From IMG/VR virus record IMGVR_UViG_3300035181_000539, positions 1-33,591 of that record: a stretch of 33,591 bases of DNA; one strand, written 5' to 3'. Position 1 is the first letter of the stretch. Each line of letters starts with the position of its first letter. The notes under the pieces are model-generated. The model made no database searches. It was not told where the DNA came from and worked only from the letters and a program-made list of their open reading frames with translations. Made by a program: the position numbers and the translations under genes. Shown in pieces: positions 1 to 33,591 of the stretch. Source of the DNA: a virus.

Positions 1-2129
1 CCGTAGCCGTCGCTGGCCCCGGTGCCTTCCTCGCCCCACACCAGGTCAATGTCGCCGATGTCCGGGTGGTGCAGCGCGCCGATGGCTTCGCCGCTTTTCA
101 TTTCCTTGAGCTTGGCAATGGCGCCCTCGACGTCGCCCTTGTAATCGGTCAGCACCGGCCCGAATGGGCCGTGCCCCTGGTCGAATTGCTGGCCGTCGAT
201 ACGCTCGGCGCCGATCTTGAGCGGGTAGCGGTTGAACAGTTCCTCTGGTGTCACGCCCAGCTTGGCGGCCATGGCCGCGTAGAAGCTGCTGACCATGGCC
301 GAATAGGCGTCATTCACCTGCGGGGTGAAGCGCGAGACCGCATCGAGTCGGCTCTTGATCTCTGCGCGCACCGCCTCGGCGGATTGCTTGAACGTATCGT
401 CGCCTTGCTTTTCAGCCAAGACACGCTCGACCTCGGCCTTCAATTCCTCGGCGTGGTTTTGCATGTACTCCTTCGCCTCTGCCCGGCTGAACCCTTCCGG
501 GTCGGTCTTGAGGTGATCGAGCAGGCTTTGCGCGTACTCGGTCGGCGCGATGCGCGCGGTGTATTCATCGACCGGGATAGCGATCTGCCCGCCCGTTTTC
601 AGGGCGTCTGGCAACTGCGCAGCGACGGCCGGCGATACGGCGGCCACCTGTTCGGCCACGCCCGACTGCATGAGCGCGTCAGCGTCGATGAACACCTGCT
701 GCACCGGGCTATCTTCGGTCGCCTTGCCGATCCATTCCTGAAAGGTTTGCGGGTCGCGTTGCAGCACTTTGTCGGCTGCGGCCAGATTGTTGAGCCCGGA
801 CAGCAGTTCAGCGGCTTGCGTGGCGCTCTTAGCCTTCTGTTCCCCTTGGTGGGCGCGCCCGAAAATGCCGGAGAATGTTCCGCCCGTCAGCCCTCCGACG
901 AACAATCCTTGCAGCGTATTTTCCAGAACACCGTCGAGTAGCGATTGACTCGGATCGGCGTTGTTTTTTACCGCCATGTTCTGGAATACCTGCTCCCCGC
1001 CGCTCTGTATGGACTCAACCACGCCCTCGTTGGCAAGGCCCTTACCTACGCGCGGCAGCATCGCCCCACCCTCGCCGATGATCTTGCCCAAGAACTTTCC
1101 GCCGATAGCGTTGGTAGTGGCGTCAACAATACCCGCACCGACACCCGCCTCCGTGCCGCCCCGCGCGGCGAGATAGATGCGCGCGGCGTTTGGGTCAAAG
1201 CCCTGCGAGACGAGGCGCTGGTACTCGGGCGACAACGCAAGCTTATCCAGCGGCGTGCCTTCGATCTGGCTTTGCGTTTGCACGGACTGCTGGGCATAGC
1301 CGACAGTCCCCTCAGAAGCCGCGCCGAATTTTGCCGCCATGTTGGCTGCTGCCTCGATGCCAGCTTGTCGCGCCGCCTCTTCCGTCATGCCAGCAGCGAG
1401 CGCTTGTTTTTCAGTTTGAATGGCCGCACCACGGCTAAGGTACGTGGTCAGCGCAAGGGCTGCCGTCGTCGGAAGCGAGCGGATGGCATCGCCGATGATC
1501 TTGACAGGTGACAGATAGGCCGCTTTGCTAGGATCGGTCGTCGCGTATTTCAGTCCGCCGTATTCGCTTTGCGCGCCCGGCGAAATCTCCTGCATATCCT
1601 GTTTTGATGCTTCGGCGCGGCTGCGCGCAAAGCGCGACAAAAACATCGATGGGCTTTGTTCGCGCATTTGCTGCAATTTTGCCAGGTCGTTCTTGAACAA
1701 CACGGCGGCGTCTGAATCGCTCAAGGTGAACGGGTTTATGTCGTCGATGAGCTTTGCAGCCGCGCCAAGCAGGTCATTGAACCCCGCTTTGGTCGAGCCG
1801 CCTAGAAAAGACAGCGCGTTCTCGATCTTGCTCAAGCTGTCCACGTTGTCGTGGGCGATCTTGGCTTTCTCCACGTCGGCCAGGAAGGCGGCCGTGGCCG
1901 GAGAGGTTTTCGCCAGGGAGTCGAAGTCGATGGCGCCCATGGTGTCCTGCCGCTTCATTTCCTTGGGCATGCCGAGCACGGTATGCACGGGCACGCCCGT
2001 GCGCCGGGCGACACGCTGCGCCTCGGCGTAGTCGTCTGGGTTGGTGTCGGCAGCAGCAAAAAACCCGACGCGGGCGGCTTGCCCAAGGTCGGGTTGCATG
2101 GCTACGGCTGCGTCGATTTCGTTGCTCAT
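1..2129 (-). CDS. Large polyvalent virion protein, C-terminus cut by window edge; nuclease-like domain beginning
   Basis: Open for 709 codons from an ATG at 2129 and still open at base 1, so the C-terminal part is missing. The ATG overlaps the stop of the transglycosylase gene (ATGA), which fixes the start. The N-terminal ~400 residues are Ala-rich and helical, with two glycine-rich hydrophobic stretches (roughly residues 325-350 and 395-415) that could be amphipathic or membrane-active. The last visible residues include GALHHPDIGDIDLVWG and then a GTGASDGYG segment. This matches the start of Barnase-EndoU-ColicinE5/D-RelE-like (PBECR) nuclease domains found in phage polyvalent proteins. Position next to other ejection proteins suggests it is packaged and injected, like the giant internal proteins of T7-type phages. 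The nuclease assignment rests on one motif; the catalytic His region would lie beyond the window. The injection role is inferred. Confidence 0.7.
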   Translation of the reverse strand, partial: MSNEIDAAVAMQPDLGQAARVGFFAAADTNPDDYAEAQRVARRTGVPVHTVLGMPKEMKRQDTMGAIDFDSLAKTSPATAAFLADVEKAKIAHDNVDSLSKIENALSFLGGSTKAGFNDLLGAAAKLIDDINPFTLSDSDAAVLFKNDLAKLQQMREQSPSMFLSRFARSRAEASKQDMQEISPGAQSEYGGLKYATTDPSKAAYLSPVKIIGDAIRSLPTTAALALTTYLSRGAAIQTEKQALAAGMTEEAARQAGIEAAANMAAKFGAASEGTVGYAQQSVQTQSQIEGTPLDKLALSPEYQRLVSQGFDPNAARIYLAARGGTEAGVGAGIVDATTNAIGGKFLGKIIGEGGAMLPRVGKGLANEGVVESIQSGGEQVFQNMAVKNNADPSQSLLDGVLENTLQGLFVGGLTGGTFSGIFGRAHQGEQKAKSATQAAELLSGLNNLAAADKVLQRDPQTFQEWIGKATEDSPVQQVFIDADALMQSGVAEQVAAVSPAVAAQLPDALKTGGQIAIPVDEYTARIAPTEYAQSLLDHLKTDPEGFSRAEAKEYMQNHAEELKAEVERVLAEKQGDDTFKQSAEAVRAEIKSRLDAVSRFTPQVNDAYSAMVSSFYAAMAAKLGVTPEELFNRYPLKIGAERIDGQQFDQGHGPFGPVLTDYKGDVEGAIAKLKEMKSGEAIGALHHPDIGDIDLVWGEEGTGASDGY

Positions 2130-4297
2130 TTGCGGGTAACCATAAGGTTCCAGTAGGCGTTTAGGATCTGCGCGTCAGTCGGGTTGTCGATGCCACGGCG
2201 CTTGAAAGCGGCCTTGATGCTGTCCTTGGTATCGCTATCGATGTCGCCCACCTTCATGCCCAGCATCGGGCCGGAAGAATTGGAGAACAATCCCCGGAAC
2301 GTGACATTTTTTGCGAACAGCGAGTCGAGATGCTGGGCCACTTCGGCGTCGGTGAATTTCTTACCGGCCTCACGCTGGGCGGCCATGAAGTATTGATCTA
2401 CAAACCGACGGATGGCGCCAACACGCGCGGCATCGCTGCCGCCGTCATCCTTGGGCGTTGGGTCGATTTGCAACATACGCAGGCGTTCATCAAGCGACTG
2501 CTTGATGGCCTGTGTGTTGAGGTCGCCCGGCCCGTTGCTACCTGTCGCGCCCCCGAGAAGTTTGGCGCGCTCGCTGGCGAAATGCTTGAAGTCTGCATCC
2601 GACAGTTCGCGGCGCAGGGCGAAGAACTCGTTATCACTCATGCGCGCCAGTCGATCAGGGCTACCGGCCAGCTTGGCGTAGAGCCACAAGTTTGTGGAAT
2701 CGTCGCCGTTGGCGATCTTCTTTGCGAAGCCTAGGAGGTTGTCCACTTCCTTGGGCGGCACTGCGGCGCGAATGCTGACCGGCAGGTCGGAGAACCTGCC
2801 GCCGTTCTGAATGATGCCGCGCATGGCCGTGGCGACGGCATCTTCATCGCGCTGCTTGATGGCATTGGTTTGCTCGGTGAACTGGCGCTCGGCTTCCTCG
2901 CGCGCCACTTTGTAGCGGGCGGGGTTGCCGGCGAGGCGAGGATCCGCGCGCAGTCGGTCGTCGATTTCCCGAAAGGTCGGTTGGTTTGGCCGCCCCTGTC
3001 CGGCATCAAAAGCATGCATGTTATTGGTGACGTAATCGCGCGTTTCCTGCGGCATGAAATCGAGCCAGGTGTACGCATGTACGTTCGGGTCGTTTTTTGC
3101 CAATTTCGCGGACTTCTCGGCTTTCTCGATGGCATCAGCCAGTCGGCGTGGTCCTGCGTTGTAGGCCGCGAAGGCTTTGGCGAGATCGCCGCCGTTGACC
3201 TGTAGCTGCTTCTGGAAGTAGGCAAGACCTATGGCCTTGTTGTAGTCCGGGTCGTTTTTGTATTTGTTCTCGTCCCACGGCAGGCCAGCCAGTTTGGCGG
3301 CCTCGCGTGCGGTAGCGGGCATGATCTGGGCGATACCGATGGCCCCCTTGAGCGAGGTCAGCGGCTTGCCGTCCGCGCCTAACTGACGGCCCCCGGACTC
3401 GGCCGCGATCAAGATGTTGAAAGCACGATCTGCCTCGCTCACCTGTATGCGCGGCTGAATCTTGCCTATCACGTCGGTGGCGACGGCGACGCCCACGCGG
3501 GCGTCCATCTCTTTGGTGATATGGCCGCGCACGGCGAGGATGTCGTCTGCATCCATCTGGTCGGAATACTTCTTGAGGTAGGCGTCGGCGTAGGTCGGGT
3601 CGTTATTCTCTATTGCTGTCAACAGCGCAACCTTGTGCGCGTTGCTGGTCATCTTGCGCGCCATGGCTTCCTGCCATTCGGCCGACTTGCCGAGCAGTTG
3701 CGCCTGCCGATAAGTCTCGGCTCGGATGCGTTCTACGGCAGAATTCACCGCGTCTGGATTGTTCCAGTTCAGGCCGATTTCGCGCAGGGCAGTTGCCTGT
3801 ATGCCTTCGGATACAGAAATGCCATAGTTCTGGTATTCCTGCGCCTCGTGCTGCATGGCCTGACCGCGCATCGAAGTGAGAATATCGTTCGCGTGCAGCG
3901 TGAATGCTTGTCGCTGGGCGTCGTTGCCCAGGGTGCCAGCGATTTCGTCGATGGTGCTCTTGAGCTTTTCGCCGTACTCATCGGCCAGGGGCTTGCCGTC
4001 CGGTCGTTTCAGGGCGCCGAGACCTTTCAGGTTGAGGAACCCCTCGTCCTTGTCATGGGTCAGGCGCAGCGCGGCTTCCTTGGCCTGGTTAAGCGCATCG
4101 TCAACCCGCAACTGGTTGGCCTGCTGCGCAATATCGTTGGCGATCCTGCCGACATCGCCGCCGAACTGCTGCATGGCCTGGCCCATTTGCTGATCTTGAC
4201 GGCCAGCGACATCGGGCATGGTGGGCACATCGAAGCCTTGCGCCGGCAGGCTGGTGGTCGCAACTTGCGGGGAGTCATAACGGGGCACGGTGGGCAT
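2126..4297 (-). CDS. Internal virion/ejection protein with lytic transglycosylase (SLT) domain
   Basis: A 723-residue protein. Residues ~30-280 are Gln/Ala-rich and helical. Residues ~290-400 form a soluble lytic transglycosylase (goose-lysozyme-like) domain with the catalytic Glu in AAESGG (E300), then GIAQIMPATA (321-330) and AAYNAGP (377-383). The rest is helical. Such domains in podovirus internal proteins cut peptidoglycan locally so DNA can be ejected through the cell wall. A GGAGGG ribosome site lies in the last codons of the upstream gene, which ends one base before this ATG. The 3' end overlaps the giant polyvalent gene by four bases, so the two are probably translationally coupled. 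The SLT domain is clear. The ejection role comes from its position after the nozzle gene and from known T7-type biology. Confidence 0.85.
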   Translation of the reverse strand: MPTVPRYDSPQVATTSLPAQGFDVPTMPDVAGRQDQQMGQAMQQFGGDVGRIANDIAQQANQLRVDDALNQAKEAALRLTHDKDEGFLNLKGLGALKRPDGKPLADEYGEKLKSTIDEIAGTLGNDAQRQAFTLHANDILTSMRGQAMQHEAQEYQNYGISVSEGIQATALREIGLNWNNPDAVNSAVERIRAETYRQAQLLGKSAEWQEAMARKMTSNAHKVALLTAIENNDPTYADAYLKKYSDQMDADDILAVRGHITKEMDARVGVAVATDVIGKIQPRIQVSEADRAFNILIAAESGGRQLGADGKPLTSLKGAIGIAQIMPATAREAAKLAGLPWDENKYKNDPDYNKAIGLAYFQKQLQVNGGDLAKAFAAYNAGPRRLADAIEKAEKSAKLAKNDPNVHAYTWLDFMPQETRDYVTNNMHAFDAGQGRPNQPTFREIDDRLRADPRLAGNPARYKVAREEAERQFTEQTNAIKQRDEDAVATAMRGIIQNGGRFSDLPVSIRAAVPPKEVDNLLGFAKKIANGDDSTNLWLYAKLAGSPDRLARMSDNEFFALRRELSDADFKHFASERAKLLGGATGSNGPGDLNTQAIKQSLDERLRMLQIDPTPKDDGGSDAARVGAIRRFVDQYFMAAQREAGKKFTDAEVAQHLDSLFAKNVTFRGLFSNSSGPMLGMKVGDIDSDTKDSIKAAFKRRGIDNPTDAQILNAYWNLMVTRK

Positions 4298-4834
4298 TTA
4301 TTTACCCTCCATGTTGCGCCGGTAGTTGTACCAGGTGTTCGCCACGCTGCCGGCACTGCCAAGCAGGGAGGTGGCCGACGCAGCAAATGGGCTGATCGTG
4401 TCGGCTGTGGCAGAACGCAAAGCCGCCTCATTCTGGTAATTGACGCCTTGAGTTCGATACCCCCAAGCGCTGCGCACGGCGTTGGCGATCAGCGTGTTGG
4501 CGTCAATTTCCTTCATGATGTCTGTGGACGCCTGCACCTCGGCCGCGTTGCCCACGCCCAGGTCGATACCGTTGGCGGCCATGGCCGCGCGCTGGCTGCT
4601 CTTGATTTGCCCAGACTTGAGGGTAAGCGCTCCTACTTGCTGCTGACCCTGGTTGAGGGCCGATTGCGCGCCGAGTTCGGCGATTCGCGCGTTGGTGTCT
4701 GCAATATCCGACTGGAAGCGCAGGCTGCTTTGCTGGGATTTCGCACTGTAGTAGCTGCCGACAGCCGAACTTAACCCGCCGCCAATCTGCAAAGTCATCG
4801 CCGCTTGCGCCAGTTGGCTCGAATTAAATCCCAT
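4298..4834 (-). CDS. Small internal virion protein (ejection-protein-like)
   Basis: A 178-residue protein with a hydrophobic, glycine-rich N-terminus (residues 8-28), a Gln/Ala-rich coiled-coil-like middle and a second hydrophobic Ala/Ser segment near 145-168. This layout, and the position between the nozzle gene and a transglycosylase ejection protein, matches the small internal core/ejection proteins of T7-type podoviruses (gp14-like). An AGGAG ribosome site stands just before the ATG. The TAA stop directly abuts the next start codon. No catalytic motif is visible. The role is inferred from context and composition. Confidence 0.6.
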   Translation of the reverse strand: MGFNSSQLAQAAMTLQIGGGLSSAVGSYYSAKSQQSSLRFQSDIADTNARIAELGAQSALNQGQQQVGALTLKSGQIKSSQRAAMAANGIDLGVGNAAEVQASTDIMKEIDANTLIANAVRSAWGYRTQGVNYQNEAALRSATADTISPFAASATSLLGSAGSVANTWYNYRRNMEGK

Positions 4835-4880
4835 GCTCTAGCTCCTGATACTTGGGGGCGACATTAGCGCCCGACCGCGC

Positions 4881-4894
4881 GGATATGTGCACCG
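4881..4894 (-). repeat. Late-operon intergenic motif, divergent copy (GGTGCACATATCC)
   Basis: On the minus strand this reads CGGTGCACATATCC. It resembles the exact 14-mer GCGGTGCACGTACC found at 10363-10376 and 14314-14327. It sits in the gap directly after the nozzle gene stop and before the 178-residue gene. Function unknown; a regulatory or promoter-associated element is one option. Confidence 0.4.
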
Positions 4895-4896
4895 GG

Positions 4897-6942
4897 TCAG
4901 GCGCCGAGCGCAACCTCGGCCGTAGCAGATACCACCGTGAGCGGCAACGGGTCAGACTGGCGCACGAAAATCTGCCCGCTATCGGCCCACGATGGCGACA
5001 GCAGTACTTGGATTTCCTCGCTCTTGAGCGCCGGAGGCGAACCGCAGGGCTCGGTTGTGCGCTGCTTGGCTTCGGTCAGGCTGCTGGCGTCAGACCCCAC
5101 GAAGATGCCCGACGAACGATAGACGCGCAGCCACACCTTGTTGACGTTCTTGTAGCGCCCCTGGCCGAAGCTGCCGTCGATTTGTGCGGCGATGGGCAAG
5201 GTTTGCAGGTCAGCAACAATCGGCAGGCCGATCTGCACCTTGCTGGCCGCCTGGTCGAGCGTGATACTGCCCGACGTGACCACACGTTGCGGATGCACCG
5301 CGCCATCGGCCAGGATGCTGACCGTTTTCCCTTCGAGGTGATTCAACCCGCTGATCGTGGTCGCGGGCGCGCCCGAGTAGGTCAGCCCGCAATCGACGAA
5401 GAAGGCGTCGGCCGGGTCGGTAAACTGGCGCGATGCCATGCGCTCGACATAGCGCACCGAGTTCCCACCAATGGTGCGGCGAATCACGCAATAGAGCACG
5501 TCCTCGCCGCCTTCGGCCACCACGGTGCAAGACTCGAACACGCCGTCCGTATCGTGCTGATGCCACGCGCCGATTTGTTGCTCGGGCACGTAGGTGAGGC
5601 CCAGCAGTTTGCCGCTGCTGCTGACGAACCAGACAACCGGCTGCGGCGCCTTGGCGTAGGCCATGTCCAGCACGTCGAAGGTGTCGAACAGGTGCGCGGC
5701 GCGCAGGGACAGATCCCCGGTTATGAACCCGTTGGCCTGCCAGGAATAGCCAAGCTCGCGCACATGGCCGCCACGGGCCGCGCAGTAAATCAGGCTGTTG
5801 TTGATGATTACCGGCTGCACGTTGGACGCGCCGACATAGGACTGCGGGCGCACGCTGATTGTGGTCGGCGTGATGGCGTCGCTATTCACCGATGTAACGC
5901 GCCACTCGGCAGAGGATGTGAGCAGCAGCAGTTGAGTAAGCGGCACGATATGGCGGATGGTGTTCGCCTCGCGGGCGGCCACGCGGAAGGCGATGCGGTC
6001 GTCGTCGCGGATGGGCAGCGAGTAGCACATGGCCGATTCGGTTCCGCTCCGCGTCATCCAGATGCTTTGCGGCTTGTTGATCGTGCCCGCGAAACAGCGC
6101 CGTTGCTCGAAATAGGACACGGCGGCCGGATAGTCGCCGGCCGGGTTGAACACGGTTTCGTAAATCGGCGGAGTAGCCCCCAGGTCGGGCGCGATGTTGT
6201 CGTCGATAATCGATGTCCCGGTGGTTTGCCCGATATAGCCGTATAGGCCGCCTTGCATCTTATAGACCTTGTACCGGGACGCGCCGGCCACGGCGGACCA
6301 ACTGATCGTATTCCAGAGCCCGGTGGTAAAGAGGTTGTTCTTGCAGGTAGCGACCGCAGAGGCGGGCGATTCGCTGTACCCATCGGTGGCGATGGCGGTA
6401 ACGACGTAGTTGTAGGTGTAGGTCGTATCGGTGGCGTTTGGCGTCGCCGTCGCGCCCGTTGGCGAGGCAATGGCGGGCGTGAAGGCGATGGTAGTGAGTT
6501 GCCAGTTGGTCGCGCCAAGTCGGCGCAGTTCGCTCGGCGCGTAGTTCGGGTGCACAAGGGTGAGCACGTCTGCGGACTGGACATAGTGGATGTCGAACAA
6601 ATCCGCCTCTGCGTATGGGTTCGCAATCTCATACGGCACGCCGCCATTCATGAGGGTTGCGCCCTGCGTGTGAAAACGGAAATAGCCAGCGCCCACCTCG
6701 ATAACCATGGTCTGTGTGGTCGAGTAGGTGAAGGGAATCAGCCGAACCTTCTTGGTCGAGTCCTTCACCGCGAGCACGAACTGGAAACCGGGCCGGTTCT
6801 CGGCCGGGCCTTGCGGCTTGGTGATGAAGTTACGGCATTTCGCCAGCCCTGTTTGGTACTTGGCATCATCGATGCGCCCGAACATTTCCGGGCTTACCTC
6901 GCCCCCAGCGAAAGATCGTTGCAGGATGCGGATGGCCGCCAT
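4897..6942 (-). CDS. Tail nozzle / tail tubular protein B-like
   Basis: A 681-residue protein opening with RSFAGGEVSPEMFGR, typical of the tail tubular B (T7 gp12-like, nozzle) proteins of podoviruses, where FxxGEVSP-like starts are common. Residues ~160-250 look like a fibronectin type III module (repeated Thr/Ser-rich strands ending in WSAVAGASRYKVYK). The remainder is beta-rich with Trp/Tyr, as expected of the propeller and nozzle domains. Six copies normally form the end of the short tail through which DNA leaves. It lies two bases after the adaptor gene, in the usual gp11-gp12 order. The ribosome site GGTAGG lies inside the adaptor's last codons. Family assignment is by motif and gene order. 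Confidence 0.8.
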   Translation of the reverse strand: MAAIRILQRSFAGGEVSPEMFGRIDDAKYQTGLAKCRNFITKPQGPAENRPGFQFVLAVKDSTKKVRLIPFTYSTTQTMVIEVGAGYFRFHTQGATLMNGGVPYEIANPYAEADLFDIHYVQSADVLTLVHPNYAPSELRRLGATNWQLTTIAFTPAIASPTGATATPNATDTTYTYNYVVTAIATDGYSESPASAVATCKNNLFTTGLWNTISWSAVAGASRYKVYKMQGGLYGYIGQTTGTSIIDDNIAPDLGATPPIYETVFNPAGDYPAAVSYFEQRRCFAGTINKPQSIWMTRSGTESAMCYSLPIRDDDRIAFRVAAREANTIRHIVPLTQLLLLTSSAEWRVTSVNSDAITPTTISVRPQSYVGASNVQPVIINNSLIYCAARGGHVRELGYSWQANGFITGDLSLRAAHLFDTFDVLDMAYAKAPQPVVWFVSSSGKLLGLTYVPEQQIGAWHQHDTDGVFESCTVVAEGGEDVLYCVIRRTIGGNSVRYVERMASRQFTDPADAFFVDCGLTYSGAPATTISGLNHLEGKTVSILADGAVHPQRVVTSGSITLDQAASKVQIGLPIVADLQTLPIAAQIDGSFGQGRYKNVNKVWLRVYRSSGIFVGSDASSLTEAKQRTTEPCGSPPALKSEEIQVLLSPSWADSGQIFVRQSDPLPLTVVSATAEVALGA

Positions 6943-6944
6943 GT

Positions 6945-7595
6945 TTACCTACCGTTGATCCAGGCGACGCTATGATGCGGAGTGATGCGCCGTTGCGAGG
7001 CATCGGATTCCATAGCCTTCAATAGATAGCTCTGCATCATGGCGGCGCATCGCTTGGCCTCGGCCGCGCCCGCGTCCCCCTTGAGCAGCGGCCCGGCCAG
7101 CATCGAAGCCAATTGCCAGGACAATGCCACGGTGAACAGCGGAGAGAACTTGGTCGTGTCTGTTACGATGCTGGTATAGCGCAGCACGGCGTCGGACTGG
7201 TCCGTCAGGATAACGGCATTGCCATCGCCATCTACTTCGCAAGAGAACGCTTGTGGCACGTATGAACCGCCAGCCGCTTCCGGTACGTTCGCTGCCCCAA
7301 TGCTGTAATCGTCGGTGGCGTCTGGTGGCAGAACAGCGATGATGTTGATCGCGTCGGACGGCTGGGCGTAGGAATAGTCCCACTCTGGCCATCCGCTACC
7401 CAGCTGGGCCAGCGAAACGCGCCTGGTGGCGAACCCCCAATTGTGCATTTCCAGCAGTGAATCGCGGGCTGTGGGGTAGAAGCGCGCACAGTGCTCGGCC
7501 TGTGCGGACCCCTCGGGTGGATTTAGGCTCGCTACGGCCGCGCTATCGCCCAGGTGCGCCAGGGCCAGGTTACAGATATCGACTTCGGATGCCAT
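6945..7595 (-). CDS. Head-to-tail adaptor (tail tubular protein A-like)
   Basis: A 216-residue protein with DICNLALAHLG at the N-terminus, then CARFYPTARDSLLEMHNWGFA. This is the signature of the T7 gp11-like tail tubular A/adaptor family, which forms a ring under the portal and joins it to the nozzle. The following region carries the WxxWDYSYAQPSDA-type segment usual in this family. An AGGAG site lies upstream of the ATG. The gene is preceded by a strong hairpin and followed directly by the nozzle gene. Confidence 0.85.
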   Translation of the reverse strand: MASEVDICNLALAHLGDSAAVASLNPPEGSAQAEHCARFYPTARDSLLEMHNWGFATRRVSLAQLGSGWPEWDYSYAQPSDAINIIAVLPPDATDDYSIGAANVPEAAGGSYVPQAFSCEVDGDGNAVILTDQSDAVLRYTSIVTDTTKFSPLFTVALSWQLASMLAGPLLKGDAGAAEAKRCAAMMQSYLLKAMESDASQRRITPHHSVAWINGR

Positions 7596-7611
7596 CGGTT
7601 TCTCCTAGAAA

Positions 7612-7635
7612 TACGGGGGGCGCGAGGCCCCCGTA
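7612..7635 (-). terminator. GC-rich hairpin, possible weak terminator or RNA processing site
   Basis: TACGGGGG at 7612-7619 pairs with CCCCCGTA at 7628-7635 around an 8-base loop, in the gap between the 63-residue gene and the adaptor gene. On the leftward transcript it is followed by only three U (UUUCUAG), so it would be an inefficient terminator. It may set a step in expression between capsid and tail genes. Confidence 0.45.
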
Positions 7636-7661
7636 AGCCGCTACCTGCTGAGGGGAAACGG

Positions 7662-7853
7662 TTAAACCAGGCTTTCGCCTGCCGCTGCCGGGTCCGATCC
7701 AGTGGGGTCCGCGGAAGGTGATTCGGCGGCCTTCTTGCCTTTCTTCACCGGCTCCAGGTTCTCGGAAAGCTCGCCATCGTATTCGATGATTTCGCCTTCC
7801 TCGACGATGCGGTTGTTGATGTAGGACTTTTGCAGTACGCGTACTTGCGCCAT
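7662..7853 (-). CDS. Small hypothetical protein between cement and adaptor genes
   Basis: A 63-residue protein with a strong AAGGAGG ribosome site. The first ~35 residues are compact and mixed (VLQKSYINNRIVEEGEIIEY); the tail is Lys- then Pro/Ser/Ala/Asp-rich and probably disordered. Small proteins of this shape with an N-terminal beta strand pair are common beside phage capsid genes. I recognise no function. The ribosome site and tight spacing to both neighbours support that it is real. Confidence 0.65.
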   Translation of the reverse strand: MAQVRVLQKSYINNRIVEEGEIIEYDGELSENLEPVKKGKKAAESPSADPTGSDPAAAGESLV

Positions 7854-7866
7854 TGTTCAGCCCTCC

Positions 7867-8331
7867 TTACAGCACAGCAAAGCCAGCCGGGTAGAACTTC
7901 TGGCCGTCTTGCGTTTCGAGGCCGAAGTCCGTGACGAAGGCGCCAGCAGTGCCCGTGCCGGTAATGACGTAGCGGGCGCCGAGGTAGCGCTGGCCCTTGC
8001 TGCCGATGCGAGGGTTCATCTTGGCGGCGAAGCGTGCGCCAGCCGTCAGCGATGCCGCCGGGATTGCGCCAGTGGTGCCTACGACGGTCACGTTCGCGGA
8101 GAGCGCGGCGTCGTCAGCGGTGATGGCCTGGACTTCAATCGAAGTCGCGCCAGCCACGGCAGTAACCACTTCGGACCGAATGAACAGGTCCTCGCCTTCT
8201 CCTACGTCGCGGGCTTGCATCAGGTCGATGGTGTTGGTGGAAAGCACCGGGCCGGTGCCGGTGACGGTTTGCCCGGTCACCGTGTTGCCGGAAATGGAAC
8301 CGGAAACGAGCAGGTTGTTGTCGACGATCAT
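7867..8331 (-). CDS. Capsid cement/decoration protein (BPP-1 Bbp16-like)
   Basis: A 154-residue, beta-rich protein (many Thr/Val/Gly strands, few Cys) encoded directly after the major capsid gene in transcription order. In BPP-1-type phages this position holds the jelly-roll cement protein that sits on the coat lattice and stabilises it. Length and composition fit: LLVSGSISGNTVTGQTVTGT at the start and RYLGARYVITGTGTAGAF near the end. Ribosome site AAGGAG. The assignment relies on gene order plus fold-like composition, not on a catalytic motif. Confidence 0.7.
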   Translation of the reverse strand: MIVDNNLLVSGSISGNTVTGQTVTGTGPVLSTNTIDLMQARDVGEGEDLFIRSEVVTAVAGATSIEVQAITADDAALSANVTVVGTTGAIPAASLTAGARFAAKMNPRIGSKGQRYLGARYVITGTGTAGAFVTDFGLETQDGQKFYPAGFAVL

Positions 8332-8350
8332 GGTGTTGTCTCCTTATCCG

Positions 8351-9358
8351 TTAGACGACGCGGGCTTCGGTGTTCAGAAGCTGGTCAACCTTGCGCAGCG
8401 GAACGCCCAGGAAGTCCAGCCAACGGGCGGGCTGACCGAATTGCGTCAAGCCCTCCTGTACGCTGATGGCGTTCTGGCTCTTGTTCAGGGCCTGAATGCG
8501 CATCATCGAGAACAGCGTGCGGTTCATGTAGAACGCAGCGCGGCCCATGGACAGGTTGGGAATGCGATCCAGCGCGCGGCTCATGAGCTTGATCAAGTCG
8601 GCGGCGCCGGACTCATTCACCAGGTTGGCGGTGTTGATGTTGGCGATGCGCACGACATAGCGCCAATCCTTGACGACGAGGCCGTTTTTCCACTGATAGT
8701 GGGTCTGGTACGCCTTGTATGGGTTGCTGTTGCTGTCGTAGATGGTGAGGATGCCGTCGTCCTCGGACACGAGGCCAGCCTTCGAGCCCTTAGGGAAAGG
8801 GCAGAAAACCGTGTTATCGCCCCACACCACCAGCCAGATGGAGGCGTTGTTCGCGGCGGTGCCGCCCGCATCGATGATGTTCTGCGCATTGCCGGCGCCA
8901 GAAATGGTGCCGTAGCGGGTGGATAGGCCGAGGTATTGGCGCGGGTCGGAGGCCGGGTTGCCGTAGAACAGGGTTTGCACCTGCGCCTGGTTCATGGCTT
9001 CCAGGAAGGCCGCGTCCTCGGACAGACGGAATGCGGCGGTGTTGCCGTTCAGTTCGGCCAGGTCTTTGTCCACCGCGCTGTATGCTTCCAGCATGCCGCA
9101 AGACTCATCGACCTGGGCCGTGGTGCTCTTGGAACGCGGGACGCCTTGGTTGAGCGAGCGCCAGTAAACGGTCGGCAATCCGGTGCGGATGTTGACGCGG
9201 TGGCCGGTCGGCAGGTTGCCCTCGATGAAAACAGCATCTTCGAGGATTTCGTTGGTTTGACTCAGGATTTCGGCGATCTTGACCTCGATTTTGCCATCTG
9301 GGTCGAGACGTTTCGCCCAATCGGCGAGAGTAAGTTGACCGCTTGAGAGAGTAGCCAT
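8351..9358 (-). CDS. Major capsid protein (BPP-1 Bbp17-like, HK97 fold expected)
   Basis: A 335-residue protein. It starts with a short helical arm (LTLADWAKRLDPDGK) followed by EILSQTNEILEDAVFIEGN, GLPTVYWRSLNQGVPRSKS and a C-terminal FLGVPLRKVDQLLNTEARVV, the pattern of major capsid proteins in BPP-1-like podoviruses. It lies between the scaffold and cement genes, the order used for capsid assembly. It has an AAGGAG site and there is no protease gene nearby, consistent with a separate scaffold rather than a delta domain. The coat forms the icosahedral shell of the head. Confidence 0.9.
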   Translation of the reverse strand: MATLSSGQLTLADWAKRLDPDGKIEVKIAEILSQTNEILEDAVFIEGNLPTGHRVNIRTGLPTVYWRSLNQGVPRSKSTTAQVDESCGMLEAYSAVDKDLAELNGNTAAFRLSEDAAFLEAMNQAQVQTLFYGNPASDPRQYLGLSTRYGTISGAGNAQNIIDAGGTAANNASIWLVVWGDNTVFCPFPKGSKAGLVSEDDGILTIYDSNSNPYKAYQTHYQWKNGLVVKDWRYVVRIANINTANLVNESGAADLIKLMSRALDRIPNLSMGRAAFYMNRTLFSMMRIQALNKSQNAISVQEGLTQFGQPARWLDFLGVPLRKVDQLLNTEARVV

Positions 9359-9369
9359 TTAGATGCTCC

Positions 9370-10029
9370 TTATTTCAAGTTGCTGTTGGGGTACAAGGAC
9401 CGAACGTCATCGGCAGCAGGCGGTGCGCCTTTGCCACCAACGAACTTGTCCTCGCTGATCGCTTTACCGGCGCGGTAAAACGCTCGGATAACTTCCGGGT
9501 GATTACCCAGGCCGGTTTCATTCAGCAGATTCGTTAGCCCGGGCGTGCCGAAGGTTTCGAGTGCCTTCTTGGCCGTGGCAATGTTTTCGGGCAGCTTGTC
9601 GCCGCCGAATTCCTTATCGGACATAGCGCTTTGCGCCCATGCGGTGCGCATTGCCTCGATCTGCTCGGCTTGACGCGCCTGAATGACAGGCGCCACCTTG
9701 TCGATCACCTTCTGCGCGGCCTCTTGCGACAGATTCAATTCCTTGGCGACTTCGGAGTAGGCGCCCAGGGCGGCGTCGTCAAACGTCGTGCCTTCCGGTG
9801 CTTTGAACTCGTACTTTTCAGGCGCGCCTTGCGGCTTCGCCTGTTCGCCTTCGGTATTGCCGCCTTCGGCCTGTTGGCCATCGGCATTCTGTCCATCGGT
9901 CGCTTGCTGCTGTTGCGCCGTTTGCTCGCCGCCGGCGGCCGGTTGGCCTTCGGTTTGCGAATTCGCGGCTTGCTGTTGGTCGGCTGCTTGGGTGTTTTGG
10001 CCGTCGGTCATCAGCGTTTCGGTGGTCAT
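9370..10029 (-). CDS. Capsid scaffolding protein
   Basis: A 219-residue protein whose first ~75 residues are almost entirely Gln, Ala, Gly, Asn, Thr and Glu (disordered). A helical segment follows (EVAKELNLSQEAAQKVIDKV) and a C-terminal helix-turn region. This is the usual shape of a podovirus scaffold immediately before the coat gene. The last residues are VRSLYPNSNLK. Nearly the same tail ends the capsid-staple-like protein (10421-10738), and a variant ends the 97-residue protein (11041-11334). Scaffold C-termini usually contact the coat, so this tail may be a coat-binding peptide (inference). Its ATG overlaps the stop of the Bbp19-like gene by four bases. Confidence 0.8.
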   Translation of the reverse strand: MTTETLMTDGQNTQAADQQQAANSQTEGQPAAGGEQTAQQQQATDGQNADGQQAEGGNTEGEQAKPQGAPEKYEFKAPEGTTFDDAALGAYSEVAKELNLSQEAAQKVIDKVAPVIQARQAEQIEAMRTAWAQSAMSDKEFGGDKLPENIATAKKALETFGTPGLTNLLNETGLGNHPEVIRAFYRAGKAISEDKFVGGKGAPPAADDVRSLYPNSNLK

Positions 10030-10334
10030 TCCCTGCTCTCCTTGAGCATTTCAGTGTAACGGTCGGGGCAGTGCGTGGAGATTTGCGCCAACAACCTCAA
10101 CCCCTCATTGCGCATGCCTTCATGGAAGGCCATGGTTATCGCGTTGGTGTTGAAGGAGAGGCGCCACACACCTGCCCGCTCCAACAGGCGGGCCACGAAT
10201 CGACGGCCTCGCTTGTTGCTCATGAGCCACTTCATGTCGTCGATCTCGATTTGCAAGGCCCTGATTGCGCGCTCTTCGGCTTCCGCCTGCGCCCGCTCCT
10301 GGCTTCGTATGTCGAGAGGATCGGAGTAACTCAT
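10026..10334 (-). CDS. Bbp19-like small phage protein
   Basis: A 102-residue protein. I chose the ATG at 10334 because the coding pattern and similarity begin there; the longer upstream frame runs through the terminator hairpin and has Arg/His-rich shadow composition. It contains DDMKWLMSNKRGRRFVARLLERAG and a MAFHEGMRNEGLRLLAQI segment, the recognisable core of the Bbp19-like family found beside scaffold and capsid genes in BPP-1-type phages. Its biochemical role is not established. It is the first gene after an intrinsic terminator and a repeated 14-mer, so it may begin a new transcription unit. The 3' end overlaps the scaffold start (ATGA). Confidence 0.75.
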   Translation of the reverse strand: MSYSDPLDIRSQERAQAEAEERAIRALQIEIDDMKWLMSNKRGRRFVARLLERAGVWRLSFNTNAITMAFHEGMRNEGLRLLAQISTHCPDRYTEMLKESRE

Positions 10335-10362
10335 GCGCGGAACTCTAGGGGCCGTGCTCTTC

Positions 10363-10376
10363 GGTACGTGCACCGC
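10363..10376 (-). repeat. Late-operon intergenic 14-mer, copy A (GCGGTGCACGTACC)
   Basis: Exact match to the 14-mer at 14314-14327. It lies between an intrinsic terminator and the Bbp19-like gene, a place where a promoter or antitermination element would make sense. It has a palindromic GTGCAC core. Function unknown. Confidence 0.5.
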
Positions 10377-10377
10377 A

Positions 10378-10403
10378 AAGAAAAAGGCCGCCCGAAGGCG
10401 GCC
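10378..10403 (-). terminator. Intrinsic terminator inside the late operon (leftward)
   Basis: GGCCGCC (10386-10392) and GGCGGCC (10397-10403) form a perfect 7-bp stem with a four-base loop. On the leftward transcript the stem is followed by UUUUUCUUU. It lies between the capsid-staple-like gene and the Bbp19-like/scaffold/coat genes, so it should lower or re-set transcription entering the capsid block. Confidence 0.75.
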
Positions 10404-10420
10404 AAAGGGGAGGAATGATC

Positions 10421-10738
10421 CTAGAGCAGCGTGCTGTTCGGGTAGAGCGAGCGGGCGTCGGTTTGCGGCGCGGCCGTGCTGATTTCCATGTCGGTAATCT
10501 GCAATTCGAGGAACACGTCGACGCCAGAATCGTCGCCGTCCTGTTCCGTGGTTTGCGTGGCGACGCACACGAAGGCCGCCGCCGAAATGCTCACTTTGGT
10601 GCCGGCTGCCGGCGGCGTGGTGATGCCCAGCGCCTCGCACTGGTCATCGTTCAGCCGGATGCGCAGGCCGTCGCCGTATGGGTTCGGCTCATAGTATTGC
10701 GGGCCTGAGGTGTCTGTTTTCATGCTCACAAGCGGCAT
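10421..10738 (-). CDS. Capsid staple-like protein
   Basis: A 105-residue protein. I start it at MPLVSMKTD (10738), which has an AGGAG site, not at the longer upstream frame. The sequence MPLVSMKTD, then YGDGLRIRLNDDQCEALGI, then PPAAGTKVSISA and LELQITDMEI, resembles the small capsid-staple family that begins MPLxxMK and ends with an ELQITDM strand. Such proteins clamp capsid subunits on the outside or inside of the shell. The extreme C-terminus is DARSLYPNSTLL, almost identical to the scaffold's tail. That tail is not part of the ordinary family core as I remember it. The assignment comes from sequence pattern; the role in this phage is inferred. Confidence 0.65.
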   Translation of the reverse strand: MPLVSMKTDTSGPQYYEPNPYGDGLRIRLNDDQCEALGITTPPAAGTKVSISAAAFVCVATQTTEQDGDDSGVDVFLELQITDMEISTAAPQTDARSLYPNSTLL

Positions 10739-10746
10739 GGTGACTC

Positions 10747-11028
10747 CTAGTAGAATGCGACGATGCCGGTGGCCGTCGTGCCGGTGGCCATAATTCGGTT
10801 CACGGATAGCGAAAGCATGAAGCCGCAAGCAGTCGCGGGTATGATCAGCGTTGCGGTAGAGCCGTCCGCCATGACCAGGACCACGTTTCCCGCACCGCCG
10901 ACCATGATGCCGCGCGTTGGGCGGGCCGGGCCGGTAGGCGGTACAAGGTCGGCCGCATCGTTTGGTATGACCGCCAGCGCGGACTGCATCGGGCTGCCGT
11001 CATTGGTCGTAACGTAAAACGGATTCAT
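10747..11028 (-). CDS. Small beta-rich structural protein, paralogue of the next upstream gene (short tail)
   Basis: A 93-residue protein that aligns with the product of 11041-11334: both share PxDxxDL, GAGNV, the RI(M/L)AT motif and TTATGI(V/F)A near the end. The pattern (NDAADL...GGAGNVVLVMADG...NRIMATGTTATGIVAFY) resembles a family of small phage spike-base/decoration proteins. It stops at AFY, whereas its paralogue continues with an LYPSGNL tail, so one copy has lost or the other gained the tail. The start ATG lies 12 bases after the paralogue's stop and has no strong ribosome site. Probably a virion component; exact location unknown. Confidence 0.6.
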   Translation of the reverse strand: MNPFYVTTNDGSPMQSALAVIPNDAADLVPPTGPARPTRGIMVGGAGNVVLVMADGSTATLIIPATACGFMLSLSVNRIMATGTTATGIVAFY

Positions 11029-11040
11029 GATCGGGTACCC

Positions 11041-11334
11041 TTACAGGTTGCCGGACGGGTACAAGGCGAAGATGCCGGTGGCCGTGGTGCTTGTTGCAAG
11101 GATGCGGGTCGCATTCACGCGCACGATCTGACCAGCGGAAAGACCCGTCAGCACGGCAGTGCCGCCGCCCGCAAGGTTGACGTTCACGTTGCCGGCGCCG
11201 GTCACGTAGATGGCCGTGCATGCACCGCTCGGCAAGTCGGTGGAATCGCTGGGAGTTACCGCTTCGCCTTCAAACTCGGTAGGCGAAAACTGGTTGGAGG
11301 TGTAGACGGATTTGCTGAAAAGTACGCGTGGCAT
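11041..11334 (-). CDS. Small beta-rich structural protein with C-terminal LYPSGNL tail
   Basis: A 97-residue protein with an AAGGAG ribosome site. Core features are VTPSDSTDLPSG, VTGAGNVNVNLAGGG and ATRILATSTTATGIFALYPSGNL. The first three blocks resemble the small spike-base/decoration family of tailed phages. The protein is paralogous to the product of 10747-11028. Its terminal LYPSGNL is close to the LYPNSNL and LYPNSTL tails of the scaffold and staple-like proteins. It sits just after the portal gene. A capsid- or portal-attached role is likely but inferred. Confidence 0.6.
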   Translation of the reverse strand: MPRVLFSKSVYTSNQFSPTEFEGEAVTPSDSTDLPSGACTAIYVTGAGNVNVNLAGGGTAVLTGLSAGQIVRVNATRILATSTTATGIFALYPSGNL

Positions 11335-11349
11335 GGTTGGCTCCTTGGG

Positions 11350-13017
11350 TTATGTGTATCCGCTGAAGGCGCGGGTTACGTCGGTGAGCGCGTTGGGCTC
11401 GCCGGTGTTGGCTGCGGCCAGTTTTTGCGCGGTGTCGGCGCCCTGGTTCAGCATGGCGGCCTGCTGCGCTTGCTGCTGCGCTTGGGCGCGTTGCTGACGC
11501 ACGGCTTCCACCTGGTCGGACGGCACGATGATCCTCGGGTCAAGTCCCAGCGAATCGGAATAGATGTCCGCCCACTTGTCGGCGTCGAACTTGTCGAGCA
11601 CTTCGGGCTTGAATTGCGCCACAGATCCAAGGTTGCCGACGAATCGGTCGATGCTGTTGGTGCCAATAGCTCGCTGCGCCTGCGCCAACATGCTGACCAG
11701 CTCAACGTTGATGTCATGGCCTTGCAGCTCCGATGGCGGTGGCGGCATGATGCCCGCCTCCATGACCCTGTCGAAAGTCATCTCGATGAGCGGGTCAAGA
11801 AGCTCGTTTTGCAGCCGTTCCAGCACGGGGCCAAGCATGAGCAGCTTTTCCTCATGCCGCTCGGCCACTTCGGTGGCCGTCATGCGGGCGTCGCTTTGGT
11901 TCGTCAACATGAGGAACAGATCCGCGTAGAAGCTGCCCTCTATGCGCCGGCGCACGTCCTGGATGTCGGCCAGCAGGTGCGACAGGTCAATAGTCACATC
12001 GAAGGCGGTTTTGATGCCGCCATTCGGGCCGGCCATATCCACGTAGGTGACGCCGCCCGGCAGAGTTTCCACGTCGCGGTTTTTCATGCTCGTTGGCACT
12101 TGCAACGGCGGCTTGGTCTTGTAGTCGATGCCCATGGCCTTGCGCAACTGCTCATGCTGTAGCTGCTTGATGTCGCCAAGGGCCTCCATGCCCGGGCTGT
12201 TGCCGTAGATGTCGCCGCCAGATACCGACCAGCGGGGCGCCAATGCGGGGAAGCGCTTAAAGCCGGACTCGCGCAGCACCTCGCCCTCGCGCGCGCCGAC
12301 CTCGAAATAGACCGATTTCCACGCCATGTTGAGGCTGTCGTTCTTGGTCGGGTCGCGGTCGGTGCGGGGCTCTATGCAATGGATGATCGTCACCCACGAA
12401 TCGAGGCTGCCACGGTCATACAGGTTTTTGACCGTGTTGCTCACCTTGTCGATGCCGAATTCGGCGACGATTTCGTGCACGGTTTTCTGAAACTCGCGGT
12501 AGAGCGTAGTCACCTCGCCCTTCCAGTTGGTAGCGATGCAATACTCGCCCGTGGTCAGCGGGTAATGGTGAATGACGTTCTTGAAGTCGGGCGCTACGAT
12601 GCTGGCCGCCGTCCCGAACGCGCCCAATTCCTCGTACATGGAATGCAACGCCCGGTAGGTATTCGAGCGCTGGAAAACGGCGTGCATCAAGCTGGTAACG
12701 TCGTTCAGCCATAGCTTGACGGTATCGTACTTCATGAGGTCCGCATCTGACGTAGCCAGGCGGAACCAGGGGCGCGCCGGGCTGGTCATGCCCGACATCA
12801 TGCCCGCCGCGAGCACGCGCAAGGCGCGCGTACCAGTGCTGTCGTAGATGTTGTTGTGGCGCCGGTTGCCCCGGTTGCGATCCTGGACGAAGAAGCGCCC
12901 GGAACGTGGCAGCAAGTAATCGCTGATTTCCTTCCAGTGCGCCCACCAGGTCGCCCTCTCGGTCTTGAGCTGGCCCCAGCGTGTGAGCAGTTCGGAACGC
13001 GGGGTTTTGTCGGCCAT
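11350..13017 (-). CDS. Portal protein (T7-type head-tail connector)
   Basis: A 555-residue protein with the N-terminal pattern of podovirus connectors: WGQLKTERATWWAHWKEISDYLLPRSGRF, then IYDSTGTRALRVLAAGMMSGMTSPARPWF. A middle stretch matches this family (MEALGDIKQLQHEQLRKA), and the Gln/Ala-rich C-terminus (~505-535) forms the barrel helices. Twelve copies form the ring through which DNA is packaged and ejected. It follows TerS/TerL in the expected order with small accessory genes between. The last ~20 residues are low complexity. The family call is firm. Confidence 0.9.
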   Translation of the reverse strand: MADKTPRSELLTRWGQLKTERATWWAHWKEISDYLLPRSGRFFVQDRNRGNRRHNNIYDSTGTRALRVLAAGMMSGMTSPARPWFRLATSDADLMKYDTVKLWLNDVTSLMHAVFQRSNTYRALHSMYEELGAFGTAASIVAPDFKNVIHHYPLTTGEYCIATNWKGEVTTLYREFQKTVHEIVAEFGIDKVSNTVKNLYDRGSLDSWVTIIHCIEPRTDRDPTKNDSLNMAWKSVYFEVGAREGEVLRESGFKRFPALAPRWSVSGGDIYGNSPGMEALGDIKQLQHEQLRKAMGIDYKTKPPLQVPTSMKNRDVETLPGGVTYVDMAGPNGGIKTAFDVTIDLSHLLADIQDVRRRIEGSFYADLFLMLTNQSDARMTATEVAERHEEKLLMLGPVLERLQNELLDPLIEMTFDRVMEAGIMPPPPSELQGHDINVELVSMLAQAQRAIGTNSIDRFVGNLGSVAQFKPEVLDKFDADKWADIYSDSLGLDPRIIVPSDQVEAVRQQRAQAQQQAQQAAMLNQGADTAQKLAAANTGEPNALTDVTRAFSGYT

Positions 13018-13020
13018 CGG

Positions 13021-13341
13021 TTACTGCCCGAGAAGCGTGTTCTTGCCGAGGTTCAGCATATCCGGCGTGACGCCGGCCGGGCCGGTGAGCATGGTACTTG
13101 ATGGCCCCGCCCGGCCAGCTTGGCCCGCCGCCGAGAGGATGGCCGAGGCGTCGGGGCTTTTCTGGTTGGCGCGGTTGAGCGCCTGGTCCGCGGCAGCGGC
13201 TTGCCTGTCGGCATTGGCCCGCGCTTGATTCTGCGCGCTTTCCTGCGCCTTGGATGCACGCTCGCCCGAATAGATGCTGTACGCCGCGCCGGCAATAGAC
13301 GCGGCGGTTGCTATCGTGGATAGGGTTACTGCCCCAGACAT
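13021..13341 (-). CDS. Small portal-adjacent protein with STMLTG motif
   Basis: A 106-residue protein started at 13341 (AGGGGAA site). A hydrophobic Ala-rich N-terminus (residues 4-24) could be a membrane helix. A Gln/Ala/Asn coiled-coil-like segment follows, then the C-terminal block SSTMLTGPAGV, ending NLGKNTLLGQ. Small proteins with this STMLTG...NTLLG ending occur next to portal genes in BPP-1-type and other podoviruses, where they are virion-associated or hypothetical. I do not know a proven function; a small internal or ejected protein is possible. It ends three bases before the portal ATG. Confidence 0.65.
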   Translation of the reverse strand: MSGAVTLSTIATAASIAGAAYSIYSGERASKAQESAQNQARANADRQAAAADQALNRANQKSPDASAILSAAGQAGRAGPSSTMLTGPAGVTPDMLNLGKNTLLGQ

Positions 13342-13342
13342 A

Positions 13343-13804
13343 TCATTCCCCTGTAACAACGAAATGGTTGACCGCACTCGGTTGGCGCGACAGCAGCAGG
13401 TGCGCCTCCTCGGTGAACTCATCCTCCGCTTCCGCCACCGTCCTGGCGCTTGTAGCGAACACCATAGTCAGGTGCGTATCCTCATGCGCGCAAAATGCTT
13501 GCTTGCGGCCACGGCTGCCGGCGAGCACGTAGCGGCCGCGCATCGTGACGGCATCCCCATCCGTGGAAACCGTCGCATGGCCGTCCATGATGAGCAGCGT
13601 CGGCACACGGATGAGCGCCCCGGTCAAAACGCATCCGGCGGGTATCGTGATCGTTCGCGCGTACATGCCGCCGTGCAGGACGTGGTGCGTTTCGACGGGT
13701 AGCTGCGGCCGCTTTCTGATTTCGTGTTCCAGCCGCCGCAAGCGGTCCACAACCGGCGCCGGCGTGGCGGGCAACTTACCCGCGATCAAGGCCACGTCGC
13801 TCAT
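13343..13804 (-). CDS. Cupin-like phage protein of unknown role
   Basis: A 153-residue protein. A helical N-terminus (VVDRLRRLEHEIRKRPQL) leads to a beta-rich core: HHVLHGGMYARTITIPAGCVLTG, then HATVSTDGDAVTMRG and RKQAFCAHEDTHLTMVF. Together with the spaced His residues this resembles a single-domain cupin, a family that recurs in the late operons of tailed phages. The substrate is unknown. The gene overlaps the GNAT acetyltransferase by four bases, suggesting coupled expression. A metal-bound binding or enzymatic role would be an inference. Confidence 0.6.
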   Translation of the reverse strand: MSDVALIAGKLPATPAPVVDRLRRLEHEIRKRPQLPVETHHVLHGGMYARTITIPAGCVLTGALIRVPTLLIMDGHATVSTDGDAVTMRGRYVLAGSRGRKQAFCAHEDTHLTMVFATSARTVAEAEDEFTEEAHLLLSRQPSAVNHFVVTGE

Positions 13805-14262
13805 GCCAGCTCCCGAAAGAAAACCCGGTTTGTTTCACGCCACCCTTTCGCCTTGCTCATAACCTCCGCCAATCGGCTGCCCGTAGGCGCGGAGATAAAG
13901 AACCCGACGGCCCCCATATCGCGCGCCATGCGCTCTGCTTCACGTTGCAGCATCGGGCCCGCGCCGTTCTTGCGCGCGGCGGCCGTCACGAAAAACGATT
14001 CCGTCGAGGCAATCGGCACCCCGAAATGGGGCACAACCGACACCAGCAGCACCAGAGAGCCGACCAAAACCCCATCCTGGTACGCGCACAACAACCTCGC
14101 CATGCCAGCGGCCTCCATGGCTTCGTACATGCGCCATTGCGGATTGACCGGCCCCAGCCCCGCCGTAGCTGATTCGGCGGCGTACTCCGCCACCAGGTCG
14201 GCGATGTTCGGCGCCTTTTCCAGTTCCCCGAAGGAGCATGGCCTGACGATGGTTTTGTGCAC
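13801..14262 (-). CDS. GNAT-family N-acetyltransferase
   Basis: A 153-residue protein starting at a GTG (14262) after a GAUGAGG-type ribosome site; the nearby ATG is in another frame. LLCAYQDGVLVGSLVLLVSV, then TESFFVTAAARKNGAGPMLQREAE, is the GNAT core: a strand, then the pyrophosphate-binding loop (R/AARKNGAGP), then helix 3. GNAT enzymes use acetyl-CoA to acetylate an amine. Phage GNATs sit commonly beside terminase genes and their targets are unknown. The family call is good. The substrate cannot be read from the sequence. Confidence 0.8.
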   Translation of the reverse strand: MHKTIVRPCSFGELEKAPNIADLVAEYAAESATAGLGPVNPQWRMYEAMEAAGMARLLCAYQDGVLVGSLVLLVSVVPHFGVPIASTESFFVTAAARKNGAGPMLQREAERMARDMGAVGFFISAPTGSRLAEVMSKAKGWRETNRVFFRELA

Positions 14263-14313
14263 GTCCGCCTCATCCTACCAATATAGCGGGCATCGTAGGC
14301 CGCGGCCCGCTCA

Positions 14314-14327
14314 GGTACGTGCACCGC
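14314..14327 (-). repeat. Late-operon intergenic 14-mer, copy B (GCGGTGCACGTACC)
   Basis: Exact match to 10363-10376. It lies in the 71-base gap between the TerL stop and the GNAT start. A potential hairpin (AGCGGGC...GCCCGCT) follows directly on the leftward strand. Function unknown. Confidence 0.5.
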
Positions 14328-14333
14328 TATGCG

Positions 14334-15866
14334 TCAAACGGCATAGGGGTCGTACTCGCGGCGCTGCTTGTTCCTGCCCAGCGCCGCGACTACCGCCCGC
14401 TTCGGGGTATCGATCAGCGCCAGCACGTAGGCGCTTCCATAGTCGGGTGAGCGCCCGATTTTGTCCATGATCTGCTCCCGGCTCGCCACGTAGATGGTGG
14501 AGCCGGACAACTCCCACGTAGGCGCGCATAGGTCGGCGAGAAGGCGCGGATCCGGCGGCAATGCGATGCCCGTGTTGTTGGCCGGGTCCAGGGCCTCGCG
14601 CATGCGCCACCAAAGCTCGCTGCGCAGGTTCTTGAAGCGTAGCCGGCCTGACTTGTCGGTACTGGTAGCCGATTCGGCCACGTTGACGCCGACGACCTGC
14701 TGGCCGGCGTCGTTGAGAAAATCGTAGGGCGCCGAGCCCACGCCGATGACGTCGATGTGGATCACGGCCTGGTCGCGCATCGCTGCAATCGTCAGGCCCG
14801 CAACGGTCGGGCCGTCCGGCGTCGTGCTGCCCGGGTAGACCAGCGGCTCGTCGAACCACGTCCCGTGGCGGCGGGCGATGATGGTGTTGTCGCGCCCGCC
14901 TCTGGCCACGTCCACGCCCAGCGAATCCATTGGCGCCAGCCTGTCCGGCCGCTTCCACCGCGCCTGAGCCGCTTCCACCCAGGCCGTGGGGATGACTTGC
15001 CACGGGTCGTCCTCGATGCCCGCGTTGAAATCGCCGTAGAGCATCTGCGAGCGCAACGGCTCGGGCAGGGATTGCAGTGTTGCCATGTAGCCGGTTCCCA
15101 TCAGGTATGGGTTATCGGAAACGCGCGATGGGATGAACGTGCGGCTCATCGGCTTAATGATGTCGGCGCCGTGCTGGAATGGCTCGCCGCTGGCGACTTC
15201 GACCTCCTCGCCATCGACCATAGCAAACCACCGCAACTCGCCGGGCTTGGCCGGGTTTGGGTGCTTGGGGTCAAGCCACGGCGCGAAGAAGGCCACGATC
15301 CACCGGCCCTCGGCCGTGGTCGGCGGGTTGAAGGTCATCAACACCCGGCAACGCTGGTTGGGAACCGCCGTGCGCAGCCAGCCCATGAGAAAGCGAACCG
15401 CCGATTCGCGCATGTTCGACGCTTCGTCGTAAACGATCAGGTCGTGGTCGCGCCCTTGATACTTGAGCTCATCGCCGGGGTTGGGGAAGCTGCCAAGCTC
15501 TATTTGCCGGCCGTCCAGCCTCCAAATGCGGTCAGCGCCGTTGAAGCCGTCACGGCTGCCAAGGACGCGGGTGATTTCGTCGATGACGCCGGTAAGCTCC
15601 GTGCCATTCTGCCGGAAGATGATCGACTTGCGATGCTGCGTCAGCGCGAGCCCTACGGCCAGGGCGGACTTGCCACCGCCAGCAGCCCCACCGAAGCCGG
15701 TCACGTCAGCAGGCGTGCTGTATGCCTGCGCCTGCGGCCCCGGTAACGGCAACCAAAGCGGGGCGGTAGCCAGCAGGGCGTCTAGCTCCGCGCGCTCCTG
15801 GTCGTTTAGATAAGGCAGCAGCGCTGCGATCTGCGCCGGGCTATACGAGGTCGGCGACGTCCGCAT
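14334..15866 (-). CDS. terL: Terminase large subunit (ATPase/nuclease)
   Basis: A 510-residue protein. The Walker A-like loop is GFGGAAGGGKS (residues 57-67), Walker B is DLIVYDEAS (142-150) and coupling motif FNPP is at 179-182. The C-terminal nuclease has GVDVARGGRDNT (D319, D326), DVIGVGSAPYD and SPDYGSAYVLA acidic positions. It binds the portal and pumps and cuts DNA during packaging. It starts at ATG 15866, overlapping the small subunit by 26 bases, so translation is coupled. Confidence 0.93.
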   Translation of the reverse strand: MRTSPTSYSPAQIAALLPYLNDQERAELDALLATAPLWLPLPGPQAQAYSTPADVTGFGGAAGGGKSALAVGLALTQHRKSIIFRQNGTELTGVIDEITRVLGSRDGFNGADRIWRLDGRQIELGSFPNPGDELKYQGRDHDLIVYDEASNMRESAVRFLMGWLRTAVPNQRCRVLMTFNPPTTAEGRWIVAFFAPWLDPKHPNPAKPGELRWFAMVDGEEVEVASGEPFQHGADIIKPMSRTFIPSRVSDNPYLMGTGYMATLQSLPEPLRSQMLYGDFNAGIEDDPWQVIPTAWVEAAQARWKRPDRLAPMDSLGVDVARGGRDNTIIARRHGTWFDEPLVYPGSTTPDGPTVAGLTIAAMRDQAVIHIDVIGVGSAPYDFLNDAGQQVVGVNVAESATSTDKSGRLRFKNLRSELWWRMREALDPANNTGIALPPDPRLLADLCAPTWELSGSTIYVASREQIMDKIGRSPDYGSAYVLALIDTPKRAVVAALGRNKQRREYDPYAV

Positions 15867-16356
15867 CGCCCTTACGCTGTTCGGCCAAAGCCAGCAGGCC
15901 GGCCACGCGGGCGGCGCGGTCGGCGTCGTTGATTTGCACCGGGCCGCCGTTGGCGCCGGTCAGTTCCATCGCGGTTCGCTCGCCGTACTTGGCCGGGCAC
16001 CATTTCGCCAGCAGCTTGAGCCGGGTCTCGACTTGCAACTTGCGATGGCCCAGCATGTCGCCGCGCCTGACCTTCACCTTGCCGCCGCCGTCGTCCTCGG
16101 TTTCCTCGCCTATTTCCGGCGTGTCCGCGATTTCGAGCGCTTCCTCGGCGATGGCGTCAAATCCCAATTTCCTTGCGCGCGCGATGCGTGCAGCCAGGTC
16201 GGGATCAGCTTCGATCCAGTCGTACACCGTGCGCCACGCCGGCATGTGCGGGTCGCGGCAAATCACGCGCAGCGGCTCGCCTTCGGCCAGGCGCGCACAA
16301 ATTTCGGCCCCAATCTCGGGTGTGTATGTCGATCTCCTCTTACCCATGCCGCCCAT
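15841..16356 (-). CDS. terS: Terminase small subunit
   Basis: A 171-residue protein. N-terminal helix-turn-helix: YTPEIGAEICARLAEGEPLR, then a second helix around PAWRTVYDWIEADPDLAARI. An acidic linker (GEETEDDGG) follows, then a conserved QVETRLKLLAKWCPAKYGER block, the oligomerisation region of this small-terminase family. It recognises the phage DNA at packaging start and stimulates TerL. Two starts are possible: 16356 (MGGMGKRR) or 16347 (MGKRR). I list the longer. It follows the HTH gene by six bases. Confidence 0.88.
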   Translation of the reverse strand: MGGMGKRRSTYTPEIGAEICARLAEGEPLRVICRDPHMPAWRTVYDWIEADPDLAARIARARKLGFDAIAEEALEIADTPEIGEETEDDGGGKVKVRRGDMLGHRKLQVETRLKLLAKWCPAKYGERTAMELTGANGGPVQINDADRAARVAGLLALAEQRKGDADVADLV

Positions 16357-16362
16357 TCAAGC

Positions 16363-16605
16363 CTATTCGCAATCCGACACGTGCACCACCTTGTACCCGG
16401 CCACGGGCTGCGCCCGGCGCTCATACCGACAGATTCGCCCTATCGTCCACCGGCTCACCTCGAACTTCTCAGCCAGGGCCTCGTAGCCCATGCCTTCCTC
16501 GTGCAACAAACGGACCCGCTCCACCTCAGCATCCGTCAGCCTGGCATTTGGATGGTCCTCACCGATTCGCAGACCGGCCTCGTTAACCGCCACGGTTTTT
16601 TCCAT
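16363..16605 (-). CDS. Small helix-turn-helix protein ahead of terminase
   Basis: An 80-residue protein with a GGAGG ribosome site. Residues ~22-60 (ARLTDAEVERVRLLHEEGM, then YEALAEKFEVSRWTIGRICR) form a resolvase-like HTH. Small proteins with NEAGLRIGEDHPNARLTD-like starts recur immediately before terS in related phages. It may bind DNA to help packaging or regulate the late operon. It is the first gene of the leftward late operon, directly downstream of the 19-bp inverted repeat. A related form of the late 14-mer motif (GGTGCACGTGTC on the minus strand, about 16378-16389) lies within its last codons, close to the terS start. Confidence 0.75.
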   Translation of the reverse strand: MEKTVAVNEAGLRIGEDHPNARLTDAEVERVRLLHEEGMGYEALAEKFEVSRWTIGRICRYERRAQPVAGYKVVHVSDCE

Positions 16606-16639
16606 GCGCCGCCTCCATCTGAATCTGCAATTTTTTGCG

Positions 16640-16741
16640 TGGAACGTTTGGAACGTTTTTCATGGTTTTTTCAATAACTTTTTGTGTGCGTACGTATAGG
16701 AATTTCCATAAAAAAGGGCTAGAAACGTTCCAAACGTTCCA
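16640..16741. repeat. 19-bp perfect inverted repeat, each arm a doubled GGAACGTTT unit
   Basis: TGGAACGTTTGGAACGTTT at 16640-16658 is the exact reverse complement of 16723-16741. The arms are separated by 64 bases, and each arm is itself a tandem pair of GGAACGTTT. The right arm encodes the LERLERF C-terminus of the GIY-YIG protein; the left arm lies in the AT-rich gap before the late operon. It could be an operator pair bringing two sites together, or a long RNA stem. It has no T-run, so it does not look like a terminator. The 113-base gap (16606-16718) otherwise holds no gene. Confidence 0.7.
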
Positions 16742-17078
16742 AAGCACCACGCCCTCTTCTATTGCTTCGCGCGTTTTCCTGCGTGTTCGTTATAAATTGC
16801 GTGTTCAAGTATGCCCCGCCAACAAGTTGCAACGTCGCCACCCACTCGTCTTTAGCCGCGTTGAATTCTGAATCTGTTGTTTCTTGCAGAATGACAAGAA
16901 CCGGGACGCCTGCTTTCCACCGCAACTCCGCGAACCAATCGAGCAGCTTTCCCCGCTTGATCCACTTCCAGGGCTTCGCGCATTGGTTTTTGTAGGCGAC
17001 CTCGATCCGCCGACTTGCGCCCACGTAGCGAATCGCCCCGGTATCCGGGCACTTGAAACCGTAGATTCCGCAGGTCAT
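16719..17078 (-). CDS. GIY-YIG nuclease-domain protein
   Basis: A 119-residue protein started at ATG 17078, which overlaps the primase stop (ATGA). The N-terminus MTCGIYGFKC and then AIRYVGAS supply the paired GIY and YVG (YIG-like) motifs of the GIY-YIG nuclease fold, followed by a basic KPWKWIKRGK helix. The C-terminal half is compact up to the repetitive LERLERF end, which is encoded by the right arm of the inverted repeat. GIY-YIG domains cut DNA in homing, repair or conflict roles. No extra DNA-binding module is visible, so the substrate is unknown. Its position after the primase suggests a DNA-metabolism role. Confidence 0.75.
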   Translation of the reverse strand: MTCGIYGFKCPDTGAIRYVGASRRIEVAYKNQCAKPWKWIKRGKLLDWFAELRWKAGVPVLVILQETTDSEFNAAKDEWVATLQLVGGAYLNTQFITNTQENARSNRRGRGALERLERF

Positions 17079-19648
17079 GTAAAGTCCCCCACGGCTCGCA
17101 CGCGAATACCAAGCAGCCCGCGCCCCCTCAATCCGTAGGTATTCATCACCGGCTCCATGCCCTTCGCTTGCAACCTGCGCCCCAGGCTCTTGGCCGAGGC
17201 GATGAACCGCAACTCGCCCCGCGCCTTGGCGAAGGCTTCCCAACTGGCCCACAAGCGGGCGTTGCTTTCCACAAAACCTGGCCCCACCTCGCAGCACTCG
17301 TCGATCCATTCCGCCAGCAGGTCCATATCGCTCTTGTAGTCGTCGCGTGCCTTGCGCACGGCTGCGGGCGCCTGCAGGCCAACCTTCTGGTAGGCCAGCG
17401 CCCCTCGTACACACCAGGCGAGGATGCCCTGCGCCTCGGCCGCCAGCTTGGACGCCCGGTCGGGGTCTTTGGTGAGGGTCAGATCATGGTCGAAGTTTCG
17501 GGTGAATGGCACGGGCAGCAGCCGGCGCCAGATGGCGTGGTCGTCACCCTTGACGATGGGCCGGTGGTTGGTCGGCATGAAGGCCACCCAGGTGGGCGCC
17601 ACCTCGACCGTGGTCTTGGAATACAGCCCGCGCGCCGGCAGCGGCTCGCCCCCGGTCATGGACTTGATGAGGCCCTCGCGCAGTTCGCTGCCCTCGTCGG
17701 GCTCGCTGACATAGACGAACCGGGCGCCGCGTAGCCGCAGCACGTCCTCGCGCGCCGCGCCGGCATTGCCGCCCGCCACGCCGCTACTCAAGAAGGTATC
17801 GGCACTCGCCATCTTGGCGTGATCGCCCAGGGCGTCGCGGATGGCCCCCAGCACCGTGCTCTTGCCGTTGGACCCGGAACCGTAGGGGATGGCGAGCACG
17901 TCCTCGTCCGGCTTGCCCAGGAGCGAGTAGCCTACAAGCCGTTGGAAAAATCCTATCATCTCGGCATCGCCGAAGAACACGTCGGCCACGGTCTGCTCGA
18001 ACATCTGCGCCCTGGCGGCCGGGTCATAATCCACCGCCGTGATAGTGGTCACGCGGTACGCCTGGTCCGGCGGCAACAGCTTGCCCGTGCGCAGGTCGAC
18101 CACGCCATTGCCCACACCCAGGAGGTGCGTGTGCTTGTCAAGATCGGTCACGCCCACAACGACGCGCGGGTCAGACTGCGCCAGGCTCACCATGTTGCGC
18201 ACCATAACCGCCCGCTGGCTGATTGCGCAGAACTTGAAGAACTCGGCCCGCTCGCCGTCGCTCTCGATGGTCTTGGCCTCGTCGGGCAGCGCGCGGATGG
18301 TCTCCTTCGCCAGATGCTCAAGCTCGACGCCCGCCGCGCGGCGCCAGTAGATGCCAGTCCACGCGAACCAGGCGTCGATTTCCGGCACGTACATGAGGCC
18401 GTCGCCGTAGTGGTCCAGCATGCGCTCGGCGTTACCGAACTCGGTCATTTGCCGGCGCTGCTTGCTGAATACCGCCACCTTGCGTCCGCCAGCCATGGCC
18501 GCGCGAACGTCGGCCACCGGCAAGCTGGTGTCGGTCAGTTCCTTGAAGCGCGCCCGGATGAGGCCGGCCAGTTCCGCACGCAGGGCCAGATCCGCGCCGG
18601 CGGCTTCGCCGGCCTTGCGCGCGACATCATTCACCAGGTCGATGGAATCCCCACAGGCGAGGATCTGCGCCTTGGCCTCGTCCAGCGCGGTGCGCTTCTC
18701 CGCCTTTACCGCATCACGCTTGCCCTGGTTGCCGACCTTGAGCAGCCAGCGCGCCGTGGTCGGGTTGCGGCCGGACTTGCCGAAGCTGTCCCACCGCTTC
18801 TCCAGATCCTCTCGGCTTGCGTAGTTGGTGGCCGTGCTGCTCCATTCGTCCCACAGGTCCAGGGCCTCGATGCCGCCTTCAAACTCGTGGTGCAGGCTCA
18901 TACCGACCTTGAGCCAGGTGTCATAGTCCTCGTTGTCGACGAAGGACACCAGCCGCTTGGCCTCGACCAGCTCGATGCCCACCGGCGGCTCGTAAGCCAT
19001 GAGCGGGTCGTCGCTGGGCGTCGAGGTGACGGCGCCGGCGCGGCTATTGCTGCCTGAAACCCGAACGAGCCCGGCCTCCAGCGCCATGGCCTCGAACACC
19101 TGCAGCGCTTCCTCGACCTGGGCCTCGGTGATGACCGGCAAGTCGCCGGCACGCATGGCATCCAGCCCGCCGAAAAAATCCACCCACTCGTAGGGCTCGC
19201 CCGTGTCGGGGTGGATATGGTAGGCCACGAACTGCTGGCCTTTGCCGAGAATTTCCAGCCGGTGCCGCGCGCCGCCCGAATCCTCGAACCAGGCACTGGT
19301 GGCCTTGCCCCAGCCCTCGGACGCCGCCCGATAGGCGAGCAGGATTTTAGGCGCGAAGCCGACCCGCTCGCAGGTCAGGCCCAGGTGTTCCTGGCACCAG
19401 GCGACGAATCGGGCCGCCAGTGCGCCGTCCGTTGTGTCCACGTCGATTGCGGCGATGGGGTGCGCACCCTGCCCGCACAGCACGCCGACCCCATGGCCCG
19501 GGTATCGGGTCAGGTCGGCAGCGCCAAGGCGTGCGGTTTGCCAGTTTTCGAGTGCTGGGCGCTTGTGGCCCGGCTTGATCGGGAGGATGAGATAGCCGTT
19601 GCCCAGCAGGGCGCGGCCGTGGTTTTGAAAGTTGGAATTCATTATCAT
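17075..19648 (-). CDS. Bifunctional primase-polymerase / superfamily 3 helicase
   Basis: An 857-residue protein. Residues ~10-190 are a PrimPol domain: acidic catalytic pair AAIDVD (D69, D71) and RLEILGKGQQFVAYHIHP (130-147) with the catalytic His. Residues ~222-305 are a PriCT-like domain (TWLKVGMSLHHEF). Residues ~400-780 are a D5/P4-type SF3 helicase: Walker A GSGSNGKST (590-598), a Walker B-like FVYVSEPDEG segment, then PTNHRPIVKGDDHAIWRR. It unwinds and primes phage DNA. Start 19648 is the first in frame; ATG 19642 is also possible. It lies in the leftward early unit together with the methyltransferase. Confidence 0.9.
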   Translation of the reverse strand: MIMNSNFQNHGRALLGNGYLILPIKPGHKRPALENWQTARLGAADLTRYPGHGVGVLCGQGAHPIAAIDVDTTDGALAARFVAWCQEHLGLTCERVGFAPKILLAYRAASEGWGKATSAWFEDSGGARHRLEILGKGQQFVAYHIHPDTGEPYEWVDFFGGLDAMRAGDLPVITEAQVEEALQVFEAMALEAGLVRVSGSNSRAGAVTSTPSDDPLMAYEPPVGIELVEAKRLVSFVDNEDYDTWLKVGMSLHHEFEGGIEALDLWDEWSSTATNYASREDLEKRWDSFGKSGRNPTTARWLLKVGNQGKRDAVKAEKRTALDEAKAQILACGDSIDLVNDVARKAGEAAGADLALRAELAGLIRARFKELTDTSLPVADVRAAMAGGRKVAVFSKQRRQMTEFGNAERMLDHYGDGLMYVPEIDAWFAWTGIYWRRAAGVELEHLAKETIRALPDEAKTIESDGERAEFFKFCAISQRAVMVRNMVSLAQSDPRVVVGVTDLDKHTHLLGVGNGVVDLRTGKLLPPDQAYRVTTITAVDYDPAARAQMFEQTVADVFFGDAEMIGFFQRLVGYSLLGKPDEDVLAIPYGSGSNGKSTVLGAIRDALGDHAKMASADTFLSSGVAGGNAGAAREDVLRLRGARFVYVSEPDEGSELREGLIKSMTGGEPLPARGLYSKTTVEVAPTWVAFMPTNHRPIVKGDDHAIWRRLLPVPFTRNFDHDLTLTKDPDRASKLAAEAQGILAWCVRGALAYQKVGLQAPAAVRKARDDYKSDMDLLAEWIDECCEVGPGFVESNARLWASWEAFAKARGELRFIASAKSLGRRLQAKGMEPVMNTYGLRGRGLLGIRVRAVGDFT

Positions 19649-19649
19649 G

Positions 19650-19667
19650 CCCTTGAAACTTCAAGGG
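19650..19667. promoter_or_regulatory. Palindrome covering the ribosome sites of two divergent genes
   Basis: CCCTTGAA-AC-TTCAAGGG is a perfect 8-bp-arm palindrome in the 27-base gap between the primase start and the rightward gene at 19676. Its two arms supply an AAGGG-like ribosome site to each gene. Both mRNAs could fold it into the same small hairpin. It may also be an operator. Confidence 0.55.
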
Positions 19668-19675
19668 AGAGCAAT

Positions 19676-19945
19676 ATGCGGGTTGTTTTCTTGGGGCTAT
19701 TGCTGTGCTTTGGCGCTGCCCACGCCGACCAGGTAGTGGAATCCATCGCCCGCTCCCGTGAAAAGTTGGACGCAACGCACGTAACAATCACGAACGAGAC
19801 GCGCGAATGGTTGCGCAAGGAACACCAAGAAAAGGAGCGGCAGCGAGTTGAAAAGCTGCTGCCACCGACAAAGCCCGCGCCAGCACTGGAACCACCCGTG
19901 GAACAACAAGTGGCCGATGACTTGCGCCGCAGAGGTATGAAATAA
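19676..19945 (+). CDS. Small secreted protein, candidate moron, oriented against its neighbours
   Basis: An 89-residue protein starting at ATG 19676 after AAGGGAGAG. The N-terminus MRVVFLGLLLCFGAAHADQV is a typical Sec signal peptide with a cleavage site likely after AHA. The mature part is charged and helical (REWLRKEHQEKERQRVEKLL), then Pro-rich, ending RRRGMK. It is transcribed rightward between two leftward genes (methyltransferase and primase), so it needs its own promoter, which would lie inside the primase 5' end. I see no clear one. Such isolated, oppositely oriented secreted proteins in prophages are often expressed from the lysogen and alter the host. I do not recognise a family. 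Confidence 0.6.
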   Translation: MRVVFLGLLLCFGAAHADQVVESIARSREKLDATHVTITNETREWLRKEHQEKERQRVEKLLPPTKPAPALEPPVEQQVADDLRRRGMK

Positions 19946-19955
19946 GGCGGCGCCA

Positions 19956-20705
<750 letters not shown>

Positions 20706-20709
<4 letters not shown>

Positions 20710-20945
20710 CGTACCACCTCGAAGTCTCCGCTCGTGCGCAGGTAATTCCAATCCACGTCCGGGCGCAAATCCTCGCAGCGCACGGCGCCGCCGGTAGCGC
20801 GCTCGATGTCGGGGCAGCGCACGGCTGGCACTTGGCGCGAGCCGTTGCGCCACTGGCTGACCAGTACGGGATGCGCTCCGATTTGTTTGGCAAGTTGGGC
20901 AGCGGCGCCCTTGCCGCCCTGTTCAAGGTAGGTGTCAAGGTTCAT
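20706..20945 (-). CDS. Cro-like / YdaS-type helix-turn-helix regulator
   Basis: A 79-residue protein: LDTYLEQGGKGAAAQLAKQI, then GAHPVLVSQWRNGSRQVP, is a Cro/YdaS-type HTH (turn around AHPVLVSQWRNG). The C-terminal region has IERATGGAVRCEDLRPDVDW, typical of YdaS-like proteins where the helix recognises the ATGG(A/G)V...L motif. It is the first gene of the leftward early unit, directly behind the leftward promoter at 20978-21006, and divergent from the repressor-like gene at 21060. It may be the Cro-type repressor of the lysogeny switch. It overlaps the methyltransferase start by four bases. Confidence 0.75.
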
Positions 20946-20977
20946 AGCGGTTTCCGATCAAGAACGAAAGCCGCTTC

Positions 20978-21006
20978 ATGTTAGCGATACGCAAATACCT
21001 AGTCAA
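20978..21006 (-). promoter_or_regulatory. Leftward early promoter
   Basis: On the minus strand, TTGACT (21006-21001), a 17-base spacer and TAACAT (20983-20978) form a near-consensus sigma70 promoter for the Cro-like gene. An operator-like site (TAGCGATACGCAA, 20982-20994) covers its -10 end and spacer. Confidence 0.7.
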
Positions 21007-21045
21007 TAGCGCATCGCGTACCTATAATGGTAGCGTTTTGCTACC
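20982..21045. promoter_or_regulatory. Cluster of three operator-like sites in the divergent switch region
   Basis: Three similar sites: TAGCGATACGCAA (20982-20994), TAGCGCATCGCGTA (21007-21020) and TAGCGTTTTGCTA (21031-21043, inside the palindrome GGTAGCGTTTTGCTACC at 21029-21045). They share a TAGCG half-site and partial dyad symmetry, and overlay both divergent promoters. The same motif recurs at 21501-21513 and 21524-21537. Confidence 0.65.
21000..21028 (+). promoter_or_regulatory. Rightward promoter for the repressor-like gene
   Basis: TAGTCA (21000-21005), a 17-base spacer and a perfect TATAAT (21023-21028) precede the gene at 21060. Its -35 overlaps that of the leftward promoter, so polymerase cannot use both at once. 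An operator-like site lies in the spacer and another follows at 21029. Confidence 0.65.
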
Positions 21046-21059
21046 AAATGTGAACCGCC

Positions 21060-21428
21060 ATGCACGACATTGACGAAATACGCCGCAAGGCGATGGGCAT
21101 TTTAGAGAAGGAAGCCGGCGGCCCCGTGGCCGCTGCGAAACGGGCGGGCATGTCCCACTCGCAGTGGGCCAATCTGCGAGCGGGTGCGCCCGACAGCAAA
21201 ACCGGAAAGCCGCGCGGGATGCGCAAAGAAACTGCCAGAAAGATCGAAGCGGCCTTTGGAAAACCAGAAGGCTGGCTCGACGTGGCCGACATCATCGACC
21301 CGAACTTCCCGCACGAGGACGACCGCTTCGCGCTACTGGCGAAAGCGTGGAGGGTTGCCGATGAACACGAACGCACCGTGCCCCTTGCCTGGGCCAACGC
21401 CACACTCGCCGCGCACGAGAAGAAGTAG
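21060..21428 (+). CDS. Repressor-like helix-turn-helix protein without a peptidase domain
   Basis: A 122-residue protein. Residues ~18-65 form an HTH resembling CI/Cro-type regulators: GGPVAAAKRAGMSHSQWANL, then ETARKIEAAFGKPEGWLD. The end is a helical C-terminal segment (RFALLAKAWRVADEHERTV) without the S24/LexA peptidase domain and without a Ser/Lys dyad. It has its own promoter and its own terminator, so it is monocistronic, like a maintenance repressor. Lacking the peptidase, it could not undergo RecA-stimulated self-cleavage. Whether it or the Cro-like protein holds lysogeny is not decided by the sequence. The 25-base leader has no strong ribosome site. Confidence 0.7.
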   Translation: MHDIDEIRRKAMGILEKEAGGPVAAAKRAGMSHSQWANLRAGAPDSKTGKPRGMRKETARKIEAAFGKPEGWLDVADIIDPNFPHEDDRFALLAKAWRVADEHERTVPLAWANATLAAHEKK

Positions 21429-21462
21429 ATCCCGGCGCCGCCCCGCCAGCGCCGACTTTTGA

Positions 21463-21486
21463 AGCCCGCCCAATGGCGGGCTTTTT
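21463..21486 (+). terminator. Intrinsic terminator after the repressor-like gene
   Basis: GCCCGCC (21464-21470), loop CAAT and GGCGGGC (21475-21481) followed by TTTTT (21482-21486). It isolates the repressor-like gene from the rightward early operon. Confidence 0.85.
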
Positions 21487-21500
21487 CTCGCCAAAAATAT

Positions 21501-21545
21501 TTGCGTTTCGCTATTGACAGGCGTTCGCGTAGCGCTAATAATTCG
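21501..21545 (+). promoter_or_regulatory. Rightward early-operon promoter with two operators
   Basis: TTGACA (21514-21519), a 17-base spacer and AATAAT (21537-21542; the TAATAA one base earlier would give 16) form a strong sigma70 promoter for the genes from 21576 onward. Two operator-like sites flank the -35: TTGCGTTTCGCTA (21501-21513) and TTCGCGTAGCGCTA (21524-21537), reverse complements of the switch-region sites with few changes. The same regulator probably controls both regions. Confidence 0.7.
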
Positions 21546-21575
21546 TCCCGAGTCATTCAACGAAAGGACGGAACG

Positions 21576-21710
21576 ATGAGCGCAACCCCGCTGATTCCCG
21601 GCCGCCTGTACCGCGTTCGCGGCTCCGGCCTCGACCTGAAAGTCATCGCGTCGCACCCCTGCGAAGCTATCTGCATCGGCCTGGGCCTGTTGGGGCGCGC
21701 GAAATGCTGA
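21576..21710 (+). CDS. Small hypothetical protein, first gene of the rightward operon
   Basis: A 44-residue protein beginning MSATPLIPGRLYRVRGSGLD, with an AAAGGACGG ribosome site, directly after the early promoter. It has the SH3-like beta pattern (LIPGRLYRVRGSGLDLKVIA) common in very small phage early proteins. It overlaps the next gene by seven bases. Function unknown. Confidence 0.55.
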   Translation: MSATPLIPGRLYRVRGSGLDLKVIASHPCEAICIGLGLLGRAKC

Positions 21711-22099
21711 CCGCCCAACTCGCCAAGTCCATGTACGACGAGCACCTGCTCGCCTCGGCCCGTGCCGAGATTGATCCGCTGACCAGCACCGCGCTGGAAC
21801 TTGAACTGCTCGAACGCTTCGAGCGCTTGCTCGACGAGGCCAGCGAACACAAGCCGGCGGCCGCCTTACTCGAAGAGCACGAAGTTGGCGCCGACGACGT
21901 TAGGGCCGTCATCGAGTCGCACCCGGCCAGCCTGAAAGACCAGGCCGCGCTGCTCTCCCTGCTCAACGACCAAGACATCCACGAGCCCGACCAGTTGAAG
22001 AAACTGCTCGAACTTGCCGCCGATTTCCGCGCCCTGGCGAACGACGCCGGGGATTTCTTCACCCGCCTCAACGAACTTTTGAACACCAACCAGGAGTAA
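21704..22099 (+). CDS. Hypothetical helical protein
   Basis: A 131-residue, Leu/Glu/Ala-rich, acidic, all-helical protein (ALELELLERFERLLDEASEH; ALLSLLNDQDIHEPDQLKKL). It has no recognisable motif. It is co-transcribed with the early genes, overlapping the preceding small gene by seven bases and followed four bases later by the next gene, which has an AGGAG site. Function unknown. Confidence 0.6.
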   Translation: MLTAQLAKSMYDEHLLASARAEIDPLTSTALELELLERFERLLDEASEHKPAAALLEEHEVGADDVRAVIESHPASLKDQAALLSLLNDQDIHEPDQLKKLLELAADFRALANDAGDFFTRLNELLNTNQE

Positions 22100-22103
22100 G
22101 CCC

Positions 22104-22559
22104 ATGTTCCCGATGACCATCACCATCAGCAACCCCGCACAACTCAACGCCGTGATGGCGGCCCTCAACGTCGGAGGCATCGAGTTGCCTAAGACAACAC
22201 CCGTCGCCGAAACCGTCAAGGAAGAAGCCAAGGCAACCAAGACCGAACCGAAGGTCGGGGAAAAGGCCACCAAGACCGAACCGAAGGTCGGGGAAAAGGC
22301 CACCGCTGACCAGAAGCCGGAAGCCCTCGCGCAAATGACGGCCGGCGAAGCCGAAAAGGCCCTGCACGGCCACGCCAACAACCCGGCGCGCGCACCGTCC
22401 TACCAGGACACCGCCGACGCCGTTACCAAGCTGGCCCGCGCCAAAGGCCGCGACGCTGCCGTCGCCGTGCTGGCCAAGTTCGGCGCCGCCAAGCTGCCCG
22501 ACGTGCAGCCCGCGCAGTTCGCCGCCGTGATCGCCGCATGTGAAGAAGCCGGGGCCTGA
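22104..22559 (+). CDS. Hypothetical early protein with duplicated Lys/Thr/Glu linker
   Basis: A 151-residue protein with an AGGAG site. The N-terminus (ITISNPAQLNAVMAALNVGG) is folded. A charged linker follows whose KTEPKVGEKAT unit is exactly duplicated by a 33-bp tandem repeat. The C-terminal ~60 residues (DTADAVTKLARAKGRDAAVA, then LAKFGAAKLPDVQPAQFAAV) form a helical domain resembling the C-terminal modules of phage recombination-associated proteins. The ending is familiar but I cannot name the family. It lies directly ahead of the Cas4-like nuclease. Confidence 0.6.
   Translation: MFPMTITISNPAQLNAVMAALNVGGIELPKTTPVAETVKEEAKATKTEPKVGEKATKTEPKVGEKATADQKPEALAQMTAGEAEKALHGHANNPARAPSYQDTADAVTKLARAKGRDAAVAVLAKFGAAKLPDVQPAQFAAVIAACEEAGA
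22236..22301 (+). repeat. 33-bp tandem repeat, two copies, in coding sequence
   Basis: Two identical 33-base units (22236-22268 and 22269-22301) encode the duplicated KTEPKVGEKAT linker. In-frame length change by slippage would alter only linker length. Confidence 0.8.
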
Positions 22560-22562
22560 TCC

Positions 22563-23804
22563 ATGAGCGAGCACGCCACACTCTCCCCCAGCAGCGCGCA
22601 CCGTTGGCTGCGTTGCCCCGGCAGCGTAGCCCTTGAGGCAACGTGCCCGGACGATTCCAGCGACTTCGCCGACGAAGGCACGGCTGCCCACGAACTGGCC
22701 GCCATGGCATTGACCTCCGGCAACGATGCCGCCGCCTACCTGGGCCGCATCATCCAAGTGAACGGCAAGGGCTGGGAAGTCACCGACGACCTGGCCGGCC
22801 ACGTGCAGAAATACCTCGACTATGTGCGCGCCATCGGCGGCGAACCGATGGTCGAGCAGCGCTTGAGCATTGAAGGCATTACCGGCGAGCCCGGCGCCAA
22901 GGGCACGTCCGACGCCGTCATCCTCGCCGGCGACGAACTGGTCATCGTCGATCTGAAGTACGGCCGAGGCGTCAGGGTCGAAGCAGAAAACAACGAGCAG
23001 TTGCAGATTTACGCCCTGGCCGCCCTGGGTGAGTTTGAATTCCTCGGCGACTTCCAGCGCGTGCGCATGGTCATCGTGCAGCCCCGCCTCGACCACATCG
23101 ACGAATGGGACTGCACCGTCGAAGCCCTGCGCGAGTTCGGTCAAACGGTCAGGCGCGGCGCCGAGCACTGCTTCGCGGCCCTGGAATGCCACCTGAACTA
23201 CACCGAACTGCACGCGAAATACCTCAACCCCGGCAGCGAGCAATGCCGCTTTTGCAAAGCCAAGGCGATCTGCCCGACGCTGACCGCCCAGGTGCTCTAC
23301 ACCGTGGCCGACGATTTCGTCGATATCACCAAGCCGGCGGCCCCGCAGATCGAGCACGCCGCCGAGCGCACCTTCGACAACGCCACCCTGGGCAACCTGC
23401 TGGGCGCGGTTGATCTGATCGAATCCTGGTGCAAGGCCATCCGCGCCAGGGCCGAGGCCGAACTACTGGCGGGCCGTCCGGTGCCCGGCTACAAGCTGGT
23501 CGAAGGCCGGCGCGGCGCCCGCCGCTGGTCCGACGACAAGGAAGTCGAAGCCACCATGAAGTCCATGCGCATGAAGCTGGAAGAAATGTACGACTTCTCG
23601 CTGATCTCGCCGACCACCGCCGAAAAGCTGCACAAGGCCGAGGCCATCGGCCCGCGCCAATGGGCGAAGTTGCAGGACCTCATTTCGCAGAGCGAAGGCA
23701 AGCCCAGCGTGGCGCCCGAGTCCGACAAGCGCCCGGCCCTGGTCATCCAGGCCACCGCGGCCGAGTTCGCCGACGTGTCCGAAAGCACGGAGGGCTTGGT
23801 GTGA
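22563..23804 (+). CDS. Cas4/AddB-like PD-(D/E)XK nuclease with Cys cluster (DUF2800 type)
   Basis: A 413-residue protein. [20 protein letters not shown] at the N-terminus is the RecB/DUF2800 opening (Cys19), then GTAAHELAA. The nuclease core is [18 protein letters not shown] (the D...DxK pattern), then [10 protein letters not shown]. Three late cysteines ([10 protein letters not shown]) with the N-terminal Cys could hold a 4Fe-4S cluster as in Cas4/AddB. It probably trims or processes DNA ends for phage recombination together with the DUF2815 ssDNA-binding protein that follows. A GTG of the next gene overlaps its stop. Family call is good; exact substrate unknown. Confidence 0.85.
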
Positions 23805-24052
23805 AAAACCCGCCGCCTGCCAACGTGCCGCCACCGCCTGCCAACGTGCCGCCACCGCCTGCCAACGTGCTGCCACCGGAAGCCAACGTGCCGCCACCGC
23901 CTGCCAACGTGCTGCCACCGGAAGCCGCGCGGCTGCTGCAACAGGCGGCACAAACCCCCATCACGCGGGCCGACCCGCTCGCGCGTGTGAAAGCCATCGA
24001 GAAAGCTACCGAGCGGGTCAAGCGTCAATACCCTCAATTTTTCAAGGAGTGA
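23801..24052 (+). CDS. Proline-rich repeat protein (PPPPANV heptads)
   Basis: An 83-residue protein starting at GTG 23801, which overlaps the nuclease stop (GTGA) and has an upstream GGAGGG. Residues 4-41 are [14 protein letters not shown] heptads made by a 21-bp DNA repeat. Residues 45-83 are a normal basic helical segment ([20 protein letters not shown]). The Pro-rich part is probably an extended linker or a protein-binding tract. The gene sits between the Cas4-like nuclease and the ssDNA-binding protein, so a tether role in recombination is possible. No known family. Confidence 0.6.
23811..23925 (+). repeat. Degenerate 21-bp tandem repeats in a proline-rich gene
   Basis: About five imperfect 21-base units of the type CCTGCCAACGTGCCGCCACC, alternating with CCGGAAGCC variants. 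They encode the [14 protein letters not shown] heptads. Copy number may vary between isolates. Confidence 0.8.
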
Positions 24053-24058
24053 TCCACC

Positions 24059-24607
24059 ATGAAACTGAAACTCAACAACGTTCGCCTCGCCTTCCCCGTG
24101 CTGTTCGAGGCCAAAACCGTGAACGGCGAGGGCAAGCCGGCATTTTCCGCCGGATTCCTGATCGACCCTGCCGACCCGCAGGTGAAGGCTATCAATGAGG
24201 CTATCGAGCAAGTCGCCAAGGACAAGTGGGGTGCCAAGGCCGACGCCATCCTCAAGCAGATGCGCGCCCAGGACAAGGTGGCCCTGCACGACGGCGACCT
24301 CAAGTCCAACTACGACGGATTCCCCGGCAACCTGTACGTGTCCGCGCGCAGCACCACCCGGCCGCTGGTCATCGACAAGGACAAGAGCCCGCTCACCGAG
24401 CAGGACGGCAAGCCCTACGCCGGCTGCTACGTGAATGCCAGCGTCGAACTTTGGGCGCAGGACAACAACTACGGCAAGCGCATCAACGCCAGCCTGCGCG
24501 GTGTTCAGTTCTTCAGGGACGGCGACGCCTTCGCGGGCAGCGGTGCCGCGAGCGAGGACGAGTTCGACGATATCGCCGAAGGCGCTACCGCCGACGATCT
24601 CGTTTAA
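24059..24607 (+). CDS. Single-stranded DNA-binding protein (DUF2815, gp2.5-like)
   Basis: A 182-residue protein. KLKLNNVRLAFPVLFEAKTV, then GKPAFSAGFLID, and a YVNASVELWAQDNNYGKRIN segment are characteristic of DUF2815/gp2.5-type ssDNA-binding proteins with an OB fold. The acidic C-terminal tail (SEDEFDDIAEGATADDLV) is the usual partner-binding tail of SSBs. It follows the Cas4-like nuclease and precedes the DNA polymerase, so it should coat ssDNA in replication and recombination. The ribosome site is AAGGAG. Confidence 0.85.
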   Translation: MKLKLNNVRLAFPVLFEAKTVNGEGKPAFSAGFLIDPADPQVKAINEAIEQVAKDKWGAKADAILKQMRAQDKVALHDGDLKSNYDGFPGNLYVSARSTTRPLVIDKDKSPLTEQDGKPYAGCYVNASVELWAQDNNYGKRINASLRGVQFFRDGDAFAGSGAASEDEFDDIAEGATADDLV

Positions 24608-24613
24608 CCACCC

Positions 24614-24640
24614 AAGCGCCGGCCTTCGGGCCGGGCGCTT
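24614..24640 (+). terminator. Hairpin with UUCG tetraloop, no T run (attenuator or mRNA stem)
   Basis: AAGCGCC-GGCC, loop TTCG, GGCC-GGGCGCTT forms a stable stem with one bulged base at 24614-24640. It is followed by TGGTGAGG, so it is not a classical terminator. It may stabilise the upstream mRNA and reduce expression of the HNH gene. Confidence 0.45.
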
Positions 24641-24697
24641 TGGTGAGGGCGTGAACTCAACTCACACCCTTGCCAAAGCGAACACGGAGAACGCCAA

Positions 24698-25099
24698 GTG
24701 GAAATCTGGAAAGACATCCCCGGCTATGAAGGCCGGTATCAAGTAAGCAACGCGGGCAATGTGCGCTCGCTGGCGCATCGCGTTCGTTTGGTCGCCCATG
24801 GTAAAGAAACGACGAGGCTTTCGCCGGGGCGCATCTTGAAACCGGGGCCGCAACAGTCGGGGCATTTGTCCGTCGCCATTGGCAAGGGTAATTCCCGGCA
24901 AGTTCATCAACTCGTCCTTGAGGCTTTCGTCGGCCCATGCCCGGAAGGCTGCGAGGTGCTACACCTGAACCACAACCCCGCCGACAACCGTTTGGAAAAC
25001 CTGCGCTACGGAACGCGCAGCGAGAACCTGCGTATGGATTACGTCGCCGGCCGCCGTACCGTTCCGAAAAATTTCATCGGGGCAAGGTGGCGCGCATGA
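24698..25099 (+). CDS. HNH homing endonuclease with NUMOD4 domain
   Basis: A 133-residue protein starting at GTG 24698 (upstream GGAGA). The N-terminus EIWKDIPGYEGRYQVSNAGNVRS is the NUMOD4 motif; the HNH part is HQLVLEAFVGPCP, then VLHLNHNPADNRLENLRYGT. The C-terminal NUMOD-type DNA-contact region is short. Such proteins cut intronless copies of a target gene and copy themselves. Its stop overlaps the ATG of the DNA polymerase (ATGA), so it is coupled to a common homing target. Codon use is less GC-biased at its start than in neighbours. Confidence 0.88.
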   Translation: MEIWKDIPGYEGRYQVSNAGNVRSLAHRVRLVAHGKETTRLSPGRILKPGPQQSGHLSVAIGKGNSRQVHQLVLEAFVGPCPEGCEVLHLNHNPADNRLENLRYGTRSENLRMDYVAGRRTVPKNFIGARWRA

Positions 25100-27546
25100 C
25101 CCGCCTGTTTCTTGATCTGGAAACATTTTCAGAAATCCCGATTACACACGGCACCCACGCCTACGCCGAGCACGCGGAAATCATGCTTTTCGCCTACGCC
25201 CTCGACGACGGCCCGGTGCAAGTGTGGGACTGCACCGCCCGGCCCTTGATGCCCGACGACCTCGCCGACGCGCTCGACGACCCGGCCGTCATCCTCTACG
25301 CCCACAACAGCCACTTCGACCGCACCGTCCTGCGCCACGCCATGCCGGAACTGTGCCCGCCGCTGCCCCGCTGGCGCGACACGATGGTCAAGGCCCTGGC
25401 CCATTCCCTGCCGGGCTCGCTGGGCGATCTGTGCGACATCCTCAAGATTCCCACCGACAAGGCCAAGGACAAGGCCGGCCGCCAGTTGATCCACCTGTTC
25501 TGCAAGCCGCGCCCGGCCACCAGCAAGGTGCGCCGCGCCACGCGCGAAACGCACCCCGCCGAGTGGGCCAAGTTCGTAGAGTACGCCGGGCTGGACATCG
25601 AGGCCATGCGCGCCATCGACAAGAAGCTGCCCGCCTGGAACTACCAGGGCGAAGAACTCGCCTTGTGGCACCTCGACCAGGCGATCAACGACCGGGGCTT
25701 TTTGGTTGACCTAGACTTGGCGCACGCCGCCATCCGCGCCGTGGAGCGCGCGCAGAAGGTACTCGCCCACCGCACAAACGAACTGACCGAGGGCGCGGTG
25801 CAGGCGGCCACCCAGCGCGACGTCATGCTCCGCCACCTGGTCGCGGCCTACGGCATCGACTTGCCGGACATGCAGCAGAGCACGCTGGAACGGCGCATTG
25901 CCGACCCCGACCTGCCGGCCGAGTTGCGCGAACTGCTCGCCATCCGCTTGCAGGCCAGTACCACCAGCACCAGCAAGTACAAGACTCTCGCCAATGCGGT
26001 GAGCAGCGACGGCCGGCTGCGCGGCACGCTGCAATTCAACGGCGCCAGCCGTACCGGCCGCTGGGCTGGCCGCCTGTTCCAGCCGCAAAACCTGCCGCGC
26101 CCGGCGCTCAAGCAGGACAAGATCGACATCGGCGTCGAAGCCTTGAAAGCCGACTGCGAGGACTTGCTGTTCGGCAACGTCATGGAACTGACCAGCAGCG
26201 CAATCCGGGGCTGCATCGTGGCGCCCAAGGGCAAGAAGCTGGTGGTCGCCGACCTCGCCAACATCGAAGGCCGGGTGCTCGCCTGGCTCGCTGGCGAGGA
26301 ATGGAAGCTGCAAGCCTTCCGCGATTACGACACGGTGCAGACCGAGGGCGGCCAGTGGATTACCGGCGCCGAACTGGTGGCGGCCTACCTCGAACGGCGC
26401 CCTGTACCGCTGGCGCTCGACGACAAGGGCGAACCCATCCGTAAGGGGCACGACCTCTACAAGCTGGCCTACGCCAAGTCGTTCGGCATCCAGCCCGACG
26501 CCGTGAGCAAAGACCAGCGCCAGATAGGCAAGGTGCAGGAGCTAGCGCTCGGCTATGAAGGCGGGGTCGGCGCCTTCCTCACGTTCGCGGCCGCCTACAA
26601 CATCGACCTCGAAGCCATGGGTGAGCAGGCTATCGGTGCCATCCCCGACGCGACCCTGGGCGAGGCCACCAGCGCGCTGGAATGGACGAAGCAGCAGAAG
26701 CGCCCGACCTTTGGCCTGTCCGACCGCACCTGGCTGGTTTGCGATTCCTTCAAGCGCGCGTGGCGGTACGGCCACCCCGCCATCGCCTCATTCTGGAAGG
26801 ACTTGCAGGACGCCGCCGTGCTCGCTGTGCAGCGGCCCGGCGTGGCCTTCACATGCCGCATGCTCAAGCTGCGCCGCGACGGCGCCTGGCTGCGCATCCG
26901 CCTGCCGTCCGGTCGGTTCCTGTGCTACCCGAGCCCCCAGGTGGATGAAGCCGGAAAGCTCTCGTACATGGGCGTGAATCAGTACAGCCGCAAGTGGTCC
27001 CGTCTCAAGACCTACGGCGGCAAGCTGGCCGAGAACGTGACACAAGCCGTGGCCCGCGACGTGCTGGCCGGAAGCATGCCGGCCATCGAGGCGGCCGGCT
27101 ACCGGATCGTATTGACGGTGCACGACGAAATCATCAGCGAAGCACCGGACACCCCCGACTTAAACGCCGACCACCTGGCCGGCTTGATGGCCACCAACGT
27201 AGAAGAACGAAAGGACTTTGACATGATTGACGCAACAGAACTTCCAGATGGATTTTATAACCTACGCTGCCCGAGAGTTCCAGAGTCTGAAACTTGTTTG
27301 GTGCGCCTGTACACGCCACACGAGCCGCCAGTTCGCGGCATTGGTTTCGGTGTATGGGATGGTGGCGCATTCATGCCACTGGCCGATATTCCCGATGATT
27401 CGCGGCTGATACAGCTGACGATCACGGAAACCCCCGACTTCAACGCCGACCACCTGGCCGGCTTGATGGCCACCAACCCAACCTGGGCCAAGGGCCTGCC
27501 GCTTGCTGCGGCAGGCTTCGAGGCAATGAGGTATCGCAAAGACTAG
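25096..27546 (+). CDS. polA: Family A DNA polymerase with 3'-5' exonuclease and C-terminal in-frame insert
   Basis: An 816-residue protein; ATG 25096 overlaps the HNH stop, and the sequence begins MTRLFLDLETFSEI, the exonuclease I motif (D7, E9). The polymerase part has motif A VVADLANIEGRVLAWLA, motif B-like RQIGKVQELALGYEGG and motif C LTVHDEI (H676, D677, E678). After motif C the segment TPDLNADHLAGLMATN (686-701) is repeated as TPDFNADHLAGLMATN (779-794). Between them lie ~77 residues of unrelated sequence, and the normal ending (TWAKGLPLAAAGFEAMRYRKD) follows the second copy. It replicates phage DNA with the clamp-like protein and helicase. Whether the insert is tolerated is unknown, but the frame is open throughout. 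Confidence 0.92.
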   Translation: MTRLFLDLETFSEIPITHGTHAYAEHAEIMLFAYALDDGPVQVWDCTARPLMPDDLADALDDPAVILYAHNSHFDRTVLRHAMPELCPPLPRWRDTMVKALAHSLPGSLGDLCDILKIPTDKAKDKAGRQLIHLFCKPRPATSKVRRATRETHPAEWAKFVEYAGLDIEAMRAIDKKLPAWNYQGEELALWHLDQAINDRGFLVDLDLAHAAIRAVERAQKVLAHRTNELTEGAVQAATQRDVMLRHLVAAYGIDLPDMQQSTLERRIADPDLPAELRELLAIRLQASTTSTSKYKTLANAVSSDGRLRGTLQFNGASRTGRWAGRLFQPQNLPRPALKQDKIDIGVEALKADCEDLLFGNVMELTSSAIRGCIVAPKGKKLVVADLANIEGRVLAWLAGEEWKLQAFRDYDTVQTEGGQWITGAELVAAYLERRPVPLALDDKGEPIRKGHDLYKLAYAKSFGIQPDAVSKDQRQIGKVQELALGYEGGVGAFLTFAAAYNIDLEAMGEQAIGAIPDATLGEATSALEWTKQQKRPTFGLSDRTWLVCDSFKRAWRYGHPAIASFWKDLQDAAVLAVQRPGVAFTCRMLKLRRDGAWLRIRLPSGRFLCYPSPQVDEAGKLSYMGVNQYSRKWSRLKTYGGKLAENVTQAVARDVLAGSMPAIEAAGYRIVLTVHDEIISEAPDTPDLNADHLAGLMATNVEERKDFDMIDATELPDGFYNLRCPRVPESETCLVRLYTPHEPPVRGIGFGVWDGGAFMPLADIPDDSRLIQLTITETPDFNADHLAGLMATNPTWAKGLPLAAAGFEAMRYRKD
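27151..27198 (+). repeat. 48-bp direct repeat, left copy (polymerase insert boundary)
   Basis: Matches 27430-27477 with one mismatch (A27162 versus C). Offset is 279 bases, exactly 93 codons, so the frame is kept. A looser match extends five bases upstream with one more mismatch. Confidence 0.9.
27223..27546 (+). other. Possible nested in-frame small gene inside the polymerase insert
   Basis: An ATG at 27223, in frame with the polymerase (codon 710), follows a GAAAGGAC ribosome site at a good spacing. It would encode a 107-residue protein starting MIDATELPDGFYNLRCP and including GFGVWDGGAFMPLAD. That segment looks like an independent small phage protein (FYxLR..., GFGVWDGGxFxPLAD) and has lower GC than the polymerase. 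It could be made separately while sharing the polymerase C-terminus. Only the ribosome site and codon pattern support this. Confidence 0.4.
27430..27477 (+). repeat. 48-bp direct repeat, right copy (polymerase insert boundary)
   Basis: Right copy of the repeat at 27151-27198; the true polymerase C-terminus continues from here. Confidence 0.9.
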
Positions 27547-27556
27547 GAGGCACGAC

Positions 27557-27658
27557 GTGAACCGAATCCTCATTGCCCTGCGCCTGTTCGGCTTGTATCG
27601 CCGCGCCGGCAATTTCCTGCGCTACGCCGCTCGCCGCGCCTGGGAGGTATCGGCATGA
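27557..27658 (+). CDS. Very small protein between polymerase and HNH genes
   Basis: A 33-codon frame starting at GTG 27557, with a strong AGGAGG ribosome site overlapping the polymerase stop region, and a TGA that overlaps the ATG of the next gene (ATGA). It encodes an Arg-rich helix (RILIALRLFGLYRRAGNFLR). Both junctions support it as a real translated gene. The amphipathic, basic character would suit a small membrane or DNA-associated peptide. Function unknown. Confidence 0.6.
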   Translation: MNRILIALRLFGLYRRAGNFLRYAARRAWEVSA

Positions 27659-28137
27659 ACATGGAGCGCGCCGCCGAACTCCTAACCTATAACCCGGCCA
27701 CCGGCATCTTCACGTGGAAGGTATCGAGAGGGTGCGCCACGAAGGGCTCACCGGCCGGCACGGTCAGGGGCGACGGATACATCAGCATCCGAGTGGATGG
27801 TGTTCGCTACCTTGCACATCGCCTCGCTTGGTTACTGATCCACGGCGACTGGCCCAAGGGCGAGGTCGACCACATCAACGGAATCCGCTACGACAACCGC
27901 ATCGAGAACCTGCGCGATGTTCCGCGCAGCCTGAACCAGCAAAACCAAACCCGTGCGCAGGCCGGCAACTCGACCGGTGCGCTGGGTGTTTCCACGGCTG
28001 ACGCGAAAGGCCACTTTCGCGCCCGCATTTTCAACAACGGCAAGCAACACCACCTCGGCACGTTCAAAACCGTGGAGGAAGCAAGCCGCGCCTATGTCAC
28101 GGCAAAGCGCCAAATGCATCAAGGAGGGGTTATCTAA
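27655..28137 (+). CDS. HNH homing endonuclease with AP2-like C-terminus
   Basis: A 160-residue protein with a GGGAGG site. LLTYNPATGIFTWKV at the start and EVDHINGIRYDNRIENLRDV in the middle make up the HNH motif. A C-terminal segment (GVSTADAKGHFRARIFNNGK, then HHLGTFKTVEEASRAY) matches the AP2-type DNA-binding domain often fused to HNH homing enzymes. It is the second HNH gene near the polymerase. Its target may be the polymerase gene or a flanking site; this cannot be told from the sequence. Confidence 0.88.
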   Translation: MNMERAAELLTYNPATGIFTWKVSRGCATKGSPAGTVRGDGYISIRVDGVRYLAHRLAWLLIHGDWPKGEVDHINGIRYDNRIENLRDVPRSLNQQNQTRAQAGNSTGALGVSTADAKGHFRARIFNNGKQHHLGTFKTVEEASRAYVTAKRQMHQGGVI

Positions 28138-28139
28138 CC

Positions 28140-28403
28140 ATGCGCGAATCACAGATTGAAAGCTATCTCGTCGAGCGCGTCAAGGCGCTGGGCGGGGAGT
28201 GCAGAAAATTGAAATGGATAGGCCGCCACGGCGCGCCCGACCGCCTTGTCATGCTCAACGGAAAAGCGATTTTCATTGAACTCAAGGCCCCCGGCGAGAA
28301 GTGTCGACCGCACCAAATCCGCGAGCACGAGCGCATGCGCCGCATGGGCCAGCGCGTCGAGGTCGTCGATTCCTTGGATAGCGTCGACGAGGTGCTGGCA
28401 TGA
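28140..28403 (+). CDS. VRR-NUC domain nuclease
   Basis: An 87-residue protein with an AAGGAGGGG site. ESQIESYLVERVKALGGECR, then RHGAPDRLV, AIFIELKAPG and HQIREHERMRRMG are the VRR-NUC signature (PD...(E/Q)xK core: APD, IELK). Small stand-alone VRR-NUC proteins are typical of phage replication regions and resemble Holliday-junction-cutting nucleases. It probably resolves branched DNA during replication or packaging. Confidence 0.88.
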   Translation: MRESQIESYLVERVKALGGECRKLKWIGRHGAPDRLVMLNGKAIFIELKAPGEKCRPHQIREHERMRRMGQRVEVVDSLDSVDEVLA

Positions 28404-28439
28404 GCAAGTGGGACCGAAACCACCATCAAGGAGCAAAAC

Positions 28440-29117
28440 ATGGAAGTCAAAATCACTGTTCCCGCTGAACATATCGCAGTGCTCAAGCTATTCGCGGCTA
28501 GCAATGACATGCGCTACTACCTGAACGGTATCAACCTTGAAATTGGCCGCGCAGAATCGCGCCTTGTCGCAACCAATGGGTACATGCTCGGGTGTTTTCG
28601 CGTCGAAAGCGAGCAACCGGAAGTTACCGCGCCGCTGACCGACATCATTATCCCCAACGACTTGCTCAAGTCGATAAAGCCCAGCGGCATGGTTGAAATA
28701 ACCATCGGCGATCTGGAAACCAAAGACAACGGAAAAGGCGAGCAAGTGCCGGTGCCGAATTCGCGCCAGATAACGCTGACCTATGCCGGCGTGTTGATCA
28801 GCGGCAAAACTATTGACGGCGTTTTCCCTACGTGGCGGAACGTCATCCCCACCAAAGTATCTGGCAAGGCAGCGCAGTTCGACCCGCACTACATCGGCTT
28901 GCTGTCGAAAGCCTGGGCAATCCTGCGCGGCAATAAAGGCGCCCGGTGCGTGGGTATCGGTCATAACGGTGGGGGCGCCGCGTTGATCGACCTTGACGAC
29001 GCTTGCTTTGTCGGAGCCATCATGCCTATGAAGGTTAGCGCGCCTGTATCGCCACCCGATTGGTGGGCCGACAGCTTGCGCGTCGCCGCCGACTCGGCGG
29101 CTGAGGGGTTAGTCTGA
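28440..29117 (+). CDS. DNA polymerase III beta-clamp-like protein
   Basis: A 225-residue protein with an AAGGAG site. LEIGRAESRLVATNGYMLGCF matches the strand-turn pattern of the DnaN clamp (…LxATDGxRL…), and TIDGVFPTWRNVIP is the GxFPDWxxVxP motif between clamp domains. The length corresponds to a shortened clamp with fewer than the usual three domains (a normal beta clamp is ~370 residues). It could load on DNA as a multimer to add processivity to the phage polymerase, or block host replication by competing with the clamp. The homology is good; the role is inferred. Confidence 0.75.
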   Translation: MEVKITVPAEHIAVLKLFAASNDMRYYLNGINLEIGRAESRLVATNGYMLGCFRVESEQPEVTAPLTDIIIPNDLLKSIKPSGMVEITIGDLETKDNGKGEQVPVPNSRQITLTYAGVLISGKTIDGVFPTWRNVIPTKVSGKAAQFDPHYIGLLSKAWAILRGNKGARCVGIGHNGGGAALIDLDDACFVGAIMPMKVSAPVSPPDWWADSLRVAADSAAEGLV

Positions 29118-29170
29118 CCGTGGCCCGGCGCACGGCGACGCCAGCAACCGTGGTGGGGGGATAGATAGCG

Positions 29171-30100
29171 ATGGCCGTCAAGAAGATCATCCACCTGGTT
29201 TCAGCCAGTGGCGGCAAAGACAGCACGGCTACGCTACTGCTATCGCTAAAGCAGTTCCCCGACTCGACCTTCGCCGTGTTCGCCGACACCGGCAACGAGC
29301 ACGAGGCGACGCTGGAATATCTCGGCTATCTGGAAGCCGCGCTCGGCATCAGAATTGAACGAATCAAGGCGGATTTTTCCGACCGCTTCGAGCGCCGCCG
29401 CAACTGGATTCTTCAACACTGGCCCGAGAAGGGCGTCCCGGCTGAACGCTGCGAACATGCGGCAAAACTGATGCAGCCGACCGGAGTTCCGTATCTTGAC
29501 ATCTGCATGTTGAAGGGCCGGTTTCCTTCGCGCACTAGCCAATTCTGCACCCAGGAGCTAAAGACAAAGCCCCTCGCGGAATATGCCTTGTGGTTCATCG
29601 ACACGCTTGATGTTGACGTGTGGAGTTGGCAAGGCGTTCGGCGCGATGAATCAACAAACCGCGCCAATGCCAAGGGCTTCGAGGATTTAACCGGGGGCTT
29701 GTTTGCTTTCCGCCCAATTGCAGGATGGACGGCCCAGCAAACGGTCGATTTTGTGAAGTCATGCGGGCTTGAACTGAACCCGCTTTATAAGCAAGGCATG
29801 GGCCGCGTGGGCTGCATGCCCTGTATAAATGCGAACAAGGCCGAACTGGCGGAAATTTCCCGGCGTTTCCCCGAGCACATCGGGCGGATCGCCGAGTGGG
29901 AGCGCCTTGTTGCTGGCGTTTCAAAGTGTAGTGCTGCATCGTTTTTCGCTGCGCCCAATGACGGCCGGGGCGATCTACGAGGCCGCAACGTAACCGCATA
30001 TATCCAATGGGCCAGAACTTTCAGGGGGGGTGTGCATCAAAACCCCCAATGGCAGGAGGAAGCCCCTGCTTGCGCTTCCAGTTACGGGCTCTGTGAATGA
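29171..30100 (+). CDS. PAPS reductase-family (DndC-like) protein
   Basis: A 309-residue protein. LVSASGGKDSTATLLL (residues 9-24) is the PP-loop SGGKDS of the ATP-pyrophosphatase/PAPS reductase fold. It continues FADTGNEHEATLEYL and RTSQFCTQELKTKPLA. Cys residues at GRVGCMPCINANK and the terminal YGLCE suggest a metal or Fe-S site like that of DndC and phage PAPS-reductase-like proteins. Such enzymes activate a substrate by adenylation. Roles in DNA modification or sulfur chemistry have been proposed for phage versions. No other Dnd genes are present. The overlap with the helicase gene (ATGA) couples them. Confidence 0.8.
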   Translation: MAVKKIIHLVSASGGKDSTATLLLSLKQFPDSTFAVFADTGNEHEATLEYLGYLEAALGIRIERIKADFSDRFERRRNWILQHWPEKGVPAERCEHAAKLMQPTGVPYLDICMLKGRFPSRTSQFCTQELKTKPLAEYALWFIDTLDVDVWSWQGVRRDESTNRANAKGFEDLTGGLFAFRPIAGWTAQQTVDFVKSCGLELNPLYKQGMGRVGCMPCINANKAELAEISRRFPEHIGRIAEWERLVAGVSKCSAASFFAAPNDGRGDLRGRNVTAYIQWARTFRGGVHQNPQWQEEAPACASSYGLCE

Positions 30101-31491
30101 CCTGCCAGCGCTTCATCCCCCGCGAGTACCAGCAGCCCGTCATCGACCACATTATCGACGTGCGGCGCAGCGCGGTATGGGCGGGCATGGGCATGGGCAA
30201 GACCGTATCCGCGCTGACCGCGCTTGACATCCTGGAAATCACCGAGCCCGGCCCGGCCTTGGTTCTCGCCCCGCTGCGCGTGGCCGCGAGCACATGGCCT
30301 GATGAGGCGAAGAAGTGGGAGCACCTGCGCAATATAGAAGTGTCGGCTGTAATCGGCACGCCCGAGGAACGGCGCGCCGCGCTCAAGCTACCGGCGACGG
30401 TCTACACCACAAACTACGACAATCTTCCGTGGCTGGTAGAGCACTTCGGCGACAAGTGGCCGTTCCGCAAAGTGGTGGCCGACGAAAGCACGAGGCTCAA
30501 ATCCTTCCGCCTTCGTCAAGGCGGCGTTCGCGCGCAGTCGCTTGCCCGCGTCGCCCATTGCAAGGTAGACCGTTTCATAGAACTTACCGGCACGCCCAGC
30601 CCGAACGGGTTGCAGGACTTGTGGGGGCAAGGTTGGTTCTTGGACAAGGGAGCGCGCCTTGGGCGTAGCTTCGAGGCATTCAAGGCCCGGTGGTTCCAGT
30701 CCATCCAGGTGGGAAACGACCGCCACGCCGTGCGCCTTGAACCGCTGCCGTTCGCCCAGGAGCAGATCGAGGACCGCATGCGCGACCTGTGTCTGTCCCT
30801 CGACGCGCGCGACTACTTCGACATTTCCGAGCCCATTGTGAACGTCATCCGCGTGGAGTTGCCAGCCAAGGCTCGGCGCATGTACCGCGAAATGGAGCGC
30901 GAAATGTTCCTCGCGCTGGAATGCGGCACCGAGGTGGAAGCCTTCAACGCGGCGAGCAAGACCATCAAGTGCCTGCAACTTGCCAACGGCGCGATCTACA
31001 CCGACGACACGTGCAGCGCCTTTGCCGAGGTCCACGACGCCAAGCTGCAAGCGCTTGAGGACGTGATCGAGGAAGCGGCCGGCATGCCCGTGCTGGTGGC
31101 CTACCACTTCAAGAGCGACCTCGCCCGCCTGCAACGTGCCTTCCCCAGGGGCCGCGCCCTGGACAAAGACCCGCAAACCATCCGCGACTGGAACGCCGGG
31201 AAGATCCCGGTCTTGTTCGCCCACCCGGCCAGTGCCGGCCATGGCCTGAACCTACAGGACGGCGGCAACATCCTGGCCTTCTTCGGCCACTGGTGGGACT
31301 TGGAGCAGTTCCAGCAAATCATCGAACGCATCGGCCCCACGCGCCAGGTGCAAGCCGGGCACGACCGCCCGGTGTTCATCCACCACATCGTCGCGGCCGG
31401 CACCGTGGACGAGCTTGTGATAGCCCGCCGCGAATCGAAGCGCGAGGTACAAGACCTATTGCTTGAGGCCATGAAGAGGAAACAACGATGA
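30097..31491 (+). CDS. SNF2-type superfamily 2 helicase
   Basis: A 464-residue protein. MTCQRFIPREYQQPVIDHII is the Q-motif region. Walker A is AGMGMGKTVSALTAL, then APLRVAASTWPDEAKKW and the Walker B-like VVADESTRLKS. Motif III ELTGTPSPNGLQDLWGQ follows, and the second RecA lobe has FAHPASAGHGLNLQ and QIIERIGPTRQ. This is the phage-type SNF2 family helicase/translocase. The last part overlaps the DUF3310 gene start by four bases. It probably remodels replicating DNA or unwinds forks for the polymerase. Confidence 0.88.
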   Translation: MTCQRFIPREYQQPVIDHIIDVRRSAVWAGMGMGKTVSALTALDILEITEPGPALVLAPLRVAASTWPDEAKKWEHLRNIEVSAVIGTPEERRAALKLPATVYTTNYDNLPWLVEHFGDKWPFRKVVADESTRLKSFRLRQGGVRAQSLARVAHCKVDRFIELTGTPSPNGLQDLWGQGWFLDKGARLGRSFEAFKARWFQSIQVGNDRHAVRLEPLPFAQEQIEDRMRDLCLSLDARDYFDISEPIVNVIRVELPAKARRMYREMEREMFLALECGTEVEAFNAASKTIKCLQLANGAIYTDDTCSAFAEVHDAKLQALEDVIEEAAGMPVLVAYHFKSDLARLQRAFPRGRALDKDPQTIRDWNAGKIPVLFAHPASAGHGLNLQDGGNILAFFGHWWDLEQFQQIIERIGPTRQVQAGHDRPVFIHHIVAAGTVDELVIARRESKREVQDLLLEAMKRKQR

Positions 31492-31919
31492 GCGAAGAAC
31501 GCCCCGGGTACGCCGCAGCCCTCACCACCCAGGTGGGCGGCAATCACTACAAGGACATGGCTATCCAGCCGGTCGAGTACATCCACAAGAACGGCATCGG
31601 CTATTTCGAGGGCTGCGTCATCAAGTACGTGAGCCGGTGGCGCAAGAAGAACGGGGTCGAGGACTTGAAGAAAGCCCGCCACTTTCTCGACCTGCTGATC
31701 GAGTTCGAGCAGGAAGGGCCGGGATTACTGCAACTAGGACTCGACGCCCGTACTGTTTCCGTTCTTGAGCGTGAGGGTATTACGACGATCAACCAGTTGC
31801 TTGGAAAAAGTGACAACGAATTTCTCCGCATCCCCAACATGGGCAGAAAGTCTATGAACGCGATCCGCGAACTGCTGGACGCGCTAGGGCTTGAGAAAAA
31901 AGAAGCCGGCCGTGACTGA
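31488..31919 (+). CDS. DUF3310 protein fused to an RNA polymerase alpha C-terminal-like domain
   Basis: A 143-residue protein with a GAGG site. Residues 17-72 are DUF3310 (GGNHYKDMAIQPVEYIHKNG, then CVIKYVSRWRKK). Residues ~82-135 (LGLDARTVSVLEREGI, then IPNMGRKSMNAIRELLDALG) match the alpha-CTD helix-hairpin-helix fold of bacterial RNA polymerase. Aligned with E. coli alpha, R265 (here R88), G296 (G119), K298 (K121) and S299 (S122) are kept; N268 and E302 are replaced (S91, A125). The kept set suggests UP-element-like DNA binding. DUF3310 has been linked to nucleotide-kinase-like roles, but its function is not proven. No second gene runs alongside it. Confidence 0.85.
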   Translation: MSEERPGYAAALTTQVGGNHYKDMAIQPVEYIHKNGIGYFEGCVIKYVSRWRKKNGVEDLKKARHFLDLLIEFEQEGPGLLQLGLDARTVSVLEREGITTINQLLGKSDNEFLRIPNMGRKSMNAIRELLDALGLEKKEAGRD

Positions 31920-32142
31920 AACCGAATTTTTGACAGCCGCCGAACTGGCCGAGGTAACGGGCTACAAGCACGTCGCCAGCCAGCGCGAGTGGCTGGACGA
32001 GAACGGGTGGGTTTACGTGGTCAATGCTGCCGGCCGCCCCATAGTCGGCCGCTGGTTCGCGCGCCTTCGCCTTGCCGGGGTGCAACCCACGGCGGCCGGT
32101 GCCCAGCCAGTTGGCCGACCAAACTTTGCCGCTTTGGATTAA
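31912..32142 (+). CDS. DUF4224-type small protein next to integrase (candidate excisionase)
   Basis: A 76-residue protein, started at GTG 31912, overlapping the DUF3310 stop (TTG 31891 is also in frame). TEFLTAAELAEVTGYKHVASQR, then WVYVVNAAGRPIVGRWF, is the DUF4224 pattern, a winged-helix-like (MerR/excisionase-like) fold found just before integrase genes. Position suggests an excisionase or directionality factor. The start choice is uncertain. Confidence 0.7.
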   Translation: MTETEFLTAAELAEVTGYKHVASQREWLDENGWVYVVNAAGRPIVGRWFARLRLAGVQPTAAGAQPVGRPNFAALD

Positions 32143-32145
32143 GCT

Positions 32146-33216
32146 ATGCTTTGCATGCGCCCGAAATCAAACCACCGCGACTTGCCGCCCAGGATGCTGC
32201 GCCGCGTGCGCACCCTGAAAAGCGGCAAGGTTTGGGAATCCTTCTACTATAATGGTCGCGACGCCGAAGGGCGCCGGGTCGAGATTCCGCTCGGGCACGA
32301 TCTGAACGAGGCCAAGCGCAAGTGGGCCGAGTTGGAGTGCCGCGCGGCGCCGGCGGAAACCGGCTTGATGCGGTTCGTGTTCGACCGCTACGAGCGCGAC
32401 GTGATACCGACCAAGGCGCCCAGGACGCAGAAGGACAACCTCGGGTGCCTCGTCATGCTGCGCAAGGTATTCGACGCGGTGGGCATCGACACCATCACCC
32501 CGCAACACGTGGCGCAGTATCGGGACCGGCGCGGCCTCAAGGCCCCGGTGCGGGCAAATCGTGAAATCGCGCTGCTCTCCCACGTGTGGAACATGGCCCG
32601 CGAGTGGGGCTATACCGCCAAGGAAAACCCGGTCAAGGGCGTGCGCAAGAACAAGGAAAAGCCCCGCGACTTCTACGCCGACGACGCCGTGTGGTCCGCC
32701 GTGTTTTCCGCAGCGTGCGTCGAGTTGCAGGACGCCATGGACCTGAACTATCTCACCGGCCAGCGGCCGGCCGACGTGCTCAAGATGCGCTTCGCCGACA
32801 TCAAGGACGGCGCCATCGAGGTGCAGCAAAACAAGACCAAGAAGCGCCTGCGCATTCTGCTGGACGACGAAGGCACGCGCACCGAACTGGGCAAGGTCAT
32901 CGACCGCATCAAGGGCCGCGAACGCAAAGTGGCTAGCCTGTTCCTCATCTCCACGCCGGCCGGCAAGGCGCTGAACAAATGGACGCTGCGCACCCGGTTT
33001 GACGACGCGCGCAACGACGCCATCAAGAAGGCCACCGAAGCCGGCGACGACGCCCTCGCCGCAAGAATCCGCGCCTTTCAGTTCCGCGACATCCGGCCCA
33101 AGGCCGCCAGCGAACTGCCGCTCGAACATGCCAGCAAGCTGCTGGGTCACACCGAGCACGCGATAACCGAGAGGGTGTACCGTCGCGTGGGCGAGATCGT
33201 GAAGCCGACCAAGTGA
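32146..33216 (+). CDS. int: Tyrosine-recombinase integrase
   Basis: A 356-residue protein; ATG 32146 or 32155. The N-terminal part carries a basic arm (RVRTLKSGKVWESFYYNG), a core-binding helical domain (~75-170) and the catalytic domain. Catalytic set: R207 in TGQRPADVLKMRF, K near 230-232 in QNKTKKRL, then FQFRDIRPKAASE (R314 where HxxR families have His; R317), H335 in LGHTEHA, and nucleophile Y345 in TERVYRR. The FRDIR variant occurs in other prophage integrases. It lies next to the tRNA and attachment junction, with a terminator after it. Confidence 0.9.
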   Translation: MLCMRPKSNHRDLPPRMLRRVRTLKSGKVWESFYYNGRDAEGRRVEIPLGHDLNEAKRKWAELECRAAPAETGLMRFVFDRYERDVIPTKAPRTQKDNLGCLVMLRKVFDAVGIDTITPQHVAQYRDRRGLKAPVRANREIALLSHVWNMAREWGYTAKENPVKGVRKNKEKPRDFYADDAVWSAVFSAACVELQDAMDLNYLTGQRPADVLKMRFADIKDGAIEVQQNKTKKRLRILLDDEGTRTELGKVIDRIKGRERKVASLFLISTPAGKALNKWTLRTRFDDARNDAIKKATEAGDDALAARIRAFQFRDIRPKAASELPLEHASKLLGHTEHAITERVYRRVGEIVKPTK

Positions 33217-33237
33217 ACACCAGGCACACCAATTAAA

Positions 33238-33262
33238 ATGGCCCCGATTGAGGGGCCGTTTT
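33238..33262 (+). terminator. Intrinsic terminator after integrase (bidirectional)
   Basis: GGCCCC (33240-33245), loop GATTGA, GGGGCC (33252-33257), followed by GTTTT; on the other strand it is followed by ATTTTAATT. It ends integrase transcription and also lies just past the 3' end of the tRNA-Ser. Confidence 0.8.
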
Positions 33263-33267
33263 GCTTC

Positions 33268-33357
33268 TGGCGGAAGCGGTGAGATTCGAACTCACGGAGG
33301 GTTTCACCCCTCGGTGCTTTTCAAGAGCACTGCCTTAAACCACTCGGCCACGCTTCC
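33268..33357 (-). tRNA. tRNA-Ser (anticodon UGA), intact
   Basis: On the minus strand a 90-base tRNA including CCA. Acceptor GGAAGCG pairs with CGCTTCC, D-arm GCC...GGC, anticodon stem GTGCT/AGCAC around CTTGAAA (anticodon TGA), long variable arm GAGGG...CCCTC, T-arm GTGAG TTCGAAT CTCAC, and ending GCCA. All stems pair, so it should be functional. Its acceptor differs from that of the truncated tRNA-Ser at 33465-33503. Confidence 0.93.
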
Positions 33358-33383
33358 AGTAATCCGCCGCACCCCTTGGGGGT

Positions 33384-33414
33384 TGCGGAAATGATTTCCG
33401 CAAGATGCGGAAAT
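33384..33414. repeat. Short inverted and direct repeats between tRNA and attachment junction
   Basis: TGCGGAAAT (33384-33392) and ATTTCCGCA (33394-33402) form a perfect palindrome, and TGCGGAAAT recurs at 33406-33414. Such a cluster beside the attachment site could be arm-type binding sites for integrase or excisionase. Function not proven. Confidence 0.5.
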
Positions 33415-33464
33415 GATAAATAAAAACCCTTATAAATCAACGCTCTCGGAAGCGATGCAACTGC

Positions 33465-33503
33465 TTTCAAGACTGGTGCAATCGACCACTCTGCCACACC
33501 TCC
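33465..33503 (-). other. 5' half of a second tRNA-Ser(UGA), ending at the anticodon loop; probable attachment junction
   Basis: On the minus strand GGAGGTG TG GCA...TGC A CCAGT CTTGAAA is a normal tRNA-Ser 5' half, but after the loop the next bases (GCAGTTGCATCG) cannot pair with CCAGT. The tRNA therefore stops at 33465. This suggests prophage insertion in the anticodon loop of a host tRNA-Ser(UGA), with the 3' half at the other end of the prophage, outside the window. An older remnant is an alternative. Confidence 0.65.
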
Positions 33504-33591
33504 AAGGGGCGGCATTCTAGCTTGGCTTGGCGCGAGTTCGAAACCGTGATTTCTGAACCGCGCTCGGGTGGTCAGGCTAACGGTCATGACC
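33504..33591. other. Probable bacterial flank upstream of the disrupted tRNA
   Basis: No gene is supported here. Leftward, a TAGAAT-like -10 (about 33515-33520 on the minus strand) lies upstream of the truncated tRNA and may be its promoter. It is too short to identify the host. Confidence 0.4.

Follow-up and report, generated by a model that had tools for sequence, protein, structure and literature searches.

Our analysis of a 33,591-nucleotide stretch of viral DNA (IMG/VR record IMGVR_UViG_3300035181_000539; hereafter the window) revealed a family A DNA polymerase gene that carries a short foreign gene within its reading frame, set between two copies of a direct repeat. We propose that this gene was probably captured through microhomology-guided illegitimate recombination between phages, with two junctions. 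Read most simply, the locus is an unusually clear instance of ordinary, sloppy phage gene swapping. Phage mosaics generally come to notice only once their junctions have eroded and the partner can no longer be named; in this locus the unoccupied site, a near donor, the duplicated stretch and one of the junctions are legible almost base by base.

The polymerase gene and its foreign insert

The gene hosting the insert (Table 1) is assigned to the BPP-1/Rauchvirus type of family A polymerases, with profile, motif A and C residues and exonuclease residues in agreement. It matches phrog_17 DNA polymerase (E=5.6e-114) and, above the cut-off, Pfam DNA_pol_A, and Foldseek searches with its predicted fold returned Klenow, Bst and phage G20c Pol I. 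Residues D7, E9, D75, D386, H676 and D677 are present and invariant across an alignment with 54 relatives. The relatives come from IMG/VR contigs and prophage-bearing genomes, with Betaproteobacteria predominating, and the gene is one expected to be essential. The polymerase of Bordetella phage BPP-1 (bbp42) is an ortholog, with 74% identity over the aligned part and the same gene neighbourhood; in BPP-1, however, the site is empty, the insert is absent and no HNH genes are annotated beside the polymerase. Since BPP-1 has a diversity-generating retroelement, such an element was considered as the agent of insertion and rejected, there being no reverse transcriptase in the window, its sister contig G001 or the contig with the related gene (L003).

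Table 1. Features of the polymerase locus in window coordinates
Feature	Position	Strand	Description
Free-standing NUMOD4-HNH endonuclease gene	24698..25099	+	Overlaps polymerase start; Pfam HNH_3, NUMOD4
Family A DNA polymerase with 3'-5' exonuclease region	25096..27546	+	816 aa, insert inside; PHROG, Pfam, Foldseek, residues
Motif C (VHDE)	27118..27129	+	Shortly upstream of insertion; H676, D677, E678 invariant, 54 polymerases aligned
Repeat copy 1 (APD-TPDLNADHLAGLMATN)	27146..27198	+	Derived TTA (Leu) at 27160-27162; close relatives TTC (Phe)
Left junction bases GTAGAAGA	27199..27206	+	8 bases, unmatched in L003 and polymerase relatives
Captured foreign segment	27207..27434	+	228 bp, 95.6% identical (10 differences) to L003 5003-5230
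Shine-Dalgarno-like AAAGGA of captured gene	27210..27215	+	Seven bases before ATG 27223; -5.3 kcal/mol duplex
Potential nested ORF	27223..27546	+	107 aa; captured gene start fused to polymerase C-terminus
Right junction, donor CGGAAACCCC vs polymerase CGGACACCCC	27425..27434	+	9/10 match; 5 bp exact, 27430-27434
Repeat copy 2	27425..27477	+	Ancestral Phe codon (TTC) kept; runs into native C-terminus
Conserved polymerase C-terminus (PTWAKGLPLAAAGFEAMRYRKD)	27478..27546	+	Common to relatives
Free-standing HNH-AP2 endonuclease gene	27655..28137	+	Downstream of polymerase; Pfam HNH_3, AP2 below cut-off

The insertion point is empty in 78 of 78 polymerase loci that span it (the window's own phage excluded), a set that contains some near-duplicates and therefore fewer independent lineages than 78. 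The insert is thus no common feature of the polymerases of this group, and the original prediction, that the ancestral polymerase ran from the repeat directly into its conserved C-terminus, holds at every one of these sites. The ancestral order is VHDE...EAPDTPDFNADHLAGLMATNPTWAKGLPLAAAGFEAMRYRKD, and the alignments across it are ungapped except in L069, which has one extra residue. Judged from these comparisons, the insert is derived; the match to L003 described below marks it as foreign. Apparent longer matches in L007, L008, L013, L014 and L081 are chance extensions beyond the polymerase stop codon and represent no further inserts.

The GC content of the insert is 52.5% (GC3 49%), against 66.4% (GC3 88%) in the upstream polymerase, in agreement with the lower GC noticed at the outset. 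An IMG/VR scan with the 77 insert residues alone, and repeats of it, found two contigs only: G001 (42.3 kb), which is the same phage, and L003 (39.4 kb), an otherwise unrelated phage contig. In L003 the insert exists as a free-standing gene that has a DNA methyltransferase gene on one side and lysis genes on the other (names read from translations), with AAAGGA at equal spacing before its start codon and an ORF ending in ITETPNA*; this gene bears out the original idea that a small phage gene had been captured together with its ribosome site. The foreign cassette, first taken to be the ~231 bp between the repeat copies, is now better described as 228 donor-homologous bp preceded by eight unmatched bases. 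Beyond the 228 bp, the whole L003 contig has no DNA match to the window, and it has no polymerase match except the insert; the small gene is also absent beside relatives of the L003 methyltransferase in other phages.

Seven of the 10 differences between window and L003 fall at codon position 3 of the polymerase frame, in which 5 codons changed synonymously and 4 non-synonymously; the corresponding counts for the other frames are 0/9 and 2/8. This excess at third positions indicates that the polymerase frame is the captured gene's real frame, and that a real coding gene was moved. Beyond G001 and L003 the small protein is an orphan: searches of phages, plasmids and 84,980 genomes gave no relatives, distant ones included, and neither Pfam nor PHROG has a family that matches it. 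Two weak PDB sequence matches to designed SAKe proteins were dismissed as chance, and the structure model of the small protein alone has a pLDDT of 44.

The repeat, its junctions and the probable mode of capture

The repeat proved to be as originally described, 48 bp with one mismatch (27151-27198 versus 27430-27477; 27162 A, 27441 C), in frame and 279 bp apart, and it extends to 53 bp with 2 mismatches (96% identical). Its exact part covers 36 bp (27163-27198), and a match of this length within 5 kb cannot be chance. The spacing corresponds to 93 codons, with the polymerase frame open through both copies. Relatives have TTC (Phe), like copy 2, and we therefore take the mismatch in the core to be a later mutation in copy 1. 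The second mismatch lies at 27429, where the window has A, the donor's base; five common bases follow, which places the right crossover within 27430-27434. The left crossover is less precise, because L003 differs by 4.4%, leaves the eight left-junction bases unexplained and hence is not the true donor. At the level of sequence, the right junction can thus be placed within a few bases and the left within eight.

We infer that template switching was the act of capture. During copying or repair of the end of the polymerase gene, a strand would have departed after ...GCCACCAAC (27198), traversed ~230 bp of the donor's small gene, ribosome site and start codon included, and re-entered the polymerase at a short match (CGGAMACCCC), with the crossover 48 bp upstream of the point of departure. 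Re-entry upstream of departure would duplicate 48 bp. The frame would have been kept by happenstance, the resulting unit being 279 bp long, and by sequence both the frame and the catalytic residues are intact.

Could the small gene instead have come from a partner phage that already carried it beside a copy of this polymerase sequence, the ~50 bp serving as the site of general recombination, as has been proposed for gene 68 of mycobacteriophage Island3? The architecture is that of Island3 gene 67/68, with its ~60-bp repeat, and the two flanks of the insert have different nearest relatives: copy 2 and the downstream flank are closest to L009-type relatives (92%), the upstream flank to L006 (87%). 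The IMG/VR matches include no such partner, however, and the L003 gene has no adjoining polymerase. In addition, ACCCCCGAC is present in both repeat copies and absent from the closest relatives, so that the copies look like one lineage, and illegitimate recombination would in any case be needed to join gene and polymerase for the first time. On this comparison, we consider an exchange with a pre-assembled partner rather unlikely.

An assembly or library chimera would fit the fact that the evidence comes from metagenome contigs only and that both insert-bearing contigs, the window and G001, terminate at window base 33591. Against this, the 5-10 bp junction matches and the 36-bp exact repeat fall below the word sizes with which assemblers usually work, the L003 copy of the donor gene shows differences, the frame and catalytic residues are intact, and two contigs that differ by 161 bases elsewhere carry an identical insert. 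These 161 substitutions all lie in 2.1 kb (12409-14553), the window and G001 being otherwise identical. Differences gathered in one tract mark the two as distinct strain-level assemblies, both with the insert; they may not be fully independent, given the same end base and perhaps a shared source. An artefact is unlikely, and a chimera of this kind very much so. The divergent tract itself covers structural and packaging genes and looks like an allele exchange. Elsewhere in the window, a tRNA-Ser (tga) gene at 33268-33357 directly follows the integrase gene (32146-33216) and is a likely attachment site.

The HNH genes on both sides of the polymerase (24698, 27655) had been put forward as candidate cutting enzymes. 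They could have cut or nicked DNA in or near the polymerase end, with error-prone repair of a staggered break inserting the donor segment and filling in the ~48-bp duplication. The locus is often hit by mobile elements in relatives, with HNH genes in or beside the polymerase and intein-like insertions in L070, L076 and L089, and 29% of the IPA-HNH genes in a published survey have a DNA polymerase gene nearby (PMC10448857). Homologues of both genes, however, occupy the same positions beside empty sites (82% for the upstream HNH gene in L014, 92% for the downstream one in L013), which indicates that flanking HNH genes are insufficient for the insertion and does not support them as the cutters. 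The captured gene is no endonuclease, and no cut site was found. The HNH enzymes may have helped to start the break; the full repair scenario appears improbable to us.

A mobile element with target duplication, be it a transposon, an intron, an intein or an element with a hidden endonuclease such as the ShiLan domain, is extremely improbable. The in-frame insertion, the lack of internal stops and the internal start do recall ShiLan, but the four alternative-frame ORFs of the insert match no endonuclease family. No inverted repeats that pair the insert ends were found, as a transposable element would carry, and an Rfam search of 24600-28600, up to E=1, gave no match, be it to a group I or II intron or to any other family. 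The 77 residues between the copies have no Pfam match and are fewer than in any known mini-intein. The one other known copy of the segment, in L003, lies outside any repeat context. Some relatives do appear to harbour such elements: in the polymerases of L070, L076 and L089, intein-like insertions several hundred residues long immediately precede the conserved NxTQAxxRDV motif, with the insertion point between its N and C/xTQA, and in L048 (2995-5561) an HNH gene splits the polymerase into two ORFs, which could mean either that a group I intron is present or that the polymerase is truly split.

A scan of ~0.96 Mb (window and related loci) for similar repeats brought up no second gene whose repeat copies enclose an in-frame ORF. 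Several repeats of other kinds were noted. The first 600 bases of L036 (the same in L037 and L038, and partly in L033) are apparently non-coding, sit upstream of a small coding gene and contain 41-bp and 21-bp exact direct repeats ~300 bp apart, possibly a structured RNA; the 41-bp repeat in L036-L038 lies outside the polymerase and has no comparable gene between its copies. Downstream of the polymerase, L026 (6358-7263), L045 (6559-7332) and L050 (2457-3262) have 30-58 bp coding-like repeated segments that resemble lectin-like or variable-region paralogues. Short tandem repeats, in frame, occur in early genes of the window itself (22230-22304 and 23852-23926).

Predicted consequences for the polymerase and the captured gene

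How may the polymerase accommodate the insert? In the AlphaFold2 model, pLDDT is mostly about 90 or higher in the polymerase body, drops from 72 to 52 along copy 1, stays at 35-52 in the insert and is mostly 92-94 from residue 781 onward, in copy 2 and the C-terminus. The model suggests that copy 2 takes the native position of the last helix, and that copy 1 and the insert form an additional loop that follows the motif C hairpin; its preference for copy 2 is biased by the aligner, which placed the relatives on copy 2, and is supportive rather than proof. The original view that the cassette entered after motif C, kept the frame and regenerated the C-terminus stands, with one refinement: what follows motif C in sequence behaves, in the structure model, as an additional loop that separates the motif C hairpin from the last helix. 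With an intact last helix and C-terminal strand provided by copy 2, the enzyme can be presumed to function despite 93 additional loop residues, and we infer that its activity has been retained.

The captured gene has no stop codon of its own, and its reading frame continues into polymerase sequence. The ribosome site and the start codon in front of it arrived with the donor gene. The site at ATG 27223 is moderate, ranking 4th best among 55 in-frame internal starts, and is similar to those of some likely genes of the window. The captured gene is best regarded as a passenger and not as a selected nested gene. A working nested gene, yielding a ~12 kDa product beside an active polymerase, with repeats that make the cargo precisely reversible, seems to us unlikely. 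If it were true, a protein consisting of the small-gene body and the polymerase C-terminus would be made from its own ribosome site, and the loss of one repeat unit would return the ancestral polymerase, in frame. The locus offers a testable case of an insert as passenger, as new polymerase loop or as nested gene. It also shows how, by way of a small duplication, a polymerase frame can take in a foreign gene and keep its C-terminus.

Relation to known systems

According to the original prediction, a capture of this kind would be a new way to carry cargo, a claim that is not supported in this form, a similar case having already been published. In mycobacteriophage Island3, the orphan gene 68 is flanked by a ~50-60 bp repeat of the 3' end of gene 67, and the phage's close relative Brujita has a single copy and lacks gene 68 (PMC3029335). 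Island3 and the window share a small orphan gene, a duplication of the upstream gene's 3' end around it, of ~50 bp or so, and relatives with a single copy. In Island3, however, each of the two genes remains an ORF of its own, no donor is known and the direction of the event could not be settled (PMC3029335), whereas in the window the insert lies in frame inside the polymerase with no separate stop, L003 provides a related donor gene and the direction can be read clearly.

Two other comparisons are instructive. The ShiLan domain is a non-spliced in-frame insertion in phage DNA methylases that hides an out-of-frame HNH endonuclease (PMC11855218). Like the window insert, it is a stop-free insertion in a phage DNA enzyme, has a second ORF with a start and is predicted to loop out; unlike it, ShiLan is spread among several phage clusters, and the part of its description considered here mentions no flanking duplications (PMC11855218). 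The ORF of the window insert is in frame, encodes no endonuclease, is flanked by repeats and is found in one phage lineage. Phage morons, for their part, resemble the insert as single small genes of foreign composition with their own translation signal, absent from relatives, but their place is between genes, and a promoter and a terminator typically accompany them, whereas the captured gene sits within a coding frame and no longer has its stop codon. The case described here is no new kind of element; it combines features of Island3 and ShiLan, and adds to them a near donor and a clear direction.
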